Source: Chryseobacterium luquanense (GTDB taxonomy: Bacteria; Bacteroidota; Bacteroidia; Flavobacteriales; Weeksellaceae). From it: a stretch of DNA of 64,000 bases. Positions 1 through 64,000 of this stretch are shown one piece after another; position 1 is the first letter of the stretch; each line of letters opens with the position of its first letter. The stretch is taken from the NCBI RefSeq assembly GCF_026460945.1, contig NZ_JAOVZV010000010.1, forward strand, positions 186,001 through 250,000, written 5' to 3'. The notes under the pieces are model-generated. The model was given only the letters and a program-made list of their open reading frames with translations. It was not told the origin of the DNA and did not search any database. The translations under genes were made by a program, and so were the position numbers.

Positions 1-1
1 A

Positions 2-592
2 ATGAAAATACAGAAAGAAATCGATTTTATTGTGGCAGTTGACGCACTGAAAAACGTACAGAGAAGAAACTACAATGCAGATGATTCCAGAAGAGAAAAT
101 ACAGCCGAACATTCTTGGCAGATAATTATTTTAGCACAAATTCTTTTTCCTTACGCAAAAAACAGAACCGATATCGATTTGTTGAGAGTAATCAGAATGC
201 TTTCTATCCACGATTTGGTGGAAATTGAGGCGGGAGACACTTTCCTTTTTGACGAAGCTGCAATGGTCGGAAAATTTGAAAGAGAAAAACTTTCCGCTCA
301 AAATATTTTCGGAATTTTGGATGAACCCCTTCGCTCCGAGTTTTTTAATCTTTGGTTAGAATTTGAAGAAGAACAAACTCCCGATGCTATTTTTGCCTGT
401 GCGATTGATCGAATTATGCCATTTATTTTAAACTCTCATACTTCCGGAAAAAGCTGGACTGAAGCTAAAGTGACCGAACTGCAAATCAGAAATATGTTGG
501 AAAACGCAATCAGCCGAGCTTCTGATGAAATGGGAGAAGCTTTTCAAGCGTTACTGAATTTAAGTTTAGAATCGGAAAAGGTTTTGAGATAA
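2..592 (+). CDS. HD-domain hydrolase (YfbR-like)
   Basis: Small cytosolic HD-domain phosphohydrolase of the 5'-deoxynucleotidase/YfbR type, 196 aa. The metal-binding residues are visible: His37 in AEHSW, His70-Asp71 in the SIHDLVE motif, and a late Asp136 in AIDRIMPF. This spacing is typical of the family, which removes phosphate from (deoxy)nucleoside monophosphates. The ATG lies at the second base of the window, so the promoter and any upstream operon partner are outside view. The exact substrate cannot be read from the sequence. Confidence 0.8.
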   Translation: MKIQKEIDFIVAVDALKNVQRRNYNADDSRRENTAEHSWQIIILAQILFPYAKNRTDIDLLRVIRMLSIHDLVEIEAGDTFLFDEAAMVGKFEREKLSAQNIFGILDEPLRSEFFNLWLEFEEEQTPDAIFACAIDRIMPFILNSHTSGKSWTEAKVTELQIRNMLENAISRASDEMGEAFQALLNLSLESEKVLR

Positions 593-692
593 ATTGTAAT
601 GGATTTATTAAAAATATGTTGTTATAGGTAATTTGGTAGTTGTATTGTAATTTTTCGTGCTATTATTTGAATTTTAATCATTTTTAAATTGA

Positions 693-700
693 TATATTTG
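693..700 (+). promoter_or_regulatory. -7 promoter element of the T9SS protein gene
   Basis: TATATTTG matches the Bacteroidetes -7 consensus TAnnTTTG and lies 26 nt before the ATG at 727. A TTG at 667-669 is the only -33 candidate, but its 23-nt spacer is longer than usual, so the assignment is tentative. Confidence 0.4.
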
Positions 701-726
701 TTTAATAATTATTTTAATTAAATTTT

Positions 727-1632
727 ATGAAAAAAACTCTACTTTCTATTGCCGTTTTAGCGGTAAACTTGTTTTATTCACAAGTAACAATTGGTTCGGG
801 AACCAGAACGGACTCGAATGTTGGTTTGTCTACTCCTATATCCATTTATTACGGATATAGTTTGTCTCAGCAGATTTATTTGGCAAGTGAAATTGGCCCT
901 GCAATGAATATTCAACAGCTAAAATTTTATGTTCAAAACCCGATCACTTCATTAAGCAATACAGCGCAGGTTGATGTTTGGATTGGGCATACAAATGCAA
1001 CTAATTTCCAAAATGTAGTAAGCACAACAGGAGCAGGATGGATTCCTGTTTCGCAACAACAAAAAGTTTTAACGACGGGAACTCTTTCTTATACAGGGAA
1101 TGAAGTTACCATTACTTTGACGACTCCATTTGCTTATAATGGAACTCAAAATTTGGTGATTACTGTTGATGAAAATAAATCGGGTGATAATGGTAATTCT
1201 TATCCTTTCTACCAAACAGTTGATTATACTAATGATGTTACGTTAATTAACAGAAGTGATACTGTTAATCCTGATCCGCTAAATCCACCGACAAATTATA
1301 CGGGTCCAAATTCAACAGCAACAACTGAAGTTCAAGGAAAGAAATACAAAGCTATTCTTACTTTGATTGCTCAAAATTTAGGAGTTGCTGATGCAAGGAC
1401 TGTGGGAGATGCTTCAATAACTCCAAATCCTGCATCCGACTTTGTGACGATTAAAACTAAACTAACCATTGATTCTGTTGATATATTGGATCTGAATGGT
1501 AGAAAAGTTTTAAATAACCTTTCATTAAATAATGATAAGATTGATATAAGAGAACTCTCTTCTGGAGTTTATATACTTAAAATTAATTACAAAGAAGGAC
1601 TTTCTACAACAAAGAAAATTATTAAAAAATAA
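727..1632 (+). CDS. Secreted protein with T9SS type A sorting domain
   Basis: A 301-aa exported protein. Residues 1-19 form a Sec signal peptide (MKKTLLSIAVLAVNLFYSQ). The middle is Ser/Thr/Asn-rich and beta-type, with no domain I recognise. The last ~75 residues are a T9SS type A sorting domain: a NPASDFVTI start, a DLNGRKV strand, an SSGVYILKI strand and a Lys-rich end (KKIIKK). Proteins of this type cross the outer membrane through the PorU/PorV machinery and end up on the surface or secreted. It stands alone and is followed by two palindromic hairpins. The cargo function is unknown. Confidence 0.8.
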   Translation: MKKTLLSIAVLAVNLFYSQVTIGSGTRTDSNVGLSTPISIYYGYSLSQQIYLASEIGPAMNIQQLKFYVQNPITSLSNTAQVDVWIGHTNATNFQNVVSTTGAGWIPVSQQQKVLTTGTLSYTGNEVTITLTTPFAYNGTQNLVITVDENKSGDNGNSYPFYQTVDYTNDVTLINRSDTVNPDPLNPPTNYTGPNSTATTEVQGKKYKAILTLIAQNLGVADARTVGDASITPNPASDFVTIKTKLTIDSVDILDLNGRKVLNNLSLNNDKIDIRELSSGVYILKINYKEGLSTTKKIIKK

Positions 1633-1634
1633 AA

Positions 1635-1661
1635 GTTTCGGCGGGCAAAGCCCGCCGAAAC
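1635..1661. terminator. 12-bp perfect palindromic hairpin (copy 1)
   Basis: Two perfect 12-nt arms starting GTTTCGGC enclose an AAA loop, immediately after the stop at 1632. An A-rich tract follows rather than a strong T-run on the plus strand. It probably ends transcription between the convergent genes at 727 and 1722 and belongs to a repeat family with the hairpin at 1688-1714. Confidence 0.6.
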
Positions 1662-1687
1662 CGCAGAAAAAAATAATTTGAGATTGA

Positions 1688-1714
1688 GTTTCGGCAACCG
1701 AAGGTTGCCGAAAC
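1688..1714. repeat. 12-bp perfect palindromic hairpin (copy 2)
   Basis: Same outer arms (GTTTCGGC ... GCCGAAAC) as the hairpin at 1635-1661, with a different core (AACC/GGTT instead of GGGC/GCCC) and a GAA loop. On the minus strand it lies just past the stop of the thioesterase gene, so it may act as that gene's terminator. The matched outer arms with compensated inner changes suggest a REP-like family. Confidence 0.6.
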
Positions 1715-1721
1715 TTTTCAT

Positions 1722-2105
1722 TTATAGAATTTGAATTGGTTTCTTAAATTCATCAATTGCAACAAAAGTAAAATCTCCTACAATCGCTTTTTCTCTTTCA
1801 TAAGAATACATTTGCTCGGTATAGATTTCTACGCTTACTTTCATACTTGTATTTCCAACGTGCGAAACTTTCCCGATTAATTCTACAATTGTTCCTGCAG
1901 GAATTGGCTTTTTAAAGTCAATTTTATCGCTGCTTACGGTTACTACGCGTTTTCTGGCAAATCTTGTAGCGGTAATAAATGCAACTTCATCCATCAGTTG
2001 CATGGCGGTTCCTCCGAAAAGAGTGTCGTAATGATTGGTTGTATTGGGGAAAACGGCTTTGAAAATTCGGGTTTCCGATGATTGAATTCTTTCTTCTGTA
2101 GTCAT
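1722..2105 (-). CDS. Acyl-CoA thioesterase (hotdog fold, YciA-like)
   Basis: A 127-aa hotdog-fold thioesterase of the YciA/BACH type, predicted to hydrolyse acyl-CoA to free acid and CoA in the cytosol. Visible family features are the N-terminal NHYDTLFGG segment (loop with the catalytic acid region), the helix GTAMQLMDEVAFITATRFA, and the VSSDKIDFKKPIPAG strand. The length is normal for a single-hotdog subunit. A cobalamin riboswitch lies about 130 nt upstream on the same strand with no other gene between. That is an unusual pairing, and whether it controls this gene is unproven. Confidence 0.85.
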   Translation of the reverse strand: MTTEERIQSSETRIFKAVFPNTTNHYDTLFGGTAMQLMDEVAFITATRFARKRVVTVSSDKIDFKKPIPAGTIVELIGKVSHVGNTSMKVSVEIYTEQMYSYEREKAIVGDFTFVAIDEFKKPIQIL

Positions 2106-2227
2106 ATTTCATTATTAAATTAAAGCGAAAATGAAATATTACTGGAATCCACAGAATAATTCAGGAATATAAAATTCCCGAAAAACTATAAGATCAATAA
2201 ACTTCAAATCGCGAAAGTTTTTGTCTA

Positions 2228-2440
2228 AAGAAATAGGCAGGTCTCCTGACTTGTAACATCTTTATTCCTTCCCATCTCGTTTTTTACACGAAACAGTGGT
2301 TTTTTATAAAGACTTTGGTTACTTACAGTTGCGCGACAGTACGTGATTTTCACACGATTCCCTTTTAATCTGCGTTAAGCAAAACCCAATTTCCTGAAAA
2401 GTAAAAAGCAGAAGGTTTTCCTAAAAGCTTAATTCTTTTC
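2228..2440 (-). promoter_or_regulatory. Cobalamin (B12) riboswitch
   Basis: Read on the minus strand, the region has the conserved cobalamin aptamer blocks in order: AAAAGGGAAT, GTGAAAATCAC, the near-invariant CGCGCAACTGTAAG (2320-2335), an ACCACTG box (2294-2300), and the 3' signature AAGTCAGGAGACCTGCC (2236-2252). Cobalamin riboswitches normally repress B12 uptake or synthesis genes. Here the next gene downstream is an acyl-CoA thioesterase starting at 2105, and no B12 gene is recognisable nearby. The exact 5' boundary is approximate. Confidence 0.9.
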
Positions 2441-2480
2441 GGTTGCAAAAGTACTAATAATAAAGGATATTTTCTAAGAA

Positions 2481-3278
2481 TTATTCAGGATTACTGAAAA
2501 CGATCTGGCTGATTGCTTTACCTTCCTTAATAGTCCAGAAAGTGATGTATCTGTTTTCACCTGATCCATTAATCATATAAAGGAAAATATGATCATCATC
2601 CATTGAAGTTACACCCATGTTTTCAAAATCTTTTGTAGGCTGGAACATATTTTTAATTCCTTCTCTCACAAAAACAGAGCCTCTTCCAGGTTGCTGCACG
2701 CGAACAGATTTTATTTCGGTTAAGTCTTCAGGAAGTTCTTTGCTGATTCCCCAAGGTTTTTGCTTGTCAATTTTAACGATGTTTCCTTCGGCATCTTTTT
2801 CCTGCTTTTTGAATTTTGCGTTGGAAGGATAAATATCAATCACCACTTTTGTTCTTTGATTAGCAGGAATTTTAGGATTATTATTGTCGGTAAAAGTAAT
2901 TGATCTTCCGTTTTTAGATAATACCGGAGTGAATTTGGGAAGCTGATCGATAAATGCAATACGGCCTTTATTTACCATTCCTTCTTTATTAAGACTATCG
3001 TATCTCACAAATGGTTTTGGAAGCTCTTCTTTTTCAGGATATTTAATCCAGATCCATTCGGTTTCTCCCGGAGCCGGCTTTACATAAACAAAAACATCAC
3101 CTTTTTTCATTCTGATTTTATCAACAATTTTACGGTAATCTTCTTTGTGTACACGCACCATCGCATAACCGTCTTCTGCTTTTACAACGCCAAAAGGAAC
3201 TTTATTCTGTGCATTGATTAGCGCAAAAGAAAAAATACTGAATATCGATAAATAGATTGCTTTGTTTATGAAAGTCAT
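2481..3278 (-). CDS. Exported protein of unknown function
   Basis: I do not recognise a family. The protein is 265 aa with a Sec signal peptide of about 24 residues (MTFINKAIYLSIFSIFSFA, then LINAQ), so it is probably periplasmic. The mature part is charged and beta-rich, with a WIWIKYP segment and a C-terminal FLYMINGSGENRYITFWT stretch. A longer reading frame begins at a TTG at 3299, but a TATCTTTG -7 element covers that codon, so the ATG at 3278 is preferred. It lies about 30 nt downstream of the ABC ATPase gene but seems to have its own promoter. Confidence 0.7.
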   Translation of the reverse strand: MTFINKAIYLSIFSIFSFALINAQNKVPFGVVKAEDGYAMVRVHKEDYRKIVDKIRMKKGDVFVYVKPAPGETEWIWIKYPEKEELPKPFVRYDSLNKEGMVNKGRIAFIDQLPKFTPVLSKNGRSITFTDNNNPKIPANQRTKVVIDIYPSNAKFKKQEKDAEGNIVKIDKQKPWGISKELPEDLTEIKSVRVQQPGRGSVFVREGIKNMFQPTKDFENMGVTSMDDDHIFLYMINGSGENRYITFWTIKEGKAISQIVFSNPE

Positions 3279-3296
3279 TATAAAATATTTATAGTT

Positions 3297-3304
3297 CAAA
3301 GATA
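3297..3304 (-). promoter_or_regulatory. -7 promoter element deciding the start of the exported protein
   Basis: The minus strand reads TATCTTTG, an exact TAnnTTTG. Transcription would begin near 3291, about 13 nt before the ATG at 3278. This excludes the in-frame TTG at 3299 as a start. No good -33 TTG is visible. Confidence 0.5.
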
Positions 3305-3308
3305 TAAA

Positions 3309-3971
3309 TTAAATATTTTTCGGGAGATAATTAAACCGTTTCAATTCTTTTAAATCTTCAATAGGTCTTAAATAACCGTCTGAAAGAAGAAAAATATCAT
3401 CAGAAATATCCAATACATCATGATATTGATGATCTGAAATGATAAAACCTTTATTTTCAGTTTGTTGTTTAATGATTGTTTTTAATTCAGCAATTATTTT
3501 TGGGGACAAACTGTGAAAAGGTTCATCCAACAAAATAAATTCTGCTTTTGAATAAATAATAAGTAATGTTTCTATAATTCTTAATTCTCCTCCTGAAAGT
3601 GTTTTTGGGGTTTCATTTAAAAATGGCTGAATTAGATTTAATTCTGAAATTGCATCAACATTTTCCTTGCTGCAGAACAGCTTGATGAGATTTTTAATCT
3701 TGACATTTTTCGGTGGAAACGTGTTTTGTGGCAAATAGGCAATTTTGTTTCTTCTGTCAGATTGATTTCTTAGAATTTCATTATTAAATTTAATAAATTG
3801 TGTGTCACCTTTAATTGTTCCAAAAATAATCTGAAATAAAGTAGATTTTCCGCAACCATTTTTACCTAAAAGTCCTGAAATTTCACCAGTTTCCAAGTGC
3901 AGATAAATGTCTTTCAAAATATCTTTTTCACCAAAAGATTTTGTAATGCTGTCAATGTGAAGTTTACTCAT
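3309..3971 (-). CDS. ABC transporter ATP-binding protein
   Basis: A 220-aa ABC ATPase. It has Walker A GKNGCGKST at residues 36-44, the signature LSGGELR, a Walker B FILLDEP, and a switch-region His in ISDHQYHD. The start is ATG 3971, which overlaps the TGA of the upstream membrane protein by 4 nt (ATGA), indicating translational coupling. An in-frame extension to 4025 would lie inside the upstream gene and is rejected. The partner is the 92-aa membrane protein at 3968-4246. The substrate is unknown, and the missing larger permease suggests an unusual or incomplete exporter. Confidence 0.88.
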   Translation of the reverse strand: MSKLHIDSITKSFGEKDILKDIYLHLETGEISGLLGKNGCGKSTLFQIIFGTIKGDTQFIKFNNEILRNQSDRRNKIAYLPQNTFPPKNVKIKNLIKLFCSKENVDAISELNLIQPFLNETPKTLSGGELRIIETLLIIYSKAEFILLDEPFHSLSPKIIAELKTIIKQQTENKGFIISDHQYHDVLDISDDIFLLSDGYLRPIEDLKELKRFNYLPKNI

Positions 3972-4246
3972 AAAAATGCACTCACGAATTTTAAGATGAT
4001 CCCAAAAGAAATTGTGATGCTCCAAAGTTGGATTCTCGAAAACCCAAAGTTTGCATAGAATAAATATTCATTTTTAAATCTCAATTCATAAATAAAATAA
4101 TGCAGCAAAGGAAATAACAGAAGAAAGCACAAACTGATATTCTGTATCGTGAACCCAAGAGAAAAAGAAAGCAAGACAGAAAACAAAATTCCCGGGATCA
4201 AAAGTTTCCTGTAAAAAACCCATAATACTTTTAAACTGATAAGCAT
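3968..4246 (-). CDS. Small membrane protein coupled to ABC ATPase
   Basis: A 92-aa, very hydrophobic protein with about three membrane segments (roughly residues 14-32, 34-50 and 70-90). It has no recognisable family. It overlaps the ABC ATPase start by 4 nt, so the two are probably made together. A second frame (4086-4283) crosses the same DNA, but the coupling supports this one. It may be the membrane partner of the ATPase, though it is much shorter than a typical ABC permease. Confidence 0.65.
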   Translation of the reverse strand: MLISLKVLWVFYRKLLIPGILFSVLLSFSLGFTIQNISLCFLLLFPLLHYFIYELRFKNEYLFYANFGFSRIQLWSITISFGIILKFVSAFL

Positions 4247-4316
4247 TTTTCAAAAATAGCAATAAAAAGAAAGAGAGCATCAATTAAGACACTCCCTTTT
4301 ATATTTTTTATTGATT

Positions 4317-4805
4317 TTAGGTGGTTCTAAGTTTAGCTTTCACATTATTATTTTTAATCATGCTTCGAAGTTCCACAATCTGTTCCTTTGTAAAATACTT
4401 TTTCGCAACCATATTCATCGTTAGTTTACTTTGATAAATCAAAAACCAGTCTTTGTTTTCTTTTACTTTGTAAACGGTTTTCCAGGTAAAATCTCCGTCA
4501 AATGTTTCGCCTTTTGTCTGAATTTTTTCTTCAGTGAAGGTATAAACAATCTTTTCCTGAATTTTCTTATTCGAATAAAATGTATTTTTTAATCTGAAAT
4601 ATGAGCGAACAACAATAAAAACAAACAGAACTGCAAACCAAATCATTGCAGACCTGAAAATTTCTTTCGTATCGATCTCTGTATTGTATAAATTCAGTCC
4701 CAAAACTGCCAGAATGATTAAAGAAAAAATAATCAATCTTGGTAATGAATTTTTTAAATTGAAATTCAGGAAATCTTTAAAAGTAATATGCGTTTCTACG
4801 GTCAT
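4317..4805 (-). CDS. YcxB-like membrane protein
   Basis: A 162-aa protein with two adjacent membrane segments (about residues 20-40 and 50-68) followed by a cytosolic YcxB-like domain: an FTEEKIQTKGETFDGDFTW strand pair, an FLIYQSK strand, and a C-terminal helix after MVAKKYFTKEQI. Function in this family is undefined. It starts 9 nt after mutS2 ends and is probably co-transcribed with it. Confidence 0.7.
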   Translation of the reverse strand: MTVETHITFKDFLNFNLKNSLPRLIIFSLIILAVLGLNLYNTEIDTKEIFRSAMIWFAVLFVFIVVRSYFRLKNTFYSNKKIQEKIVYTFTEEKIQTKGETFDGDFTWKTVYKVKENKDWFLIYQSKLTMNMVAKKYFTKEQIVELRSMIKNNNVKAKLRTT

Positions 4806-4814
4806 TTTTAAGCA

Positions 4815-6962
4815 TTAAATTCTCTCCAATTCATCTGCATCAATCAATGTTTTAAAGGTGCCGTAATTTACAGTCACTTTATTTCTTGAAATCTTCTCAA
4901 TTGTTCCCACACTCGTACTTCCCGTAATTCTCACACGTTGTCCGATTTTCATCCAAAGTTCTCGGTCAGATTTACGTTTTTCTTCAATTTTTTCGTTGGT
5001 TTCGCTGATTTTTTCAATGACATCTTCTTTCTTCAATTGTTGTGTTATTTTTCTTTTCACAACCTGAAGACGTTTGGTTTCATCTTTATCTGCTCCAGTT
5101 TTTCTAAATTTTTCCTGCTCCAGAATCTTCACAAAATCTTTCACTACATCTTTCCTCGATTTCCCTTTTACATAACTGTCGATAAAAGATTCAATCTTGC
5201 CTCCAAACTGAAGTTTTCGATGTTCTTCTTCATATAATTTCTGGAAATTGAAGAGTTTTTGCTGAAGCTGATCATTCAATTTTTGAAGATTGTCACGTTT
5301 GTCTTCTACAGATTCTTTTCTTTCGGCAAGATCAGTTTTCAGTTTTTCAACTTCATATTTTTCCTGTTGAAGCTTTACAATCGTTTTATCTAAATTCACA
5401 ATATCATGTTCTACTTTTTTCTTAGCAGAATGAATGATAAATCTTGGAATTTTATTTTTCTCAGCAACTTCAAAGGTAAATGAGCTTCCGGCTTGTCCGA
5501 TTTCCAGTTTGTACATCGGTTCAAGTGTTTCTTCGTTGAAAAGCATTGCTGCATTCTGCGCATTCGGAAGTTCTTCCACCACCAATTTAATGTTAGTATA
5601 ATGCGTTGTAATAATGGCAAAACTTTTCTTATCATAGAAAAACTCTAGGAAACTTTCGGCTAAAGCGCCACCTAATTCAGGATCAGAACCAGTTCCGAAT
5701 TCGTCAATCAATAAAAGTGTATTGGCGTCGGCTTCACGAATGATTCCGCCCATTTTCTTTAATCTCGATGAGTACGTTGAAAGATGATTTTCAATAGATT
5801 GATTATCACCAATATCGGTCATGATTTTCTCAAAGAAAAACATTTCAGATTTTGGATGGGTAGGAACTAAAATTCCACTCTGAATCATCAGCTGAAGCAA
5901 TCCTACAGTCTTTAAAGTAATTGATTTTCCACCAGCATTCGGTCCCGAAATACAGATAATTCTGTTGTGATCTTTTAAGCTTAAAGTTTGCGAGAAAATA
6001 GTTTTATTCTCTGCTTTATTTCTTAAAAACAACAAAGGATGAAAAGCTTCTCTTAATTTCAGCGTTCTGTGACGGTTGATTTTAGGTAAAACTCCGTTGA
6101 TTAATTCTCCAAATTTTGCTTTGGCTCTCGTTAAATCAAGGTCGAAAATATACATTTGATATCTCCAAAGCTGAGGTTGAAATTCTGCCAATTCTGCAGT
6201 CAGTTTTCTCAGAATTTTGTCTATTTCCTTTTTTTCTTCTTCTTGGTCTTCTTTCAGTTTAAAATAATGTTTGACAACAGAATCTGGCTGAATGTAAGTA
6301 ATAGAACCTGTTTTTGAAAGTCCTAAAACTCTCCCCGGAACTCTTTTTTTATACGCCGATTTTACAGCTAAAACTCTTTGATCTTCAATAATACTTTCCC
6401 GGATATCATCCAAAAAATCGCTTTGTCCGTAATTGAATAAAACTCTGTTGAAATTCTCCTGAATTGCTTTTTTAGCCAATTGAATTTCAGCTCTCAATGT
6501 TTTTAAAGCTGGAGAAGCCTCACTTTTTACTTCACCAAAACGGTTGAAAACTTTATCAACTTTATCAATGATTTCCTTTTTAAATTCAAGCACAGAAACA
6601 TCCTTTATCAATGTAGGGAAAGTTTCGGGCATGGTTGGGAAAAACTTCTGCAGTTTCCCGATTTGTTCCGTAAGCGTTTTTATTTTAATGAAAGCAACGT
6701 TTTCCAATCGATAATTTTCGATCATCATCAGTTTTAGCTCACTTTCAATATCCTCATATTCATCAAACGGAATAGCATTTGAACTTTCAAAACTCGACAA
6801 ATATTCGGAAGTTTTTTTTAGGGAAAGTTCTGCCTCGTCAATTTCCATTGGACGAAGTTGAAGAATTTTATCTCTTGTTTTCGGAGAGTACGCAAAAGGA
6901 GAAATTTCCGCGAGCAATTGCGGAAACTCTAATTCGTCTAAATCTTCTTTATTTATATACAC
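4815..6962 (-). CDS. mutS2: MutS2-like DNA mismatch/recombination ATPase lacking Smr
   Basis: A 715-aa MutS2-family protein. The MutS core and clamp helices occupy about residues 1-330. The Walker A GPNAGGKS lies near residues 339-346 and the Walker B LLLIDEFGTGSD near 413-424, followed by a long coiled coil (about 510-600). The end is a KOW-like beta domain (RVRITGSTSVGTIEKI). The classical MutS2 C-terminal Smr nuclease domain is absent. MutS2 proteins act on branched DNA or stalled ribosomes. The start is a GTG at 6962, with a TATCTTTG element 4 nt upstream, suggesting a leaderless mRNA. Confidence 0.88.
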   Translation of the reverse strand: MYINKEDLDELEFPQLLAEISPFAYSPKTRDKILQLRPMEIDEAELSLKKTSEYLSSFESSNAIPFDEYEDIESELKLMMIENYRLENVAFIKIKTLTEQIGKLQKFFPTMPETFPTLIKDVSVLEFKKEIIDKVDKVFNRFGEVKSEASPALKTLRAEIQLAKKAIQENFNRVLFNYGQSDFLDDIRESIIEDQRVLAVKSAYKKRVPGRVLGLSKTGSITYIQPDSVVKHYFKLKEDQEEEKKEIDKILRKLTAELAEFQPQLWRYQMYIFDLDLTRAKAKFGELINGVLPKINRHRTLKLREAFHPLLFLRNKAENKTIFSQTLSLKDHNRIICISGPNAGGKSITLKTVGLLQLMIQSGILVPTHPKSEMFFFEKIMTDIGDNQSIENHLSTYSSRLKKMGGIIREADANTLLLIDEFGTGSDPELGGALAESFLEFFYDKKSFAIITTHYTNIKLVVEELPNAQNAAMLFNEETLEPMYKLEIGQAGSSFTFEVAEKNKIPRFIIHSAKKKVEHDIVNLDKTIVKLQQEKYEVEKLKTDLAERKESVEDKRDNLQKLNDQLQQKLFNFQKLYEEEHRKLQFGGKIESFIDSYVKGKSRKDVVKDFVKILEQEKFRKTGADKDETKRLQVVKRKITQQLKKEDVIEKISETNEKIEEKRKSDRELWMKIGQRVRITGSTSVGTIEKISRNKVTVNYGTFKTLIDADELERI

Positions 6963-6966
6963 AGTG

Positions 6967-6974
6967 CAAAGATA
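6967..6974 (-). promoter_or_regulatory. -7 promoter element of mutS2
   Basis: The minus strand reads TATCTTTG, then four bases, then the GTG start at 6962. Transcription would begin at or next to the start codon. Confidence 0.5.
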
Positions 6975-7157
6975 ATTAATTTGAAAATGAGTTAATTTAG
7001 AAATTTGAAAATGTATTTTTAAATTTTAAACCATTAAGATTCTTTCAAGGAGTCAAGATCATTAAACACTGCGCTTTTAGATCTATGCTTAAATCATCTA
7101 ATGGTTCATTTTTAAAATTTAATTTAACTTCAAATACGTTTTTACTACATTTGAAAT

Positions 7158-7658
7158 ATGAGAATAGAAACCGAACGTTTGATTTTAAAAGAAATTAATG
7201 AAAGCCATGTTGATGATATTTTAAAAATTCGAAGCAATAAAGTGGTTAATCAATTTGTAAAAAGAATTCCTCCAAAATCAAATTACGATGCGCTTGATTT
7301 CATTTTAACCATCAAAAAAAGGATTGAAAATAATGAAACTGTTTACTGGGGAATTTCACTTAAAAACCAAACAAATCTTATCGGAACAATTTGTCTCTGG
7401 AAGTTTTCGGAAGACAGAAAAAAAGCAGAAGTTGGTTATGAATTGCTACCGGAATATCACAGAAAAGGAATTATGTCTGAAACTTTACAGGCAGTTTTAA
7501 AGTTTGGTTTTAATGATCTAAATTTGCTGGAAATTGTGGCTATAACCAATAAGTTTAATGAAAACTCAAAAGGTCTTCTTTTAAAACATAATTTTATTTT
7601 GGAAGATAGAAAAGATGAAGGCTTTCCGGATAATTTGGTGTTTAGTTTGAAGAAATAA
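7158..7658 (+). CDS. GNAT N-acetyltransferase (RimJ/RimL type)
   Basis: A 166-aa GNAT acetyltransferase predicted to move an acetyl group from acetyl-CoA to an amine. It opens with IETERLILKEINESH, typical of the RimJ/RimL branch. Motif A is AEVGYELLPEYHRKGIMSE at about residues 95-115 (the R/Q-x-x-G-x-G/A loop appears as YHRKGIM), followed by the LLEIVAITNKFNENSKGLLLKHNF motif B helix. A TACATTTG element ends at 7153, only 4 nt before the ATG. The substrate is unknown. Confidence 0.85.
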   Translation: MRIETERLILKEINESHVDDILKIRSNKVVNQFVKRIPPKSNYDALDFILTIKKRIENNETVYWGISLKNQTNLIGTICLWKFSEDRKKAEVGYELLPEYHRKGIMSETLQAVLKFGFNDLNLLEIVAITNKFNENSKGLLLKHNFILEDRKDEGFPDNLVFSLKK

Positions 7659-7723
7659 TATTTTATTTATGCTTTTGACGATGAAAAAACCATTACAATA
7701 TATTAGAATTACGGTAACAAAAT

Positions 7724-8026
7724 ATGGCAAAAATAATTATTAATCGATCATCAGAATTTTCAAATAAATTGCGTTCAATAGAAATTCTTCTTGACAACAA
7801 AAGAATAGGTGAGATAAAAGATGGTGAATCAAATGAATTTGAAATTTCTCCCGGAAATCATGCTTTAAAAGCAAAAATTGATTGGTGTACTTCAAATTTG
7901 ATTAATCTGTGTATTAATGAGGATGGAATTTTAAGATATAATCTTAGCGGAACAAATCCTTTCTTGGCATTATTTTATATTACATTAGGAAAAGACCAGT
8001 ATCTAGAATTAAAACCAATAAATTAA
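7724..8026 (+). CDS. Small beta-rich protein of unknown function
   Basis: A 100-aa protein with no signal peptide. Alternating strands around IEILLDNKRIGEIKDGESNEFEISPGNHALKAK resemble the repeats of PEGA or DUF2846-type domains, where a short glycine turn follows an SPGxH-like motif; this is a resemblance only. Its TAA is immediately followed by the ATG of ung, so the pair is co-transcribed. Confidence 0.6.
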   Translation: MAKIIINRSSEFSNKLRSIEILLDNKRIGEIKDGESNEFEISPGNHALKAKIDWCTSNLINLCINEDGILRYNLSGTNPFLALFYITLGKDQYLELKPIN

Positions 8027-8668
8027 ATGACCTGGACCGAAATTTTAGCCCCAATAAAAAGCACCCCATACTTTACCAATCTTTGGGAAAAAGTAAAACA
8101 GGAATATGCAACAACGAAAGTTTTTCCTCCAAAAAAACAGATTTTCAGAGCATTGGAATTAACGGCTTTTGATGATGTTGAAGTCGTGATTATTGGTCAA
8201 GATCCTTATCATAGTGATTTTCAGGCAAATGGTTTATGTTTTTCAGTTTCTGAACAGGTTACAGCTCCACCTTCGCTTAAAAATATTTTCACTGAATTAA
8301 AAGATGATATTGGAGTTGAGCGAACTTCAAAAGAATTGGATGATTGGGCAAAACAAGGCGTTTTATTATTGAATGCAACTTTAACAGTTCGTGCTCATTC
8401 TCCAAATTCTCACAAAGATTTAGGTTGGGAAAAATTTACTGATTTTATTATCAAAGAAATTTCAGATAAAAAAGAAAATGTAGTTTTCGTTTTGTGGGGA
8501 GCTTTTGCACAGAAAAAAGCCGAATTAATCAATCCAGCTAAACATTTTATCATTAAATCTGCGCATCCATCACCTTTTTCTGTGTACAGAGGTTTTTATG
8601 GTAGCAAACCTTTCTCAAAAATTAATGAATATCTTGCTTCAAAAGGGAAGAAGCTTATTTCATGGTAG
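8027..8668 (+). CDS. ung: Uracil-DNA glycosylase
   Basis: Family 1 uracil-DNA glycosylase, 213 aa, which removes uracil from DNA to start base-excision repair. It has the water-activating motif GQDPYH at residues 57-62 (catalytic Asp59), the uracil-binding Phe-Ser in LCFSVS, the LLLNATLTV strand, and the DNA-intercalation loop HPSPFS with catalytic His180. Its length is normal. It directly abuts the small gene at 7724, and its 3' end overlaps the convergent lipoprotein gene by 14 nt. Confidence 0.97.
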   Translation: MTWTEILAPIKSTPYFTNLWEKVKQEYATTKVFPPKKQIFRALELTAFDDVEVVIIGQDPYHSDFQANGLCFSVSEQVTAPPSLKNIFTELKDDIGVERTSKELDDWAKQGVLLLNATLTVRAHSPNSHKDLGWEKFTDFIIKEISDKKENVVFVLWGAFAQKKAELINPAKHFIIKSAHPSPFSVYRGFYGSKPFSKINEYLASKGKKLISW

Positions 8669-9158
8669 AATTCGTATGATCTATTTCTTTCGTGATCGAA
8701 ATTCCGATTTTGTATTTTCCCGAAAGTGATTTTGCTCCATTTTCTGCAGTCGGGTGAGGGGTAACTTTTACTAAAGAAATTTTATATCCGTTAAAAGATT
8801 GTGTCGTATGATAATCTTTTCCATTAACTTCTGTGGTTGAAAATTGTAAAGTCATTGGTCGACTCGTGGTGCTCATCAACTCTACATTGGCAACGGCAAC
8901 TCCTGCCCAAATGCATTGAGTTCCTTGCGGACAACGGCTGTCTTCTGCCATACTTTTAAAAGTAACATTCATTTGAAATTCTTTCAAAAATTTATTTTCT
9001 CCTTCACTGAAATAAATAATATTTCCTTCATCTTTCATAGGGATTTCGGTTTTTACTTCAGTAGAATTTTGAGTTGTTTCCTGATTTTTCAGTTCTTTCT
9101 GAGCTTTACAATTTATCAGGCTGATTAAGCTTAAACTCAATATGATATGTTTATACAT
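8655..9158 (-). CDS. Lipoprotein of unknown function
   Basis: A 167-aa predicted lipoprotein with the lipobox Cys at residue 17 (SLINC), so it is anchored in a membrane after Sec export. A conserved-looking segment SRCPQGTQCIWAGVA contains two cysteines that could form a disulfide. The rest is beta-rich. It is downstream of the DUF456 gene with an 8-nt gap and is probably in its operon. The 3' end overlaps ung by 14 nt. Confidence 0.75.
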   Translation of the reverse strand: MYKHIILSLSLISLINCKAQKELKNQETTQNSTEVKTEIPMKDEGNIIYFSEGENKFLKEFQMNVTFKSMAEDSRCPQGTQCIWAGVAVANVELMSTTSRPMTLQFSTTEVNGKDYHTTQSFNGYKISLVKVTPHPTAENGAKSLSGKYKIGISITKEIDHTNSTMK

Positions 9159-9166
9159 TTTTACAA

Positions 9167-9658
9167 TTAAATTATCTTAAAAATATCTAAAACGACAACC
9201 ATTAGCATCGCAATTCCAACAACTAAGCTGAATCCTGTTCCGTAAATGAATCCTATAAACGCTCCTTTGGTTGATTTTAGAGCTTTATTCATGTCTTTGC
9301 TGTCGTGCAAAAGTTCCCCTATAAAAACTCCGGCAAACATTCCTACAAGAAAACCTAATGGAATTGGTAAAAATAGTCCCACAATTGTTCCGATAACCGA
9401 ACCTATGCTTCCCCAATTTGTTCCACCATATTTTTTGTTGGTTTTTGCTGGAATTACATAGCTTAACACCACAGAAGCAAGTGTTAAAATTACAAATGCC
9501 CAAATATAAAGTACTGAAAGATTAGCATCTGTGCCATATTTATAAATTAAAAGCCCGCTAAGACTTAAAACCAATCCAGGTAACACTGGTAAAAAAGTTC
9601 CTAAGATTCCCAGAATAAGTAAAATGATACTTAAAAGTGAAATTATTGAATGATCCAT
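9167..9658 (-). CDS. DUF456 membrane protein
   Basis: A 163-aa integral membrane protein of the DUF456 family. It has about four to five membrane segments and the family's glycine-rich FLPVLPGLVLSLSGLLIY start. A second glycine-zipper block runs around residues 82-118 (GSIGSVIGTIVGLFLPIPLG, then FLVGMFAGVFIGE). The function is unknown. It begins just after a hairpin at 9672-9696 that ends the upstream gene. Confidence 0.85.
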   Translation of the reverse strand: MDHSIISLLSIILLILGILGTFLPVLPGLVLSLSGLLIYKYGTDANLSVLYIWAFVILTLASVVLSYVIPAKTNKKYGGTNWGSIGSVIGTIVGLFLPIPLGFLVGMFAGVFIGELLHDSKDMNKALKSTKGAFIGFIYGTGFSLVVGIAMLMVVVLDIFKII

Positions 9659-9671
9659 ATTTATTAAATAA

Positions 9672-9696
9672 AAAAGTGACTTTTAAAGTCACTTTT
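9672..9696 (-). terminator. Rho-independent terminator
   Basis: An 11-bp perfect stem (arms 9672-9682 and 9686-9696) with a 3-nt loop, followed on the minus strand by a T-rich tract. It ends the lipoprotein gene at 9721-10899. Confidence 0.75.
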
Positions 9697-9720
9697 GTTT
9701 ATCAATTTTTAAGCCGATTT

Positions 9721-10899
9721 TTAAAGATTTAAAATTACATACTGTAGAATTACTCCTGCATTTCCAATGTTTCCTGTAGCGTGATTATGGAAACTTGTGT
9801 AATAAATATATCCACTGTTTGTAGATCCTGAACATGGTCCCACCGTTGCGCCTAAAGCTACCAAATAAGGAACTGCAGCGGTAGGAACAGAAAGACTGAT
9901 TTGAATATTTCCCGGAAGGGTAATGCAAACTGTTGTAAATGTTGTATTCGGAGCATTTCCGATTGGTGTCGCGGGAATACCTGTTGCTGTAAAATGATTG
10001 GTTCTGATCATCAATGCATTGTTTGATGAAGTTTCTTTCACTAAAACTTCCCAATACGTCGGATCATAATTGGTGATTTTTTGCCATGAACCTAGATCAA
10101 AATCAATATTAAGTGTATTAAATCCTAAAGCCGTAGATAATCCTGCACTATTTACAGTTGCCGGAATAATTCCAGAGCTTCCTGTGTTTGTCGAGCATAA
10201 TTTTGTATCAGGAACAAATCCACCAGGAAGAGAACAGCTGGTTGTGTTGTCAGTTCCACCAACTAAATATGCCACATCCCAATCTGATGCATAAATACTT
10301 CCGCCATTAGCAACGAAAACAGCCAAATTAGCGTCAATCGCAGGGTAAAGTGATTGATTTGAGTTGTAATTTCTTGATCCGCAATTAAGGAAAATAATGT
10401 CGTATTGAGCAATTGTGGTAATGTTGGCAAGATCAGCATTCGTAATTTCTGTGGCATTATATCCTAAATTCTGAATAATGTCCTCAATTTTATCATAGTT
10501 TCCTTTTATGTAAGCAATTTTAGCAACCTGATTTAGTTTGGTTTGACTTGCGTTTAAGCTTAAAGTTTCGTTGTCTTTTACAGTTGCTGAAATTTCAGTA
10601 CGGAAGTTACTACCATTTCCGGTTTGAATATGGATTGTATGATTTCCAACAGGAGCTTCTAATGTGAAATTTCCATTAGAATCAGAAGTTGTGTAATAGA
10701 TTTTGTATTTTTCATCAAATGTGAAAACAGATGCACCTCCGATAGATTTGTTTCCGTTTTGCGACATTACTCTTCCGGAGATTTTACCGGTTTTTATAGT
10801 GTTGTCAACAGTAATTTCTGCCGGACTTTCAGAATCTGATCTACAAGATCCAAGTGATAAAAGCAGAATGAGAATAAAGAATAAGTTGAGATTTTTCAT
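9721..10899 (-). CDS. Lipoprotein with carboxypeptidase-regulatory-like domain
   Basis: A 392-aa predicted lipoprotein with the lipobox Cys at residue 19 (LSLGSC). Residues ~38-118 look like a carboxypeptidase-regulatory/CarbopepD domain (KISGRVMSQNGNKSIGGASV, then SDSNGNFTLEAPVG). The following part (IAYIKGNYDKIEDIIQNLGYNATEI, DIIFLNCGSR, FVANGGSIYASDWD) resembles the alpha/beta fold of ThuA-like or class I amidotransferase-like domains, but no catalytic Cys or triad is evident. The C-terminal third is unassigned. It is probably a surface or periplasmic binding protein. Confidence 0.65.
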   Translation of the reverse strand: MKNLNLFFILILLLSLGSCRSDSESPAEITVDNTIKTGKISGRVMSQNGNKSIGGASVFTFDEKYKIYYTTSDSNGNFTLEAPVGNHTIHIQTGNGSNFRTEISATVKDNETLSLNASQTKLNQVAKIAYIKGNYDKIEDIIQNLGYNATEITNADLANITTIAQYDIIFLNCGSRNYNSNQSLYPAIDANLAVFVANGGSIYASDWDVAYLVGGTDNTTSCSLPGGFVPDTKLCSTNTGSSGIIPATVNSAGLSTALGFNTLNIDFDLGSWQKITNYDPTYWEVLVKETSSNNALMIRTNHFTATGIPATPIGNAPNTTFTTVCITLPGNIQISLSVPTAAVPYLVALGATVGPCSGSTNSGYIYYTSFHNHATGNIGNAGVILQYVILNL

Positions 10900-11030
10900 A
10901 GAATTTGGTTTTAAATTAAGAATACTAAATTAATGAATTTATTGTTGATTTGATTGTGTTTTTAAATTAATTTTAAATATTTGCTAATTAATATAAATTA
11001 AAACTGTTGAAATTTCTTATTTTATTAGGG

Positions 11031-11059
11031 TTGTAGTGAATTTTAATTTATTAAATTTG
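11031..11059 (+). promoter_or_regulatory. Promoter of mscS-like gene
   Basis: TTG at 11031-11033, 18 nt, then TAAATTTG at 11052-11059, matching the Bacteroidetes -33/-7 consensus. The ATG lies 5 nt further on, so the message is probably leaderless or nearly so. Confidence 0.65.
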
Positions 11060-11064
11060 TTTTA

Positions 11065-12330
11065 ATGAAAGACGAAATAAAAGATACCAAAAGTTTTTTT
11101 CAGGAAACTAGTGAACAGCTTTATATTTATGTGAGCAAAATCTCTCCAACTGGTCTTGATTGGGTTTTTCATATCATCGTGAAAATGGCGTTATTGCTTG
11201 GGATTTTCCTGTTGCTTGATTTTATTTTCAAGATTATAATCAATTATACTTTTAAGTTTTTTCGTAACGAAGAAAAGTTTCCTGTTATAAAATCTATTTA
11301 CAATTCTAGAATTACCAATTCTCTTGCTCATTTTGTAGCATTGGCGACAATAGGATCTTTGCATGAATCTATTTTTGTGGGAGCTTTAAAGAATACTACT
11401 ATTTTCATTCACCGATCGGTTAATTTAGGTTTAGTATTGATTCTTGCAGGAATGTTGTATCGTTCTTTAACTGGTTTTAGAAGCTATTTTACGATAAAAC
11501 AGGATTACTACAAAGTGATGGCAATTAATGCGATTTCTGAAACGGTAAAAATTCTCGGTATTTTCATTTTTACTATAGTAAGCATCTGTGTGATTTTTGG
11601 GATTAAAGGAACAACGATTGTCGGGAGTTTAGGAGCAATTACAGCAGTTTTGGTTTTGGTGTTCAGAGATACAATTTTAGGTTTTGTAACCGGAATTCAC
11701 GTTGCTACTTCCAAAAGCTTAAAAGTTGGTGATTGGATCGGAATTCCAAAATATAATATTGAAGGAAATATTTTAGATATAAGCTTGCTGACCACAAAAA
11801 TTTCAAATTTCGACAAAACAATTTCCTCTATTCCCACATACGATTTACTGACTACTGAAATTAAAAATCTTCAGGTAATGTCGGAATCGAATACACGAAG
11901 AATAAAAAAATCAATAGTTTTTAATATTACATCCTTTAAATTTTTAAATGATGAAGAGATTGAAAAACTAAAAGAAATTAATCTTATTTCAGATTATTTA
12001 AATCAAAAAAAATCAGAGATCAATCAGGAAAAAGCTTCAATCGAGCATCGAGATAAAATCATCAACGGAAGGCAGTTGACTAATATCGGAGTTTTCAGGT
12101 ATTACGCTCAAAAATATCTTGAAAATGATCCAGAAATCGATAAAGAAAGCCCAATCATGGTTCGTCAGTTGGAAATTACAACGCAAGGACTTCCTATGGA
12201 AATCTATTGTTTTGCAAATGATTCTAAATGGGTACGTTTTGAACAGATTCAAGCCGATATTTTTGACCATTTATTGGTCGCTTCAAAGGAATTTGATCTT
12301 CAGATTATGCAGATCGGTTTAAAAGTCTAA
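11065..12330 (+). CDS. Mechanosensitive ion channel (MscS family)
   Basis: A 421-aa MscS-family channel that should open under membrane tension to release solutes. There are several N-terminal membrane segments. The pore helix lies near residues 180-210 (GTTIVGSLGAITAVLVLVF, then RDTILGFVTG), followed by the beta domain with VGDWIGI and the ISLLTTKISNFDKTISSIPTYDL stretch (about 215-265). The rest is a cytosolic alpha/beta domain with a charged insert. The promoter is directly upstream. It is larger than E. coli MscS and resembles the YbdG/MscM-like group. Confidence 0.9.
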   Translation: MKDEIKDTKSFFQETSEQLYIYVSKISPTGLDWVFHIIVKMALLLGIFLLLDFIFKIIINYTFKFFRNEEKFPVIKSIYNSRITNSLAHFVALATIGSLHESIFVGALKNTTIFIHRSVNLGLVLILAGMLYRSLTGFRSYFTIKQDYYKVMAINAISETVKILGIFIFTIVSICVIFGIKGTTIVGSLGAITAVLVLVFRDTILGFVTGIHVATSKSLKVGDWIGIPKYNIEGNILDISLLTTKISNFDKTISSIPTYDLLTTEIKNLQVMSESNTRRIKKSIVFNITSFKFLNDEEIEKLKEINLISDYLNQKKSEINQEKASIEHRDKIINGRQLTNIGVFRYYAQKYLENDPEIDKESPIMVRQLEITTQGLPMEIYCFANDSKWVRFEQIQADIFDHLLVASKEFDLQIMQIGLKV

Positions 12331-12358
12331 ATCTGTATTAAAAAGTACATTTGCCAGG

Positions 12359-13330
12359 ATGAAAAATATTGCATCTTATCAAAATGCGGAACAGCTAAAT
12401 TTCATCATGCTTTTGTTGGCTGCAGTAATATCTTGTGTACTTCCATTCGATACTTTCTTGTTTTCTTATGCTGTTTTGGGACCATTACATTATTTAACAG
12501 AATTACATTGGTTAAAAAATAAAGATTTCTTTGTTCCTAAAAAAACAGTGAAAATCTTTGTCTTATTATTTGTCGCACTGTCGCTTTTTTTATTTTTAAA
12601 TTATATCAGTATTTTCAATTTGTACAGTATAAATAATGGTTTTTTTGTAGGGTTTTTATTGTTTGCGTTTCTTCTTATAAGTATTTACTTTATTTTTAAA
12701 ACTAAATCAATGTTGATTAAAAGTTTAATGATCGCAACTTTATTGGTTTGTGTTATTCTTTACTTTTTCAAACCCGGTGTCATCATTCTTTTTGGTTTAT
12801 TTCTGCCTACAATTATTCATGTTTACGTATTTACAGCAATGTTTATGATCATGGGATATCTTTCAAGTCCCAATAGATTGGGTTTGCTGAGTATTATAAG
12901 TCTTTTGGCTGTGCCATTTTTAATTTATTTTTTTCCTGTAGAAAATTTAGCTTTGGAGAGATCAAGTGCACAAAATTTATTTAATCTTACAGGATTTAAA
13001 CCTATTAGTCAGTGGTTGGTTTTTTTTATTGGTAAGATCGAAACTGCAGCACTAATCATAAAAGTACAGATTTTTATAGCTTTTGCTTACACCTATCATT
13101 ATCTGAATTGGTTTTCCAAGACTTCTGTCATAGGATGGAGTCGGTCTTTGGAGCCAAAAAAGATGGTTTTAGTTGCAGGGATTTGGATTTTATCAATAGC
13201 TTTGTACCTTATAAATTATCAAACGGGCTTGTTGTTTCTTTTCGTATTGAGCATGATTCATGTTTTAGCAGAATTTCCTCTCAATGCAATATCTTTTAAG
13301 ACCGTTTTTCAAAAATTGTTCTCTAAATGA
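12359..13330 (+). CDS. Multi-pass membrane protein with conserved-looking His residues
   Basis: A 323-aa membrane protein with about 8-9 hydrophobic segments. I do not recognise a family. Histidines sit in or next to the membrane: His44 and His50 in GPLHYLTELHWL, one in TIIHVYVF, one in YTYHYLNWF, and one in MIHVLAEFP. This recalls membrane metal-dependent oxygenases and Brp/Blh carotene monooxygenases, but the diagnostic HGxxD motif is not seen. A TACATTTG element (12346-12353) ends 5 nt before the ATG. The 3' end overlaps pdxJ by 4 nt (ATGA). Confidence 0.65.
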   Translation: MKNIASYQNAEQLNFIMLLLAAVISCVLPFDTFLFSYAVLGPLHYLTELHWLKNKDFFVPKKTVKIFVLLFVALSLFLFLNYISIFNLYSINNGFFVGFLLFAFLLISIYFIFKTKSMLIKSLMIATLLVCVILYFFKPGVIILFGLFLPTIIHVYVFTAMFMIMGYLSSPNRLGLLSIISLLAVPFLIYFFPVENLALERSSAQNLFNLTGFKPISQWLVFFIGKIETAALIIKVQIFIAFAYTYHYLNWFSKTSVIGWSRSLEPKKMVLVAGIWILSIALYLINYQTGLLFLFVLSMIHVLAEFPLNAISFKTVFQKLFSK

Positions 13331-14046
13331 CAAAACTAAGTGTAAACATTAATAAAATTGCAACCATCAGAAATGCTAGAGGAGCAGAAACTCCAAGTGT
13401 GACTGAAGCTGCAATAAAAATTCAGGAATTTGGTGCTCACGGAATCACCATTCATCCAAGACCCGACGAAAGACACATTACAAGAAAAGATGTGTATGAT
13501 TTGAAACCTTTGGTTCATACCGAATTCAATATCGAAGGAAATCCACACCGAGATTTTATCGATATGGTTTTAGAAGTAAAACCTGAACAGGTAACTTTGG
13601 TTCCCGATGCAGATGATGCAATAACTTCAAATGCGGGTTGGGATTGTGAAAAAAATATGGATTTTCTGAAATCTGTCATTACGGAATTTAAAAATGCAGG
13701 AATCAGAACTTCAATTTTCTTAGATCCAAATCCTGATATGGTAAAATTTGCTGCGGAAACAGGAGCCGATAGAATTGAACTGTACACTGAAGCTTACGCA
13801 TCAAACTATTCTAAAAATAAAGAAGAAGCCATCAAACCTTATGTTGAAACGGCTTTTGAAGCTGAAAAATTTGGATTAGGTATTAATGCCGGCCATGATT
13901 TAAGCTTAGAGAATTTAAAATATTTTGCAGACAATATCCCAAATCTTTTAGAAGTTTCAATTGGCCATGCATTAGTTTCTGAAGCATTGTATATGGGAAT
14001 GGAAAATACAGTTCAGGCTTATTTGAAGAGACTGGCAAAATGGTAG
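13327..14046 (+). CDS. pdxJ: Pyridoxine 5'-phosphate synthase
   Basis: A 239-aa PdxJ that condenses 1-deoxy-D-xylulose 5-phosphate with 3-amino-2-oxopropyl phosphate to give pyridoxine 5'-phosphate, the last ring-forming step of vitamin B6 synthesis. Family signatures are LSVNINKIATIRNARG at the N-terminus, HGITIHPRPDERHI, EVKPEQVTLVPD, the phosphate-binding GINAGHDLSLENL and EVSIGHALVSEAL. The start overlaps the upstream membrane protein gene by 4 nt, so translation is coupled. A downstream inverted repeat (14058-14114) may end the transcript. Confidence 0.96.
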   Translation: MTKLSVNINKIATIRNARGAETPSVTEAAIKIQEFGAHGITIHPRPDERHITRKDVYDLKPLVHTEFNIEGNPHRDFIDMVLEVKPEQVTLVPDADDAITSNAGWDCEKNMDFLKSVITEFKNAGIRTSIFLDPNPDMVKFAAETGADRIELYTEAYASNYSKNKEEAIKPYVETAFEAEKFGLGINAGHDLSLENLKYFADNIPNLLEVSIGHALVSEALYMGMENTVQAYLKRLAKW

Positions 14047-14057
14047 AGTTAGAAACT

Positions 14058-14114
14058 AGAGGTTAGAAATTAGAAGTTAATTTTTGTTTTACTAACGTCT
14101 AATTTCTAACCTCT
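14058..14114. repeat. 17-bp inverted repeat after pdxJ
   Basis: Perfect 17-nt arms at 14058-14074 and 14098-14114 with a 23-nt loop. The left arm sits inside a degenerate tandem of a ~14-nt GTTAGAAA(C/T)TAGA unit. It may be a terminator of the pdxJ transcript, or a dispersed repeat, since it lacks a typical T-run. Confidence 0.6.
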
Positions 14115-14129
14115 AAAATCTTAATAAAA

Positions 14130-14915
14130 ATGGAAATCTTACATTCAAAAATATTTGGCGAAAATTTATCGTCTACACCGCTTTTAGTATTTCACGGCTT
14201 GTTTGGAATGCTCGATAACTGGGGAAGCTTTGGAAAAGAATTGGGAGAATTTTTACCCGTTCATTTAATTGATTTACGAAATCACGGAAGAAGTTTTCAT
14301 TCAGAAAATATGTCTCACGATGATTTAGCTAATGATATTGCCAATTACATGAATCATTACGGAATCGAAAAAGCTCATGTTTTAGGACATTCTTTAGGTG
14401 GAAAAGCCGTAATGCAGTTCGCTATTAATTATCCTGAAAAAGTTGATAAACTAACTGTTGTCGATATCGGTCCCAAAGCATATCCGCCGCATCATCAAGG
14501 AATTATCAAAGCTTTGGAAACGGTAAACTTTGATGAGGTAAAATCACGAGGTGAAATAGAAACAATTTTAAATCAATACATTCCTGAAAAATCGATAATA
14601 CAGTTTTTAGCTAAAAATTTGTATTGGGAAGAAAATGGGGATTCCAAAAAACTGAACTGGAGATTTAATCTTAAAACATTGTCAGAAAAATACAATCAGT
14701 TTGTCTCAAATGCTATTAAGTTCGGAGTTTTTGAAGGCGAAACATTATTCATTTCAGGTGAGAAATCAAATTATATTTTACCACAGGATGAGTTTGCTAT
14801 CAAACAGCAATTTCCAAAAGCCCAATTTGTGAAAATCAAAAATGCGGCACATTGGGTTCAGGCAGATAATCCGGTTGATTTTGCAATTATTGTAAAAGAA
14901 TTTCTAGGATTATAG
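14130..14915 (+). CDS. Alpha/beta hydrolase (YbfF-like esterase)
   Basis: A 261-aa cytosolic alpha/beta hydrolase of the YbfF/esterase type. It has the oxyanion segment FHGLFGMLDNW, an IDLRNHGRS strand, the nucleophile elbow GHSLGGK (Ser about residue 91), and a late His in NAAHWVQADNP. The Ser-His pair is clear; the acid is probably the Asp in VVDIG or a later residue. Its substrate is likely an acyl ester. The last membrane-to-cytosol transcription unit (12359-14046) ends before it, at an inverted repeat. Confidence 0.88.
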   Translation: MEILHSKIFGENLSSTPLLVFHGLFGMLDNWGSFGKELGEFLPVHLIDLRNHGRSFHSENMSHDDLANDIANYMNHYGIEKAHVLGHSLGGKAVMQFAINYPEKVDKLTVVDIGPKAYPPHHQGIIKALETVNFDEVKSRGEIETILNQYIPEKSIIQFLAKNLYWEENGDSKKLNWRFNLKTLSEKYNQFVSNAIKFGVFEGETLFISGEKSNYILPQDEFAIKQQFPKAQFVKIKNAAHWVQADNPVDFAIIVKEFLGL

Positions 14916-15054
14916 CTTAGGTCTCATATGTTCTTTAATGTCATCTAATTTTCAGCTTAAATTTAGGTAAAAATATCTTTTGTGATAAAATAAATCCATC
15001 TTTTTCTGTTATATTTATGCAAATTTGCAAAACCATTAAAATCAATCTCAATCT

Positions 15055-16071
15055 ATGGTCTTCGTAACAGGTGCAACAGGAATTTTAGGCAGAATTATCG
15101 TTCTCGAACTTTTAAAAAAAGGTAAAAAAGTGCGTGCTGCAAAAAGACCTTCGAGCAACATCAATGAAGTAAAACATTCTTATCAATATTTCACAGAAAA
15201 TCCCAATGATTTTTTCGATAAAATTGAATGGATTGATGTAGATTTTGATGATATTCATGCTGTTGAGTTGGCTTTGAAAGACGTTACAGAAGTATACCAC
15301 TGTGCTGCAAAAGTTAGTTTTCATCCGAAAGATGAAAAAGAAATGAATCACACCAATATCAAGGCGACAGAAAATCTTCTTTTTGCCTGTGAAAACTCTA
15401 CGGTTGAAAAATTTCTTCACGTAAGTTCAATTGCGGTTTTAGATTTATTTAATGACAAAGGCGAGCTTGATGAAAGTTCAGATTTTAATCCAAAAGACGA
15501 ACATTCTGCCTATTCTATTTCAAAGCATCTTTCTGAAATGGAAGTTTGGAGAGCTTCAGCGGAAGGTTTAAATACAATTATTATCAATCCCGGAATGATT
15601 ATTGGGACAGGAAACTGGGGTAAAAGTAGCGGCGATATTTTCCCGACTTTTGAAAAAAATAGTTTAACATTTTCTGGCGGAACAAGTTATGTCGATGTGA
15701 GAGATGTTGCCAGAATTTCTATTAAATTAATGGAAAAAAATGCGTTTGGAGAAAGATTTATCATCGTTTCCGAAAACAAAAAATATGCTGATCTAGGTAA
15801 ACAAATCAGAACTAAATTAGGTTTAAAAGAAGCCAAAATTCTTTCAAAATCTACGCTGCAAATAGGAAGAATAGCCAATGTTTTTTTTGGTTGGATAATT
15901 CCTCAACTCAAAATGGCGACAAAATCGAATATTGAATCTGTTTCTTCTTTACATGTGATTTCAAATCAAAAAATTAAAGAGAAATTAGATTTTAAATTTA
16001 CTCCCGTTTCAGAAAGCATCGACTTTCATCTCAATAATTATATTAACGATAAAAAGCTGAATAAAAAGTAA
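15055..16071 (+). CDS. NAD(P)-dependent epimerase/dehydratase (extended SDR)
   Basis: A 338-aa extended short-chain dehydrogenase. It has the nucleotide-binding GATGILGRI at residues 6-14, an acidic strand end ending IDVDFDD, a YHCAAKVSF segment, catalytic YSISK (Tyr about residue 152, Lys 156) and the NPGMIIG motif. The stop overlaps the following acyl-CoA ligase start by 1 nt, so the two are co-expressed. It may reduce or epimerise a lipid or isoprenoid intermediate, but the substrate cannot be read. Confidence 0.85.
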   Translation: MVFVTGATGILGRIIVLELLKKGKKVRAAKRPSSNINEVKHSYQYFTENPNDFFDKIEWIDVDFDDIHAVELALKDVTEVYHCAAKVSFHPKDEKEMNHTNIKATENLLFACENSTVEKFLHVSSIAVLDLFNDKGELDESSDFNPKDEHSAYSISKHLSEMEVWRASAEGLNTIIINPGMIIGTGNWGKSSGDIFPTFEKNSLTFSGGTSYVDVRDVARISIKLMEKNAFGERFIIVSENKKYADLGKQIRTKLGLKEAKILSKSTLQIGRIANVFFGWIIPQLKMATKSNIESVSSLHVISNQKIKEKLDFKFTPVSESIDFHLNNYINDKKLNKK

Positions 16072-17840
16072 TGAATCTTGCAGAGGCAATCATCAAAAAA
16101 AATGTAGAAAAGCACCCTTTAAAATCAGCAATTGGCTTTAAGAAAAAAGATGGCGGTTGGAAAGAACTAAGCTGGCAAAAGTTCAGTGAAGTTATTTTTA
16201 AAACAGCTAATGCACTGAAAGATTTAGGAATTGAATTAAATGATAAAGTCGCTATTTATGCCGATAATTCTGCAGAATGGATGATTTTTGATTTGGCTGT
16301 ATTGTCGATTGGAGCGATTACCGTTCCGATTTATTCAACAAATAATACCGAACAGGCAGAATTTATTTTGAATGATTCTGGTGCAAAATCGGTTTTGGTA
16401 GGAAGTCAGGCTCAATATGATTCTTGTCTGGAAATCTTAAAAAAAGAAAGCACAGGTTTAAAAACAATTATCATTTCTAAAAAAGCAGTTTGGATTAAAA
16501 AAGAATTCAGCAGTTTTTATTTGGAAGATTTTATTGCAAAATCGTCACCGAAATTTGAATTTTCAGAAAAAAATGAAGACGATACAGCAACGATTATTTA
16601 CACATCAGGAACAACCGGAAATCCAAAAGGAGTCATACTTCCGCACGGAAATTTTGTAAAACTTTGCGATGCTCACTTTGAATTTTTTAAGTTTAAAAAT
16701 TTTGAAGATGAGATTTCACTGGCATTTTTACCGTTAACCCACGTTTTCGAAAGAAGCTGGACTTTGCTGTGTTTATATGGTGGAGCAAGAGTTTATTTCC
16801 TGGAAGATCCTAAAGATATTGCTAAAGCTTTGGTAGAAGTAAAACCATCGATGATGTGCGTTGTTCCAAGGTTCTTGCAGAAAGTTTATGCAGGAGTTTT
16901 AGAAAAAGCAGACGAAGGTTCATCATTAAAAAAGAAAATCTTCAATTGGGCTTTAGAAATAGGAAATCAAACCGCAGAATTTAAAAGAAAAGACCAGACG
17001 ATTCCTTTGGGTTTAAAATGTAAAGAAAAGGTTGCCGATTTATTGGTTTTCAGCAAAATTAAAGAAAAATTAGGCGGAAGATTGTGGTTTATTCCTTGTG
17101 GTGGAGCATCTTTATCGCCGGAAGTAACACATTTTTTCGAATCAATTGACATTCACGTTACAGTTGGCTACGGTTTGACAGAAACGACTGCAACTTTAAC
17201 AGCTTTTCCACCCACAAATTTTGAACACGGAAGTTGTGGAAAGCCTTTACCTGGAGTAGAAATCCGAATTGGCGAGCACGACGAAATTCAGGCAAAAGGA
17301 AACGGAATTATGAAAGGATATTACAAGCGACCTGAAGAAACCGAAAAAGTTTTTACACAGGATGGCTGGTTTAAAACCGGAGATGCGGGGAAATTTGATG
17401 ACAAAGGAAATCTTTTTATTACCGACAGAATCAAAGATTTAATGAAAACTTCCAACGGAAAATATATTGCACCACAGATGATAGAAAATCTTCTGACAAA
17501 CAATAATTTCATCCAACAGATTGTTTTAATTGCTGAAGGAAAGCAGTTTGTTTCGGCTTTAATTGTTCCGAATTTTGAATTTCTGAACGATTATTTAAAA
17601 AAGAAAAATATTCCATTTACCAATTGGGAAGATATAGTTCAGAAGAAAGAGATTATTGACTTCTACAAAGAAAAAATTAACGAACTTCAAAAACATCTTT
17701 CTGATTTTGAAAAAGTGAAAAAGTTTACTTTAATGCCTGCAGAATTTGAAATCAGCAGCGGAGAAATCACGCCTACTTTGAAAATTAAGAGAAATATCGT
17801 GCTAAAAAAGTATTCGGATATTATTGAAAAGATGTATTAA
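16071..17840 (+). CDS. Long-chain acyl-CoA synthetase (AMP-forming)
   Basis: A 589-aa AMP-binding ligase that activates a fatty acid with ATP and CoA to give acyl-CoA. It has the P-loop TIIYTSGTTGNPKG at about residues 172-185, the LPLTHVFERSW segment typical of the FAA1-like long-chain group, VGYGLTETTATLT (A5) and the hinge region FKTGDAGKFDDKGNLFITDR. The length is normal. The ATG overlaps the TAA of the SDR gene (TAATG), indicating coupled translation. Confidence 0.93.
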   Translation: MNLAEAIIKKNVEKHPLKSAIGFKKKDGGWKELSWQKFSEVIFKTANALKDLGIELNDKVAIYADNSAEWMIFDLAVLSIGAITVPIYSTNNTEQAEFILNDSGAKSVLVGSQAQYDSCLEILKKESTGLKTIIISKKAVWIKKEFSSFYLEDFIAKSSPKFEFSEKNEDDTATIIYTSGTTGNPKGVILPHGNFVKLCDAHFEFFKFKNFEDEISLAFLPLTHVFERSWTLLCLYGGARVYFLEDPKDIAKALVEVKPSMMCVVPRFLQKVYAGVLEKADEGSSLKKKIFNWALEIGNQTAEFKRKDQTIPLGLKCKEKVADLLVFSKIKEKLGGRLWFIPCGGASLSPEVTHFFESIDIHVTVGYGLTETTATLTAFPPTNFEHGSCGKPLPGVEIRIGEHDEIQAKGNGIMKGYYKRPEETEKVFTQDGWFKTGDAGKFDDKGNLFITDRIKDLMKTSNGKYIAPQMIENLLTNNNFIQQIVLIAEGKQFVSALIVPNFEFLNDYLKKKNIPFTNWEDIVQKKEIIDFYKEKINELQKHLSDFEKVKKFTLMPAEFEISSGEITPTLKIKRNIVLKKYSDIIEKMY

Positions 17841-17889
17841 TTTGAGGTTAATATTTAGGTTAAAAAAATAAAAGTTTAGAAATTAAACG

Positions 17890-18948
17890 ATGACAACAGA
17901 CGAATTTTTAGGAAAAGAAAATTTTACGGTACAAACTAAGACAGTTTCAGAAAGCTGTCCGTCTAATATTGCTTTGATTAAATATTGGGGAAAATATAAA
18001 GATCAGATTCCTGCAAATCCTAGTGTCAGTTTTACTTTAAATCACTGTAAAACCAATACAGAAATGGAATTTTTGGCAAATGAACCGTTTTCTGTTCAGA
18101 CTTTTCTGTCAGGAAATGAAGAAGTGAAATTTGCTGAAAAAATCGAAAAATATTTTAAAAATATCGAAAAATATTTACCTTGGATTTTAAAAGGTAAATA
18201 CATTATCAGAACGGAAAATACGTTTCCTCACAGTTCAGGAATTGCAAGTTCAGCTTCAGGATTTGGAGCGATTGCAAAATGTCTGATGACATTGGATAAA
18301 GAATTTTCAGGAAAGACTTCAGAAGATGAATCATTAAGAAAGGCTTCGTTTTTAGCGAGATTAGGAAGCGGAAGTGCATGTAGAAGCTTATACAACGGAT
18401 TGGTTGTTTGGGGGAAATCTGATGAGGTTGAAGGAAGTTCAGATTTATTCGCCGTAAAATATTCTGATGATGAAATTCATCCTGTTTTTAAAGATTTTAA
18501 TGACTGGGTTTTGCTGATTCATGAAGGTGTGAAAAGCGTTTCTTCAACAGTTGGTCACGGTTTGATGAATACGAATCCTTATGCAGAAAGAAGATTTCAG
18601 GAGGCAAGAGAAAATTTTGTTCCGATGAAAGAAATTCTTAAATCGGGAAACATGGAAGAATTCATCAAGTTGGTAGAACACGAAGCTTTAACGCTTCACG
18701 CTATGATGATGATGAGCGAACCAGCCTTTATTCTAATGAAAACCGGAACTTTGGAAGTCATTAATAAGATTTGGGATTTCAGAAGAGAAACCAAATTGCC
18801 TTTGTTCTTTACTTTGGATGCAGGAGCTAATGTACATTTGTTGTTCCCGAATAATGGTTCTGAAGAGCAGATTAAATCATTTATTGAAGCTGAGTTATTG
18901 CAGCACACTCAGAAAAATGGAGTGGTTAAGGATGTAATGAAGTTTTAA
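17890..18948 (+). CDS. mvaD: Diphosphomevalonate decarboxylase
   Basis: A 352-aa GHMP-kinase family enzyme that decarboxylates mevalonate diphosphate to isopentenyl diphosphate in the mevalonate pathway, the isoprenoid route usual in Flavobacteriia. Signatures: SCPSNIALIKYWGKY at about residues 21-35 and NPSVSFTL, the ATP loop FPHSSGIASSASGFGA, the SGSACRSLYNGLVVWG block, and the catalytic DAGANVHLL near the C-terminus. The length is typical. The 43-aa ORF follows after 1 nt. Confidence 0.95.
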   Translation: MTTDEFLGKENFTVQTKTVSESCPSNIALIKYWGKYKDQIPANPSVSFTLNHCKTNTEMEFLANEPFSVQTFLSGNEEVKFAEKIEKYFKNIEKYLPWILKGKYIIRTENTFPHSSGIASSASGFGAIAKCLMTLDKEFSGKTSEDESLRKASFLARLGSGSACRSLYNGLVVWGKSDEVEGSSDLFAVKYSDDEIHPVFKDFNDWVLLIHEGVKSVSSTVGHGLMNTNPYAERRFQEARENFVPMKEILKSGNMEEFIKLVEHEALTLHAMMMMSEPAFILMKTGTLEVINKIWDFRRETKLPLFFTLDAGANVHLLFPNNGSEEQIKSFIEAELLQHTQKNGVVKDVMKF

Positions 18949-18949
18949 A

Positions 18950-19081
18950 ATGAAAAACAAAAAAAGAATTTTACTCGTTAGTTTATTAATAGGTTTTATC
19001 TTGGTTCTCTGCCTGAATATAACTTATAGTAAAGGTACATCTGTAGGAACCTGGGGAAGAAATCGAACTGTAAACTGGTAA
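18950..19081 (+). CDS. Small membrane-anchored ORF (43 aa)
   Basis: An ATG at 18950, 1 nt after the mvaD stop, opens a 43-codon frame ending at TAA 19079-19081. It has a KNKKR basic start, one hydrophobic segment of about 17 residues (ILLVSLLIGFILVLCLN), then a polar tail GTSVGTWGRNRTVNW. It fits a small single-pass membrane protein. It lies between two real genes on the same strand with 17 nt to the next start. I know no family. It could also be a chance frame. Confidence 0.5.
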   Translation: MKNKKRILLVSLLIGFILVLCLNITYSKGTSVGTWGRNRTVNW

Positions 19082-19098
19082 TTAAATAGGAGCATAGT

Positions 19099-19947
19099 AT
19101 GAATATTATTAAAGATCAAAATATCATCCTTTCAAATTCTGAAACGAAAGATTTTCTTGCCGATGCATTTTACCTGGAAACAGAAAACAAACTTCCGTTA
19201 GTCATTTTTGTTCATGGTTACAAAGGTTACAAGGATTGGGGAGCTTGGAATTTAATGGCTGAAAAGTTTGCCGAAGCAGGTTTTTTCTTTGTTAAATTTA
19301 ATTTTTCGCACAACGGAACAACAGTTGAAAACCCAGATGAATTTGCAGATTTAGAATCTTTTGGAACTAATAATTACTCAAAAGAACTTTCAGATTTAAA
19401 AGTGGTAATTGATTATTTTTCTAAAAATGAAAAAGTTGATGATCAGAAAATAATTTTGGTTGGGCATAGTAGAGGTGGGGGAATTTCGATTATTAAAACC
19501 TGTGAAGACATCAGAATTAATGGTTTGGTTACTTTGGCAAGTGTTGATTCATTAGAAAGATTTCCGAAAAATGAAGCTTTCGAAAACTGGAAAAATGAAG
19601 GGGTTTATTTTGTGGAAAATGGAAGGACGAAGCAGCAGATGCCGCACTACTATCAGTTTTTTGAAGATTTTGAAACCAATTATCACCGTTTTGATGTAGA
19701 GCGCTCGATGGAAATGGCAAAAGCTCATGTTTTGATAATTCACGGGACAAATGATGAGTCTGTAAGCGTAAAAAATGCCGAACATTTACATCTTTTAAAT
19801 CCGAATACTGAATTGTATTTTGTAGAAAACGCTAATCATACTTTCGGAGCAAAAGAGCCTTGGGAAGGGAAAGAATTACCAAAAGATTTGAATGAAGTGA
19901 TAAAGAAATCTATTGAATTTATTACCGAAAAAATAGTCAATGAATAA
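19099..19947 (+). CDS. Alpha/beta hydrolase family protein
   Basis: A 282-aa cytosolic alpha/beta hydrolase. It has FVHGYKGYKDWGAWN (oxyanion loop), the nucleophile elbow GHSRGGG (Ser about residue 123), an IIHGTNDESV strand with the likely acid, and the NANHTFGAKEPW His near the end. It resembles dienelactone-hydrolase or peptidase S9-like hydrolases. It starts after a good ribosome-binding site (TAGGAGC) and ends at a bidirectional terminator. The substrate is unknown. Confidence 0.85.
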   Translation: MNIIKDQNIILSNSETKDFLADAFYLETENKLPLVIFVHGYKGYKDWGAWNLMAEKFAEAGFFFVKFNFSHNGTTVENPDEFADLESFGTNNYSKELSDLKVVIDYFSKNEKVDDQKIILVGHSRGGGISIIKTCEDIRINGLVTLASVDSLERFPKNEAFENWKNEGVYFVENGRTKQQMPHYYQFFEDFETNYHRFDVERSMEMAKAHVLIIHGTNDESVSVKNAEHLHLLNPNTELYFVENANHTFGAKEPWEGKELPKDLNEVIKKSIEFITEKIVNE

Positions 19948-19949
19948 TA

Positions 19950-19974
19950 AAAGGAGTGAAAATATCACTCCTTT
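19950..19974. terminator. Bidirectional rho-independent terminator
   Basis: A 10-bp perfect stem (19950-19959 and 19965-19974) with a 5-nt AAATA loop, lying between convergent genes ending at 19947 and 19991 and flanked by T- or A-rich tracts on both sides. Confidence 0.75.
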
Positions 19975-19990
19975 CTTAATATAATTAGGT

Positions 19991-20812
19991 TTATCTAATC
20001 AGCAGTTTCCAAGCCTCATCAATTTTACTTTCAAGCAAAAATTTCTGAGCTTCCAAATGGATATTTTCATCATCATGACAATCTTCAGAAGGCAAAATTT
20101 CAACATTCGCCAACATTCCCAGATCATTTCCAGTAAAGACTTTACTGAGTTTTACAGCATCTGGAAGTTGGTCAAAGCCAATTCCTTTTGTCACCAAAGG
20201 TTTCGGAACTTCAAAGAGACTGTTTTCATTGCTTCTTGAATAATAATTTCCACCTAAACGGGAAACCATATCCAATTTTGCTTGATTTAAATTTCCCTGT
20301 TCATCCAAATATTCTTCTCTGATATGAATTTTCTGAACCTCGCAGATAACCAAATTTCCTGCACCTCCCTGATTCCCTAAGGATTTCACTTCCCAAACTT
20401 TACATTCGAAATTGACAGGGCATTCTGAAATTAATTTAGGCTTAACCAAATCAGCATCTTTCATCGTTAAACCAGCTTTTATGAATTCGTTGACTCCGTC
20501 TCCATATTCTGTTGAAGCTAATGAAATCTGCTGTACGATTGGAAAATTCACCGTCCCGATTACTACTTCAGAAGTTTCTAAAACATTTTCCAACGTATGC
20601 TTCGTCGTATTGTCCCGAACTCTTCTAGAAGGCGAAAAAATCAAGATTGGAGGAACCGTACTAAACATATTGAAAAAACTGAACGGCGATAAATTGCTGT
20701 TTCCGTCTTTATCAACCGTTGAAGCCAATGCAATTGGTCGTGGTGAAACTGCTGTTTGCATTATTGTTTGCAGTTGTACGGGAGTTATTTCTGATGGGAT
20801 TACTGTTTTCAT
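19991..20812 (-). CDS. Flavin reductase family protein
   Basis: A 273-aa FMN-binding split-barrel protein of the flavin reductase family, reducing FMN or related flavins with NAD(P)H. The N-terminal SPRPIALASTVDKDGNSNLSPFSFFNMFS block is the family signature, followed by FSPSRRVRDNTTKHTLEN, EVVIGTVNFP and the CPVNFECKVWEVKSLG strand pair. It lies just downstream of the GxxExxY gene, which is on the same strand, and is convergent with the hydrolase at 19099. Its electron partner is not in the window. Confidence 0.85.
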   Translation of the reverse strand: MKTVIPSEITPVQLQTIMQTAVSPRPIALASTVDKDGNSNLSPFSFFNMFSTVPPILIFSPSRRVRDNTTKHTLENVLETSEVVIGTVNFPIVQQISLASTEYGDGVNEFIKAGLTMKDADLVKPKLISECPVNFECKVWEVKSLGNQGGAGNLVICEVQKIHIREEYLDEQGNLNQAKLDMVSRLGGNYYSRSNENSLFEVPKPLVTKGIGFDQLPDAVKLSKVFTGNDLGMLANVEILPSEDCHDDENIHLEAQKFLLESKIDEAWKLLIR

Positions 20813-20824
20813 GTTTTATATTTT

Positions 20825-20848
20825 ACCACAAAAGTCACAAAAGCTTTT
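20825..20848 (+). repeat. 24-nt flanking repeat, left copy
   Basis: A 24-nt sequence beginning ACCACAAAAG; its reverse complement matches 22 of 24 bases at 21399-21422. The pair encloses the GxxExxY gene and lies between that gene and the flavin reductase start. Confidence 0.65.
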
Positions 20849-20923
20849 ATGAGTTATAATTTTTAAATTATTAAAGTTCAAAAAAGGTGGTGTGAATAAT
20901 CATCTATACCAAATTTTCAGTAA

Positions 20924-21331
20924 TCATAACAGCATCTCATAATGTTTGTTTACAAAAGTTTCCTGCCCTTGATGATATAAATTTTTCACATTAAAATTGA
21001 CCAAAATGCCTTTGGGTTTTTGCATTAAATTGATATAGTTTAAGATTTGAGCACGATGAATTTCATTGATTGCCGTTACAGATTTTATTTCTAGAATAAT
21101 TTGTTCTTCAATTAAAAAATCACAAAAAAAGTCACAACTAATTTCTTGTCCTTTATAAATAACAGGAACTTTTAATTCAGATTTAAAATTAATGTTTCTT
21201 AATCTGAATTCTTCCTCCAAACATTTATGATAAACATTTTCAAGCAAACCAGCACCTAAAATCTTGTGAACTTCAATACAGGCTCCATTAATTTTATAGG
21301 TCAAATCTGTTAAGTATGATTGCGTTATCAT
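20924..21331 (-). CDS. GxxExxY protein, predicted nuclease-like
   Basis: A 135-aa GxxExxY family protein. The naming motif G28-L-L-E31-N-V-Y34 is intact, and residues 71-83 have the D...ExK spacing of a PD-(D/E)xK nuclease fold (Asp71, Glu81, Lys83 in LEIKS). The family is common in Bacteroidetes; its role is undefined. A GTG just upstream would add one residue; ATG 21331 is chosen. The gene sits inside a 22/24-matching inverted repeat (20825-20848 and 21399-21422), suggesting acquisition as a unit. Confidence 0.85.
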   Translation of the reverse strand: MITQSYLTDLTYKINGACIEVHKILGAGLLENVYHKCLEEEFRLRNINFKSELKVPVIYKGQEISCDFFCDFLIEEQIILEIKSVTAINEIHRAQILNYINLMQKPKGILVNFNVKNLYHQGQETFVNKHYEMLL

Positions 21332-21398
21332 CACAATTCTTTAATAATTTACGTACAACTTATTTGAACTTTAAAAAGCTTTAAATTTAAACTTTTAA

Positions 21399-21422
21399 AA
21401 AAACTTTTGTGCCTTTTGTGGT
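21399..21422 (-). repeat. 24-nt flanking repeat, right copy
   Basis: Inverted partner of 20825-20848 with two mismatches. It ends 7 nt from the fahA stop codon, so the pair lies at the two edges of the GxxExxY insertion point. Confidence 0.65.
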
Positions 21423-21429
21423 TAAGTCA

Positions 21430-22677
21430 TTATTTAGCAGGAATAATTTTCCCAGAAACTTCCCCGAAACCTACTCTCACCCCATCTTTTTCAGCCCAGG
21501 CTTTCATCGTTACCGTATCATTATCATCGATGAATTTTCTTTCCTGTCCGTTGCTTAAAGTGATTGGGTTTTGCCCTCTCCATGTTAATTCAAGCATAGA
21601 ACCAAAAGATTTTGGGTCACTTCCTGAAATTGTTCCACTTGCATACATATCTCCGGCTTCAACGTTACAACCATTTACTGTATGATGCGCCAATTGTTGG
21701 GTCATGTTCCAGTACATATGTTTGTAATTGCTTTCAGAAATAAGGTTTTCTTCACCGTTTTCAGGTTGCAAATACACTTCAAGATTGATATCATAATTTT
21801 TATCGCCTTCAAATTTCAGATAATCTAAAACTTCGGGATCTTGTGTAGGAGAAGCGGTTTTAAAAGGTTCTAAAGCCTCAAGAGTTACCACCCAAGGAGA
21901 AACTGATGAGCCGAAATTTTTTGCCAAAAATGGTCCAAGTGGAACGTATTCCCAAGCTTGAATATCTCTAGCCGACCAATCGTTGAAAATCACCATCCCA
22001 AAAATCGCATCTTCAGCGTCTTTGGTAGAAATACTTTCGCCCATTTCTGTGTTCTTATTCAGAATGAAAGCCATTTCCAGTTCGAAATCCAATTGCTTTG
22101 ATGGACCGAAAACTGGCTTATCTGCATCAGCAGGTTTAGTCTGACCTTTTGGACGGTTAATCTCAGTTCCCGAAACTACGATTGATGAGGCTCTGCCGTG
22201 GTAACCTACGGGTAAATGTTTCCAGTTAGGAAGTAAGGCATTTGCAGGATCTCTGAACATTTTTCCAACATTGGTTGCGTGCTCGATGCTGCTGTAAAAG
22301 TCGGTGTAATTCGGAATGTGAACAGGCATCATCATTTTCACTTGATCCAGATCGTAGAACGCTTCTTCAATGGTTTTTTCATCTTTAGACAAGATAGATC
22401 CTTCCAAAAGTAATTCCTGAAGTTTTAAACGAACTGCATTCGTAACCGGTTTTTCAAGTTCTATAAATTCGTTCAAAGTGTATGCTTCAAAAACATTGTC
22501 TTCAAGACCTTTTATTCCTTCAAAAAATCCCAAATCATATAATGTTGCCAAATCAATGATCTGATCCCCGATTCTTGTACAGCAAGCGATAAATTCTTTA
22601 TTGAAAACCGCTACTCCAAACGGAATATTATGAATGGAAAAGTCTGAATTTGAATTATATTCTACAAATGATTTCAT
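21430..22677 (-). CDS. fahA: Fumarylacetoacetase
   Basis: A 415-aa fumarylacetoacetate hydrolase, the last step of tyrosine catabolism: fumarylacetoacetate becomes fumarate and acetoacetate. Visible residues of the family are DFYSSIEHATNVG (metal Asp and catalytic His), LDFELEMAF (metal Glu pair), and FNDWSARDIQAWEYVPLGPFLAKNF (metal Asp and active-site Lys). An upstream in-frame ATG at 22710 gives an 11-residue Lys-rich extension; MKSFVEYNSNSDF is the usual start. It is on the same strand as hppD and hmgA. Confidence 0.95.
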   Translation of the reverse strand: MKSFVEYNSNSDFSIHNIPFGVAVFNKEFIACCTRIGDQIIDLATLYDLGFFEGIKGLEDNVFEAYTLNEFIELEKPVTNAVRLKLQELLLEGSILSKDEKTIEEAFYDLDQVKMMMPVHIPNYTDFYSSIEHATNVGKMFRDPANALLPNWKHLPVGYHGRASSIVVSGTEINRPKGQTKPADADKPVFGPSKQLDFELEMAFILNKNTEMGESISTKDAEDAIFGMVIFNDWSARDIQAWEYVPLGPFLAKNFGSSVSPWVVTLEALEPFKTASPTQDPEVLDYLKFEGDKNYDINLEVYLQPENGEENLISESNYKHMYWNMTQQLAHHTVNGCNVEAGDMYASGTISGSDPKSFGSMLELTWRGQNPITLSNGQERKFIDDNDTVTMKAWAEKDGVRVGFGEVSGKIIPAK

Positions 22678-22795
22678 AATTTTTATTTTTAATTTGATTT
22701 TTTTTGACACGAATTTTACAACTGAACTCGCAAATTTTCACAAATTATTAGTGTTTATCTGTGAAAATTTCAGTGATACTTCTGCTTAAACAAAG

Positions 22796-23275
22796 CTATT
22801 TTTTTGATGAAGATTTCAATTTTGAAAAAGATGCTTCATCAATCCAGCGGTCTTTGCTGTTGATATCGATGAGGTATAAAATATCATCAAGTCTTGTCAG
22901 CAAAAGTGTTTTTGTTACAGGAATCGGAACTTTTTTATTTTCAAGCATATCGGCTCTTAGCGAAATAATGTTTTTTCTGCTTCTCACAATGTCTCCTGAA
23001 AATACGTTAGAAGTACTTTCGCCCGTCGCTTTATCGTCGAAGATTTCAACATAAGTTGCTTTTTTACCTTTTATAACGATAAAATTTCTTTCAGTGTGAT
23101 CCTGAAAATCTTTTAAGACAATAAATTTTTTATCATCAATATTTACATTGCTCAAATTTTGATTGATACCTTTTCTTTCTTCCAATTTGGTAAGAATAGC
23201 ATTCAATGTTCCGTATTGAGCGTTGGCAAAAAAAACGGTTCCGATAAGTAATAACCCGCTGAAAAATTTAATCAT
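22796..23275 (-). CDS. Exported protein of unknown function
   Basis: A 159-aa protein with a Sec signal peptide (MIKFFSGLLLIGTVFFANAQ). The mature part has alternating strands and helices, including ERNFIVIKGKKATYVEIFDD. It is not a family I recognise. It lies between fahA and hppD on the same strand, but a terminator-like hairpin precedes it, so it may have its own promoter. Confidence 0.7.
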   Translation of the reverse strand: MIKFFSGLLLIGTVFFANAQYGTLNAILTKLEERKGINQNLSNVNIDDKKFIVLKDFQDHTERNFIVIKGKKATYVEIFDDKATGESTSNVFSGDIVRSRKNIISLRADMLENKKVPIPVTKTLLLTRLDDILYLIDINSKDRWIDEASFSKLKSSSKK

Positions 23276-23293
23276 AATCCTGTGTGTATAAAA

Positions 23294-23325
23294 AGTTTTG
23301 TCAGGATTTTTGTCCTGACAAAAAC
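23294..23325 (-). terminator. Hairpin terminator of hppD
   Basis: A 13-bp perfect stem (23294-23306 and 23313-23325) with a 6-nt loop. On the minus strand it is followed by a T-run (TTTTTATAC). It lies about 200 nt past the hppD stop and 18 nt before the next start at 23275. Confidence 0.65.
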
Positions 23326-23528
23326 TATATTGTTAATTTTTAGATAAATAAAATGAATTAATTTTTAGACATTAAGATATTTTAGTTTAGGTGTTTTTCA
23401 AGGTTTATATAAATCTAAAAATAAGCACTTCGCTCAATCAATTTTCAGATATTTTCTTGAAAAATTTTAACTAATGAATTCTACCAATGGTTTAAAGATT
23501 CAAATTTTATCTCGTAATTTATTTTAAA

Positions 23529-24659
23529 TTAAAGATTTCCTCTTTTTTCCTGTTCTCTTTCTAGAGCTTCAAATAAAGCTTTGAAATTACCAGCTCCGAA
23601 ACTTTGTGCACCATGTCTTTCAATGATTTCGAAAAATAAAGTAGGACGGTCTTCTACCGGTTTTGTAAAGATTTGAAGTAAATAACCTTCTTCGTCATGG
23701 TCAATTAGAATTCCTAAACTCTGAAGTTTTTTAAGATCTTCATCGATATGGCCCACTCTTTCGGGAACCAATTCGTAATAAGCTTCCGGCGGAGCAGAAA
23801 GGAATTCTACGCCTCTTTTTTTCAATTCTGTAACGGTGTGAATAATGTCTTTTGTAGCAACTGCAATGTGCTGAACACCTTCACCTTCATAGAAATCAAG
23901 ATATTCTTCAACCTGAGATTTCTTTTTACCTTCTGCAGGCTCGTTGATTGGGAATTTTGCAAAACCGTTTCCGTTTGACATTACTTTAGACATCAAAGCA
24001 GAATATTCTGTGTTGATTTGCTTGTCGTCAAAAGAAAGGATATTTACAAAGCCCATTACTTTTTCGTACCATTCAACAGTTGGAATCATTCTGTCCCAGT
24101 CTACGTTTCCAACACAGTGGTCAACATACAATAATCCTGCTTCTTCAGGCTTATAATCGCTTTCCCATTTTTTATAGCCAGGCATGAAAGGTCCTGTATA
24201 ATTTTTTCTTTCGATAAACATGTGAACCGTTTCTCCGTAAGTATAAATTCCGGACATTCTCACTTCACCGTACTCGTCTGTTAAAGTAGTAGGCTCTAAA
24301 TATGGTTTTCCACCTCTTTTAGTTGTTTCTTCGAAAGCTGAATAAGCATCATCTACCCAAAGTGCCAAAATTTTAACACCATCACCGTGTTTTTTTACAT
24401 GCTCGCTTACAGGAGAATCAGATTTTAAACCTGTAGTCAGAATCAATCTGATTTTTCCCTGCTGAAGAACGTATGATGCACGATCTCTCACACCTGTTTC
24501 AGGACCTGCATAGGCAACCGACTGAAAACCGAACGCTGTCTTATAATAATGAGCCGCCTGCTTTGCGTTACCCACATAAAACTCGATATAATCTGTACCG
24601 TTAATCGGCAAAAAGTTCTCTGCCTGAGCAATTTTTTCGGCAAATGTTAATGTTGACAT
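23529..24659 (-). CDS. hppD: 4-Hydroxyphenylpyruvate dioxygenase
   Basis: A 376-aa Fe(II) dioxygenase converting 4-hydroxyphenylpyruvate to homogentisate. The three metal ligands are recognisable: His in VDHCVGNV, His in GEGVQHIAV and Glu in FFEIIER, with the C-terminal motif QSFGAGNFKALFEALEREQ that closes the active site. It is one of three tyrosine-degradation enzymes here with hmgA and fahA. The gap to the CoA-transferase at 24885 is about 225 nt with no gene. Confidence 0.96.
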   Translation of the reverse strand: MSTLTFAEKIAQAENFLPINGTDYIEFYVGNAKQAAHYYKTAFGFQSVAYAGPETGVRDRASYVLQQGKIRLILTTGLKSDSPVSEHVKKHGDGVKILALWVDDAYSAFEETTKRGGKPYLEPTTLTDEYGEVRMSGIYTYGETVHMFIERKNYTGPFMPGYKKWESDYKPEEAGLLYVDHCVGNVDWDRMIPTVEWYEKVMGFVNILSFDDKQINTEYSALMSKVMSNGNGFAKFPINEPAEGKKKSQVEEYLDFYEGEGVQHIAVATKDIIHTVTELKKRGVEFLSAPPEAYYELVPERVGHIDEDLKKLQSLGILIDHDEEGYLLQIFTKPVEDRPTLFFEIIERHGAQSFGAGNFKALFEALEREQEKRGNL

Positions 24660-24884
24660 ATTTTCTATTTTTTACTTTTATTTAAGTTGCAAATTACAAA
24701 ATTTCGTGATATTGTTAAAATAGAAAACAAACGGCTGCTAGTTAAAGTTTTACTAAAAAATTAGCGATTGTTTTACAAACAGAAAAGCCATACAAAATAT
24801 ATGGCTTTAAAAATATTTTTAATATAGATTTTACAAATTTAAAATCTGATCAATCAGCAAAATCTGCGTGAAATTTATTTAAAA

Positions 24885-26159
24885 TTAATGCTTAAACCTT
24901 TCAAAAGCTGCTCTCTCCAACATCTCTCTATCATCAGGATGCGCAATGCTGATGAGTTCCTGAGCTCGCTGTCTAAGATTTTTCCCATATAAATAAACAC
25001 TCCCGTATTCCGTAACTACCCAATGAATATGACCTCTCGTTGTGACAACTCCCGCTCCTTGTTTCAGGAAAGGGACAATTCTGGAAACGCCTCTTTTCGT
25101 TCTTGAAGTAATGGCAATAATGGGTTTTCCGTCTTCGCTTAAGGCGGCTCCTCTCATAAAGTCCATCTGTCCACCAATACCGCTGTACTGCATGGTTCCG
25201 ATAGAATCTGCGCAGACCTGTCCGGTTAAATCAATTTCAATGGCTGAATTGATTGCGACCATTTTTTTGTTTCTCATAATGTTGATCGGGAAGTTAACGT
25301 TGCTTACGTCATCAAAAGAGAAAACGGTATTATCATCTACATAATCGTATAATTTTCTTGTTCCGAAGCAGAAACTCGTGATTGTTTTATTATCGTTGTA
25401 GCCTTTATATTTATTGTTGATGACATCATTTTGAATCAAATCAATTACTCCGTCACTCAGCATTTCGGTGTGAACGCCTAAGTCTTTATGATTTCCTAAA
25501 CACTTTAAAACCGCATCAGGAATCGTTCCGATACCCATCTGCAAAGTAGATTTATCATCAATTAATTCTGCTACATTTTTCCCGACCAGCATTTCATCCG
25601 GACCTACTTTTGCACCGTAATCTACCGTTGGAAGTTCTTCTTCATTCCAGACTAATTTATGAATTTTGCTGATATGAAGCATTCCGTCGCCATGAGTTCT
25701 CGGCATTAAAGGATTGACAACGGCTACAATAATTTTAGCAGTATCAACAGCGGCTCTTGCAACGTCAACTGAAGTTCCCAATGTACAGAAACCATGTTTG
25801 TCAGGAGGCGAAACTGTAATTAAAGCAACATCCAGCGGCAAAATATTTTTCCTAAATAAAATAGGAATTTCACTTAAAAAAACCGGAACAAAATCTCCAC
25901 GTTCAGAATTCACAGCATCACGCACCGGCGTTGAAACAAAGAGAGAATTGACAAAAAATTTATCCTTGTATTCAGGCTTTGCAATTTCCACATTTCCTTG
26001 CTGAGTAATCGAAACCATCTCAACATTATCCAGACGGTGAGATTGTCTTGCTAATTCGTCAATCAAATGGTTCGGAGTACATGCGCTTCCATGAAAAAAC
26101 ACACGGTTCCCGCTTTTAATGGTATAAATAGCTTCTTCTGCACTGATGTAGTTATACAT
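24885..26159 (-). CDS. Acetyl-CoA hydrolase/CoA-transferase family protein
   Basis: A 424-aa class I CoA-transferase family protein of the acetyl-CoA hydrolase/4-hydroxybutyrate CoA-transferase group. It has the SAEEAIYTIKSGNRVFFHGSA start, the LGTSVDVARAAVDTAKIIVA segment, QMGIGTIPDAVLK, the catalytic Glu in NSAIEIDLTGQV, and the YSGIGGQMDFMRGA block. It lies between hppD and hmgA, where a CoA-transferase could handle acetoacetate or acetate from tyrosine breakdown. That is inference; the substrate is not determined by sequence. Confidence 0.85.
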   Translation of the reverse strand: MYNYISAEEAIYTIKSGNRVFFHGSACTPNHLIDELARQSHRLDNVEMVSITQQGNVEIAKPEYKDKFFVNSLFVSTPVRDAVNSERGDFVPVFLSEIPILFRKNILPLDVALITVSPPDKHGFCTLGTSVDVARAAVDTAKIIVAVVNPLMPRTHGDGMLHISKIHKLVWNEEELPTVDYGAKVGPDEMLVGKNVAELIDDKSTLQMGIGTIPDAVLKCLGNHKDLGVHTEMLSDGVIDLIQNDVINNKYKGYNDNKTITSFCFGTRKLYDYVDDNTVFSFDDVSNVNFPINIMRNKKMVAINSAIEIDLTGQVCADSIGTMQYSGIGGQMDFMRGAALSEDGKPIIAITSRTKRGVSRIVPFLKQGAGVVTTRGHIHWVVTEYGSVYLYGKNLRQRAQELISIAHPDDREMLERAAFERFKH

Positions 26160-26284
26160 ATTGAACTTTTTTTTAGTTTACTTTTATATTCTAAAGATAA
26201 CTCTTATTGTTTAGATTTAGTCTAAGTGTTTAAATTGTTTACTGGAGATATTTGTCATGTTTTACCAAATATGTAAAAAAGAAA

Positions 26285-26310
26285 AGGATTGAATTCTCAC
26301 ATTCAATCCT
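26285..26310 (-). terminator. Rho-independent terminator of hmgA
   Basis: A 10-bp perfect stem (26285-26294 and 26301-26310) with a 6-nt loop, followed on the minus strand by TTTTCTTTTTT. It lies 60 nt past the hmgA stop. Confidence 0.75.
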
Positions 26311-26369
26311 CAATATCTTTTATAAAAAATTTAAAGCTAAAAGCCAGAAGCTAGTTGCTAAAAGCAAAA

Positions 26370-27557
26370 TTATTCCTGTGACCTGTCCTCCAAACTATGA
26401 TCCTCACTATCCAGCCAAGAAGTTTTATAAGACGTATCTTCCACTTTCATTGCTTCTTCAGTGATTTTCAAAGGACGGAACGGGTCGACCATTACCGCAT
26501 ATTCCTCAGTGAATTTTTTACCGATACTTCTTTCCATCGCTCCAGGATGTGGTCCGTGAACAATTCCTCCTGGGTGAAGGGTGAAATCCATTAAGTCAAT
26601 ATGATTTCTACTCATAAAATCGCCTTCTGTGTAAAATAAGACTTCATCAGAATCAATATTTGAGTGATTGTACGGAGCAGGAATTGCCAACGGATGATAA
26701 TCATACATTCTTGCGCAGAACGAACAAACTACAAAATTGTGTGCTTCAAAAGTTTGGTGAATTGGTGGCGGTTGGTGAATTCTTCCGGTAATCGGTTCGA
26801 AGTTTTTGATATTAAATTTATAAGGATAAAAATAACCGTCCCAGCCTACAACATCAAACGGATGTGTTGCGTAGATGAAATCGGTGATCTGATTTTCTTT
26901 CTTTACTTTAATTAAAAACTCTCCCTTTTCATCTTTTGGTTCGACAAAAGTGGGTGCGATAATATCTCTTTCGCAGAACGGAGAATGTTCCAAAAGCTGC
27001 CCGAATTCATTTCTGTAACGCTTCGGAGTGTAAATTGGAGAATGACTTTCCACCACAAAAAATACGGTGTTTTCAGATTGTAATTCTACCTGATAAATTG
27101 TACCTCTCGGAATAATAAGATAATCGCCAACAGAAAATTCAAGATTTCCTACAAATGTTTTTAAAGTTCCGCTTCCTTCGTGCACAAAAAGAAGTTCGTC
27201 ACATTCGGCATTTTTATAGAAATAATCCATTGATTTTCTCGGTTTTGCCAATCCCATTTTAAGATCATTGTTTACCAAAAGAAACTTTCGGCTGTCCAAA
27301 AAGTCATCTTCAGGCGTCACATTCATCCCTTTAAACATTCTCGGCGTCACGTTTTTGTCAACCGCAATCTTGGGCGTCACGTCTTTTGCTTCGCCAATTG
27401 ATTTAATCTGCGTCGGTCGATGAACATGATATAGTAAAGAAGAAATGCCGTGAAATCCTTCTGTACCAAATAGTTGCTCATAATAGAACCTATCTTCCGG
27501 TGATTTAAAAATCGTATGTCTTTTTTGGGGAATATTTCCCGAATGATGATATCTCAT
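26370..27557 (-). CDS. hmgA: Homogentisate 1,2-dioxygenase
   Basis: A 395-aa cupin-fold dioxygenase opening homogentisate to maleylacetoacetate. It has the MRYHHSGNIPQKRHTIFK start, a GSGTLKTFVGNLEFSVGDYLIIPRG cupin core, and the Fe-binding DFTLHPGGIVHGPHPGAMERS block (HxxHxxxxE-type ligands). Residues ~60-90 carry three VTP-containing segments spaced about 11 residues apart, a local repeat also visible as three GGCGTCAC words in the DNA. A candidate TAAATTTG element lies at 27579-27586 on this strand. Confidence 0.95.
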   Translation of the reverse strand: MRYHHSGNIPQKRHTIFKSPEDRFYYEQLFGTEGFHGISSLLYHVHRPTQIKSIGEAKDVTPKIAVDKNVTPRMFKGMNVTPEDDFLDSRKFLLVNNDLKMGLAKPRKSMDYFYKNAECDELLFVHEGSGTLKTFVGNLEFSVGDYLIIPRGTIYQVELQSENTVFFVVESHSPIYTPKRYRNEFGQLLEHSPFCERDIIAPTFVEPKDEKGEFLIKVKKENQITDFIYATHPFDVVGWDGYFYPYKFNIKNFEPITGRIHQPPPIHQTFEAHNFVVCSFCARMYDYHPLAIPAPYNHSNIDSDEVLFYTEGDFMSRNHIDLMDFTLHPGGIVHGPHPGAMERSIGKKFTEEYAVMVDPFRPLKITEEAMKVEDTSYKTSWLDSEDHSLEDRSQE

Positions 27558-27632
27558 TGTACTTTATATGTTGACTCTCAAATTTAATATTTTTTAATGA
27601 ATTCAAATTAAAAACAAATTTTTATTTAAGTT

Positions 27633-27662
27633 TTGCTGTTCTAAAAATAAATGTTAGTTTTG
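27633..27662 (+). promoter_or_regulatory. Promoter of the TonB-dependent receptor
   Basis: TTG at 27633-27635, 19 nt, then TAGTTTTG at 27655-27662, a strong match to the Bacteroidetes consensus. It lies inside a longer upstream frame (ATG 27651), which supports the later ATG at 27681 as the start. Confidence 0.65.
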
Positions 27663-27680
27663 TCTAACAATTTTAATTTC

Positions 27681-29744
27681 ATGAAGCGAATATTATTTTC
27701 TGCCATATTTTTTTCGGGTTTCTGTTTCTCTCAGGAAACGGACAGTTTAGATTTAAATAAAAAATCTGACTCAATAAAAATTCCTGTAAAAAAGGAAAGA
27801 GTGAAATTAATTGACGATGTGGTGATCACGGGAACGATAAAACCTGTAAGCAAATCTAAAAGTCCGGTTGCGGTGGAAATTTACAGTCAGAAATTTTTTC
27901 AGAAAAATCCTACGCCAAGTGTTTTTGAAGCGATTGCGATGGTCAACGGAGTTCAGCCACAGTTGAATTGTTCGGTTTGTAACACGGGAGATATTCACAT
28001 CAATGGTTTAGAAGGTCCTTACACAATGATTTTGATTGACGGAATGCCGATTGTCAGCTCACTTTCCACCGTTTATGGTTTAAGCGGAATCCCAAACAGC
28101 ATCATTGAAAGAATAGAAGTGGTAAAAGGGCCAGCTTCGTCATTGTATGGTTCTGAAGCGATGGGCGGAGTGATTAATATTATCACAAAAAATGTATTGA
28201 CTGCACCAAAATTAAGCGTTAATCTGATGACGACAAGCTGGGCAGAAAATAATTTAGATCTTTCTACAAAATTTAATGCCGGTAAAAATGCGGCTTCTTT
28301 ATTAAGTTTAAATTATTTTAGTTTTAATGAAAAAATAGATCAGAATAAAGATAATTTCACCGATGCTGCGCTTCAAAACAGAATTTCAGTTTTTAATAAA
28401 TGGAATTTTAAACGAAAAGAAAACCGAATGGCAAGTTTTGCCTTAAGATATTTATATGAAGATCGTTTTGGTGGTGAAATGCAGTGGAATAAATCGCATC
28501 GTGGAAGCGACGAAGTCTATGGAGAAAGTATTTATACAAATAGAGTAGAAGCGTTCGGGATGTATCAGTTGCCGGTGAAAGAGCAGATTTTCACACAGTT
28601 TTCTTACAATTATCACGACCAGAATTCATTTTACGGAAATACGCCTTACGAAGCGTTGCAGAAAGTGGCTTTTGCACAAACGTATTGGGATAAAAAGCTT
28701 GGAAATCATGATTTGATTTTAGGTTTGACTTTCAAAAAAACATTCTATGATGACAATACTCCCGGAACGTTGGCTTCGGATAAAGTCACCAATCAGCCGA
28801 TGAAATCACCGATTTTTGGAGCGTTTATTCAGGATCAGTGGGAGATTAATGAAAAAAATACCGTGTTGCTGGGTTACCGTTTTGATTATGATAAAGTCCA
28901 TCATTCTGTGCATTCTCCTCGTTTTGCATGGAAATTTTCTCCTAACCCTTATCATACTTTCAGATTCAATTTTGGAACAGGTTTCAGGGTGGTGAATTTA
29001 TTTACTGAAGATCATGCAGCGTTGACAGGTTCACGTGAAGTGGTGATTCAGTCGAATTTAAAACCGGAAAAATCCATCAATGGAAATTTAAATTATGTCT
29101 GGAAAATTCCTGTAGGAGATAAATTAATTAATGTGGATGCCTCTGCATTTTACACCTATTTCAGCAATAAAATTGTTGGTGATTTTGATACCGATCCTCA
29201 GAAAATTATTTATGATAACTTAAATGGTTACGGAATTTCGAGAGGTGCTTCGATGAATGTTGATTTCAGTTTCAGTTTTCCGTTGAGTGTAAATTTGGGA
29301 GTTACTTATTTAGATGTTTATCAAAAATTTGATGGAGAAACCGGAAAGTCCCGACAACTTCATGCCCCGAAATGGAGTGGGACTTACAGTTTAACCTATA
29401 AATTTAAGGATAATCTTGCCATCGATTTTACCGGGCAGTTTTACGGGCCGATGCGATTGCCGGTTTTACCGAATGATTACCGACCGGAATATTCCCCGTT
29501 ATATTCTTTGGCGAATATTCAGATTTCAAAGAGTTTTGATTCAGGTTTTGAAGTGTATTGCGGGGTGAAAAATTTATTCAATTTTACTCCGAAAGATCCG
29601 TTGATGCGACCGTTTGATCCGTTTGATAATAATGTAAATGACCCGATTAATAATCCGAATCATTATACGTTCGATACAACGTATGGTTATGCTCCGATGC
29701 AGAGAATCAGAGGTTTTTTGGGTGTGAAATATAATTTGAAATGA
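27681..29744 (+). CDS. TonB-dependent receptor with CxxC plug
   Basis: A 687-aa outer-membrane receptor. Residues 1-18 are a signal peptide (MKRILFSAIFFSGFCFSQ), followed by a plug (about 45-170) with the NGVQPQLNCSVCNTGDIHINGLEGPYT segment split here as Cys97-x-x-Cys100. The LIDGMPIVSSLS and RIEVVKGPASSLYGSEAMGGVINIITK signatures follow, then a 22-strand barrel ending in the aromatic KYNLK. The CxxC in the plug is unusual. The secreted thioredoxin gene overlaps its stop by 4 nt. Substrate unknown; metal or cofactor uptake is a guess. Confidence 0.9.
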   Translation: MKRILFSAIFFSGFCFSQETDSLDLNKKSDSIKIPVKKERVKLIDDVVITGTIKPVSKSKSPVAVEIYSQKFFQKNPTPSVFEAIAMVNGVQPQLNCSVCNTGDIHINGLEGPYTMILIDGMPIVSSLSTVYGLSGIPNSIIERIEVVKGPASSLYGSEAMGGVINIITKNVLTAPKLSVNLMTTSWAENNLDLSTKFNAGKNAASLLSLNYFSFNEKIDQNKDNFTDAALQNRISVFNKWNFKRKENRMASFALRYLYEDRFGGEMQWNKSHRGSDEVYGESIYTNRVEAFGMYQLPVKEQIFTQFSYNYHDQNSFYGNTPYEALQKVAFAQTYWDKKLGNHDLILGLTFKKTFYDDNTPGTLASDKVTNQPMKSPIFGAFIQDQWEINEKNTVLLGYRFDYDKVHHSVHSPRFAWKFSPNPYHTFRFNFGTGFRVVNLFTEDHAALTGSREVVIQSNLKPEKSINGNLNYVWKIPVGDKLINVDASAFYTYFSNKIVGDFDTDPQKIIYDNLNGYGISRGASMNVDFSFSFPLSVNLGVTYLDVYQKFDGETGKSRQLHAPKWSGTYSLTYKFKDNLAIDFTGQFYGPMRLPVLPNDYRPEYSPLYSLANIQISKSFDSGFEVYCGVKNLFNFTPKDPLMRPFDPFDNNVNDPINNPNHYTFDTTYGYAPMQRIRGFLGVKYNLK

Positions 29745-30208
29745 AAAGTTTAATGTTTTTTTTAATGTTATTTTTAGTGTCTGGTTTTTATCATTCGCAG
29801 ATAAAAACAGACACTTTTTCAGATTTTGAAAAACTACAGAAAGAAAATAAAAAACCAATCATTATTCATTTGTATACAGATTGGTGCTCAGTCTGTAAAA
29901 TCGAATCATTTAAATTAAACAAGGATCAAGAATTAGTTGAAATGATCAACGAAAATTTTCATTTTATCAACTTTGAAGCTGAAAAGACAAAAGGAAAAAT
30001 CAATTTTCAGGGTAAAGAATTTAATTATTTACCTAACGGAAATTCTGGAATTCATGAGTTGGCTTTGGCTTTATTTAAAAATAAAAACCAGCCTGTTTAT
30101 CCGTTGTGGATTATTTTAGATGAAAATCAAAAATTGGTTTATTATCATGAAGGAGAGTTTAAGGCCGAAAAAATGAAGGAGAAATTGTTGGGGTTTTCTA
30201 GTCTTTAA
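29741..30208 (+). CDS. Secreted thioredoxin-family protein
   Basis: A 155-aa thioredoxin-fold protein with a signal peptide (about residues 1-19), so periplasmic. The active site is DWCSVCK with Cys49 and Cys52, followed by a strand-helix pattern of the DUF255/thioredoxin_7 type (KKPIIIHLYTDWCSVCK). Its ATG overlaps the receptor's TGA (ATGA). It probably reduces or shuffles disulfides on an exported partner, for which the CxxC receptor plug is the obvious candidate; this is inference. Confidence 0.85.
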   Translation: MKSLMFFLMLFLVSGFYHSQIKTDTFSDFEKLQKENKKPIIIHLYTDWCSVCKIESFKLNKDQELVEMINENFHFINFEAEKTKGKINFQGKEFNYLPNGNSGIHELALALFKNKNQPVYPLWIILDENQKLVYYHEGEFKAEKMKEKLLGFSSL

Positions 30209-30214
30209 TACGAG

Positions 30215-30282
30215 GTTTGTCATTCCGTAGGAATCTCAACATAGCAAAAAGACTTTGCTTAGATTCCTACGGAATGACAAAC
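30215..30282. repeat. 22-bp perfect inverted repeat element
   Basis: Perfect 22-nt arms at 30215-30236 and 30261-30282, with a 24-nt loop that itself holds a short AGCAAA/TTTGCT stem. It lies between convergent genes and may terminate both. Its regularity and unrelated base composition suggest a palindromic repeat of the REP/MITE type. Confidence 0.7.
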
Positions 30283-30310
30283 TTTATGTTGACTTGAAAA
30301 ACGGGAAATT

Positions 30311-30676
30311 TTATTTTAACAAAACAGCAACAATTGCCAAAATAGCAGGCAACGCTTGGACAAAAAATATTTTTTTCGTCGCAGAAATGGCACCGTAAAT
30401 TCCGGCGATTGCAACACAAGTCAGAAAAAATAAAGCAATATTCGTTTGCCATTTAGGATTTTCAATCAAGAATGACCAGATCAATCCCGCTGCAAGAAAA
30501 CCATTGTACAATCCCTGATTGGCTGCCAAACCTTTTGTCGGTTTGAACATTTCAGGTGGCAAAGCTGCTTTGAAAACTTCTTTACCTTTGGTTTCCCACG
30601 CGAACATTTCCATCCACAGGATATAAAGATGTTCTAAAGCTACAACGGCAATGAGAATTTTAGCAACAATTTCCAT
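30311..30676 (-). CDS. DUF1304 membrane protein
   Basis: A 121-aa, four-helix membrane protein of DUF1304. The family signature WMEMFAWETKGKEVF and NQGLYNGFLAAGLIWS are present. The function is unknown. It is divergent from the Crp-like regulator and convergent with the thioredoxin gene, with the palindromic element at its 3' end. Confidence 0.88.
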   Translation of the reverse strand: MEIVAKILIAVVALEHLYILWMEMFAWETKGKEVFKAALPPEMFKPTKGLAANQGLYNGFLAAGLIWSFLIENPKWQTNIALFFLTCVAIAGIYGAISATKKIFFVQALPAILAIVAVLLK

Positions 30677-30692
30677 GATTCGATTTTTATCA

Positions 30693-30723
30693 TTGTAAAA
30701 CTAAAAAAATAAAGTTAAGTTTG
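30693..30723 (+). promoter_or_regulatory. Promoter of the Crp-like regulator
   Basis: TTG at 30693-30695, 20 nt, then TAAGTTTG at 30716-30723, matching the Bacteroidetes promoter pattern. The ATG follows 17 nt later. Confidence 0.6.
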
Positions 30724-30740
30724 AGTATTCAATTTCAAAA

Positions 30741-31313
30741 ATGGAAACTTTTAAGGCGCATTTAGATAAATTTATTACTGTAAGTGAAGAAGAATTTACT
30801 TCAATATTTTCTTTCTTTCAGGTTTTGGAGGTGAGGAAAAAAGAGAATTTAATGCAGGAAGGTGATTTTTGTAAATTTAAATATTTTGTTTTAAAAGGAT
30901 GCTTAAGAAAGTTTTTTATCAATGAAAAAGGAGTAGAACAGACTACCGAATTTGCCATAGAAAACTGGTGGTTGGCAGACAATTTTGCATTTGAACAAAG
31001 AGAAAAATCTAAGTTTAATATTCAGGCAGTTGAAAAAGCGACGGTTATGATGATTGATTTTCAGTCTCAGGAACTTTTGCTTGAAAAACATCCCATCATG
31101 GAACGTTATTTCAGATTGATTTATCAACGTGCTTATTCTGCGGCTGAAAAGCGAATCCGTTATCTTTATGAAATGAATAAAGAAGAATATTACATTCATT
31201 TCAGTACGCTTTATCCTTGGTTTATACAGAGGATTCCGCAATATTTATTGGCTTCATTTTTAGGTTTTACTCCAGAATATTTAAGTGAAATCAGAGCAAA
31301 ATTACGTTCTTAA
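30741..31313 (+). CDS. Crp/Fnr family transcriptional regulator
   Basis: A 190-aa regulator with an N-terminal cyclic-nucleotide-binding-like beta barrel (VRKKENLMQEGDFCKFKYFVLKG at about residues 32-54, then FFINEKGVEQTTEFA) and a C-terminal helical DNA-binding region with IPQYLLASFLGFTPEYLSEIRAKL (about residues 166-189). No conserved cAMP-contacting Arg-Ser motif is obvious, so the ligand may differ. It precedes DoxX and AhpD-like genes on the same strand, probably their regulator. Confidence 0.85.
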   Translation: METFKAHLDKFITVSEEEFTSIFSFFQVLEVRKKENLMQEGDFCKFKYFVLKGCLRKFFINEKGVEQTTEFAIENWWLADNFAFEQREKSKFNIQAVEKATVMMIDFQSQELLLEKHPIMERYFRLIYQRAYSAAEKRIRYLYEMNKEEYYIHFSTLYPWFIQRIPQYLLASFLGFTPEYLSEIRAKLRS

Positions 31314-31376
31314 ACCAGTTTAAGATTTTTGCGGTTTCTATGTCGCAACTTTGTCATGTAATAAAAAGCCAACAGC

Positions 31377-31811
31377 ATGACAGACCGAAAAGTTTTATTT
31401 CCACAATTGTTTTTGAGATTCGCAATCGCAGTGACGATGCTATCTGCAGTCGCAGACCGATTTGGTTTTTGGGAAGAAAATTCCGCCTGGGGAAACTGGG
31501 AGAATTTTGAAAAATATACAAAACAGTTAACCTTTTTCCTTCCTGAAATTCTAAGCACATTTTCAGCTTATGCCGCTACTTTTTTGGAATTATTTTTCCC
31601 ATTGATGTTGATTTTCGGTTTCAAAACCAAGATTGCAGCATACGGAACAGGGTTTTTATTGCTGATTTTCGCCTTATCAATGACGATTGCATTGGGAGTA
31701 AAAGCTCCTCTGGATTTTTCGGTTTGGGTGGGAAGTGCCGCGGCTTTTTTATTGGTAACACAGAAAGAATATTTTTTTTCAATAGATACATTAACTAAAA
31801 ATCATCAATAG
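31377..31811 (+). CDS. DoxX family membrane protein
   Basis: A 144-aa DoxX-family protein with four membrane segments. It has the LRFAIAVTMLSAVADRFGF start, a central FSAYAATFLELFFPLMLIFGF segment with the family's acidic residue, and a final TM pair. DoxX proteins work in redox or sulfur balance with unclear mechanism. It ends 1 nt before the AhpD-like gene, so they are co-transcribed. Confidence 0.85.
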   Translation: MTDRKVLFPQLFLRFAIAVTMLSAVADRFGFWEENSAWGNWENFEKYTKQLTFFLPEILSTFSAYAATFLELFFPLMLIFGFKTKIAAYGTGFLLLIFALSMTIALGVKAPLDFSVWVGSAAAFLLVTQKEYFFSIDTLTKNHQ

Positions 31812-31812
31812 T

Positions 31813-32256
31813 ATGAGCGTAAGATTCAACATGGCAACGACGCACGCTGCCGCTTACAAAGCAGGAATTGGAATGGAGGCCGCCCTTCAAAACAGTTTTT
31901 TAACTCCGATTCAGAAAGAATTAATTAAAATCAGAGCTTCTCAGATTAATGCATGTGCATTCTGTCTAGATATGCACACCAAAGATGCTTTAAAATACGG
32001 AGAAACTCCGCAAAGAATTTTTCTTTTGAATGCATGGAGAGATGCAAAAGAATTGTTCACAGAAGAAGAACAGGTGATTTTGATGGTTGCAGAAGAGGTA
32101 ACATTAATCAGCCAAAAAGGACTTTCTGAAGAAACGTACCAAAAAGCGAAAGCACTTTTTAATGAAACTCAGATTGCCGATATTATCATGGCAGCCGTTT
32201 CGATTAATATGTGGAACAGAATTGCAATCAGTACGCATTTACCAATAGCAAAGTAA
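31813..32256 (+). CDS. Carboxymuconolactone decarboxylase family protein (AhpD-like)
   Basis: A 147-aa AhpD-like protein. It has the redox CxxC-H signature CAFCLDMHTKDALKYGE (about residues 51-67), which in AhpD relays electrons in peroxide reduction. The C-terminal helix is NMWNRIAISTHLP. It follows DoxX by 1 nt and the Crp-like regulator, suggesting an oxidative-stress or small-molecule detoxification operon. Confidence 0.9.
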   Translation: MSVRFNMATTHAAAYKAGIGMEAALQNSFLTPIQKELIKIRASQINACAFCLDMHTKDALKYGETPQRIFLLNAWRDAKELFTEEEQVILMVAEEVTLISQKGLSEETYQKAKALFNETQIADIIMAAVSINMWNRIAISTHLPIAK

Positions 32257-32274
32257 TTCAATTTTGCCTTTAAC

Positions 32275-32309
32275 AAAAATAGCTTCCCAGAATTTGAGAA
32301 GCTATTTTT
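32275..32309. terminator. Bidirectional terminator
   Basis: A 12-bp perfect stem (32275-32286 and 32298-32309) with an 11-nt loop between convergent genes ending at 32256 and 32320. Poly-A and poly-T arms on the two sides fit termination in both directions. Confidence 0.75.
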
Positions 32310-32319
32310 GTTTAAATTA

Positions 32320-32823
32320 TTATTGTTGACAATTCAGTTGAAGCACGTTAGCATTCAAAGGTTGTTCTATTTTTCTTTCTAATTTTTTATCATTTACGTT
32401 GACATAGATTTCCATCGATCCCGTTCCGACGTGAAGCGAGAGAAGATGACCACCGTACGCATCAAATTTCTCATCAGTTGCAACTCCGTGAACGTGGATT
32501 GACGGACCTTTTTCATTCCATGCAATAGATCCGGTGAGACTTCCCATCTCTACTTTTTTAAAAGTTTTGGGATTAAATTTTTTAGCTTGAAAATCATAAA
32601 ATCCAAAAGTTACTTCTCTCGCAAAACCAATTCCTGTAAAGCTCGCTGACGGAATATTCTCGGTCTTTGCAAGATTCTCAATCTGAGCCAGAACATCATC
32701 ATTTTCACGAAGTACCATCAGATAACCTGTGGGAGTTTTTGTGTATCTGCAAATTTCTTTTTTCTGTGCTGAAAAATTACACATCAGAAATATTGTGAAT
32801 AGTAAAGTTGGAAGTAGTTTCAT
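32320..32823 (-). CDS. Exported PPC/DUF296 domain protein
   Basis: A 167-aa protein whose residues ~20-150 match the PPC (DUF296) fold: GYLMVLRENDDVLAQIENLAKTE, then the ASFTGIGFAREVTFGFYD block and a HVHGVATDEKFDAYGGHLLS metal-binding segment with three His. It starts with a signal peptide (MKLLPTLLFTIFLMCNFSAQ), so it should be exported. PPC domains are usually annotated as DNA-binding, so an exported copy is odd and suggests a different ligand. It stands alone on its strand. Confidence 0.85.
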   Translation of the reverse strand: MKLLPTLLFTIFLMCNFSAQKKEICRYTKTPTGYLMVLRENDDVLAQIENLAKTENIPSASFTGIGFAREVTFGFYDFQAKKFNPKTFKKVEMGSLTGSIAWNEKGPSIHVHGVATDEKFDAYGGHLLSLHVGTGSMEIYVNVNDKKLERKIEQPLNANVLQLNCQQ

Positions 32824-32885
32824 GTCTTGATTTTTAATTGATGTAATGAAATATTTACACCAATTTGAATTAAAAAAGTGTGAAG

Positions 32886-33638
32886 TTATTTTTTTAATTC
32901 ACTCAAAATTGCTTCGCCGACGCTTTTTGCAGATTGCGGATTTTGTCCTGTTATCACTCTTTGGTCTGTCACAACATGATTCTGCCAAAGTCCGGATTTC
33001 TCAAATTTCGCACCTCTTTCTTTCAATTTATCTTCTAAAAGAAAAGGAACTACATCAGTTAATTTCACCTCAAATTCTTCTTCATTCGTGAAAGCATTGA
33101 TCTTCTTTCCTTCAACCAGATATTTTCCGTTATTCAGTTTGATATTGACCAAACCAGCAGGTCCATGACAAACTCCTGCGACAATTCCTCCATTTTCATA
33201 GATGATAGAAGCAATTTTTGCCAATTCTGTATTGTCTGCAAAATCCCACATCGCACCATGACCGCCTGCGTAAAAAATTGTAGAATAATCTTCAGGTTTT
33301 ACCTCTGATGGTTTTAAGGAATGATCTATTTTTGTTTTGTATTCTTTGTTTTCCCAAAATTCTTTGTTGACAGGATCTTTCAAATCAAATCCGTCGACAG
33401 GCGGAGTTCCTCCTTTTGGACTTACAAAATCAATTTCATAACCGGCTTTGTGAAGGACTTCCCATGGATGTGAAACTTCGCCAAGATAGTATCCTGTATT
33501 TTCTCCTGTATCACCTTTTTTGTCGTGACTTGTTACCACGAAAAGAATTTTATTTTTCATATTCTTTGATTTTTTGGTTTGAGAATTAACAAATCCTATT
33601 GTAAAAACGGAAAGAATTAATAATGATAATTTTTTCAT
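32886..33638 (-). CDS. DJ-1/PfpI family protein with signal peptide
   Basis: A 250-aa class I amidotransferase-like protein of the DJ-1/PfpI (Hsp31/YhbO-like) superfamily. The nucleophile elbow is GVCHGPAG, with Cys about residue 157 and an adjacent His; an acid is in YAGGHGAMWDF. The first 20 residues are a signal peptide (MKKLSLLILSVFTIGFVNSQ). An internal Met at residue 27 would give a cytosolic form. It is the last gene of the three-gene operon with the quinol monooxygenase and MdaB-like genes. Confidence 0.88.
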   Translation of the reverse strand: MKKLSLLILSVFTIGFVNSQTKKSKNMKNKILFVVTSHDKKGDTGENTGYYLGEVSHPWEVLHKAGYEIDFVSPKGGTPPVDGFDLKDPVNKEFWENKEYKTKIDHSLKPSEVKPEDYSTIFYAGGHGAMWDFADNTELAKIASIIYENGGIVAGVCHGPAGLVNIKLNNGKYLVEGKKINAFTNEEEFEVKLTDVVPFLLEDKLKERGAKFEKSGLWQNHVVTDQRVITGQNPQSAKSVGEAILSELKK

Positions 33639-33640
33639 GT

Positions 33641-33928
33641 TTAAATAATTTCAGTTAAATAAATCTGCGGTTTTTGCTGCAACTTTTCATCAACCAAATT
33701 TCCAAAAGCTTTTATATACGGTTGCTCGTTATGTTGTTTCAAACCTTCTTCACTTTTCCATATTTCATAGAAAATGAAATGATTTTTATCTTCAATTCCC
33801 TGATGAAGTGCGTACAGCTCGTTGGCTTCTTCTTTTCTGGTTTCTGTTACCATATTCTGAAGGACTTCTAAAACTTCGGTTCTGTATTCTTCTTTTGCCT
33901 TAATGATTGCTGTGAGATAGATTTTCAT
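33641..33928 (-). CDS. Antibiotic biosynthesis monooxygenase-domain protein
   Basis: A 95-aa ABM-fold protein of the YgiN-type quinol monooxygenase group. It has the typical IKAKEEYRTEVLEVLQNMVTETRKEE start, the ALHQGIEDKNHFIFYEIWKSEEGLKQH strand-helix and the HNEQPYIKAF end. It is 2 nt from the DJ-1 gene and its ATG overlaps the MdaB-like stop by 1 nt, so the three are one operon. Confidence 0.85.
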   Translation of the reverse strand: MKIYLTAIIKAKEEYRTEVLEVLQNMVTETRKEEANELYALHQGIEDKNHFIFYEIWKSEEGLKQHNEQPYIKAFGNLVDEKLQQKPQIYLTEII

Positions 33929-34542
33929 TAGACTAATTGTGGTTTTAATTCTTTCTCGAAAACGGTTTTAACGTGTTCTCTGTATAATTTCATGTCACGC
34001 TCAATGTTTGCATTCTTTTCTACATCATGAAAGTGGAAACTATCCATTTTTTCTAAAGAAACGAAAGCATTCATTCTGTGAAAACCGAATAACGGTCCTT
34101 TATCAACACTTGTTTCACTGAAAAATTCTCCAGGAAGTGTGAATGCTGTTTCGGGCGCATTCCAGCTTGTGGTGAGCATGTATTTTCTTCCGCCCAGCAT
34201 TCCACCAGTTCCGTAGTTAATTTTTGGGTTATCAGAAGATCTTCCGTCACTCATGTAAATTCCTTTTGCATGGCCTGCTGTGAAAACTTCATCAATGTAT
34301 TTTTTGAAACCATTCGGTAATTGAAACCACCAGATTGGGGTGTGATAGATAATAAAATCTGCCCAAACAAATTTCTCTACTTCTTCATTTTTATCATACC
34401 CTTCGCTGATATTCGAAATTTTTACTTCAACATTTTCAAATTCTTTTAAGGCTTCTAACGTGTTTTCTGCAATCGTCTGATTATATTTTCCTCCTGAATG
34501 TCCGAAATTTTGTCCACCATTAATGACTAATACTTTTTTCAT
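33928..34542 (-). CDS. NAD(P)H-dependent oxidoreductase (MdaB-like)
   Basis: A 204-aa flavodoxin-fold quinone reductase of the MdaB/YcdF group. It has the FMN/FAD-binding LVINGGQNFGHSGGKYNQTI start, the WWFQLPNGFKKYIDEVF segment, and the LTTSWNAPETAF block. MdaB makes hydroquinone from quinone with NAD(P)H, and the next gene is a quinol monooxygenase, so the pair may form a quinone cycle as YgiN/MdaB do in E. coli. It is divergent from the LysR gene, which probably controls it. Confidence 0.9.
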   Translation of the reverse strand: MKKVLVINGGQNFGHSGGKYNQTIAENTLEALKEFENVEVKISNISEGYDKNEEVEKFVWADFIIYHTPIWWFQLPNGFKKYIDEVFTAGHAKGIYMSDGRSSDNPKINYGTGGMLGGRKYMLTTSWNAPETAFTLPGEFFSETSVDKGPLFGFHRMNAFVSLEKMDSFHFHDVEKNANIERDMKLYREHVKTVFEKELKPQLV

Positions 34543-34673
34543 TTTTAGTAAATGTTTAAATTTTATGATGCAAAGTTATGGCTGAGCTTTTTATAATAAA
34601 AATAATATAAATTATAGTTTTGTATTATAATTATGATACTAAAATTGTCTATTTTTAAAAACTTAGTCCTAAC

Positions 34674-34708
34674 TTGCGAAGCGAAATCGACAATTTATAA
34701 TTCATTTT
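34674..34708 (+). repeat. Dispersed ~35-nt repeat before LysR gene
   Basis: A sequence starting TTGCGAAGCG and running into AATTTATAATTCATTTT closely resembles 42223-42260 upstream of purE. Both lie immediately before plus-strand genes. The rest of the divergent spacer (34543-34721) is AT-rich with an ATTATAATTAT-like dyad that may hold the LysR site. Confidence 0.5.
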
Positions 34709-34721
34709 ATAATTAAAAATT

Positions 34722-35627
34722 ATGGTTAATTTAGAATGGTACCGAACTTTTAAAGCGATTTATAAAACCGGGACTTTAACCGGAGCTGCAGATTCTCTGT
34801 TTATTTCGCAACCTGGTGTGAGTTTGCATTTAGGTTCGTTAGAAGCTTATGTTGGTTATAAATTATTTGACAGAACGGGGCGTAAAATGATCCCGACGGA
34901 AAGAGGGAAAGTTTTATTTAATGCAGTTTCTGAGGCTTTATCTAAACTGGAAGATGTAGAAAAAAACTTTCAAAAATCTACTGAAAAAACCACCCCGACA
35001 ATCAGTGTGGGAATGTGTTTTGAAACATTTCAAACCACTTTAGAGCAATATGTTTCAACGTTAGATTTTAATTTAATTATCGATTTTGGCGAATATCCTG
35101 AAATGCTCGATCAACTAGATAAAGGAATTTTAGATTTAATCATTACTCCAAAAAAAGGAACTTCTCCCAACATTCTGCACGAAGCATTTTCTTCTGAACA
35201 AATTATTTTAGTAGGCGGAAAAAATGTTGATACAGACGGTTTTAAAGAAGTTTTAAAAACCAAAGATTTTAAGGAAATCGAAAGTTGGCTGAAACAGGAA
35301 AAATGGTACGGAACAACCGGAGATATGGAACATCTTTTTCAATTTTGGCTGTTGAATTTTGGGCATAAGCCGAATTTCAGACCCAATTATATTGTTCCTA
35401 ACCTCAATTCAATCATCCGTTGTCTTAAAGGCGGAACCGGATTAGCTGTGGTTCCTGATTTTTTATGCAAAAATGAAATTGAAAACGGTGATGTAAAACT
35501 GATTTGGGAAGGCGAAAAGAAACTAGAAAATACCTTGTACTTTGGGTGTAGAAAACAGACAATGTATCAGAATGAAATTGATCATATTAAAGGTTTGTTC
35601 AGAGAAATGATGGGTGGAATACAATAA
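34722..35627 (+). CDS. LysR family transcriptional regulator
   Basis: A 301-aa LysR regulator. The N-terminal winged helix has FKAIYKTGTLTGAADSLFISQPGVSLHLGSLE (residues 9-40) with the family's Gln-Pro-Gly-Val turn, then the EAYVGYKLFDRTGRKMIPTERG wing. The C-terminal domain is the substrate-binding fold. It is divergent from the MdaB/monooxygenase/DJ-1 operon, typical for a LysR gene and its target. An inducer, possibly a quinone or an oxidant, is inference. Confidence 0.92.
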   Translation: MVNLEWYRTFKAIYKTGTLTGAADSLFISQPGVSLHLGSLEAYVGYKLFDRTGRKMIPTERGKVLFNAVSEALSKLEDVEKNFQKSTEKTTPTISVGMCFETFQTTLEQYVSTLDFNLIIDFGEYPEMLDQLDKGILDLIITPKKGTSPNILHEAFSSEQIILVGGKNVDTDGFKEVLKTKDFKEIESWLKQEKWYGTTGDMEHLFQFWLLNFGHKPNFRPNYIVPNLNSIIRCLKGGTGLAVVPDFLCKNEIENGDVKLIWEGEKKLENTLYFGCRKQTMYQNEIDHIKGLFREMMGGIQ

Positions 35628-35702
35628 AGTTAAATTACAAAAAAAGGTCGATCTAAGTAAATAAATTTACATCGTAGTAAAAAGCAATTTTTAAGTTTTT
35701 TA

Positions 35703-36788
35703 TTAGCTTTCAGTCACAACAGCGTCACGTTCCCCATCTTCTTTTTTTCCTTCTTGAATCATTTCCTCGGCTTCCTGTTTTTCTTCAGAATCGGCTGTTT
35801 CAATACGTTCTTCCTGTTCGTCATTTTTGTGATCGATAAAAAACTCACAATAAACCGGAAGATGGTCTGAACCAAAGTTTTCAAGCGTTTTTAATTCCTC
35901 AATAAAAACATCTTCACTGTGAAACATCAAATCGATCGGAAACCTGAATAATCTATATTTTGCATGAAATGTTGACACAAAAGCACGACCGATTCTAGGA
36001 TCAATCAATTCACTTGTTTTTCTGAATAAAATAGAAGATTTCGACCATGCGACGTTATTGAAATCTCCAACAACAATCACCGGTTTTTCAATTTCAATTA
36101 CTCTTTTTCCCGTACTTAATAAGTCTCCGTCCCGCTCTTTTGAAGTCTCTTCTTCAGTCGGACTTGGAGGTGGTGGATGAACTCCGAAAAATACAAACTC
36201 AAAACCGTCATCGGTCTTCATGTGCGCTTCAATCGATGGAATGTCATCGGCTACGAAATAATGAGTTTTTGAATCTTCGATTTTTATTTTTGAATAAAAA
36301 TGCATTCCATAAGTGTTTTCGAGAGTCACTTTATGATGATACGGATAATCCTTTTCTAAAACCTGCAATGCTTTTTCCCAATGACTGTCGCTTTCCATCG
36401 TTAAAAACATTTCTGGCTTATTTCGGTTAATTAAATCAATAAACCGGTCAAACTCTTTATTAAACTGATAAACATTTGCCGAAATAAAATGAATTTTTTT
36501 CGAAGAATGAGAATTTCTTTTATGTTTTTTTACCGGATAAAGTGGCGTGTATTTAATCAAAATAATTCCGTGATAAACAAATAGTGCCAGTAAAAAACCT
36601 TGAAAATACCAAAAGTAATCAACAGAATCTTTTATAAAAAATCCGAAAATAAATGTGAATAAACTGATGTAAGTTACCTGAATTTTACCAAAATCCGGAA
36701 CTCTGAAAATCCAGTGTTGACTTGGGATTTTAGGTAAAGCGGTGAAAATGAATAATAAAGAAATTAAAATATAGTAAATGATCGGCAT
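35703..36788 (-). CDS. Membrane-anchored endonuclease/exonuclease/phosphatase-family protein
   Basis: A 361-aa protein. There are three hydrophobic segments in residues ~1-80, then an EEP (DNase I-like) domain: FISANVYQFNKEF, FLTMESDSHW, VVGDFNNVAWSKSS (metal/catalytic Asp-Asn), and the closing NFGSDHLPVYCEF with the catalytic His. It ends in a Glu-rich tail. The topology suggests an extracytoplasmic EEP domain. The substrate could be nucleic acid, phospholipid or a phosphoinositide-like compound. Confidence 0.85.
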   Translation of the reverse strand: MPIIYYILISLLFIFTALPKIPSQHWIFRVPDFGKIQVTYISLFTFIFGFFIKDSVDYFWYFQGFLLALFVYHGIILIKYTPLYPVKKHKRNSHSSKKIHFISANVYQFNKEFDRFIDLINRNKPEMFLTMESDSHWEKALQVLEKDYPYHHKVTLENTYGMHFYSKIKIEDSKTHYFVADDIPSIEAHMKTDDGFEFVFFGVHPPPPSPTEEETSKERDGDLLSTGKRVIEIEKPVIVVGDFNNVAWSKSSILFRKTSELIDPRIGRAFVSTFHAKYRLFRFPIDLMFHSEDVFIEELKTLENFGSDHLPVYCEFFIDHKNDEQEERIETADSEEKQEAEEMIQEGKKEDGERDAVVTES

Positions 36789-36917
36789 ATACGTTCAATA
36801 AAGAGATAAAATTAAGATATTTTGTCTTTATTTAGATGAAAATATTTTTTAAATTAAATTATTAATATAAAATTCAAGCTTGAAATTCATTAATTTTAAA
36901 CTTCAATACCTCAACAA

Positions 36918-37364
36918 ATGAAAAAAGTGTTTTTAGTTCTCATTTTATTTCTGAATTGTCTATGCTTTGGTCAGAATTTAGAAGAAAATCAGGTAAAAGA
37001 AACTATTAATAATCTTTTTACAGGAATGAAAAATGCGGATGCTAAAATGTTGAACTCTGCATTTTCAGAAAATGCAATTCTACAAACTATTTCAAAAGAT
37101 GGAACCGTTAAAACCGATGATCTGAAAAATTTTCTCACATCTGTATCAAACTCTTCTAAAAATGATTTAGACGAAAGAATAAATTTTGTTTCCATTCAGA
37201 TTGACGGAAATCTTGCCAGTGTTTTTACTCCGTATGAATTTTATTTTAAAGGTAAATTTTCACATTGTGGAGCGAATAGTTTTCAATTGGTTAAACAAAA
37301 CAATCTTTGGAAAATTCAGTACTTGATTGATACAAGAAGAAAAGAAAATTGCATAAAAGAATAA
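36918..37364 (+). CDS. Exported NTF2-like (SnoaL-fold) protein
   Basis: A 148-aa protein with a signal peptide (MKKVFLVLILFLNCLCFGQ) and an NTF2-like cone fold: an amphipathic start VKETINNLFTGMKNADAKMLNSAF, the strand IQIDGNLASVFTPYEFYF, then NSFQLVKQNNLWKIQYL. Proteins of this fold bind small ligands or catalyse isomerisations. Its 3' end stops 8 nt before the VOC-family gene. Confidence 0.8.
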   Translation: MKKVFLVLILFLNCLCFGQNLEENQVKETINNLFTGMKNADAKMLNSAFSENAILQTISKDGTVKTDDLKNFLTSVSNSSKNDLDERINFVSIQIDGNLASVFTPYEFYFKGKFSHCGANSFQLVKQNNLWKIQYLIDTRRKENCIKE

Positions 37365-37372
37365 TCCTTACA

Positions 37373-37750
37373 ATGAAAATCCATCATATAGCCATTATCT
37401 GTTCAGATTACAAAGTTTCGAAAAAGTTTTACACCGAAATTTTAGAACTAAATATTATCCGTGAAGTCTATCGTGAAGAACGACGGTCTTACAAATTAGA
37501 TTTAGCAATCGGAGAACATTATGTAATTGAATTATTTTCATTTCCAAATCCACCAAAACGACCTTCAAGACCTGAATCTTGTGGTTTAAGACATTTGGCT
37601 TTCTCTGTAGAAAACGTTAATGAAAAAAGAATTGAATTAATTGAAAAAGGTTTAAACTGTGAAGAAATCCGTATCGATGAGTTTACCGGAAAAGAGTTTT
37701 TCTTTACACAAGATCCTGATCAATTGCCGTTGGAGTTTTATGAAGCTTAA
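37373..37750 (+). CDS. VOC family protein (glyoxalase-like)
   Basis: A 125-aa vicinal-oxygen-chelate protein. It has a MKIHHIAIICSDYKVSKKFYTEIL start with the first metal His, the GEHYVIELFSFPNPPKRP segment with a Glu, the GLRHLAFSVENV His, and a DPDQLPLEFYEA C-terminal Glu. The four ligands fit a divalent metal. It resembles the YaeR/SMU1112c type. A longer frame starts at 37349, but it overlaps the upstream stop and the 37373 ATG gives the family-standard start. Confidence 0.88.
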   Translation: MKIHHIAIICSDYKVSKKFYTEILELNIIREVYREERRSYKLDLAIGEHYVIELFSFPNPPKRPSRPESCGLRHLAFSVENVNEKRIELIEKGLNCEEIRIDEFTGKEFFFTQDPDQLPLEFYEA

Positions 37751-37762
37751 ATCATTTATCAA

Positions 37763-37789
37763 TCATTGATTATCAATTATAATCAATGA
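37763..37789. terminator. Hairpin at convergent gene ends
   Basis: A 10-bp perfect stem (37763-37772 and 37780-37789) with a 7-nt loop. It overlaps the last codons of the DUF1634 gene (stop at 37783) and lies 13 nt past the VOC gene, a plausible shared terminator, though AT-rich. Confidence 0.45.
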
Positions 37790-38166
37790 GCATAACCCGT
37801 AAAGAAACTCACCGCCATAATTGCTAAAACGATCGAAGAAATAATCACATAAACGTAATCTTTCTCTTTCAGATAACCGATCAAAGCAAAGATAATTCTC
37901 ATCAAAGGTGTGAAAATCAACATCAGAATTCCGAGTTGGATGATTGCCATTCCTTCTCCTTTGCAAAGCGTTTCCCAAAAATGACTCCAAACTTTTTCAG
38001 AAGAGGTTCCCATGTCAAGAAGTCTGTATTTTTTTGGCATTTCAAAACCTTCCAAGAAAAGTTTTACAAAACCAATCAATGAAGTGATAACCGATAAAAT
38101 AACGCCTAAGCGAAGAAGATTTCCTACCGAACGGTTCAGATCAACATCTGTGAAATTTTTTCTCAT
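37783..38166 (-). CDS. DUF1634 membrane protein
   Basis: A 127-aa, three-helix membrane protein of DUF1634, with VGNLLRLGVILSVITSLIGFVKLF, then GEGMAIIQLGILMLIFTPLMRIIFALIGYLKEKDYVY, the block typical of the family. It overlaps the upstream TauE/SafE gene by 4 nt, and the two are often partners, so it may assist an anion exporter. The function of the family is not established. Confidence 0.88.
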   Translation of the reverse strand: MRKNFTDVDLNRSVGNLLRLGVILSVITSLIGFVKLFLEGFEMPKKYRLLDMGTSSEKVWSHFWETLCKGEGMAIIQLGILMLIFTPLMRIIFALIGYLKEKDYVYVIISSIVLAIMAVSFFTGYAH

Positions 38167-38993
38167 TTGAAGTTGCTGCTAATACCGTTATACATCATAT
38201 AAATTGAAAGAATCGTAATCACGATTGCGAAAAATGTCTTGAGTTTCTTGGTTTTTGAAACCATTAAAGTTTTAGAACCGATAAAACTTCCCACAACAAC
38301 ACCTACTAAAACAGGTGCTACAATTACAGGAATAATTTCACCTCTTTGAAAATAAATCAAGGAACTTGCAACCGCAGTTACCCCAATCATAAAATTACTG
38401 GTCGTTGTAGAAACTTTAAAAGGCAGTCGCATCATGTTGTCCATTGCCAAAACTTTCAATGCACCTGAACCGATTCCCAAAAGTCCGGACATTGCGCCCG
38501 CAAACATCATCATAAAAAATCCTGGAACTGTATTTCTTGCAGCATAGCTTTTCACGACGCCTTTGTCTGGGAAAGTTCCGTAAAGTTTTAATTTATCTTC
38601 TAAACTTCCTTTAATTAAAACTTCCTGATGATCAGGTTTTCCTTTTAAATTTAAAATGACAGTCAGCAAAAGAATACTTGCGAAGATAATTCCAATCGTG
38701 TTCGGATTGAGCATTCCTGAAACCAATGCTCCGGCAATTGCGCCAGAAGTCGTTGCAATTTCTAAGAACATTCCTATTCTCATGTTGGTAAATCCTTCTT
38801 TCACGAAAGCTACGGCTGCTCCGGAAGAAGTTCCGATTACCGAAATTAGCGACGCACCAATTGCATAATGCATAGGAACGCCGAAACCAAGCGTCAATAA
38901 AGGGATAATGATAACTCCTCCTCCCAAACCGGTAAGTGAACCTAGAAGTCCGGCCGAGATAGCGCCAAGAAAAAGAATAATAATCTCCGACAT
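38163..38993 (-). CDS. TauE/SafE family anion exporter
   Basis: A 276-aa membrane protein with about eight helices. Both halves show the TauE/SafE signature: GSLTGLGGGVIIIPLLTLGFGVP (about residues 19-41) and GAMSGLLGIGSGALKVLAMDN (about 160-180), plus the loop NFMIGVTAVASS. The family moves sulfite, sulfonates or related organic anions. It is in an operon with DUF1634 (ATGA overlap). Confidence 0.92.
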   Translation of the reverse strand: MSEIIILFLGAISAGLLGSLTGLGGGVIIIPLLTLGFGVPMHYAIGASLISVIGTSSGAAVAFVKEGFTNMRIGMFLEIATTSGAIAGALVSGMLNPNTIGIIFASILLLTVILNLKGKPDHQEVLIKGSLEDKLKLYGTFPDKGVVKSYAARNTVPGFFMMMFAGAMSGLLGIGSGALKVLAMDNMMRLPFKVSTTTSNFMIGVTAVASSLIYFQRGEIIPVIVAPVLVGVVVGSFIGSKTLMVSKTKKLKTFFAIVITILSIYMMYNGISSNFK

Positions 38994-39055
38994 GCTACAA
39001 ATATAAAACTATTGCGGTTTTCGGGCAAACATTAACTCAAGATTATTTTTTGCCG

Positions 39056-39063
39056 TATTTTTG
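39056..39063 (+). promoter_or_regulatory. -7 promoter element of the DUF1543 gene
   Basis: TATTTTTG lies 4 nt before the ATG at 39068 and inside a longer frame beginning with TTG at 39050. It supports the ATG and implies a leaderless message. Confidence 0.55.
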
Positions 39064-39067
39064 CACC

Positions 39068-39631
39068 ATGGAAACTTCTTTAAAACTGTTTTACATTATT
39101 CTCGGAGCGACTCCGAAAGGCAGAAATATTGAACAGCACGATGTGTTTTTCGGAATTGCAGAAAACCTAAAAGATCTTGTTCCTGCATTAAAAGATTTCT
39201 GGCCGGAAGCAAAAGGTAAAATTCATATTGATGCGTATCAGGAAGTGAAATTTGCAGACGGATATGAAATTTCTGTTGAATCAAAGCAACCTTCCGATAG
39301 CGAAGAAAAGTTATTTTTTGTAAATCTTGGAGGTTACAAAGCTGAACATTTTAAAGAATTTCATGAACAGCATTTAATGGTTGGAAAAACTTTGGGTGAA
39401 GTTGTAAAAAAATCAAAAGCTACAGAGTTTTATCAGACGATGGGTTTTAAAGGAGCGGGAAGTCATATTGATGAAAAATATGGTGTTGATATTGATGATA
39501 TTTTCAGTGTTACTGAGATTTTACCGGAATCAATGAAGGGAAAATATTCGCTAAAAATAAAAAAATCAGAACAGGAAAACCAGGAAAATTATACTTTCCT
39601 TGGCTATCTTATGCTTGATAAGATTAAATAA
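39068..39631 (+). CDS. DUF1543 domain protein
   Basis: A 187-aa protein of the DUF1543 family. It has the LFYIILGATPKGRNIEQHDVFFGIAENLKDL start that defines the family, a FFVNLGGYKAEHFKEFHEQHLMVG second copy-like segment, and a KGAGSHIDEKYGVDIDDIF block. The function is unknown. The start is set by the TAnnTTTG element 4 nt upstream. It is followed by purK after 26 nt on the same strand. Confidence 0.85.
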   Translation: METSLKLFYIILGATPKGRNIEQHDVFFGIAENLKDLVPALKDFWPEAKGKIHIDAYQEVKFADGYEISVESKQPSDSEEKLFFVNLGGYKAEHFKEFHEQHLMVGKTLGEVVKKSKATEFYQTMGFKGAGSHIDEKYGVDIDDIFSVTEILPESMKGKYSLKIKKSEQENQENYTFLGYLMLDKIK

Positions 39632-39657
39632 ATTTTAAAAATAAATCTACTAATAGA

Positions 39658-40767
39658 ATGAAAATAGGAATTTTAGGAGGCGGTCAGTTGGGACGAATGC
39701 TGATTCAGGAAGCCTTGAAATACGATGATGAATTTTACACTTTAGATCCGGCTTCAGATGCGCCTTGTCATAATATTTCATATTTTACACAAGGAAGTTT
39801 TAATGATTTTGAAACCGTCTTAAATTTTGGTCAGGGAAAAGATGTTGTGACGATTGAAATTGAGCATGTTAATGCAGATGCTTTGGCTGAACTTGAAAAT
39901 CAAGGCGTGAAAGTAGTTCCGAATTCTCAGATTATTAAAATTATTCAACAAAAAATTCTTCAGAAGAAATTTTATGAAGAAAATAATATTCCAAGTCCTG
40001 AATTTGAAATTATGGATGGAAGTTCAGACGAAATAAAAATGCCGCTCCCTTTCGTTCAGAAAATGAATACAGGCGGTTATGACGGAAAAGGAGTTCAGGT
40101 GATTCGTACCAACGAAGACATGAAAAACCTTTGGATTCAAGATTCAGTTTTGGAAAAATTGGTTGATATCGATAAAGAACTTTCTGTAATTGTTGCTAAA
40201 AATGAAAACGGAGAAACACAGACTTTCCCTGTAACGGAAATGGTTGCAGACCCGAAATTAAATTTACTTGATTTCAATATTTGTCCGGTTCATTTGAGTG
40301 AAGATATTGAAAATCAGATTTATTCTATTACAGATAAATTTCTTGCGGCAGTAAACTCCCCGGGATTGTTTGCAATTGAGCTGTTCTTAGATAAAGAAGG
40401 AAAAGTTTGGGTAAACGAAACAGCTCCAAGATTACATAATTCCGGTCATCAAAGCCAGGAAGGAAACGCCAATTCACAGTTTGAACAAATGTATCGTGTG
40501 GTGAAAAATCTTCCTTTGGCAGATACTGATGCTATTATTTACAGCGGAATGCTGAATTTGGTAGGTGCAGAAGGTTTTTCAGGAAAAGTAATTTATGAAG
40601 GAATGGAAGAGGTTTTGAAATTACCAGAAACGTATATTCATCTTTATGGAAAAACAGAAACGAAACCCGGAAGAAAAATGGGACATATCAATGTTTTAGC
40701 AGATTCTAGAGAAGAGCTGATGGAGAAGTTGATTCAGGTAAAAGCGATGGTGAGAGTGATTGCTTAA
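39658..40767 (+). CDS. purK: 5-(Carboxyamino)imidazole ribonucleotide synthase
   Basis: A 369-aa ATP-grasp enzyme that carboxylates AIR with ATP and bicarbonate to N5-CAIR in purine synthesis. It has the GILGGGQLGRMLIQEA nucleotide-binding start, DVVTIEIEHVNADAL, FVQKMNTGGYDGKGVQ, ELSVIVAKNENGE, and the NETAPRLHNSGHQSQEG metal/ATP block. A terminator follows at 40788-40809. Its partner purE is about 1.5 kb away, with two minus-strand genes between. Confidence 0.97.
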   Translation: MKIGILGGGQLGRMLIQEALKYDDEFYTLDPASDAPCHNISYFTQGSFNDFETVLNFGQGKDVVTIEIEHVNADALAELENQGVKVVPNSQIIKIIQQKILQKKFYEENNIPSPEFEIMDGSSDEIKMPLPFVQKMNTGGYDGKGVQVIRTNEDMKNLWIQDSVLEKLVDIDKELSVIVAKNENGETQTFPVTEMVADPKLNLLDFNICPVHLSEDIENQIYSITDKFLAAVNSPGLFAIELFLDKEGKVWVNETAPRLHNSGHQSQEGNANSQFEQMYRVVKNLPLADTDAIIYSGMLNLVGAEGFSGKVIYEGMEEVLKLPETYIHLYGKTETKPGRKMGHINVLADSREELMEKLIQVKAMVRVIA

Positions 40768-40787
40768 TGCTTTTAAAATATATGAGG

Positions 40788-40809
40788 AAGACTGCTTTTG
40801 GGCAGTCTT
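40788..40809 (+). terminator. Rho-independent terminator of purK
   Basis: An 8-bp GC-containing stem (40788-40795 and 40802-40809) with a 6-nt loop, followed by a T-run. Confidence 0.8.
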
Positions 40810-40812
40810 TTT

Positions 40813-41172
40813 TTATTTAGAAACAATTTTCGGCAAATCAATCGTCCATTTTTTCTCCGTTGAATTCCATAATAAATAAGGACCACCTAAGCCGTCATTA
40901 TAAACCAATTCATAATTTCCGCTTTCATCTTTTGTGTAAACTGGTTTTTCGGGATGATCTTTTTGTAATCCCAATTTTTCCAATGTCTGCCAATCATTTA
41001 CTTCAGGAAGTTTGTAACTGTTTTTTCTGTAGTTTTCGATGTTTTCAACGATTTTATTGCCGGATTTGATGTCGGCTTTTCTTGTGATTTCTATAGGAAG
41101 ATTCCAATAAATCGTAAACGATATAATTATTAAAACGATAGCTGATATGGAGATGATGAGTGTTTTTTTCAT
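40813..41172 (-). CDS. Membrane-anchored protein of unknown function
   Basis: A 119-aa protein with one N-terminal membrane segment (KTLIISISAIVLIIISFTIYW) and a mixed extracytoplasmic part with PVYTKDESGNYELVYNDGLGGPYLLWNSTE. I recognise no family. It follows the EamA transporter on the same strand with a 26-nt gap. Confidence 0.6.
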   Translation of the reverse strand: MKKTLIISISAIVLIIISFTIYWNLPIEITRKADIKSGNKIVENIENYRKNSYKLPEVNDWQTLEKLGLQKDHPEKPVYTKDESGNYELVYNDGLGGPYLLWNSTEKKWTIDLPKIVSK

Positions 41173-41198
41173 GATAGTTGTAATTTAGTATATAATTA

Positions 41199-42116
41199 TT
41201 AAATAGCTTCTTCCTCAATCTTTTTCCTTTTAAAAAGTTCAGGGTTATAATTAATAATAAAAACTCCTGCAATAATCAATACTGCGGCAATGATAAATTT
41301 TGCTGATATTTTTTCACCTAAAATTAACCAACTCAAAAATATCGAAATGATCGTATTAATGTAAGCTAAAATAGAAACCTGAACCGGAGAAACTCTCGTT
41401 AAAGCATAATGAAATGCAAAGAAAGCTGCTACAGAACCAAATACAGCCAGATAAAGCATCGCTGAAATACTTTTTACGCTCCAGTTTTCAAAGTTATAAG
41501 ATTCAGAAAACAGTAATGCAAAACAAAGCTGTACAATACCTGCAAAAATAAATTGATAGAAAAGATTTAAAGAAATGTTTTTACTTTGAATATTCATCTT
41601 TTTTGTGAAAATCGTTCCTGAAGCCCAACCTGCGATTGCAATGAACAGAAAAATAATTCCCATTCGATAATCAGGATTTGCCATATCAGCTAAACCGTCC
41701 CAAAAAATAAAAAGAATTCCGCTGAAACACAATAAAACTCCTAAAAAAGCTCTTATACTGAATTTTTGTAATCCGATTGCAACACTTCCAAGGAAAACGA
41801 CGATAGGGGAACAGGCACTAATTAAGGAAGTTAAACTGCTTGTTACCTCTTCTTCGGCAACAGTTGTCATTCCATTTGCGACAATCAGCATTAATGAAGA
41901 AAATATAAGTTGATAACCCAGGTTTTTCCAGCCAATCCATTTGAATTCGTTTCTGTACAAAAGTATGATCAGCATAATCATTGCTGCCAAAAACTGACGG
42001 ATTCCCGCCACAAACCAAGCCGGAATTGTTTCCACGGCAACACGAATGGCTAAAAATGTAGTTCCCCAAACAATGGCAACGGTAAAAATGGCTAAAGTAA
42101 GTTTGTAATTTTTCAA
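41199..42116 (-). CDS. EamA/DMT family transporter
   Basis: A 305-aa, ten-helix drug/metabolite transporter with two EamA repeats, each opening with the type TLAIFTVAIVWGTTFLAIRVA and RMGIIFLFIAIAGWASGTIF. The transported solute is unknown. The start is TTG (MKNYKLTL), with no suitable ATG close by. It lies between purK and purE. Confidence 0.9.
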   Translation of the reverse strand: MKNYKLTLAIFTVAIVWGTTFLAIRVAVETIPAWFVAGIRQFLAAMIMLIILLYRNEFKWIGWKNLGYQLIFSSLMLIVANGMTTVAEEEVTSSLTSLISACSPIVVFLGSVAIGLQKFSIRAFLGVLLCFSGILFIFWDGLADMANPDYRMGIIFLFIAIAGWASGTIFTKKMNIQSKNISLNLFYQFIFAGIVQLCFALLFSESYNFENWSVKSISAMLYLAVFGSVAAFFAFHYALTRVSPVQVSILAYINTIISIFLSWLILGEKISAKFIIAAVLIIAGVFIINYNPELFKRKKIEEEAI

Positions 42117-42156
42117 AGTATAGAGAAATGGAATTGTAAAGATAAGATTTTCTGAT

Positions 42157-42260
42157 GTGAATAGTCAACTTTGCTTCGCAACTCCAACGTAAATTCTATG
42201 ATATTAAATTAAATTCAAAAATTTGCAGCGCAGCAAATTGACGATTTACAATTCACTTTT
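42157..42260. repeat. Inverted pair of TTGC-type repeats before purE
   Basis: A 25-nt segment at 42157-42181 (GTGAATAGTCAAC then TTTGCTTCGCAA) and a 38-nt segment at 42223-42260 (TTGCAGCGCAGCAAATTGACG then ATTTACAATTCACTTTT) are partly inverted copies of one another. A copy of the second kind occurs at 34674-34708 before the LysR gene. Confidence 0.5.
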
Positions 42261-42268
42261 AAAATTAT

Positions 42269-42276
42269 TATCTTTG
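42269..42276 (+). promoter_or_regulatory. -7 promoter element of purE
   Basis: TATCTTTG, an exact TAnnTTTG, lies 21 nt before the ATG at 42298. A -33 TTG is not at the usual spacing, so confidence is moderate. Confidence 0.5.
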
Positions 42277-42297
42277 AAATCTAATAAATTGAAAGAA

Positions 42298-42801
42298 ATG
42301 GTAGGAATTATCATGGGAAGTCAGAGCGACTTACCGATTATGGAATTGGCAGCAAACTTTTTGAAATCTTTGGATATTCCGTATGAGTTGACGGTGGTTT
42401 CTGCTCACAGAACGCCTGAAAGAATGTTTGATTACGCAAAAACTGCCAAAGAAAGAGGTTTGAAAGTAATTGTTGCAGGAGCGGGTGGAGCAGCGCATCT
42501 TCCGGGAATGGTTGCAAGTTGTACAACTTTACCTGTAATCGGAGTTCCTATTTTGTCGAGTAATTCTATTGACGGATGGGATTCTGTTTTGTCAATTTTA
42601 CAAATGCCGGGTGGAATTCCCGTTGCGACTGTTGCTCTAAACGGTGCTTTGAATGCAGGAATTTTAGCTGCAAAAATTTTAGGAAGCGGAAACGAAGAAA
42701 TTGCAGAGAAACTTCAGATTTATCAGGATACTTTAAAAGATAAGGTTTTAGGAACCGTGGATGATATTAAAGCGAAACATCCTAATCAATACGATAACTA
42801 A
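42298..42801 (+). CDS. purE: 5-(Carboxyamino)imidazole ribonucleotide mutase
   Basis: A 167-aa class I PurE that converts N5-CAIR to CAIR. Family residues: [13 protein letters not shown] (residues 3-15), [11 protein letters not shown] with the catalytic His, [14 protein letters not shown], and the LPVIGVPI strand. A longer frame starts with a TTG at 42223, but PurE begins at [11 protein letters not shown] and the TATCTTTG element lies between the two. It ends at a bidirectional terminator. Confidence 0.97.
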
Positions 42802-42877
42802 AAAAAAGTTGGTGGTGAATTGTTAGTGGTGAATTTTATTTCATTAAATAATCGACTTATCATCTTTTACAAATAGC

Positions 42878-42902
42878 AAAGCCTCACAATTCGTGAGGCT
42901 TT
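42878..42902. terminator. Bidirectional terminator
   Basis: A 10-bp perfect stem (42878-42887 and 42893-42902) with a 5-nt AATTC loop, followed by TTTGTTTTT on the plus strand. It separates purE from the convergent BspA-like operon. Confidence 0.8.
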
Positions 42903-42907
42903 TGTTT

Positions 42908-44290
42908 TTATTTCTTGATGAATTTGAAATTTTCTATCCAATCTTTAGCTTTTACTTGTAAAATATAATTGCCTCTGCTTAGGTTTTTAATATTGATTTC
43001 TTTGTTTTTTAAACTTCCTTGCAAAACAATTTTTCCACTGAAGTCGAGAATGATATAATCTGCAGATTGCTCAAGATTTTTTAAATAAATAAAATCTGTC
43101 GCAGGATTGGGGTAGATTGAAATTTTACTTTTAAGAATGGTTTCGGATGTAGATAAAACAGATTCACAGGTTGGATCATAAATATCACCACTAAATGTCC
43201 ATCCTTTAATAGTAATGAGTTTATTTCTTGCTGTAACAGCTAGAGGATGGGAATAAGTTGCCGTAGCAACATTTCCCAAGGTGAAATTTGACGGTGAATT
43301 TGGGTTGTTAGCCCAGCCAAAAAGTGTTTTATCCCAATTGTTGCAATTTAAGTTTGTTCCACTCAGCATTTGTAACCCATTGATTACTGAAGATAGGTCC
43401 CAATCGCCCAAGTTTTGGTTAAAAATATTTGCTGAACCAAAAAGAAAATCTAAATTGGTAACTTTTGAAGTTTTCCAATTTGACAAATCCTGGTTGAATG
43501 CACTGCAAAAATGAAAAGCGTGATCCATTCGTATGATATTTGAGGTATTCCAATTGTTTAGGGGTTGATTAAATTGATTGCATCCGTGGAACATCCATTT
43601 AATATCTGTTACATTAGAAACATCCCAGTTTCCTATTGGTTGGTTAAAAGGTGTATGACCAAACATATATGCCATATTGGTAATTGTAGACGTATTCCAT
43701 GATGAAAAACTGGTATTGCCGACTAATCCTGTCAAAAAGAACATGGCTTCTGTTGTGTTTACGTTAGATAGATCTGGTAAATCTGTTGCAGAAACATTTA
43801 AAAATGAACATTGATAAAAAGCATATCCCATAGTATTCCATTTGATATTTCCCCATTGCGATATATCGATTATTTTTTTTGTATCACCACTATTTTCGCT
43901 GACAAATGGGGGAGTGTCAAAAGGAAATATTATAATGGTATGAGGGAATTTTACTGTGCTAAAGTTGCCACTTCCATTGCTTATTTTTACTTTATAAGTA
44001 GCATTTGATGCAACAGGATTTTGTGGAGTTCCAAAATCAATTAAAAAATTTGCAGTTGAGGTAATATTCGATAATGTGCCATTGTGTAAAGGGTATCCTA
44101 CTTCTTCCCAAAACACACTAAAATTATTACCAATTCCCGGAAACCAAATCTGTGTAGAGGTAGAAGGTACTGCTCCCAATATATTCTGAGCAGAATCGTT
44201 GCTCGGTTTCCATGTTGTGATAAATTCATTTTGAGCTTTCCCATACTGAAAAATTAGAATGAATATCCATGCGAAGAAAATTTTCTGCAT
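42908..44290 (-). CDS. BspA-like repeat surface protein, T9SS
   Basis: A 460-aa secreted protein. Residues 1-19 are a signal peptide (MQKIFFAWIFILIFQYGKA, then QNEF). The middle contains about six BspA/DUF285-type repeats of ~24 residues with the pattern NWDTSNVTNMxxMFxxxxxFNQ, for example FNQPIGNWDVSNVTDIKWMF. The last ~75 residues are a T9SS sorting domain (SIYPNPATDFIYLKN, LSRGNYILQVK). It is the third gene of a tandem paralogous set, 6 nt downstream of its neighbour. It is likely a surface adhesin. Confidence 0.9.
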   Translation of the reverse strand: MQKIFFAWIFILIFQYGKAQNEFITTWKPSNDSAQNILGAVPSTSTQIWFPGIGNNFSVFWEEVGYPLHNGTLSNITSTANFLIDFGTPQNPVASNATYKVKISNGSGNFSTVKFPHTIIIFPFDTPPFVSENSGDTKKIIDISQWGNIKWNTMGYAFYQCSFLNVSATDLPDLSNVNTTEAMFFLTGLVGNTSFSSWNTSTITNMAYMFGHTPFNQPIGNWDVSNVTDIKWMFHGCNQFNQPLNNWNTSNIIRMDHAFHFCSAFNQDLSNWKTSKVTNLDFLFGSANIFNQNLGDWDLSSVINGLQMLSGTNLNCNNWDKTLFGWANNPNSPSNFTLGNVATATYSHPLAVTARNKLITIKGWTFSGDIYDPTCESVLSTSETILKSKISIYPNPATDFIYLKNLEQSADYIILDFSGKIVLQGSLKNKEINIKNLSRGNYILQVKAKDWIENFKFIKK

Positions 44291-44296
44291 TATACT

Positions 44297-45799
44297 TTAT
44301 TTTTTGATGAATTTATAAGATTGGATTTTATCATTTGTAATGATTTGGAAAATGTAGTTTCCGGGAATGATATTTCTCACGTCAATATTTTCTTTCAGGG
44401 TATTTTGATCAAAAATTCTTCCGCTTGTATCAATGATTTTATAGGTTTTGTTTGAAACATTAAGGTTTTTAATGTAAATAAAATCTGTCACCGGATTTGG
44501 GTAAATTGTGAGTTGGTTTTTTGCGTTAGTTTCAGATGTGCTCAAAACACTACATGATCCTAGAGTGTCTCCCTGAAAAATCCACCCTTTCGCTAAGAGA
44601 TTATTTCGATCAGGTATTATGTCTGAAGCATAAGTTGAAGGACTTACATTTCCTAAATAAATATTGTTCGGAGTCGTACTGTTTAATGACCATCCTCTTA
44701 TTGTTCTACTGTAATTCAAGCAATCTAATCCTGTATTATTAAGCATAAACATTGCGGTGGAAAGTAATGGTAAATTCCAGTTTCCAAGATTTTGGTTGAA
44801 ACTTGTAGCATTTTCAAACATAAACTCGGCGTTTACCAGATTATTAGTATTCCAATTTTCTATATTTTGATTGAATAAAGAAGTGTTTTTGAACATATAG
44901 GCCATATTTGTAACCTGCGAAGTGTTCCAGTTTGCTAGCGGTTGATTGAAATTGGTTCCGTAAAACATAAACTCCATGTTTTTGTTTTTAGACATATCCC
45001 AATTTTCAATTGGTTGATTAAAAGAAGTAGCGTTAAGAAACATTGCGGCAGTATTTTCAACTTTCGAGGTATTCCAGTTTGAAAGTGGTTGATTAAATGA
45101 TGTTGTCTGTGAAAATGTATTTGACATTGAGGTGACGTTGCTGGTATTCCAGCTTCCAATAGGCTGATTAAAAAGAAAACACCCTGAAAAAGTTAAGATA
45201 AGATTTGTTACGTTAGAAATATCCCAATTAACCATAGTGGAATTTCCTACTAAATTATTACACATTACAAATGTGTTTTGAAAAGAGGTAATATTTGATA
45301 AATTGGGAATATCCGTTGCCGTAATATCCATATTTCTGCACATTGAGAAAGCCTGTGTCATTGTAGACCAAGGTGTTGTACCCCATTGTTCAATAGTGAG
45401 CAGTTTATCACTGTCGCCTATAAGACCTGTTCCGTTTGGAAATAAAATTGAGTCTGCGAATCTGATGCTGTGAAAATTTCCGTTGCCATTGGTTATTTTT
45501 AATCTGTAAGTAGCTCCATTGGGGTTTTGCGGTTCATTAAAATCAAGTAAAATTTGATAGGCTGAAGTTACATTTGTTAATGTAGAATGATGTTGAGGAT
45601 AGCCAATTTCTTCCCAATAAATGGTAAAATTATTTCCTCTTAAAGGAAGCCATATCTGTGTGTCGGATGATGGTGCTCCGCTCACTAAAGGAGAGGTTTG
45701 GGTGATTGAGGGTTTCCATACTGTTATGAATTCTTCCTGAGCTTTGAAAAATTGGCATAAAAAAATCAAAAGTATAGATACAGATATTTTCTTCAGCAT
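44297..45799 (-). CDS. BspA-like repeat surface protein, T9SS
   Basis: A 500-aa paralogue of the neighbours on both sides. The signal peptide covers residues 1-20 (MLKKISVSILLIFLCQFFKA, then QEEF). An N-terminal block shared with the others (FITVWKP, IWLPLRGNNFTIYWEEIGYP) is followed by about seven NWDTSNVTNM-type repeats, then a T9SS domain (LTIYPNPVTDFIYIKN). It lies 6 nt and 18 nt from the other two, so the three form one operon. Confidence 0.9.
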   Translation of the reverse strand: MLKKISVSILLIFLCQFFKAQEEFITVWKPSITQTSPLVSGAPSSDTQIWLPLRGNNFTIYWEEIGYPQHHSTLTNVTSAYQILLDFNEPQNPNGATYRLKITNGNGNFHSIRFADSILFPNGTGLIGDSDKLLTIEQWGTTPWSTMTQAFSMCRNMDITATDIPNLSNITSFQNTFVMCNNLVGNSTMVNWDISNVTNLILTFSGCFLFNQPIGSWNTSNVTSMSNTFSQTTSFNQPLSNWNTSKVENTAAMFLNATSFNQPIENWDMSKNKNMEFMFYGTNFNQPLANWNTSQVTNMAYMFKNTSLFNQNIENWNTNNLVNAEFMFENATSFNQNLGNWNLPLLSTAMFMLNNTGLDCLNYSRTIRGWSLNSTTPNNIYLGNVSPSTYASDIIPDRNNLLAKGWIFQGDTLGSCSVLSTSETNAKNQLTIYPNPVTDFIYIKNLNVSNKTYKIIDTSGRIFDQNTLKENIDVRNIIPGNYIFQIITNDKIQSYKFIKK

Positions 45800-45817
45800 A
45801 TTTTTAATTTTTAAAGA

Positions 45818-47383
45818 TTATTGTTTAATAAACTTAAATTTCTCAATATTTTTACTCGTTATAAGCTGTAAAATATAATTTCCAGGACTAAGACTTTGGA
45901 TATTAATAAAATCTTTAGCCAAGTAATCTTTCAAAACAATTCTTCCGCTGAAATCTGTTATAATATAGCTTTTTACATCTTTAGCATTCTTTAAATAAAT
46001 AAAATCTGATGCCGGATTAGGATAAATGTTTATATGGTTTGAAAAAGCTGTTTCATTAATTTTTAAAACGCAACTTCCTAAGACGTCTCCGAAAAATGTC
46101 CAGCCTTTACTGATTAGAATATTTCTTTTGGAAGCAACATTGGCTGCATATTGCATTGGCTGTAGATTAGTAAGACTTACATTATCCGGTGTATTGGGGT
46201 TTTCTGCCCATCCTGTAAGTGTTTTACTGTAATTTTCACAATTAATACCTGAACCTCCAAAAATTCCGTTTGCAGATTCTAGAGAAGAAAGATCCCAGTA
46301 CCCAAGTGATTGATTGAAAGACAAAGCATTGCCAAACATTGAGCCCATTTTTTTAACCATGCTTACGTCCCACATCTCCAAAGGCTGATTAAAAGCTTGA
46401 GCGCTGGAAAAGGTACCATTCATATTGATGACCTTAGAGGTATCCCAATTATCAAGTGGCTGATTAAATGATGCGGTTGCCGAAAACATATTGTTTATAT
46501 TTTCAAAATTTGAAGTATTCCAGCTGTTAAGAGGCTGATTATAGTTGGAACATGCCGTAAACATCCATGCTGAATTTTTAACATTAGCCACATTCCATGA
46601 GTTGATGTTTTGATTGAAAATTCCTCTCCCTGAAAACATGTAGCTAATATTGGTGGCAGCAGAAACATCCCAATTGCTCAGGTTGGGCGGATTAAAATTA
46701 TTTAAATCTGGAGCATAAATTTGTGCCGGAAGATGTTGTAGGGCAAACATAAAACTGAAATTTTGAATTGTAGATGTATCCCAGTTCTGCATGAAATTAC
46801 CGCCTGAGAAAGCATTTGCTCTATAAAACATCAAAGAGACATCGGTAACATGGCTTAAATCAGGTGAATCTGAAGCGGTTATATCTACTCTCTGACAATT
46901 TGCGAATGCTGAATTCATAGAAATCCATTCAATGTTTCCCCATTGTTCAATCGTAATAAGTTTGTCGGCGCTACCATTCATCTGTAATTGAGGTAGAATA
47001 ACATCACTGGATCCAAAAGGCTGGTGCGTTGCAAATTTTACCTGCTGAAAAACACCGTTTCCGTTTGAAACTTTCACGCGGTAAGATGTGTTAGCTCCAT
47101 CTTCTCTTGAAGGAGTACCAAAATCAATTAAAACCTGACCCGTTGAGGTTACATTTTCCATAACGCCAAAATGTTGAGGGAAGCCAATTTCTTCCCATTG
47201 AATATTGTAATTCTGTCCTGTACCGGGAAACCAAATTTGATTTGAGGTGGCTTGAAATGGCGCATTTACACTTACAGCAGGTGTTGATATAATTCCAGGT
47301 TGCCAAACAGTAACGAACTCATTTTGAGCATTTGTTATTTGAAAAAAAATAACTGAAATAAAAAGTAAAATCTGTTTTATCAT
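45818..47383 (-). CDS. BspA-like repeat surface protein, T9SS
   Basis: A 521-aa, first and largest of the three paralogues. Its preferred start is ATG 47383, giving the signal peptide MIKQILLFISVIFFQITNA; an upstream frame to 47431 would bury it. The shared N-terminal block (FVTVWQP, IWFPGTGQNYNIQWEEIGFP) is followed by about eight BspA repeats and a T9SS sorting domain (INIYPNPASDFIYLKN). The three proteins differ mainly in repeat number. Confidence 0.88.
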   Translation of the reverse strand: MIKQILLFISVIFFQITNAQNEFVTVWQPGIISTPAVSVNAPFQATSNQIWFPGTGQNYNIQWEEIGFPQHFGVMENVTSTGQVLIDFGTPSREDGANTSYRVKVSNGNGVFQQVKFATHQPFGSSDVILPQLQMNGSADKLITIEQWGNIEWISMNSAFANCQRVDITASDSPDLSHVTDVSLMFYRANAFSGGNFMQNWDTSTIQNFSFMFALQHLPAQIYAPDLNNFNPPNLSNWDVSAATNISYMFSGRGIFNQNINSWNVANVKNSAWMFTACSNYNQPLNSWNTSNFENINNMFSATASFNQPLDNWDTSKVINMNGTFSSAQAFNQPLEMWDVSMVKKMGSMFGNALSFNQSLGYWDLSSLESANGIFGGSGINCENYSKTLTGWAENPNTPDNVSLTNLQPMQYAANVASKRNILISKGWTFFGDVLGSCVLKINETAFSNHINIYPNPASDFIYLKNAKDVKSYIITDFSGRIVLKDYLAKDFINIQSLSPGNYILQLITSKNIEKFKFIKQ

Positions 47384-47423
47384 ATCAATATTTTGTGAAA
47401 TAAAGATATGTAAAAATAAAAAA

Positions 47424-47441
47424 CTCACCAAATTTGGTGAG
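47424..47441 (-). terminator. Palindromic terminator of the YiaA-like gene
   Basis: An 18-nt perfect palindrome (7-bp stem, AATT loop) 12 nt past the stop at 47453. On the minus strand it runs into TTTTTTATTTTT. Confidence 0.7.
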
Positions 47442-47452
47442 CTTAAGTTATT

Positions 47453-47845
47453 CTATTCCTGAGTCATATTGTCTCGGGTATTCTTCTGAACTGCGATTGC
47501 GCCAAATAAAGCTAGTAAAAAAGCAAAGCCATAAAAACCTTTTTCACTCGGTAGAATTGTTGCATTCCATAATCCGATTGCTAGTAAAACGATTGATGAT
47601 AATGTCGCAAACCAGCAGATTCCGTAGTAAATATCGGTAACTTTAATATTTTCTAATCGGTCACGTACAGCTTTTTGTAAAGAAACTACAGCGAAAAGTC
47701 CGTAAAGTAGAATGGTAAAATAATATCCCTTCTCATTGAGCTGCATTTCAGCTCTTGCAAGACCTACTATAAATCCTACCATTCCTGCGCCCAACGCAAC
47801 CCATGAAGCTGCTACAAACGCATTTGATACACCTTGTTTTTTCAT
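47453..47845 (-). CDS. YiaA/YiaB family membrane protein
   Basis: A 130-aa protein with four membrane helices in two repeats of the YiaAB two-helix domain: SNAFVAASWVALGAGMVGFIVGLA, then LNEKGYYFTILLYGLFAVVSLQKAVRDR, and a second EKGFYGFAFLLALFGAIAVQKNTRD. The family's function is unknown. It is upstream of and on the same strand as the BspA-like operon but separated from it by a terminator. Confidence 0.85.
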   Translation of the reverse strand: MKKQGVSNAFVAASWVALGAGMVGFIVGLARAEMQLNEKGYYFTILLYGLFAVVSLQKAVRDRLENIKVTDIYYGICWFATLSSIVLLAIGLWNATILPSEKGFYGFAFLLALFGAIAVQKNTRDNMTQE

Positions 47846-48178
47846 TAATTGATGTTTTTGTTTATTATTAAATTCAAATATATAATTTTTAAATTAATGT
47901 TAATGATTTTTTCTTTAGAGTTCCGAATTATCATCTAAAGTTGCAATTTCTTTTTTCCATTAAATGATTAAATCTAAAATATCAATAATACAACTTCCAT
48001 GTTTCCTTAAAGTTTTATTCGCTGAATAGTTAATTTTACACTTTAACATAGTTTTTACTATAAGTTTTATGTTTTGCTAAAAATTTGGCAAATATTTTGA
48101 TATTGTTTCAAAGATTATTTCAAAACATATTGAAAACTGATAATCTATAATATATTAACAATTTTAATTTTTGTAGTG
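47846..48178. other. Intergenic region before tonB
   Basis: 333 nt of strongly AT-rich sequence between the divergent YiaA-like and tonB genes. I find no exact TAnnTTTG element, hairpin or RNA motif. It presumably holds both promoters. The tonB frame could begin with a GTG at 48176, but the adjacent ATG at 48179 is preferred. Confidence 0.6.
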
Positions 48179-49018
48179 ATGAAACACCTAGAACAAAATC
48201 AGGAATTTCGACTGAACGAAATCCTTTTCGAAAACCGTAACAAAGCTTATGGTGCTTATGTATTAAGAGCAGAATCTGACAGAATTTTAACCAAAGCATT
48301 TTTTATAGGTGTCGGTTTATTAGCTGCGGTTTCTATTATTCCAACTATAGTTTCTGCATTTAAAACAGTAGAGGAGCCTAAAGAGATTTATGAGCTACCT
48401 CCTCCAATTATTATTGATGAGCCGGCTGTAAAACCACCTGAAAAAATCACACTTCCAGAGAAAGTTACACCACCGCCTCCAAGTGTAAAACAGTTTGATT
48501 CACAAGTTGTAACACCAACAAAAAATGCAGACGAAAGTAATATTGTAAAAGATATTCCTGATGATGCAATTGCAGGAGTAAAGAATGATTTTGTATCACC
48601 ACCTGCTCCAAGTATTAATGTTCCTACAACTGTTATTTCAGGGCCTGGAACAGTGGTTCCTCCCAAAATTGTTCATGTACTTCCAGTAGACCCAAACGTT
48701 ATTGTTGAAGGAACTGAATTAAGTGTAGGTGCAAAATTTGAAGGTGGTATTGATGCTTTTAGAAATAAAGTAATGAATAAATTTGATGTTTCTGCTTTTG
48801 ATGATCAAGGTACTGTAAGTACAACAGTTACTTTTATTGTAGAAAAAGACGGAACAATTTCAGATATCAGAACCAACGGAAAAGATGCTTCATTTAATGC
48901 TGAAGCTGTAAGAACCATTAAAGCAGTAAAAGGAAAATGGGTTCCTGGTAAAAATAAAAAAGGAGAGTCTGTAAGAAGTTATTTCAAGTTTCCAATTTCA
49001 ATGAAATTTGACAATTAA
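48179..49018 (+). CDS. tonB: Energy transducer TonB
   Basis: A 279-aa TonB. It has a short cytosolic FRLNEILFENRNKAYGAYVLR start typical of Bacteroidetes TonB, one membrane segment (about residues 38-60), a Pro-rich periplasmic spacer (PPPIIIDEPAVKPPEKI and further repeats, about 72-180), and a C-terminal beta-alpha-beta domain with TTVTFIVEKDGTISDIRT and AVRTIKAVKGKWVPGK. It couples the proton motive force to TonB-dependent receptors such as the one at 27681. A terminator follows. Confidence 0.93.
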   Translation: MKHLEQNQEFRLNEILFENRNKAYGAYVLRAESDRILTKAFFIGVGLLAAVSIIPTIVSAFKTVEEPKEIYELPPPIIIDEPAVKPPEKITLPEKVTPPPPSVKQFDSQVVTPTKNADESNIVKDIPDDAIAGVKNDFVSPPAPSINVPTTVISGPGTVVPPKIVHVLPVDPNVIVEGTELSVGAKFEGGIDAFRNKVMNKFDVSAFDDQGTVSTTVTFIVEKDGTISDIRTNGKDASFNAEAVRTIKAVKGKWVPGKNKKGESVRSYFKFPISMKFDN

Positions 49019-49043
49019 ATATCTTAAACACAAATCTCAATAG

Positions 49044-49073
49044 TTATCCACAAAGATTTATTTTTGTGGATAA
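49044..49073 (+). terminator. Terminator after tonB containing two inverted DnaA-box sequences
   Basis: An 11-bp perfect stem (49044-49054 and 49063-49073) with an 8-nt loop, followed by a T-run. The arms contain TTATCCACA and its reverse complement, each a full DnaA-box consensus. This could be chance within a terminator. Confidence 0.65.
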
Positions 49074-49157
49074 TTTTTTTTATGTCTAAAATGCTTGTTA
49101 ACAATATTTTAACTCAATTTTCGTTTTAGTCATTCTCCAACAGCAGAGAAAAAAGTG

Positions 49158-49165
49158 TATTTTTG
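49158..49165 (+). promoter_or_regulatory. -7 promoter element of parA
   Basis: TATTTTTG, matching TAnnTTTG, 18 nt before the ATG at 49184. No clear -33 element. Confidence 0.45.
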
Positions 49166-49183
49166 AAGCTTAAAGTTTGAGCA

Positions 49184-49957
49184 ATGGCAAAAATTATAGG
49201 TATCGCTAATCAGAAAGGTGGGGTAGGAAAGACTACTACTGCCGTAAATTTAGCTGCAGCATTAGGAGTTTTAGAAAAGAAAATCCTAATCATTGATGCA
49301 GACCCACAGGCAAATGCAACATCTGGTTTGGGCGTGGAAGAAGTGCAGTATTCTACTTATAATCTTTTGGAACATAGCGTTGCCACAAGAAATTGTATTC
49401 AAAAAACAACAACTCCGAATTTAGATATTGTACCTTCTCACATCGATTTGGTTGCTGCCGAAATTGAATTGGTAGACAAAGAAAGACGTGAATATATGCT
49501 GAAAGAAGCATTGAAAGAAGTAAGAGATGATTACGACTACATTATTATCGATTGTGCACCGAGCTTAGGTTTAATTACAATTAATGCTTTAACTGCTGCA
49601 GATTCTGTAATTATCCCAATTCAGTGTGAGTATTTTGCATTAGAAGGTCTTGGTAAACTTTTAAACACAGTGAAAAACGTTCAGAAAATTCACAATAAAG
49701 ATTTAGATATCGAAGGTTTGTTGTTAACCATGTATGACAGCCGTTTAAGACTTTCAAATCAGGTCGTGGAAGAAGTAAATTCTCACTTCCCGGAAATGGT
49801 TTTCGAAACAATTATCAGCAGAAACGTAAGATTAAGTGAAGCGCCAAGTTTCGGTGAAAGTATCTTAAATTATGATGCGGAAAGTAAAGGAGCTATTCAG
49901 TACATTCAGCTTGCAGAAGAGGTTTTATTGAAGAACGAAAATTTAGTTAAAAATTAA
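49184..49957 (+). CDS. parA: Chromosome-partitioning ATPase ParA (Soj)
   Basis: A 257-aa ParA/MinD-type ATPase for chromosome segregation with ParB. It has the deviant Walker A KGGVGKTTT at residues 11-19, the switch DADPQANATSGLG, the Walker B-like IIDCAPSLGLI, and the C-terminal VRLSEAPSFGESI block. No DNA-binding extension is present, so it is the short chromosomal Soj type. It precedes parB by 60 nt. Confidence 0.95.
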   Translation: MAKIIGIANQKGGVGKTTTAVNLAAALGVLEKKILIIDADPQANATSGLGVEEVQYSTYNLLEHSVATRNCIQKTTTPNLDIVPSHIDLVAAEIELVDKERREYMLKEALKEVRDDYDYIIIDCAPSLGLITINALTAADSVIIPIQCEYFALEGLGKLLNTVKNVQKIHNKDLDIEGLLLTMYDSRLRLSNQVVEEVNSHFPEMVFETIISRNVRLSEAPSFGESILNYDAESKGAIQYIQLAEEVLLKNENLVKN

Positions 49958-50017
49958 AATGATTTTTGTATTTAATAATTAATCAATTATCATTAATCAA
50001 TAATCATTTACACAGAA

Positions 50018-50908
50018 ATGAAGGACAGAAAAAGAGCAATGGGACGTGGTTTGGGAGCAATTCTAAGTGCAGAATCCAAAGCTACAGTCAACACAGCAAC
50101 TGATGAAGGAGCAGATAAATTCGTTGGAAATATCATGGAGGTTTCCATGGAAGATATTTACCCGAATCCTACACAGCCAAGAACTTATTTTGACGAAAAA
50201 GCATTAAACGAATTAGCGCAGTCGATTACGAATTTGGGTGTAATTCAACCTATTACATTAAGAAAAGACGGCGAAAAATTTGAAATTATTTCCGGGGAAA
50301 GACGTTTCAGAGCAAGTAAAATTGCGGGTTTGTCTTCAATTCCTGCATATATTCGTTTGGTAAATGATCAGGAGCTTCTTGAAATGGCTCTTGTGGAAAA
50401 TATTCAGCGTGAAGATCTTGATGCCATCGAGATTGCATTAACATATCACAGACTTTTGGAAGAAATCGGTCTTACTCAGGAAAATTTGAGCCAAAGAATC
50501 GGGAAAGACAGAAGTACGATTACCAATTCCATCAGATTGTTGAGGTTGAGCCCGGATATTCAGAATGCAATCAGAAGCGGAGAAATTTCTGCAGGACATG
50601 GTAGAGCAATCATCAGTCTTGAAAATGAAGAACATCAGCAAATTTTATTTGATTTAATTATCAAAGAAAAACTAAATGTTCGTCAGTCTGAACAAGCTGC
50701 AACTGCTTTGAAAAATCCAAAATCTCCTGCTGCAAAAAGAGCAAAAGCTGAGCTTTCAAATAATTATAAAAGAGCACAGAAAACTATTGCAGATATTCTT
50801 GATGTAAAAGTTGAAATCAAAACAACAGGGACCGGCAAAAAAGGGAAAATTGTTTTAGATTTTAAAAATGAAGATGAGCTGGAATATATTTTATCTCATA
50901 TTAAATAA
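50018..50908 (+). CDS. parB: Chromosome-partitioning protein ParB (Spo0J)
   Basis: A 296-aa ParB. It opens with the ParA-stimulating MGRGLGAIL motif near residue 8, then the CTPase/N-terminal domain with NPTQPRTYFDE and the IISGERRFRASK box (about residues 90-101), the helix-turn-helix (LTQENLSQRIGKDRSTITNSIRLLRL), and a C-terminal dimer domain. It loads at parS sites to begin segregation. DUF5683 follows with no gap. Confidence 0.95.
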   Translation: MKDRKRAMGRGLGAILSAESKATVNTATDEGADKFVGNIMEVSMEDIYPNPTQPRTYFDEKALNELAQSITNLGVIQPITLRKDGEKFEIISGERRFRASKIAGLSSIPAYIRLVNDQELLEMALVENIQREDLDAIEIALTYHRLLEEIGLTQENLSQRIGKDRSTITNSIRLLRLSPDIQNAIRSGEISAGHGRAIISLENEEHQQILFDLIIKEKLNVRQSEQAATALKNPKSPAAKRAKAELSNNYKRAQKTIADILDVKVEIKTTGTGKKGKIVLDFKNEDELEYILSHIK

Positions 50909-51547
50909 ATGAAAAACTTACTTTTCACTTTTTTCCTTTTATTATCGGGATTGGCTTTTTCACAAACTAACCCGAGAGATACTGTAAGACTTGAGCATTA
51001 CGCTACAGACAGTATTCCTGCTGCAAAACCACAAGCTTCAGCAGAAGTGATAAAGGAAATTGAAAAAGCAAATGCTCCTGCAAAATTAAGGGTTAAAAAA
51101 CTCAATCCTACAAAAGCAGGTTTGTATTCTGCTGTTTTACCGGGTTTAGGGCAGGTTTACAACAAGAAATATTGGAAAGTGCCAATTGTTTTGGGAGCAG
51201 TAGGAACCGGAGCAGGTATTGCTGTCTGGAATCAAAACCAGTATGAAAAATACCGTGAATATTACATTGCAAAATTGAACGGCGCGCCCAATGATTTTCT
51301 AAAACGAAATCCAACTTTAGATGCAACAGCTTTGGGAAATGCACAAGACAGGATGAAAAGACAGCGTGATTATGCAATTGCGATTACAGGTTTAATTTAC
51401 ATTTTAGGAATTGTAGATGCGGTTGTAGATGCACATTTATACGAAGGTCGTAAAGATCCGGATTTAACGTTTGCTCCTGCTGTAATTTATGACGATTATA
51501 ATGTAAGTCCGCCAAAAACTGGGTTGGCTTTAAGTTTAAAATTTTAA
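50909..51547 (+). CDS. DUF5683 membrane/exported protein
   Basis: A 212-aa protein of DUF5683. It has a signal peptide (MKNLLFTFFLLLSGLAFSQ), then the family block KAGLYSAVLPGLGQVYNKKYWKVPIVLG (about residues 68-95) and two membrane helices (VGTGAGIAVWNQN; YAIAITGLIYILGIVDAVVDAHL). The ATG abuts the parB stop. The function is unknown, but its place between parB and dapB is typical of Flavobacteriia. Confidence 0.88.
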   Translation: MKNLLFTFFLLLSGLAFSQTNPRDTVRLEHYATDSIPAAKPQASAEVIKEIEKANAPAKLRVKKLNPTKAGLYSAVLPGLGQVYNKKYWKVPIVLGAVGTGAGIAVWNQNQYEKYREYYIAKLNGAPNDFLKRNPTLDATALGNAQDRMKRQRDYAIAITGLIYILGIVDAVVDAHLYEGRKDPDLTFAPAVIYDDYNVSPPKTGLALSLKF

Positions 51548-51578
51548 AATTATAATTAAGAGAAATAACTATTTATAT

Positions 51579-51634
51579 ATGGAATCCTCCTTGATTTGTA
51601 GACGTAAAAATCGATGAAAATTAAAGGATTCCAT
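51579..51634 (+). other. Stem-loop in the dapB leader
   Basis: A 10-bp perfect inverted pair (51579-51588 and 51625-51634) with an inner GATTT/AAATC pairing, 30 nt before the dapB start. It could be a structured leader or a weak terminator of the DUF5683 transcript. Confidence 0.4.
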
Positions 51635-51664
51635 GTGACAAATAAAAAAAAATAAAATCTACAT

Positions 51665-52366
51665 ATGAAAATAGCATTAGTTGGATATGGGAGAATGGGG
51701 AAGATTATTGATGAAATTGCCTTAAAAAAAGGTCATGAAGTGGTTGCCCGTTTAAAAGAAACTCCGACTGCTGAAAATCTTAATAATCCAGATGTTGTGA
51801 TCGAATTTTCTCTTCCTGAAGTAGCTTTTGATAATATTAAAGCATGTCTAGAAAATAAAATTCCTGTAATCAGCGGAACAACAGGCTGGCTTGAAAGAAA
51901 ACCCGAAATTGAAAATATTGCAGTTCAGAATGAAACTGCATTTTTATATGGCTCAAACTTTAGTTTAGGCGTGAATTTATTTTTTGCCTTAAACGAAAAA
52001 CTAGCCAATTTAATGAAAAATGTGAACGAATATTCTTGCCAGTTAGAAGAGATTCATCACATTCATAAACTTGATGCGCCAAGTGGAACCGCAATTTCTC
52101 TCGCGGAAGGAATTATTAAAAACAACGATAAATTCGATGCATGGAAATTAGAAGAAACTCAGGAAAAACAGTTGGGTATTTTTGCCATTCGTGAAGATGA
52201 AGTTCCGGGAACACATTCTGTTTATTACAGAAGTGAAGTCGACGAAATTGAAATAAAACATACTGCATATAACAGAAACGGCTTTGCTTTGGGGGCTGTA
52301 GTTGCTGCAGAATGGATTAAAGATAAAAAAGGGAACTTTACAATGAAAGACGTTTTAGGACTCTAA
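51665..52366 (+). CDS. dapB: 4-Hydroxy-tetrahydrodipicolinate reductase
   Basis: A 233-aa DapB, reducing hydroxy-tetrahydrodipicolinate with NAD(P)H in the lysine/diaminopimelate pathway. It has the Rossmann GYGRMGK at about residues 7-13, the VISGTTGWLER segment, the EIHHIHKLDAPSGTA motif with the catalytic His and Lys, and the HTAYNRNGFALGAV end. Residues are as expected for the family. Confidence 0.97.
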   Translation: MKIALVGYGRMGKIIDEIALKKGHEVVARLKETPTAENLNNPDVVIEFSLPEVAFDNIKACLENKIPVISGTTGWLERKPEIENIAVQNETAFLYGSNFSLGVNLFFALNEKLANLMKNVNEYSCQLEEIHHIHKLDAPSGTAISLAEGIIKNNDKFDAWKLEETQEKQLGIFAIREDEVPGTHSVYYRSEVDEIEIKHTAYNRNGFALGAVVAAEWIKDKKGNFTMKDVLGL

Positions 52367-52478
52367 ATTTGTAACAAAATCCTTACATTGCAAACTAATA
52401 ATAGAGAACTTGTGTAAGAATCTATTACTTATTACACATTGCTCATTAATCATAATTACAGATTAGGCACAAAAATTT

Positions 52479-54137
52479 ATGAATTATTTTTTAACGTACA
52501 CAGTTTATGTTCTCATTTTATCAGTATTGATGGGGATTTCCACTTGGAAGCTGTTTAAGAAATTGGGGTATAGTCCGTTATTTGCATTTATACCTTTCTA
52601 CAATTATTTCATTATACTTAAAGAAACAAAACACCCGAAATGGTGGGCGCTTTTATCATATCTACCGATTGTAGGTCCTATTATGATGAGTGTTTTTCAT
52701 TTGTATTTGGTGAAAAAATTCGGAAAAAATCTTTTCAAAGATCAGTTACTGACTGTGATTTTGCCTTTCATTTACATGGCAACAATCAATTATTCTAAAG
52801 ATACTGAGATTGAAGACGAAAACGATTTATATTTAACAGACGACGAAAAAAACGCCAAAAAGAAAGATACCTTTATGGGATCGATTACTTTTGCGGTAGT
52901 TTTCGCTACAATCATTCACGTTTTTGTAACGCAGCCTTTCGGAATTCCTACCGGATCAATGGAAAGAACTTTATTGGTTGGAGATTTCCTTTTTGTAAAC
53001 AAATGGAGCTACGGTTACAGATTACCAATGCGTCCTGTTGCAATTCCTTTCTTACAGGGAACTATTATGGATACAGGAAAACCTGGAAATCCTAAAGACG
53101 ATCCTAAATCTTATGTTGACGGAATAAAATTACCTTACGAAAGAATTTTCCAATTCAGCAAACCTCAAAAAAATGAAATTGTTGTTTTCAATTATCCACA
53201 AGATTCTGTACACACTGCAATTGACAGAAAAGATCCTTATGTAAAGAGATTGGTTGCTGTGGCAGGTGATACTTTTGAAATGAGAAACGGAAGACTTTTC
53301 GTAAACGGAAAACCGGAAACCGTTTTAGGAGATCAGGAAGTTCAGCACAGATATATTGTTAATACAGGAAGCCAGCTTGATATTCCAAGTTTATACAATA
53401 CTTTTGGATTTTTACCGGTTCAGGAGATTCCAAATGGGAACGGATTTGTTTATGCTTTCCAAGGTCTAACTGATAAAACGGCTGCAGAAATCAAAAAACT
53501 TCCTCAGGTGATTGATATGAAGGAAGATATTCAGCCTAAAGGAGAATCTGCGGTTTCTTACAGAGACGAAGCAAGAACTAAAATTGATACAACACAATCT
53601 ATTTTCCCCATTAATAGTGGATGGAATCAAGATCAATATGGTCCGCTTAAAATTCCTAAAAAAGGAGATGTTGTTGCTCTTAATGAGAAAACTTTACCAG
53701 AATATCAGTGGATTATTTCTAAATATGAAAATAATAAATTAGAAAATAAAAACGGAAAAATTTTCGTCAACGGAAAAGAAACAAATCAATATACAATTCA
53801 GCAGGATTATTATATGATGGTAGGAGACAACAGAGATGCTTCTTTGGATGCAAGATTCTTTGGTTTCGTTCCGGAAGAAAATATTGTTGGAAGACCAATG
53901 TTCACTTGGATGAGTTTAGAGGGTGCATTTAGAGATAATAGTTCGAGTTATCAAGCCAATAAAGGTTGGTTTTTTGGTATGAAAGTTCGTTGGGAAAGAA
54001 TGTTTAAAGCTACAAACACAGGAGAAGCCAACAAAACTTCTTATTGGTGGGTTGCAGCAATGATTTTAATTCTTTTCTTTGGCTGGGAATATTTTGTAAA
54101 ATTATTCGGAAAGAAGAAAAAAGAAGACGAGATTTAA
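52479..54137 (+). CDS. lepB: Signal peptidase I
   Basis: A 552-aa signal peptidase I of the large Bacteroidetes form. Residues 1-105 are a DUF5684-like membrane domain with three helices. A further membrane helix is followed by the catalytic Ser in PTGSMERTLL (about residue 160) and the general-base Lys in VKRLVAVAGD (about 257). A long insert follows, then GDNRDASLDARFFGFV, and a C-terminal membrane helix. It cleaves signal peptides of exported proteins. It is about twice E. coli LepB size because of the N-terminal domain and the insert. Confidence 0.95.
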   Translation: MNYFLTYTVYVLILSVLMGISTWKLFKKLGYSPLFAFIPFYNYFIILKETKHPKWWALLSYLPIVGPIMMSVFHLYLVKKFGKNLFKDQLLTVILPFIYMATINYSKDTEIEDENDLYLTDDEKNAKKKDTFMGSITFAVVFATIIHVFVTQPFGIPTGSMERTLLVGDFLFVNKWSYGYRLPMRPVAIPFLQGTIMDTGKPGNPKDDPKSYVDGIKLPYERIFQFSKPQKNEIVVFNYPQDSVHTAIDRKDPYVKRLVAVAGDTFEMRNGRLFVNGKPETVLGDQEVQHRYIVNTGSQLDIPSLYNTFGFLPVQEIPNGNGFVYAFQGLTDKTAAEIKKLPQVIDMKEDIQPKGESAVSYRDEARTKIDTTQSIFPINSGWNQDQYGPLKIPKKGDVVALNEKTLPEYQWIISKYENNKLENKNGKIFVNGKETNQYTIQQDYYMMVGDNRDASLDARFFGFVPEENIVGRPMFTWMSLEGAFRDNSSSYQANKGWFFGMKVRWERMFKATNTGEANKTSYWWVAAMILILFFGWEYFVKLFGKKKKEDEI

Positions 54138-54157
54138 TCAATAATAAAAAAATAAAT

Positions 54158-54189
54158 AAAATGAAGTATTTGAAAAAGTACTTCATTTT
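54158..54189 (+). terminator. Rho-independent terminator of lepB
   Basis: An 11-bp perfect stem (54158-54168 and 54179-54189), a 10-nt loop, 20 nt past the lepB stop and 13 nt before the WbqC gene. Confidence 0.65.
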
Positions 54190-54202
54190 TCTATAAAGGG
54201 CT

Positions 54203-54817
54203 ATGCAAAATATATTATTACCGGTATTTTATTTACCACCCATTTCATGGTTTTCAGAGTTTTTGAATACTGAAAACGAAGTGATTTTCGAACAGTTTGA
54301 AAGCTTCCCGAAGCAAACCTTTAGAAATCGCACAAATATCTATGGAGCCAATGGTAAACTTTCATTAATTATTCCGATTGTTCATAATGGAAACCGAGAA
54401 TTTAAAAATACCGAAATGTCTTATCGTGAAGACTGGCAAAAAATTCACTGGAAATCTATTAAAACAGTATATCAAGGTTCGCCATATTTTGAATACTATG
54501 AAGACAAATTGGAGAAAATTTTTGAAAAGAAAGAAAAATTTCTGCTGGATTTCAATTTGAAAAGTATAGAAGTCGTTCAAAATATTTTAAAAACAGAAAA
54601 GGCATACTCTTTGAATAAAGAATATTTTAAAAATCCGGAAGAAGTAAATTTCAGAGATAAATTTTCACCAAAAAAGCCTTTAGAATACGAGTTGGAAGAA
54701 TATTATCAAACCTTCTCAGACAAGTTTGGTTTCTTGGAAGATTTATCGATTATTGATCTTATTTGTAACAAAGGTCCGGAATCTCTTACTTATATTAAAA
54801 ATATTAAATGTAAATAA
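54203..54817 (+). CDS. WbqC family protein
   Basis: A 204-aa WbqC-like protein. It has a LPVFYLPPISWFSEFL start, an FPKQTFRNRTNIYGANGKLSLIIPI block, the IHWKSIKTVYQGSPYFEYY motif of the family, and a FLEDLSIIDLICNKG end. The family is linked to sugar or polysaccharide biosynthesis, with no defined reaction. It is usually next to lepB in Flavobacteriia. Confidence 0.85.
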   Translation: MQNILLPVFYLPPISWFSEFLNTENEVIFEQFESFPKQTFRNRTNIYGANGKLSLIIPIVHNGNREFKNTEMSYREDWQKIHWKSIKTVYQGSPYFEYYEDKLEKIFEKKEKFLLDFNLKSIEVVQNILKTEKAYSLNKEYFKNPEEVNFRDKFSPKKPLEYELEEYYQTFSDKFGFLEDLSIIDLICNKGPESLTYIKNIKCK

Positions 54818-54888
54818 TATTAACTCATCGTGAGAAAATAGTTTACGAAACAGGTTGATAAAAAAGCATTTATAAATAAAATGGACAT

Positions 54889-56574
54889 ATGAAAAAGGTA
54901 TTGTTAGCAGCAGTTTTTTTAGCAGGTTTTACTTATTCTTCAGCTCAAGAGACGCCAAAAACTGAGTCGAAAGAAGATAAAGATTTAATGACTTGGTATC
55001 ATAAAGATTTTGCGACTTCAAAAGTGTATGGTGTAAATACAGAAAATGCTTATAAATTTTTAGAATCAAAAGGTTTAAAACCTAAAACTGTAGTTGTAGG
55101 TGTTTTAGACAGTGGTGTTCAGGTTGATCATCCCGGATTAGTTAAAAATATGTGGTCAAATCCTAATGAAGTTCCGAATAACGGTAAAGACGATGACGGA
55201 AACGGTTATGTCGACGACGTTCACGGCTGGAATTTTATTGGTGGTAAAAATGGCGATATCGACATCGACAATATGGAAGTAACTCGAGTTGTCGCTAAAT
55301 ACAAACCTGTTTTCGAAGGTTCTAATTCTACTCAAAACAAAGCAAATCAGGCAAAAATGAAGGAGGAATTTGAGATGTATATGAAGTCGAAGGAACTTTT
55401 TACAAAGAAAAGTGTTGATGCAAGACAAAGTTTCCAACGTTATTCAATGATTAACGAATCGATTCCTGAGATGGTAAAGATTTTGGGAGGAAAACCGTTA
55501 ACAGCTGAAACAGTAAAAAATAAAAAGCCTTCTACTCAGCAAGAAGCTGCTGCACTTGAAATTTTATCAATTATTTTGAATAATCCTGAATATGCAGGAA
55601 AACCAGCGACTGAAGTAGAATCAAAGCTTAAAGAAGAAATGAAAGAAGCTTTAGATCATTTCGGTCCAATGGCAAAGCAATATGATATTAATTATGATCC
55701 GAGAGCGGAAATTGTAGGTGATCACTATGATGATTATTCAGAAAAAATCTATGGAAATAATCATTATGAAGGTCCGGATGCAACTCACGGAACTCACGTT
55801 TCGGGAATTATTGCAGGATCACCTCAAGGTAGCGAAATACAATATGGTGTTGCTTCAAAAGTGGCAAAAATCATGACGGTAAGAACGGTTCCAAACGGTG
55901 ATGAGAGAGATAAAGATGTTGCAAATGCAATAAGATACGCAGTAGATAACGGAGCGAAAGTTTTAAATATGAGCTTTGGAAAACCTGTCTCTCCAGGGAA
56001 AAATGTAGTTTGGGATGCATTTAAATATGCTGAAGATAAAGGAGTTCTTTTGGTGAAAGCTGCCGGAAATGAAAATGAAGATGTTGCAGAGCATTTAGCT
56101 TATCCAACAAATTTTAAAAATATTACAGACGAAGCTCCATTTGTAAATAACGTTATGGTTGTTGGAGCAAGTACCAACAAAAATGATGCATTAAGAGCTG
56201 ATTTCTCAAATTACAATAAGAAAATGGTAAATGTTTTTGCTCCTGGAGATCAAATTTATTCTACTGTTACAAAAGGTAAATATGAATATCTTCAGGGAAC
56301 TTCTATGGCATCACCAGTTGCAGCGGGAGCAGCAGCAGTTTTATTAGCTTATATGCCGAATTTAAAACCTGCTCAGATTATTGAATCTCTAGTGAAAACA
56401 AGTAATTTGAGTTCTTCAAATGAGTTTGGTGAAAAATCTCAGGCAGGAGGTGTAATTGATGTGAAAAAAGCTGCAGAATATGCGTATGCAAATTTCTATG
56501 ACGGAAAATCAAATACAAAAAAAACAAAAACTGTAAAAAAATCAAGACCGGCAAAGAGATCTGTAAAGAAATAG
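54889..56574 (+). CDS. Secreted subtilisin-like serine protease (S8)
   Basis: A 561-aa subtilase. There is a signal peptide (MKKVLLAAVFLAGFTYSSAQ), then the Asp block GVLDSGVQVDHPG (Asp74), a long insertion of ~170 residues, the His block THGTHVSGIIAG (about residue 300), and the Ser block GTSMASPVAAG (about 471). The end is Lys-rich (TKKTKTVKKSRPAKR), with no T9SS domain. The catalytic triad is complete. It is likely a periplasmic or secreted protease. Confidence 0.93.
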   Translation: MKKVLLAAVFLAGFTYSSAQETPKTESKEDKDLMTWYHKDFATSKVYGVNTENAYKFLESKGLKPKTVVVGVLDSGVQVDHPGLVKNMWSNPNEVPNNGKDDDGNGYVDDVHGWNFIGGKNGDIDIDNMEVTRVVAKYKPVFEGSNSTQNKANQAKMKEEFEMYMKSKELFTKKSVDARQSFQRYSMINESIPEMVKILGGKPLTAETVKNKKPSTQQEAAALEILSIILNNPEYAGKPATEVESKLKEEMKEALDHFGPMAKQYDINYDPRAEIVGDHYDDYSEKIYGNNHYEGPDATHGTHVSGIIAGSPQGSEIQYGVASKVAKIMTVRTVPNGDERDKDVANAIRYAVDNGAKVLNMSFGKPVSPGKNVVWDAFKYAEDKGVLLVKAAGNENEDVAEHLAYPTNFKNITDEAPFVNNVMVVGASTNKNDALRADFSNYNKKMVNVFAPGDQIYSTVTKGKYEYLQGTSMASPVAAGAAAVLLAYMPNLKPAQIIESLVKTSNLSSSNEFGEKSQAGGVIDVKKAAEYAYANFYDGKSNTKKTKTVKKSRPAKRSVKK

Positions 56575-56602
56575 TAATCAGATAGATTATCAGTATAAAC
56601 CT

Positions 56603-56627
56603 TAAAGCCTGAGTTTTTCAGGCTTTA
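56603..56627 (+). terminator. Rho-independent terminator of the S8 gene
   Basis: A 10-bp stem (56603-56612 and 56618-56627) with a 5-nt loop and a following T-run, 29 nt after the stop. Confidence 0.8.
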
Positions 56628-56699
56628 TTTTTTTGAAATAAATAAAATTTGGCACGGTTTTTTGTGGTATCTTTAATGTTAAAATAATAAAACTACAAT

Positions 56700-57197
56700 A
56701 TGAAAAAGCTACTACTTGCAGGTATAGTGGGAACCTCACTTTTTGCAGTGTCTTGTTCCACAGTTAATAAAGCAAAAGACGCACAAGCTGTAAGGTCAGA
56801 ATTTCTAAAAATGAAAGGTGACTGGCAAATCGTAAGCATCAATTATGATAAGCAATACAAAATCAAACCTTTTGACGAAGGCGCAGATGCACAATGTTTC
56901 GTCGGAAGTCACTGGAGATTTATTCCTAATAATTACTCAGGATCTTATACATTAAACGGAGGTGGTTCTTGTCCTAAATTAATTCAGGCAATTAAAGTTG
57001 ATATAAAAGGTGATACTTTTACTTTCAAAAAAATTGCAGATGGTACAAAAGCTAAACAAAATACAGCAGGATATACTTTAAACGTAATTAATTCCGATAC
57101 TGATCAGTTTTCTTTAGAACAAAATGTACCATTTGATGGAAATTCTATAAAAGTGGTTTACAACTTCGAAAGAACAGGAATGGATTACACTAGATAA
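56700..57197 (+). CDS. Lipocalin-like lipoprotein
   Basis: A 165-aa lipoprotein with the lipobox Cys at residue 19 (FAVSC). The mature part has the lipocalin-like GDWQIVSINYDKQYKI start and a run of strands, with a Cys pair (QCFVGSHW and GGGSCPK) that could form a disulfide. It is 20 nt from the OmpA gene on the same strand. Confidence 0.75.
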   Translation: MKKLLLAGIVGTSLFAVSCSTVNKAKDAQAVRSEFLKMKGDWQIVSINYDKQYKIKPFDEGADAQCFVGSHWRFIPNNYSGSYTLNGGGSCPKLIQAIKVDIKGDTFTFKKIADGTKAKQNTAGYTLNVINSDTDQFSLEQNVPFDGNSIKVVYNFERTGMDYTR

Positions 57198-57217
57198 TTA
57201 ACTATAAATATTTTAAG

Positions 57218-57907
57218 ATGAAATTTAATAAAACATATATTAGCGCATTCTTTTTATCATCAGCTTTATTATTAACAAGTTGTGAAGCAGTGCAAAATTC
57301 AAATCACCAACAGAGAGGTACTGCGGTAGGAGTTGCTTCAGGGGCTGTAATTGGTGGTGTGTTAGGAAACAATGTGGGGAAAGGTAAGAATGCTGCATTA
57401 GGAGCTGTTTTAGGTGGAATTATCGGTGGTGTTGCAGGTAACGTAATCGGTAATAAAATGGATAAACAGGCAAAAGATATCAAAGAAACTTTACCGGGAG
57501 CAGAAGTTGAAAGAGTAGGTGATGGTATTAAAATCACAATGAATGAAAGTATTGTTACTTTCGCATTTGATTCGTCAGATCTTACTGCATTAGCAAAAAC
57601 TAATCTTGATAAATTAACTAAAGTACTGGTTGATAATCCAGATACAAATATCAACGTTTATGGTCATACAGATAGCAAAGGTGCAGATGATTATAATCAA
57701 AAATTATCTGAAAGAAGAGCAAATTCTGTAAAATCTTACTTAGTTTCTAAAGGAATTGCTTCAAGCAGATTGTTCGCTTTAGGAGAAGGAGAATCTATGC
57801 CGGTTGCGACAAATGATACCGATGCGGGTAGAGCTAAAAACAGAAGAGTAGAGTTTGCAATTACAGCAAACGAAAAAATGATTAATGATGCTCAACAGGG
57901 TCAATAA
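57218..57907 (+). CDS. OmpA-family lipoprotein with glycine zipper
   Basis: A 229-aa lipoprotein with the lipobox Cys at residue 22 (LLLTSC). Residues ~39-85 form a glycine zipper (GAVIGGVLGNNVGKGKNAALGAVLGGIIGG and following). Residues ~112-222 are an OmpA peptidoglycan-binding domain with the NVYGHTDSKGADDYNQKLSERRA motif. It links the outer membrane to peptidoglycan. A terminator follows the stop. Confidence 0.92.
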   Translation: MKFNKTYISAFFLSSALLLTSCEAVQNSNHQQRGTAVGVASGAVIGGVLGNNVGKGKNAALGAVLGGIIGGVAGNVIGNKMDKQAKDIKETLPGAEVERVGDGIKITMNESIVTFAFDSSDLTALAKTNLDKLTKVLVDNPDTNINVYGHTDSKGADDYNQKLSERRANSVKSYLVSKGIASSRLFALGEGESMPVATNDTDAGRAKNRRVEFAITANEKMINDAQQGQ

Positions 57908-57932
57908 TCATTTAACATATAAATATTATTTC

Positions 57933-57957
57933 AAAAAACCGCTTTTAGCGGTTTTTT
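57933..57957 (+). terminator. Rho-independent terminator of the OmpA gene
   Basis: An 11-bp perfect stem (57933-57943 and 57947-57957) with a TTT loop and trailing T-run. Confidence 0.85.
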
Positions 57958-58019
57958 TGTATTTTTATATCTGATTTTATTGTTTGAAAATCACTATTTT
58001 TGCAATCGAAACCACATAA

Positions 58020-58931
58020 ATGAAGAAATATTTAAAACTGCTTCGTGTAGAACAATGGGTTAAGAATCTTTTTGTTTTCGTTCCTCTCTTTTTCTCCGGT
58101 AATATTAAAAATTTAGATTTACTTACTAAAAGTATTTTCGCATTTGTTATATTTTCTTTGGCAGCGGGCGTTGTTTATATTCTAAACGATTATAATGACA
58201 TTGAAGCTGATAGAAAACATCCTGAAAAAAGACGACGCCCATTAGCAAGCGGCGCTATTTCAAAATCTACTGCGATTGGAGTTTTAATCGGATTGGTAAT
58301 TGTCAATATATTGCTAACTCTGTTTGCTCAGTTTTATTTAAATACTCCAATTTGGAAATTTGTCTCAATCATTGTGATTTATTTTCTAATGAATTTGGCT
58401 TATACATTTAAATTAAAGCATGTTCCCATTATTGATATTTTCATTATTGCAATAGGTTTCGTTCTTCGGGTTCAAGCCGGAGGTTATATTACAGGGATTT
58501 TTATTTCGCAATGGGCAACTTTGCTTACTTTCGTTTTAGCATTGGTTTTAGCCATAGGAAAACGTAGAGGAGAATTAATCAATGCACAAATTTCTGGTAA
58601 AACAAGAAAATCTTTAGACGGTTACAATGTACAGTTTGCAGATATTGCACTTTCAATTTCCATCACATTGGCAATTCTTTGTTACTTGATGTTTACACTT
58701 TCTCCGGAAGTTCAGCTTAAATCGCACTCAAGTATATTTTACACAGTAGTTTTTGTAGTATTTGCATTTTTAAGGTATTTGCAACAGACATTGGTGTACA
58801 ACAGAACGGAATCTCCAACAAAGATTTTATACAGAGATCGTTATATTCAGATTACGTTGGTTTTGTGGGTAGTTTCGTTTTTAATTTTAATTTACTTTAA
58901 AGAAAGTATTCATCAATTTAATTTACTGTAA
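58020..58931 (+). CDS. Polyprenyl-phosphate phosphoribosyltransferase (UbiA family)
   Basis: A 303-aa, about nine-helix UbiA-superfamily enzyme predicted to transfer phosphoribose from PRPP to a polyprenyl phosphate. The NDYNDIEADRKHPEKRRRPLASG block has Asp57, Asp60 and Asp64 of the NDxxDxxxD metal motif, and the second DIFIIAIGFVLRVQAGG motif follows. Both resemble mycobacterial Rv3806c (UbiA) from memory. It is followed by DprE1-like, DprE2-like and HAD genes, which supports polyprenyl-phospho-pentose synthesis. A TATTTTTG element lies at 57995-58002. Confidence 0.88.
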   Translation: MKKYLKLLRVEQWVKNLFVFVPLFFSGNIKNLDLLTKSIFAFVIFSLAAGVVYILNDYNDIEADRKHPEKRRRPLASGAISKSTAIGVLIGLVIVNILLTLFAQFYLNTPIWKFVSIIVIYFLMNLAYTFKLKHVPIIDIFIIAIGFVLRVQAGGYITGIFISQWATLLTFVLALVLAIGKRRGELINAQISGKTRKSLDGYNVQFADIALSISITLAILCYLMFTLSPEVQLKSHSSIFYTVVFVVFAFLRYLQQTLVYNRTESPTKILYRDRYIQITLVLWVVSFLILIYFKESIHQFNLL

Positions 58932-58934
58932 ATA

Positions 58935-60251
58935 ATGAAGCCAAATTTCACGCAAAAAGTTACAAACTGGGGCAATTTTCCTATTGTGGAAAAAGAAATG
59001 AAGTCGGAAGACAGCTACAGGAAAATCAAAGAATTTGTACAGAACCATAATGAAGTTATTGCAAGAGGAAACGGAAGATGTTATGGTGATGCTTCTTTAG
59101 GTGAAAGTATTTTTTCGACTAAAAAATTAAATAAATTCATCAGTTTCGACCGATTAAACGGAATTATTGAATGCGAATCCGGAGTTCTTTTGTCGGAAGT
59201 TTTAGAAATTTCAGTTCAGCAGGGATATTTTTTATACGTCACACCGGGAACTAAATTTATTTCCGTCGGTGGTGCAATTGCATCCGATGTTCATGGAAAA
59301 AACCATCATTCTGAAGGTTGTTTTTCAGAATACGTTATTGATTTTAAATTAATGACAGAAAATGGTGAAATTATAACGTGCTCAAGAGAAGAAAATTCCG
59401 AAAAGTTCTTCGCAACAATTGGCGGAATGGGTTTAACAGGAATTATTCTTTCGGCAAGATTTAAGCTAAAAAATATTGAAACCGCATATATTCGTCAGGA
59501 AAGTATTAAAGCTGAAAATTTAGACGAAATATTCCGACTGTTTGAAGAAAGTGAAAGCTGGACTTATACTGTTGCATGGATTGATTGTCTTCAAAAAGGA
59601 AAAAATATCGGACGAAGTATTCTGATGCGAGGTGAACACGCTTTTTCACACGAGCTTCCACAGAAATTTTCTAAAAATCCTTTACGATTAAAAAAGAAAT
59701 TTTCCCCGACAGTTCCTTTTTATTTTCCTGGATTTGTTTTAAATGCATTGACTGTAAAGATTTTTAATTTTTTATATTATAAAAAACAAGCTAAAAAAGA
59801 GCTTAAGAATATCATCGATTACGAAACTTATTTTTATCCGCTTGATGCCATTAATGAATGGAATAGAATCTATGGAAAATCAGGTTTTATACAATATCAA
59901 ATGGTGATTCCGAAAGAAAATGGCAAAGAAGGAATGAAAAAAATCCTTGAAACCATCGCAAACAGTGGAAACGGTTCTTTCCTCGCAGTTTTAAAACTTT
60001 TCGGTAAAGATAATCCGGAAGCTTACAACTCTTTTCCTGTTGAAGGTTATACTTTGGCGCTCGATTTTAAAGTAAATTCAAAATTGAAAAAGTTAGTTTC
60101 ACAATTAGATCAAATTGTGCAGGATTTTGGAGGAAGAGTTTATCTTACGAAAGACAGTATGAGCAAATCTTCGTTGACGGATTACCTGAAAAATGTAGAA
60201 AGTTCAAAATTTGTGTCATTACAGCACAAAAGAATCTTAAATAATAAGTAA
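58935..60251 (+). CDS. DprE1-like FAD-dependent oxidase
   Basis: A 438-aa FAD-binding (PCMH-type) oxidoreductase resembling DprE1, which oxidises the 2'-OH of polyprenylphosphoryl-ribose. The FAD block is RGNGRCYGDASLGES (about residues 37-51), then SVGGAIASDVHGKNHHSEGCFSEYV. The C-terminal VLKLFGKDNPEAYNSFPVEGY segment and GGRVYLTKDSMSKSS (with the catalytic-type Lys) match the family. At the position of the mycobacterial benzothiazinone-target Cys there is Ala375 by my alignment. The gene follows UbiA after 3 nt. Confidence 0.88.
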   Translation: MKPNFTQKVTNWGNFPIVEKEMKSEDSYRKIKEFVQNHNEVIARGNGRCYGDASLGESIFSTKKLNKFISFDRLNGIIECESGVLLSEVLEISVQQGYFLYVTPGTKFISVGGAIASDVHGKNHHSEGCFSEYVIDFKLMTENGEIITCSREENSEKFFATIGGMGLTGIILSARFKLKNIETAYIRQESIKAENLDEIFRLFEESESWTYTVAWIDCLQKGKNIGRSILMRGEHAFSHELPQKFSKNPLRLKKKFSPTVPFYFPGFVLNALTVKIFNFLYYKKQAKKELKNIIDYETYFYPLDAINEWNRIYGKSGFIQYQMVIPKENGKEGMKKILETIANSGNGSFLAVLKLFGKDNPEAYNSFPVEGYTLALDFKVNSKLKKLVSQLDQIVQDFGGRVYLTKDSMSKSSLTDYLKNVESSKFVSLQHKRILNNK

Positions 60252-60977
60252 ATGATAGTTCTCGGAAGTACATCTGAAGTTGCGCAGGCTTTTGTGGAAA
60301 AAGCTTTACAGGAAGGCGAACAATATGAAAGAATTTATCTTTTTACATCAAACAGAGAGGCAACAGAACGTTTTGCACAGCATATTGACGTAAAATTTCT
60401 TCAGCAATCTGAAATTATAGAACTTGATTTGACAAAAGAAATTAATTATTTTAATTTCGATTACATCAATTCAAATCTGTTGTTTTGTGCAACAGGTTAT
60501 TTGGGAGACGGTACTGAAGAAGGTTTGTATGATAATAAAAATACAGAACGAATTATTGATATCAATTACGCAAAACTAGTTCCTGTTATCAATTATTTTG
60601 CTCAGAAATTTGAAGGCAAAAGATCAGGAACAATTATCGGGCTTTCATCGGTTGCAGGAGATCGTGGAAGACAGAGTAATTTTATTTACGGAAGTGCAAA
60701 AGCAGCTTTTACCGCCTATTTAAGCGGGCTACGAAATTATTTATTTGATAAGAAAGTTCATGTTTTAACCGTAAAACCAGGTTTTATGGCTACAAAAATG
60801 ACAGAAGGTTTACCATTAAATCCGAAACTGACAGCAACTCCAAAACAGGCTGCAGAATGTATTTATAAAGCATTTAAAAAACAAAAGAATGTTGCATACG
60901 TTTTACCGATTTGGGGCGTTATTATGTTAGTTATTAGAAATATTCCTGAGTTTATATTTAAAAAATTAAAGCTTTAA
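60252..60977 (+). CDS. DprE2-like SDR reductase
   Basis: A 241-aa short-chain dehydrogenase predicted to reduce the 2'-keto intermediate to the arabinose epimer with NAD(P)H, completing the DprE1/DprE2 epimerisation. It has a VLGSTSEVAQ nucleotide motif, a LSSVAGDRGRQ segment, and YGSAK with the catalytic Tyr-Lys pair. The tail MLVIRNIPEFIFKKLKL resembles the mycobacterial DprE2 tail from memory. The ATG abuts the DprE1-like stop (TAA then ATG). Confidence 0.88.
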   Translation: MIVLGSTSEVAQAFVEKALQEGEQYERIYLFTSNREATERFAQHIDVKFLQQSEIIELDLTKEINYFNFDYINSNLLFCATGYLGDGTEEGLYDNKNTERIIDINYAKLVPVINYFAQKFEGKRSGTIIGLSSVAGDRGRQSNFIYGSAKAAFTAYLSGLRNYLFDKKVHVLTVKPGFMATKMTEGLPLNPKLTATPKQAAECIYKAFKKQKNVAYVLPIWGVIMLVIRNIPEFIFKKLKL

Positions 60978-61085
60978 AAACTGTTGTGTTCATTGCTGAG
61001 TGAAACGCCTTTGCGAACTTAAAAGCATAATAGTTTTAAAAATAACTTTGCGAACTTTGCGTTAAAATAAAAATTAAAAATTAGA

Positions 61086-61673
61086 ATGAAAAAATTGTAT
61101 TGTTTTGATTTTGATGGAACTATCACTTACAAAGACACAATGTTTTTGTATCTTAAATTTTACAATCCTTCAAAATTTCGGGTGCAGTTTTTGAAACATA
61201 TTCCTCTTTTTATTCTTTTAAAATTAAAATTAGCAGAAACTGAAAAAGTCAAAAAAAGCTTTATTGGATCTGTTTTAAAAGGTCAGTTACAGTCTAAAAT
61301 TGAAGAAAAATCTAAACAGTTTTTTGAAGAAAATTATCCTAAAATTGTTAGAGAAAACGCTTTAGATTTTATAAAAAACATCGACAGAGAAAATACACAG
61401 AGTTTAATGGTGACAGCTTCTCTTGATATTTGGACCAAACCTTTTGCCGAAAAATTACAAATGAATTTGGTTTCTACTAAAGCTGAGTTCAAAAATGGGG
61501 TTTTTACAGGCAACTTTATTGGTAAAAACTGCAACGGAAAAGAGAAATTAGAGCGTATTAAAAAAGAAATTTCAGACGATAAGTACGATAAAATCATAGC
61601 ATTCGGTGATACTTCGGGTGATAAGCCGATGCTGAAATGGGCAAATGAAGGTCATTACCAATTTTTTCATTAA
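61086..61673 (+). CDS. HAD-IB family phosphatase
   Basis: A 195-aa HAD-superfamily phosphatase. It has motif I FDFDGTIT (nucleophile Asp8, Asp10), motif II VTASLDI, motif III Lys in GKEKLER, and motif IV FGDTSGDKPML. It follows the DprE-like genes by about 108 nt on the same strand and could remove the 5-phosphate left by the UbiA reaction. This is inference from position. Serine or lipid phosphatases of the same subfamily are alternatives. Confidence 0.8.
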   Translation: MKKLYCFDFDGTITYKDTMFLYLKFYNPSKFRVQFLKHIPLFILLKLKLAETEKVKKSFIGSVLKGQLQSKIEEKSKQFFEENYPKIVRENALDFIKNIDRENTQSLMVTASLDIWTKPFAEKLQMNLVSTKAEFKNGVFTGNFIGKNCNGKEKLERIKKEISDDKYDKIIAFGDTSGDKPMLKWANEGHYQFFH

Positions 61674-61697
61674 TTTTGAGGGATTAATAAAAATAAT

Positions 61698-62156
61698 ATG
61701 AATAAACTGCTGATTTTGTGTTTTGCAATTATCATGAGTTGCACAAGCACAACTGCACAAAAATCTAATGATATGCAGAATAAAAGTGAAATTCTCGCGT
61801 CTGAGTCAAATGGCGGAACCGAGAAAGCAGGTTTTAAAATAATAAAAGATCAAGAACAGTTAAAAAAGGAAATCACAGAAAATTTTGCTTCATCCGGTAT
61901 GGAGCCTGTGATGGATATTCCTGCTTTTCCGAATGATAAGAAAGTCATTTTATACAATTTAGGAAGATTCAATTCAGGAGATCATAAAGTAAAGGAAATT
62001 AAAAGCATTTCTGTAAAAGATAATGTATTGTATGTAGAAGTTCCGATGTATGAGTCGGGCGGAATGGAGATTCAGGTACTTTCAAATCCTTGGTTTGTTT
62101 TTTCAGTTCCTTCCAGTTACAAATTCACTTCAGTACAATTAAATCCGACAAAATAA
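61698..62156 (+). CDS. Lipoprotein of unknown function
   Basis: A 152-aa lipoprotein with the lipobox Cys at residue 15 (AIIMSC). The mature part is mixed, with a Ser-rich linker, a helical KIIKDQEQLKKEITENF stretch and a beta C-terminal part (VPMYESGGMEIQVLS). No family recognised. It is 24 nt from the HAD gene and 3 nt from the cysteine desulfurase. Confidence 0.7.
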   Translation: MNKLLILCFAIIMSCTSTTAQKSNDMQNKSEILASESNGGTEKAGFKIIKDQEQLKKEITENFASSGMEPVMDIPAFPNDKKVILYNLGRFNSGDHKVKEIKSISVKDNVLYVEVPMYESGGMEIQVLSNPWFVFSVPSSYKFTSVQLNPTK

Positions 62157-62159
62157 AAA

Positions 62160-63335
62160 ATGAATAAAATATATTTAGATAACGCTGCTACAACACCGCT
62201 TTTAGAAGAAGTAATTGACGCAATGGTCGATACAATGAAAATGAATTTCGGAAACCCTTCTTCAACTCACAGTTTCGGACAAGAAGCTAAGATTTTGATA
62301 GAAAATGTAAGAAGGCAGGTTGCAGATTATCTACATGTAACTCCGGCTGAGATTATTTTCACATCTTGCGGTACAGAATCCAACAACATGATTATTAAAT
62401 CCAGCGTTGAGCATCTTGGCGTTGAAAGAATCATTAGTTCACCGATGGAGCACAAATGTGTTTCTGAGAGTATTTTGGATATGAAAAACAGAAAAGGTGT
62501 TGAAGTTGCTTACATTCGTCCCAACGAAAAAGGAGATATTGATTTAAATAAATTAGAAGAATTACTTAAAGGTTCCGATAAAAAAACTTTAGTAAGCTTA
62601 ATGCATGCTAATAACGAGATTGGAAATATAGTTGACATTAAAAAAATTGCACAGATTTGTAAAGAAAACAATGCACTTTTCCATTCTGATACCGTTCAGA
62701 CAATGGCGCACATGAATCTTGATTTTTCAGATATTCCTGTAGATTTTGCTTCTTGCAGTGCTCATAAATTTCACGGTCCGAAAGGAATTGGTTTTGCATT
62801 TATTAGAAAATCAAGCGGATTGAAAGGAATTATTACAGGAGGTCCTCAAGAAAGAAGTTTGAGAGCCGGAACTGAAAATGTTGCTGGTATTGCAGGTTTA
62901 GGTAAAGCTTTAGAGCTTTCATTAAATAATATGGAAGCTTATACTCACCATATGCAGGACATTAAACAATATACGATTGATAGAGTGGCTGCAGAAATTC
63001 CAGAAGTTAAATTTAACGGGAGAAGTTCCGAAGCTGATAACAGTTTATATACGGTTGTAAGTCTTTTGCTTCCATACAAAAACCCTTTAATCGGATTGCA
63101 GTTGGATATGAAAGGAATTGCAGTTTCGCAAGGAAGTGCATGTTCATCAGGAGCTTCAAAACCATCTATGGTAATGATGATGGTTTTATCTGAAGATGAA
63201 ATGGATAACGGGACACCTTTAAGAGTATCATTCAGTCACAAAACGACTAAAAATGAGATTGATGCTTTTGTGGATGCTTTAAAAGAAATCTCTAAAGACT
63301 TCGTTATAGAAAATACAAATGTTGAGCATAGATAG
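62160..63335 (+). CDS. Cysteine desulfurase (NifS/IscS family)
   Basis: A 391-aa PLP-dependent desulfurase that takes sulfur from cysteine for Fe-S clusters and thio-cofactors. It opens with MNKIYLDNAATTPLL; the PLP Lys203 lies in SAHKFHGPKG; the catalytic Cys328 lies in the GSACSSG loop, giving the IscS/NifS type rather than SufS. The length is normal. It is 3 nt from the lipoprotein gene and 71 nt from trxA. Confidence 0.95.
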   Translation: MNKIYLDNAATTPLLEEVIDAMVDTMKMNFGNPSSTHSFGQEAKILIENVRRQVADYLHVTPAEIIFTSCGTESNNMIIKSSVEHLGVERIISSPMEHKCVSESILDMKNRKGVEVAYIRPNEKGDIDLNKLEELLKGSDKKTLVSLMHANNEIGNIVDIKKIAQICKENNALFHSDTVQTMAHMNLDFSDIPVDFASCSAHKFHGPKGIGFAFIRKSSGLKGIITGGPQERSLRAGTENVAGIAGLGKALELSLNNMEAYTHHMQDIKQYTIDRVAAEIPEVKFNGRSSEADNSLYTVVSLLLPYKNPLIGLQLDMKGIAVSQGSACSSGASKPSMVMMMVLSEDEMDNGTPLRVSFSHKTTKNEIDAFVDALKEISKDFVIENTNVEHR

Positions 63336-63406
63336 GCTTTTCATTTTAAAGTGGTAATTTTGAATTAGGAAAACAATAAGAATATTAATAATTAAAAGAT
63401 AAAAAA

Positions 63407-63724
63407 ATGGCTTTAGAAATTACAGATAGCTCGTTTCAGGAAACGGTTTTAAAATCAGACAAACCAGTATTGGTAGACTTTTGGGCAGTATGGTGCGGAC
63501 CTTGTAGAACTTTAGGACCAATCATCGAAGAAGTTGCAACAGATTTTGAAGGAAAAGCTGTAGTAGGAAAAGTAGATGTAGATAACAATCAGGAGATTTC
63601 TATGCAATATGGAATCAGAAATATCCCTACAGTTCTTATTTTCAAGAATGGTGAAGTAGTAGATAAATTGGTTGGTGTAACTCCAAAAGAGGTAATCGCT
63701 GAGAAATTAAGCGCACACTTATAA
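63407..63724 (+). CDS. trxA: Thioredoxin
   Basis: A 105-aa canonical thioredoxin with the active site WCGPC (Cys30, Cys33), cis-Pro in RNIPTVLIF and the usual buried Asp in VDFWA. There is no signal peptide, so it works in the cytosol as a disulfide reductant. A terminator follows. Confidence 0.97.
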   Translation: MALEITDSSFQETVLKSDKPVLVDFWAVWCGPCRTLGPIIEEVATDFEGKAVVGKVDVDNNQEISMQYGIRNIPTVLIFKNGEVVDKLVGVTPKEVIAEKLSAHL

Positions 63725-63743
63725 AAAAATCACTTTGATAATG

Positions 63744-63768
63744 AATGCTTTCCGTTTTGGGAAGCATT
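63744..63768 (+). terminator. Rho-independent terminator of trxA
   Basis: A 10-bp stem with one G-T pair (63744-63753 and 63759-63768), a GTTTT loop and a T-run. Confidence 0.8.
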
Positions 63769-63784
63769 TTTTGTCTCGAAAGAT

Positions 63785-63814
63785 TTGCAAAATTAGTAAA
63801 AAGTTGTATTTTTG
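63785..63814 (+). promoter_or_regulatory. Promoter of tRNA-Asp
   Basis: TTG at 63785-63787, 19 nt, then TATTTTTG at 63807-63814: the full Bacteroidetes consensus at ideal spacing, 38 nt before the tRNA. Confidence 0.75.
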
Positions 63815-63852
63815 CAACCACAATAACAGAAGATAATTCTTGAATTGTAAAA

Positions 63853-63926
63853 GATCCGGTAGTTCAGCTGGTTAGAATGCCGCCCTGTCACGGCGGAGGT
63901 CGCGGGTTCGAGTCCCGTCCGGATCG
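63853..63926 (+). tRNA. tRNA-Asp (GTC)
   Basis: A 74-nt cloverleaf. The acceptor stem is GATCCGG/CCGGATC with a G discriminator. The D-loop has AGTTCAGCTGGTTAGA, the anticodon stem-loop CCGCC-CTGTCAC-GGCGG gives anticodon GTC at 63887-63889, and the T arm is GCGGGTTCGAGTCCCGT. The 3' CCA is not encoded (CCT follows). Confidence 0.97.
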
Positions 63927-63933
63927 CCTGAAT

Positions 63934-63961
63934 AAAAAAGTCGCCAATTGGCGACTTTTTT
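63934..63961 (+). terminator. Rho-independent terminator of tRNA-Asp
   Basis: A 12-bp perfect stem (63934-63945 and 63950-63961) with an AATT loop; its 3' arm ends in a six-T run. Confidence 0.85.
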
Positions 63962-64000
63962 CGTTTGTAACTATTTGATAAACAAAGCTATATTAGCTTA

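Follow-up and report, generated by a model that had tools for sequence, protein, structure and literature searches.

Lipid-carried arabinose serves the cell wall of tuberculosis bacteria, in which DprE1 is the target of the benzothiazinones, drugs that hit a cysteine. To our knowledge, arabinogalactan is not expected in a Gram-negative bacterium. Lipid-linked pentofuranose systems have already been described in Gram-negatives: in Kelly et al. 2024 (PMC11127046), pentofuranose 'three-component systems' are documented for Citrobacter youngae O1/O2, DprE1/E2 homologues are reported in candidate arabinofuranose systems, and D-arabinofuranose glycosylation of pilin is cited for Pseudomonas aeruginosa (Harvey et al. 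2011). The mycobacterial oddity that a first-pass annotation saw in the cluster described here is thus corrected to a system of a kind with Gram-negative precedents.

Within a stretch of 64,000 nucleotides from Chryseobacterium luquanense (the window), four genes very probably make lipid-carried arabinose like that of tuberculosis bacteria:

58020..58931, + strand: polyprenyl-phosphate phosphoribosyltransferase (PRT; UbiA superfamily, Rv3806c-like), from profile and PDB matches and PRPP-site residues
58935..60251, + strand: DprE1-type FAD oxidase, from profile and PDB matches and active-site residues
60252..60977, + strand: DprE2-type SDR reductase, from profile matches and recurrence in dprE1 neighbourhoods
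61086..61673, + strand: HAD-IB phosphatase, predicted polyprenyl-P-ribose-5-P 5'-phosphatase, from profile matches and gene order in relatives

An ORF check of the window gives inter-gene gaps of 3, 0 and 108 nt, and the four ORFs at 58020-61673 stand with the positions and the UbiA-type PRT, DprE1-like, DprE2-like and HAD identities first assigned to them. These identities support the polyprenyl-phospho-arabinofuranose donor that the cluster had been taken to predict, and the outcome named beforehand as refuting it, a UbiA homologue closer to another UbiA branch, did not arise. The same gene order recurs in related genomes, so the grouping is not due to chance.

The PRT is predicted to convert PRPP and polyprenyl phosphate to polyprenyl-P-ribose-5-P. 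It just passes the cut-off of 207 bits for NF008978 (decaprenyl-phosphate phosphoribosyltransferase) with 208 bits, and lies below that of NF008977 (223 bits, cut-off 234). Among the PRPP-site residues given for Rv3806c in PMC10994848, it keeps R22, K28, Y70, N73, D74, D77, D81, K87, R90, Y138 and K143, while Y157 is replaced by F, as in some mycobacteria too; across 25 aligned Bacteroidota PRTs the PRPP-site columns are invariant, save K133 (90% or more). The oxidase and the reductase are by sequence clear homologues of DprE1 and DprE2, though both score below their own equivalog cut-offs (400.5 bits against NF053785, cut-off 500; 143.6 bits against NF053786, cut-off 250), and the best model of the reductase is the SDR profile NF005489 (241 bits, under its cut-off of 267). 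Homology of the oxidase to DprE1 structures extends over the full length (4aut, E 3e-81; 21gq, E 4e-78). Equivalents of Mycobacterium tuberculosis H132, K134, Q334, Q336, K367 and K418 are kept, with N385 replaced by Thr and C387 by Ala; H132 and K418 are functional residues, K418 being catalytic. DprE1 would oxidise polyprenyl-P-ribofuranose at the 2' position and DprE2 would reduce the 2'-keto sugar to arabinofuranose, the pair thereby inverting C2 to give polyprenyl-P-arabinofuranose. Among 60 dprE1 neighbourhoods, PRT is labelled in 46 and a DprE2 homologue is present in 43.

The HAD protein, previously regarded as a mere follower of the other three, is likely to have a part of its own: as a 5'-phosphatase it would act on polyprenyl-P-ribose-5-P to yield polyprenyl-P-ribofuranose. 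This assignment is made because the gene adjoins PRT where dprE1/dprE2 are missing and because HAD-PRT fusions occur. It matches TIGR01490 (HAD-IB) with 112 bits (cut-off 98.3). An N-terminal extension of PRT is found in 19/60 neighbourhoods and is a Pfam HAD domain in all 6 of those tested. Pfam HAD matches both the window protein and the fusion N-terminal domains (6/19 fusions tested), and direct comparison of the two shows weak similarity, with a best blastp E of 3e-6, most matches not significant, and an E of 0.009 or worse by HMM.

Compared with the Citrobacter youngae system as described in PMC11127046, the Chryseobacterium pathway has the same PRPP-dependent polyprenyl-P phosphoribose synthase and HAD phosphatase, epimerisation on the lipid and, here as a prediction, a GT-C that uses lipid-linked pentofuranose. 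It differs in having PRT and HAD as two genes, a DprE1/DprE2 pair as the epimerase and a cluster in which no flippase or GT-C turned up. Its candidate GT-Cs, DUF6080 and GTa (introduced below), may or may not be related to GT136, and its donor module belongs nearly to the core of the family. With the mycobacterial decaprenylphosphoryl-arabinose pathway (Rv3806c, Rv3807c, DprE1, DprE2, Rv3789, Emb/Aft) it shares homologous PRT, DprE1 and DprE2, including conserved active-site residues of PRT and DprE1. Unlike that pathway, it has a HAD phosphatase in place of Rv3807c, which is unrelated to HAD according to the same source (PMC11127046), and Ala in place of Cys387; none of the scanned cluster proteins matches an Emb/Aft family. 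The Pseudomonas aeruginosa system, compared by its description in PMC11127046, is likewise Gram-negative, with a PRT homologue and arabinofuranose; unlike in Chryseobacterium, its acceptor is pilin.

Within Chryseobacterium's family the PRT-HAD-DprE donor module is near-core; across the phylum it is patchy. PRT occurs in 132 and DprE1 in 125 of the 148 family genomes (130 before five with partial matches only, E 2e-6 to 6e-16, were dropped), counts that are not independent because the system-less genomes fall in few genera. In a phylum sample, 79 of 392 genomes have DprE1 and 61 have PRT alone. PRT and dprE1 lie far apart in one genome (G414). The single DprE1 genome without a full PRT (G302) shows, within 1.5 kb upstream, no more than a weak PRT-like fragment of 97 residues, and reading the locus (L055) ruled out a contig-end effect. 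Among the papers listed, our literature search found no report on DprE1 in Bacteroidetes, although the supplement of PMC11127046 may list Bacteroidota; nor did it find anything on point for arabinofuranose in a Flavobacter-/LPS context, Chryseobacterium arabinose or Elizabethkingia ribose.

Eight family genomes, from two genera (g18 and g19), have PRT and lack DprE1. At the seven of these loci that were read, the order is OmpA-PRT-HAD-NifS with a PRT-HAD gap of 15-54 nt and no dprE1/dprE2. A comparable pair exists within one genus of another family (f4, g72), where one genome has PRT-dprE1-dprE2-HAD (G433, L104) and the other PRT-18 nt-HAD (G527, L214). In the absence of DprE1/DprE2 the product should be polyprenyl-P-ribofuranose, and the g18/g19 loci are therefore predicted to be a natural 'ribose' version of the pathway; the hedge in the first-pass annotation that the donor may carry a related pentose was apt in this respect. 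Chryseobacterium's relatives suggest both enzymes that use lipid-linked arabinose and a switch of two genera to ribose through loss of two of the four genes.

Searching the whole genome with PMT_2, GTa and DUF6080 brought up nothing inside the window, in agreement with the earlier remark that it holds no matching glycosyltransferase. Two candidates lie outside the window, for only one of which (GTa) a GT-C fold is predicted:

G000:C7:274050-275318 (other contig than the cluster): DUF6080 (PF19558), candidate core GT-C
G000:C45:106782-108155 (other contig than the cluster): GTa, candidate accessory GT-C membrane protein

We propose that DUF6080 is a GT-C transferase using lipid-linked pentose and a putative partner of the cluster. 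It lies directly 3' of PRT-HAD at two loci (L215 and, in two copies, L208), and Prevotella sp. oral taxon 299 has the order PRT-HAD-GtrA-DUF6080. The hypothesis is partly post hoc, and the Prevotella neighbourhood, examined afterwards, is an independent check. In Chryseobacterium's family, DUF6080 is present in 110 of 133 genomes with PRT or DprE1 (111 before G090, with E 0.009 and internal stops, was left out), in all 8 PRT-only genomes and in none of the 15 with neither; the 23 system-positive genomes without it belong mostly to g17, g24 and part of g14. As the DUF6080 protein (L060), at first a control for GTa, occurs in 8 of 23 DprE1-less genomes, it follows PRT rather than DprE1. Its link to arabinose is one of co-occurrence only, because the profile finds nothing in the 60 dprE1 neighbourhoods and no DprE lies near DUF6080 in the three PRT-HAD-linked cases. 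Plasmid DUF6080 neighbourhoods of Chryseobacterium and Riemerella have no PRT among their annotated genes. The profile has no PDB sequence match, no match in viral contigs and no similarity to GTa (hhalign probability 0.2%); the one further pointer to GT-C is a PMT_2 match below threshold, and nothing on point was found among the papers listed. DUF6080, e.g. L241:8983-10446 or L060:934-2205, has an invariant D60.

GTa is proposed to be an accessory user of lipid-linked pentose in part of the genus. It sits between dprE1 and dprE2 in Apibacter. At this position it is intact in G036, G083 and G090 and broken or a remnant in G053 and G066. Relatives were found in 81 of 148 family genomes and in none of the 23 without DprE1, all matches at E <= 0.01 being kept. 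Of these, 34 exceed 100 bits (with stops breaking G053 and G082, and with G129 split), and 47 fall below, mostly 22-30% identical and including stop-containing fragments (G087, G123) and the G066 remnant. Association with DprE1 has a Fisher p of 1e-9 for the 81 matches and a weaker one of 0.002 for the 34, relatedness being ignored. GTa is absent from the closest DprE1 relatives (e.g. G100, G112). The model (pLDDT 84.8) has a predicted ArnT-like GT-C fold, with Z 22.7 to ArnT (384 aligned, 4.3 A), 18.2 to AftA and 15.0 to AftB. A weak PMT_2 match between purine genes, GT58 (L058, G000:C13:26311-27639), was rejected as a partner; it occurs in 5/148 family genomes, in two at E 0.003-0.008 with an internal stop codon. 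Another protein, GTb (in L119), matches in 5/148 genomes, two of them weakly, and resembles mycobacterial AftB in one motif, a likeness that no PDB or family match supports. None of the 11 proteins scanned in 52479-63335 is a flippase; GtrA is present in relatives (L111, L241).

The reading to which we give a probability of about three in four is that the cluster makes polyprenyl-P-arabinofuranose, which is flipped to the periplasm by a putative flippase and used there by GT-Cs encoded outside the cluster, DUF6080 as the core enzyme and GTa in part of the genus. An unlikely alternative accepts this donor and assigns DUF6080 and GTa to different polyprenyl-P sugars (e.g. hexoses), the true arabinofuranosyltransferase being another, unrecognised GT-C. 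The placement of both genes away from the cluster in their own genome is consistent with it, as are the 17 of 133 system-positive genomes with neither, the lack of DUF6080 from all 60 dprE1 neighbourhoods and the unclassified multi-TM proteins within clusters elsewhere (L119, L068, L107); yet DUF6080 follows PRT-HAD, directly or past GtrA, in three lineages, and GTa lies within the operon in three genomes, with damaged copies or remnants in two more.

We consider it improbable that the DprE1/DprE2 homologues have a different sugar or lipid as substrate, which would make the product something other than arabinofuranose. In favour of it, their scores are sub-cut-off and both genes can be absent from loci that retain PRT-HAD. 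Against it, all DprE1-matching loci (126/126) conserve the catalytic K418 equivalent, PRT accompanies DprE1 in 78 of the 79 DprE1-positive phylum genomes, and other Flavobacteriia have the same four genes grouped (e.g. L104, L106, L108). PRT might also be a conventional UbiA prenyltransferase whose product is unrelated to surface sugars. It belongs to that superfamily, and many PRT-only Bacteroidota carry it next to methylmalonyl-CoA mutase and GldE-like genes in a block that has no sugar enzymes, so that PRT does not by itself imply a surface pentose. The conserved PRPP-site Lys/Arg cluster and the best PDB match, which is to Rv3806c (8j8j, E 5e-42) and not to another UbiA branch (4od4, merely E 0.16), make this very improbable. 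Returning to the arabinofuranose pathway, its epimerases and transferases would be interchangeable parts added to a PRT-HAD core that stays constant. More tentatively, as a proposal about as likely as not, DUF6080 may be a Bacteroidota pentofuranosyl GT-C family that forms with this core a widespread envelope-pentosylation system; entire genera would have gone over from arabinofuranose to ribofuranose by losing the DprE1/DprE2 cassette, in probably two or three independent lineages, and retention of the same DUF6080 in Chryseobacterium's family would mean that the donor sugar was exchanged in evolution while a promiscuous transferase stayed in place.

The kind of system is known (PMC11127046), and what is new is its near-core spread in the family and patchiness in the phylum, the PRT-HAD-only 'ribose' loci and the two proposed partner transferases. 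DUF6080 is offered its first testable function. Many Bacteroidota have DprE1, the benzothiazinone target, in a form that lacks the cysteine hit by these drugs. The natural gene-loss pairs would test whether GT-C pentosyltransferases accept more than one pentose, as those of Citrobacter are reported to do. We found no report of a pentofuranose envelope sugar in Chryseobacterium's family, and the present analysis predicts that this common Gram-negative family has arabinofuranose (or ribofuranose) in lipid-linked form, together with an envelope sugar to match.

The four genes of the cluster, in a genome of 4.35 Mb, are as follows.

58020-58931, forward strand: polyprenyl-phosphate phosphoribosyltransferase (PRT) of the UbiA superfamily, Rv3806c-like
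58935-60251, forward strand: dprE1, of the DprE1/DprE2 epimerase pair
60252-60977, forward strand: dprE2, of the same pair
61086-61673, forward strand: HAD, predicted 5'-phosphatase

All four reading frames are genuine and lie where the first-pass annotation had placed them. The first protein, named there as a UbiA-type phosphoribosyltransferase, is indeed recognised by models of decaprenyl-phosphate phosphoribosyltransferase and resembles Rv3806c, whose structure is solved, and model matches identify the fourth, as proposed, as a HAD phosphatase, of the HAD-IB type. The suggested DprE1-like oxidase and DprE2-like reductase held up as homologues, but both fall under the curated equivalog cut-offs. 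When the PRPP-binding residues of Rv3806c, taken from the structure paper (PMC10994848), are mapped by alignment, the window PRT keeps R22, K28, Y70, K87, R90, Y138 and K143 and has Phe at the Y157 position, as do some mycobacteria according to that paper. Across 25 aligned Bacteroidota PRTs the PRPP-site columns are invariant except for the K143 equivalent, which is at least 90% conserved. The window DprE1 aligns over nearly its full length and retains the equivalents of H132 and K418. Cys387 of M. tuberculosis DprE1, the covalent benzothiazinone target, corresponds to residue 375 of the window DprE1 (gene 58935-60251); among 126 loci with a DprE1 match, some genomes being represented by several, 122 have Ala at this position, 3 have Thr, 1 has Ser and none has Cys.

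In the family of Chryseobacterium, PRT was found in 132 of 148 genomes and DprE1 in 125, excluding five genomes with weak partial matches; in G052, DprE1 lies at the extreme start of a contig and PRT was not found. Across the Bacteroidota set of 392 genomes and 178 genera, DprE1 occurs in 79 genomes (41 genera) and PRT in 139 (86 genera), and 78 of the 79 DprE1-positive genomes also have PRT. In the sole exception, G302, all that turned up in the 1.5 kb upstream of dprE1 was a weak PRT-like fragment of 97 residues. Of 60 regions read around DprE1, 59 yielded a dprE1 ORF (L080 had none and is absent from the listing), and PRT was labelled in 46/60, dprE2 in 43/60 and a stand-alone HAD in 18/60. 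An N-terminal extension on PRT is present in 19/60, and proved to be HAD by Pfam in all six tested. Sixteen of the 60 regions belong to the window's family; in 8 of them the order OmpA-PRT-dprE1-dprE2-HAD-NifS recurs, once with an extra ORF. A DUF212/PAP2-type gene adjoins PRT in L064 (Pfam) and L115 (clustering), and a GtrA gene accompanies the HAD-PRT fusion in L111 (tested) and L114 (clustering). On a Flammeovirgaceae plasmid (L244, CP139022.1), the gene after PRT-DprE1-SDR encodes a protein with partial similarity to OmpA/PorE models; thus the module is also plasmid-borne.

Eight family genomes (genera g18 and g19) have PRT and lack DprE1. All seven whose locus was read (G069 was left out) share the arrangement OmpA-PRT-HAD-NifS; the PRT and HAD reading frames are intact and 15-54 nt apart, and both dprE1 and dprE2 are absent. 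In a tree of the flanking genes, g18 groups with the dprE-positive g13 and with g15 (UFBoot 87). Since g18 stands apart from g19 there, although deeper nodes are weak (40-62), two separate losses of dprE1/dprE2 are likely but not proven. Genus g72, of another family, has the complete four-gene set in one genome (L104) and just PRT-HAD in another (L214). The simplest reading of these gene arrangements is that PRT-HAD would be the core yielding polyprenyl-P-ribofuranose, with DprE1/DprE2 an optional converter to arabinofuranose. PRT without DprE1 occurs in 61 genomes of the phylum set, and elsewhere in the phylum the PRT of such genomes may serve another pathway. Seven loci from other Bacteroidota (L203, L206, L210, L212, L219, L220, L222) share a block of MutL, a methylmalonyl-CoA mutase subunit, PRT, (a small protein) and a GldE-like gene, the last not seen in L222; this PRT has the same PRPP-site residues, and no sugar enzyme was evident in the blocks (proteins scanned in L203, clustering elsewhere).

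Two candidate partner transferases are encoded outside the window.

G000:C45:106782-108155 (own genome): GTa, 458 aa
G000:C7:274050-275318 (own genome): DUF6080 protein, 424 aa, PF19558 at 222 bits against a cut-off of 27

GTa relatives occur in 81/148 family genomes and in 0/23 that lack DprE1. In genus g14 (eight genomes sampled), the place of GTa is between dprE1 and dprE2. The gene is whole in G036, G083 and G090; stop codons interrupt it in G053, and of the G066 copy just an N-terminal remnant is left (L140, L092). These broken copies suggest that the transferase turns over in g14 beside a stable donor cluster. A structure model of the C. formosus protein, 92% identical to our GTa (pLDDT 84.8, pTM 0.88), matches ArnT with Z 22.7 over 384 residues (rmsd 4.3 A), followed by AftA (18.2), AftD (15.5), AftB (15.0) and EmbB (14.8); the modelled GT-C fold, common to GTa and known enzymes, leaves the donor sugar unfixed. 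Large multi-TM proteins within dprE clusters (L139, 10471-13678; L119, 9183-10811; L068; L107) are candidates for further GT-C families, those of L119, L068 and L107 having no above-cut-off Pfam match. Apibacter adventoris has two related multi-TM copies between dprE2 and HAD.

The DUF6080 link, recognised partly post hoc, is seen in two genomes without DprE1, in which PRT-HAD is followed immediately by one homologue (L215, phmmer E 5e-35) or by two (L208). Prevotella sp. oral taxon 299 F0039, found afterwards, has the order PRT-HAD-GtrA-DUF6080, with dprE1/dprE2 absent within the 19 kb read. Among 1414 ORFs from 100 loci, the profile matched only L208, L215 and our own gene, and none of the 60 dprE1 neighbourhoods. 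Within the family, DUF6080 is present in 110/133 genomes with PRT or DprE1, including 8/8 PRT-only genomes, and in 0/15 with neither (Fisher p 1e-10, kinship ignored). Invariant residues in 16 aligned members include D60, H74, P75, N200, K203, D347 and H367, and our literature search found no mention of DUF6080. Plasmids of Chryseobacterium sp. LJ668 and Riemerella anatipestifer (L242, L243) also carry DUF6080 genes, the former a whole copy and one annotated as two parts, with no PRT among nearby annotated genes.

The main text of Kelly et al. 2024 (PMC11127046), which makes no mention of Bacteroidota or flavobacteria, describes in Citrobacter a lipid-linked ribose donor made by a HAD-PRT fusion and periplasmic ribose transfer by a GT-C enzyme that takes two pentoses, and reports candidate arabinofuranose systems with DprE1/E2 homologues. 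The window locus is consistent with that scheme, in which, as its authors propose, gain or loss of the epimerase genes could alter serotype.
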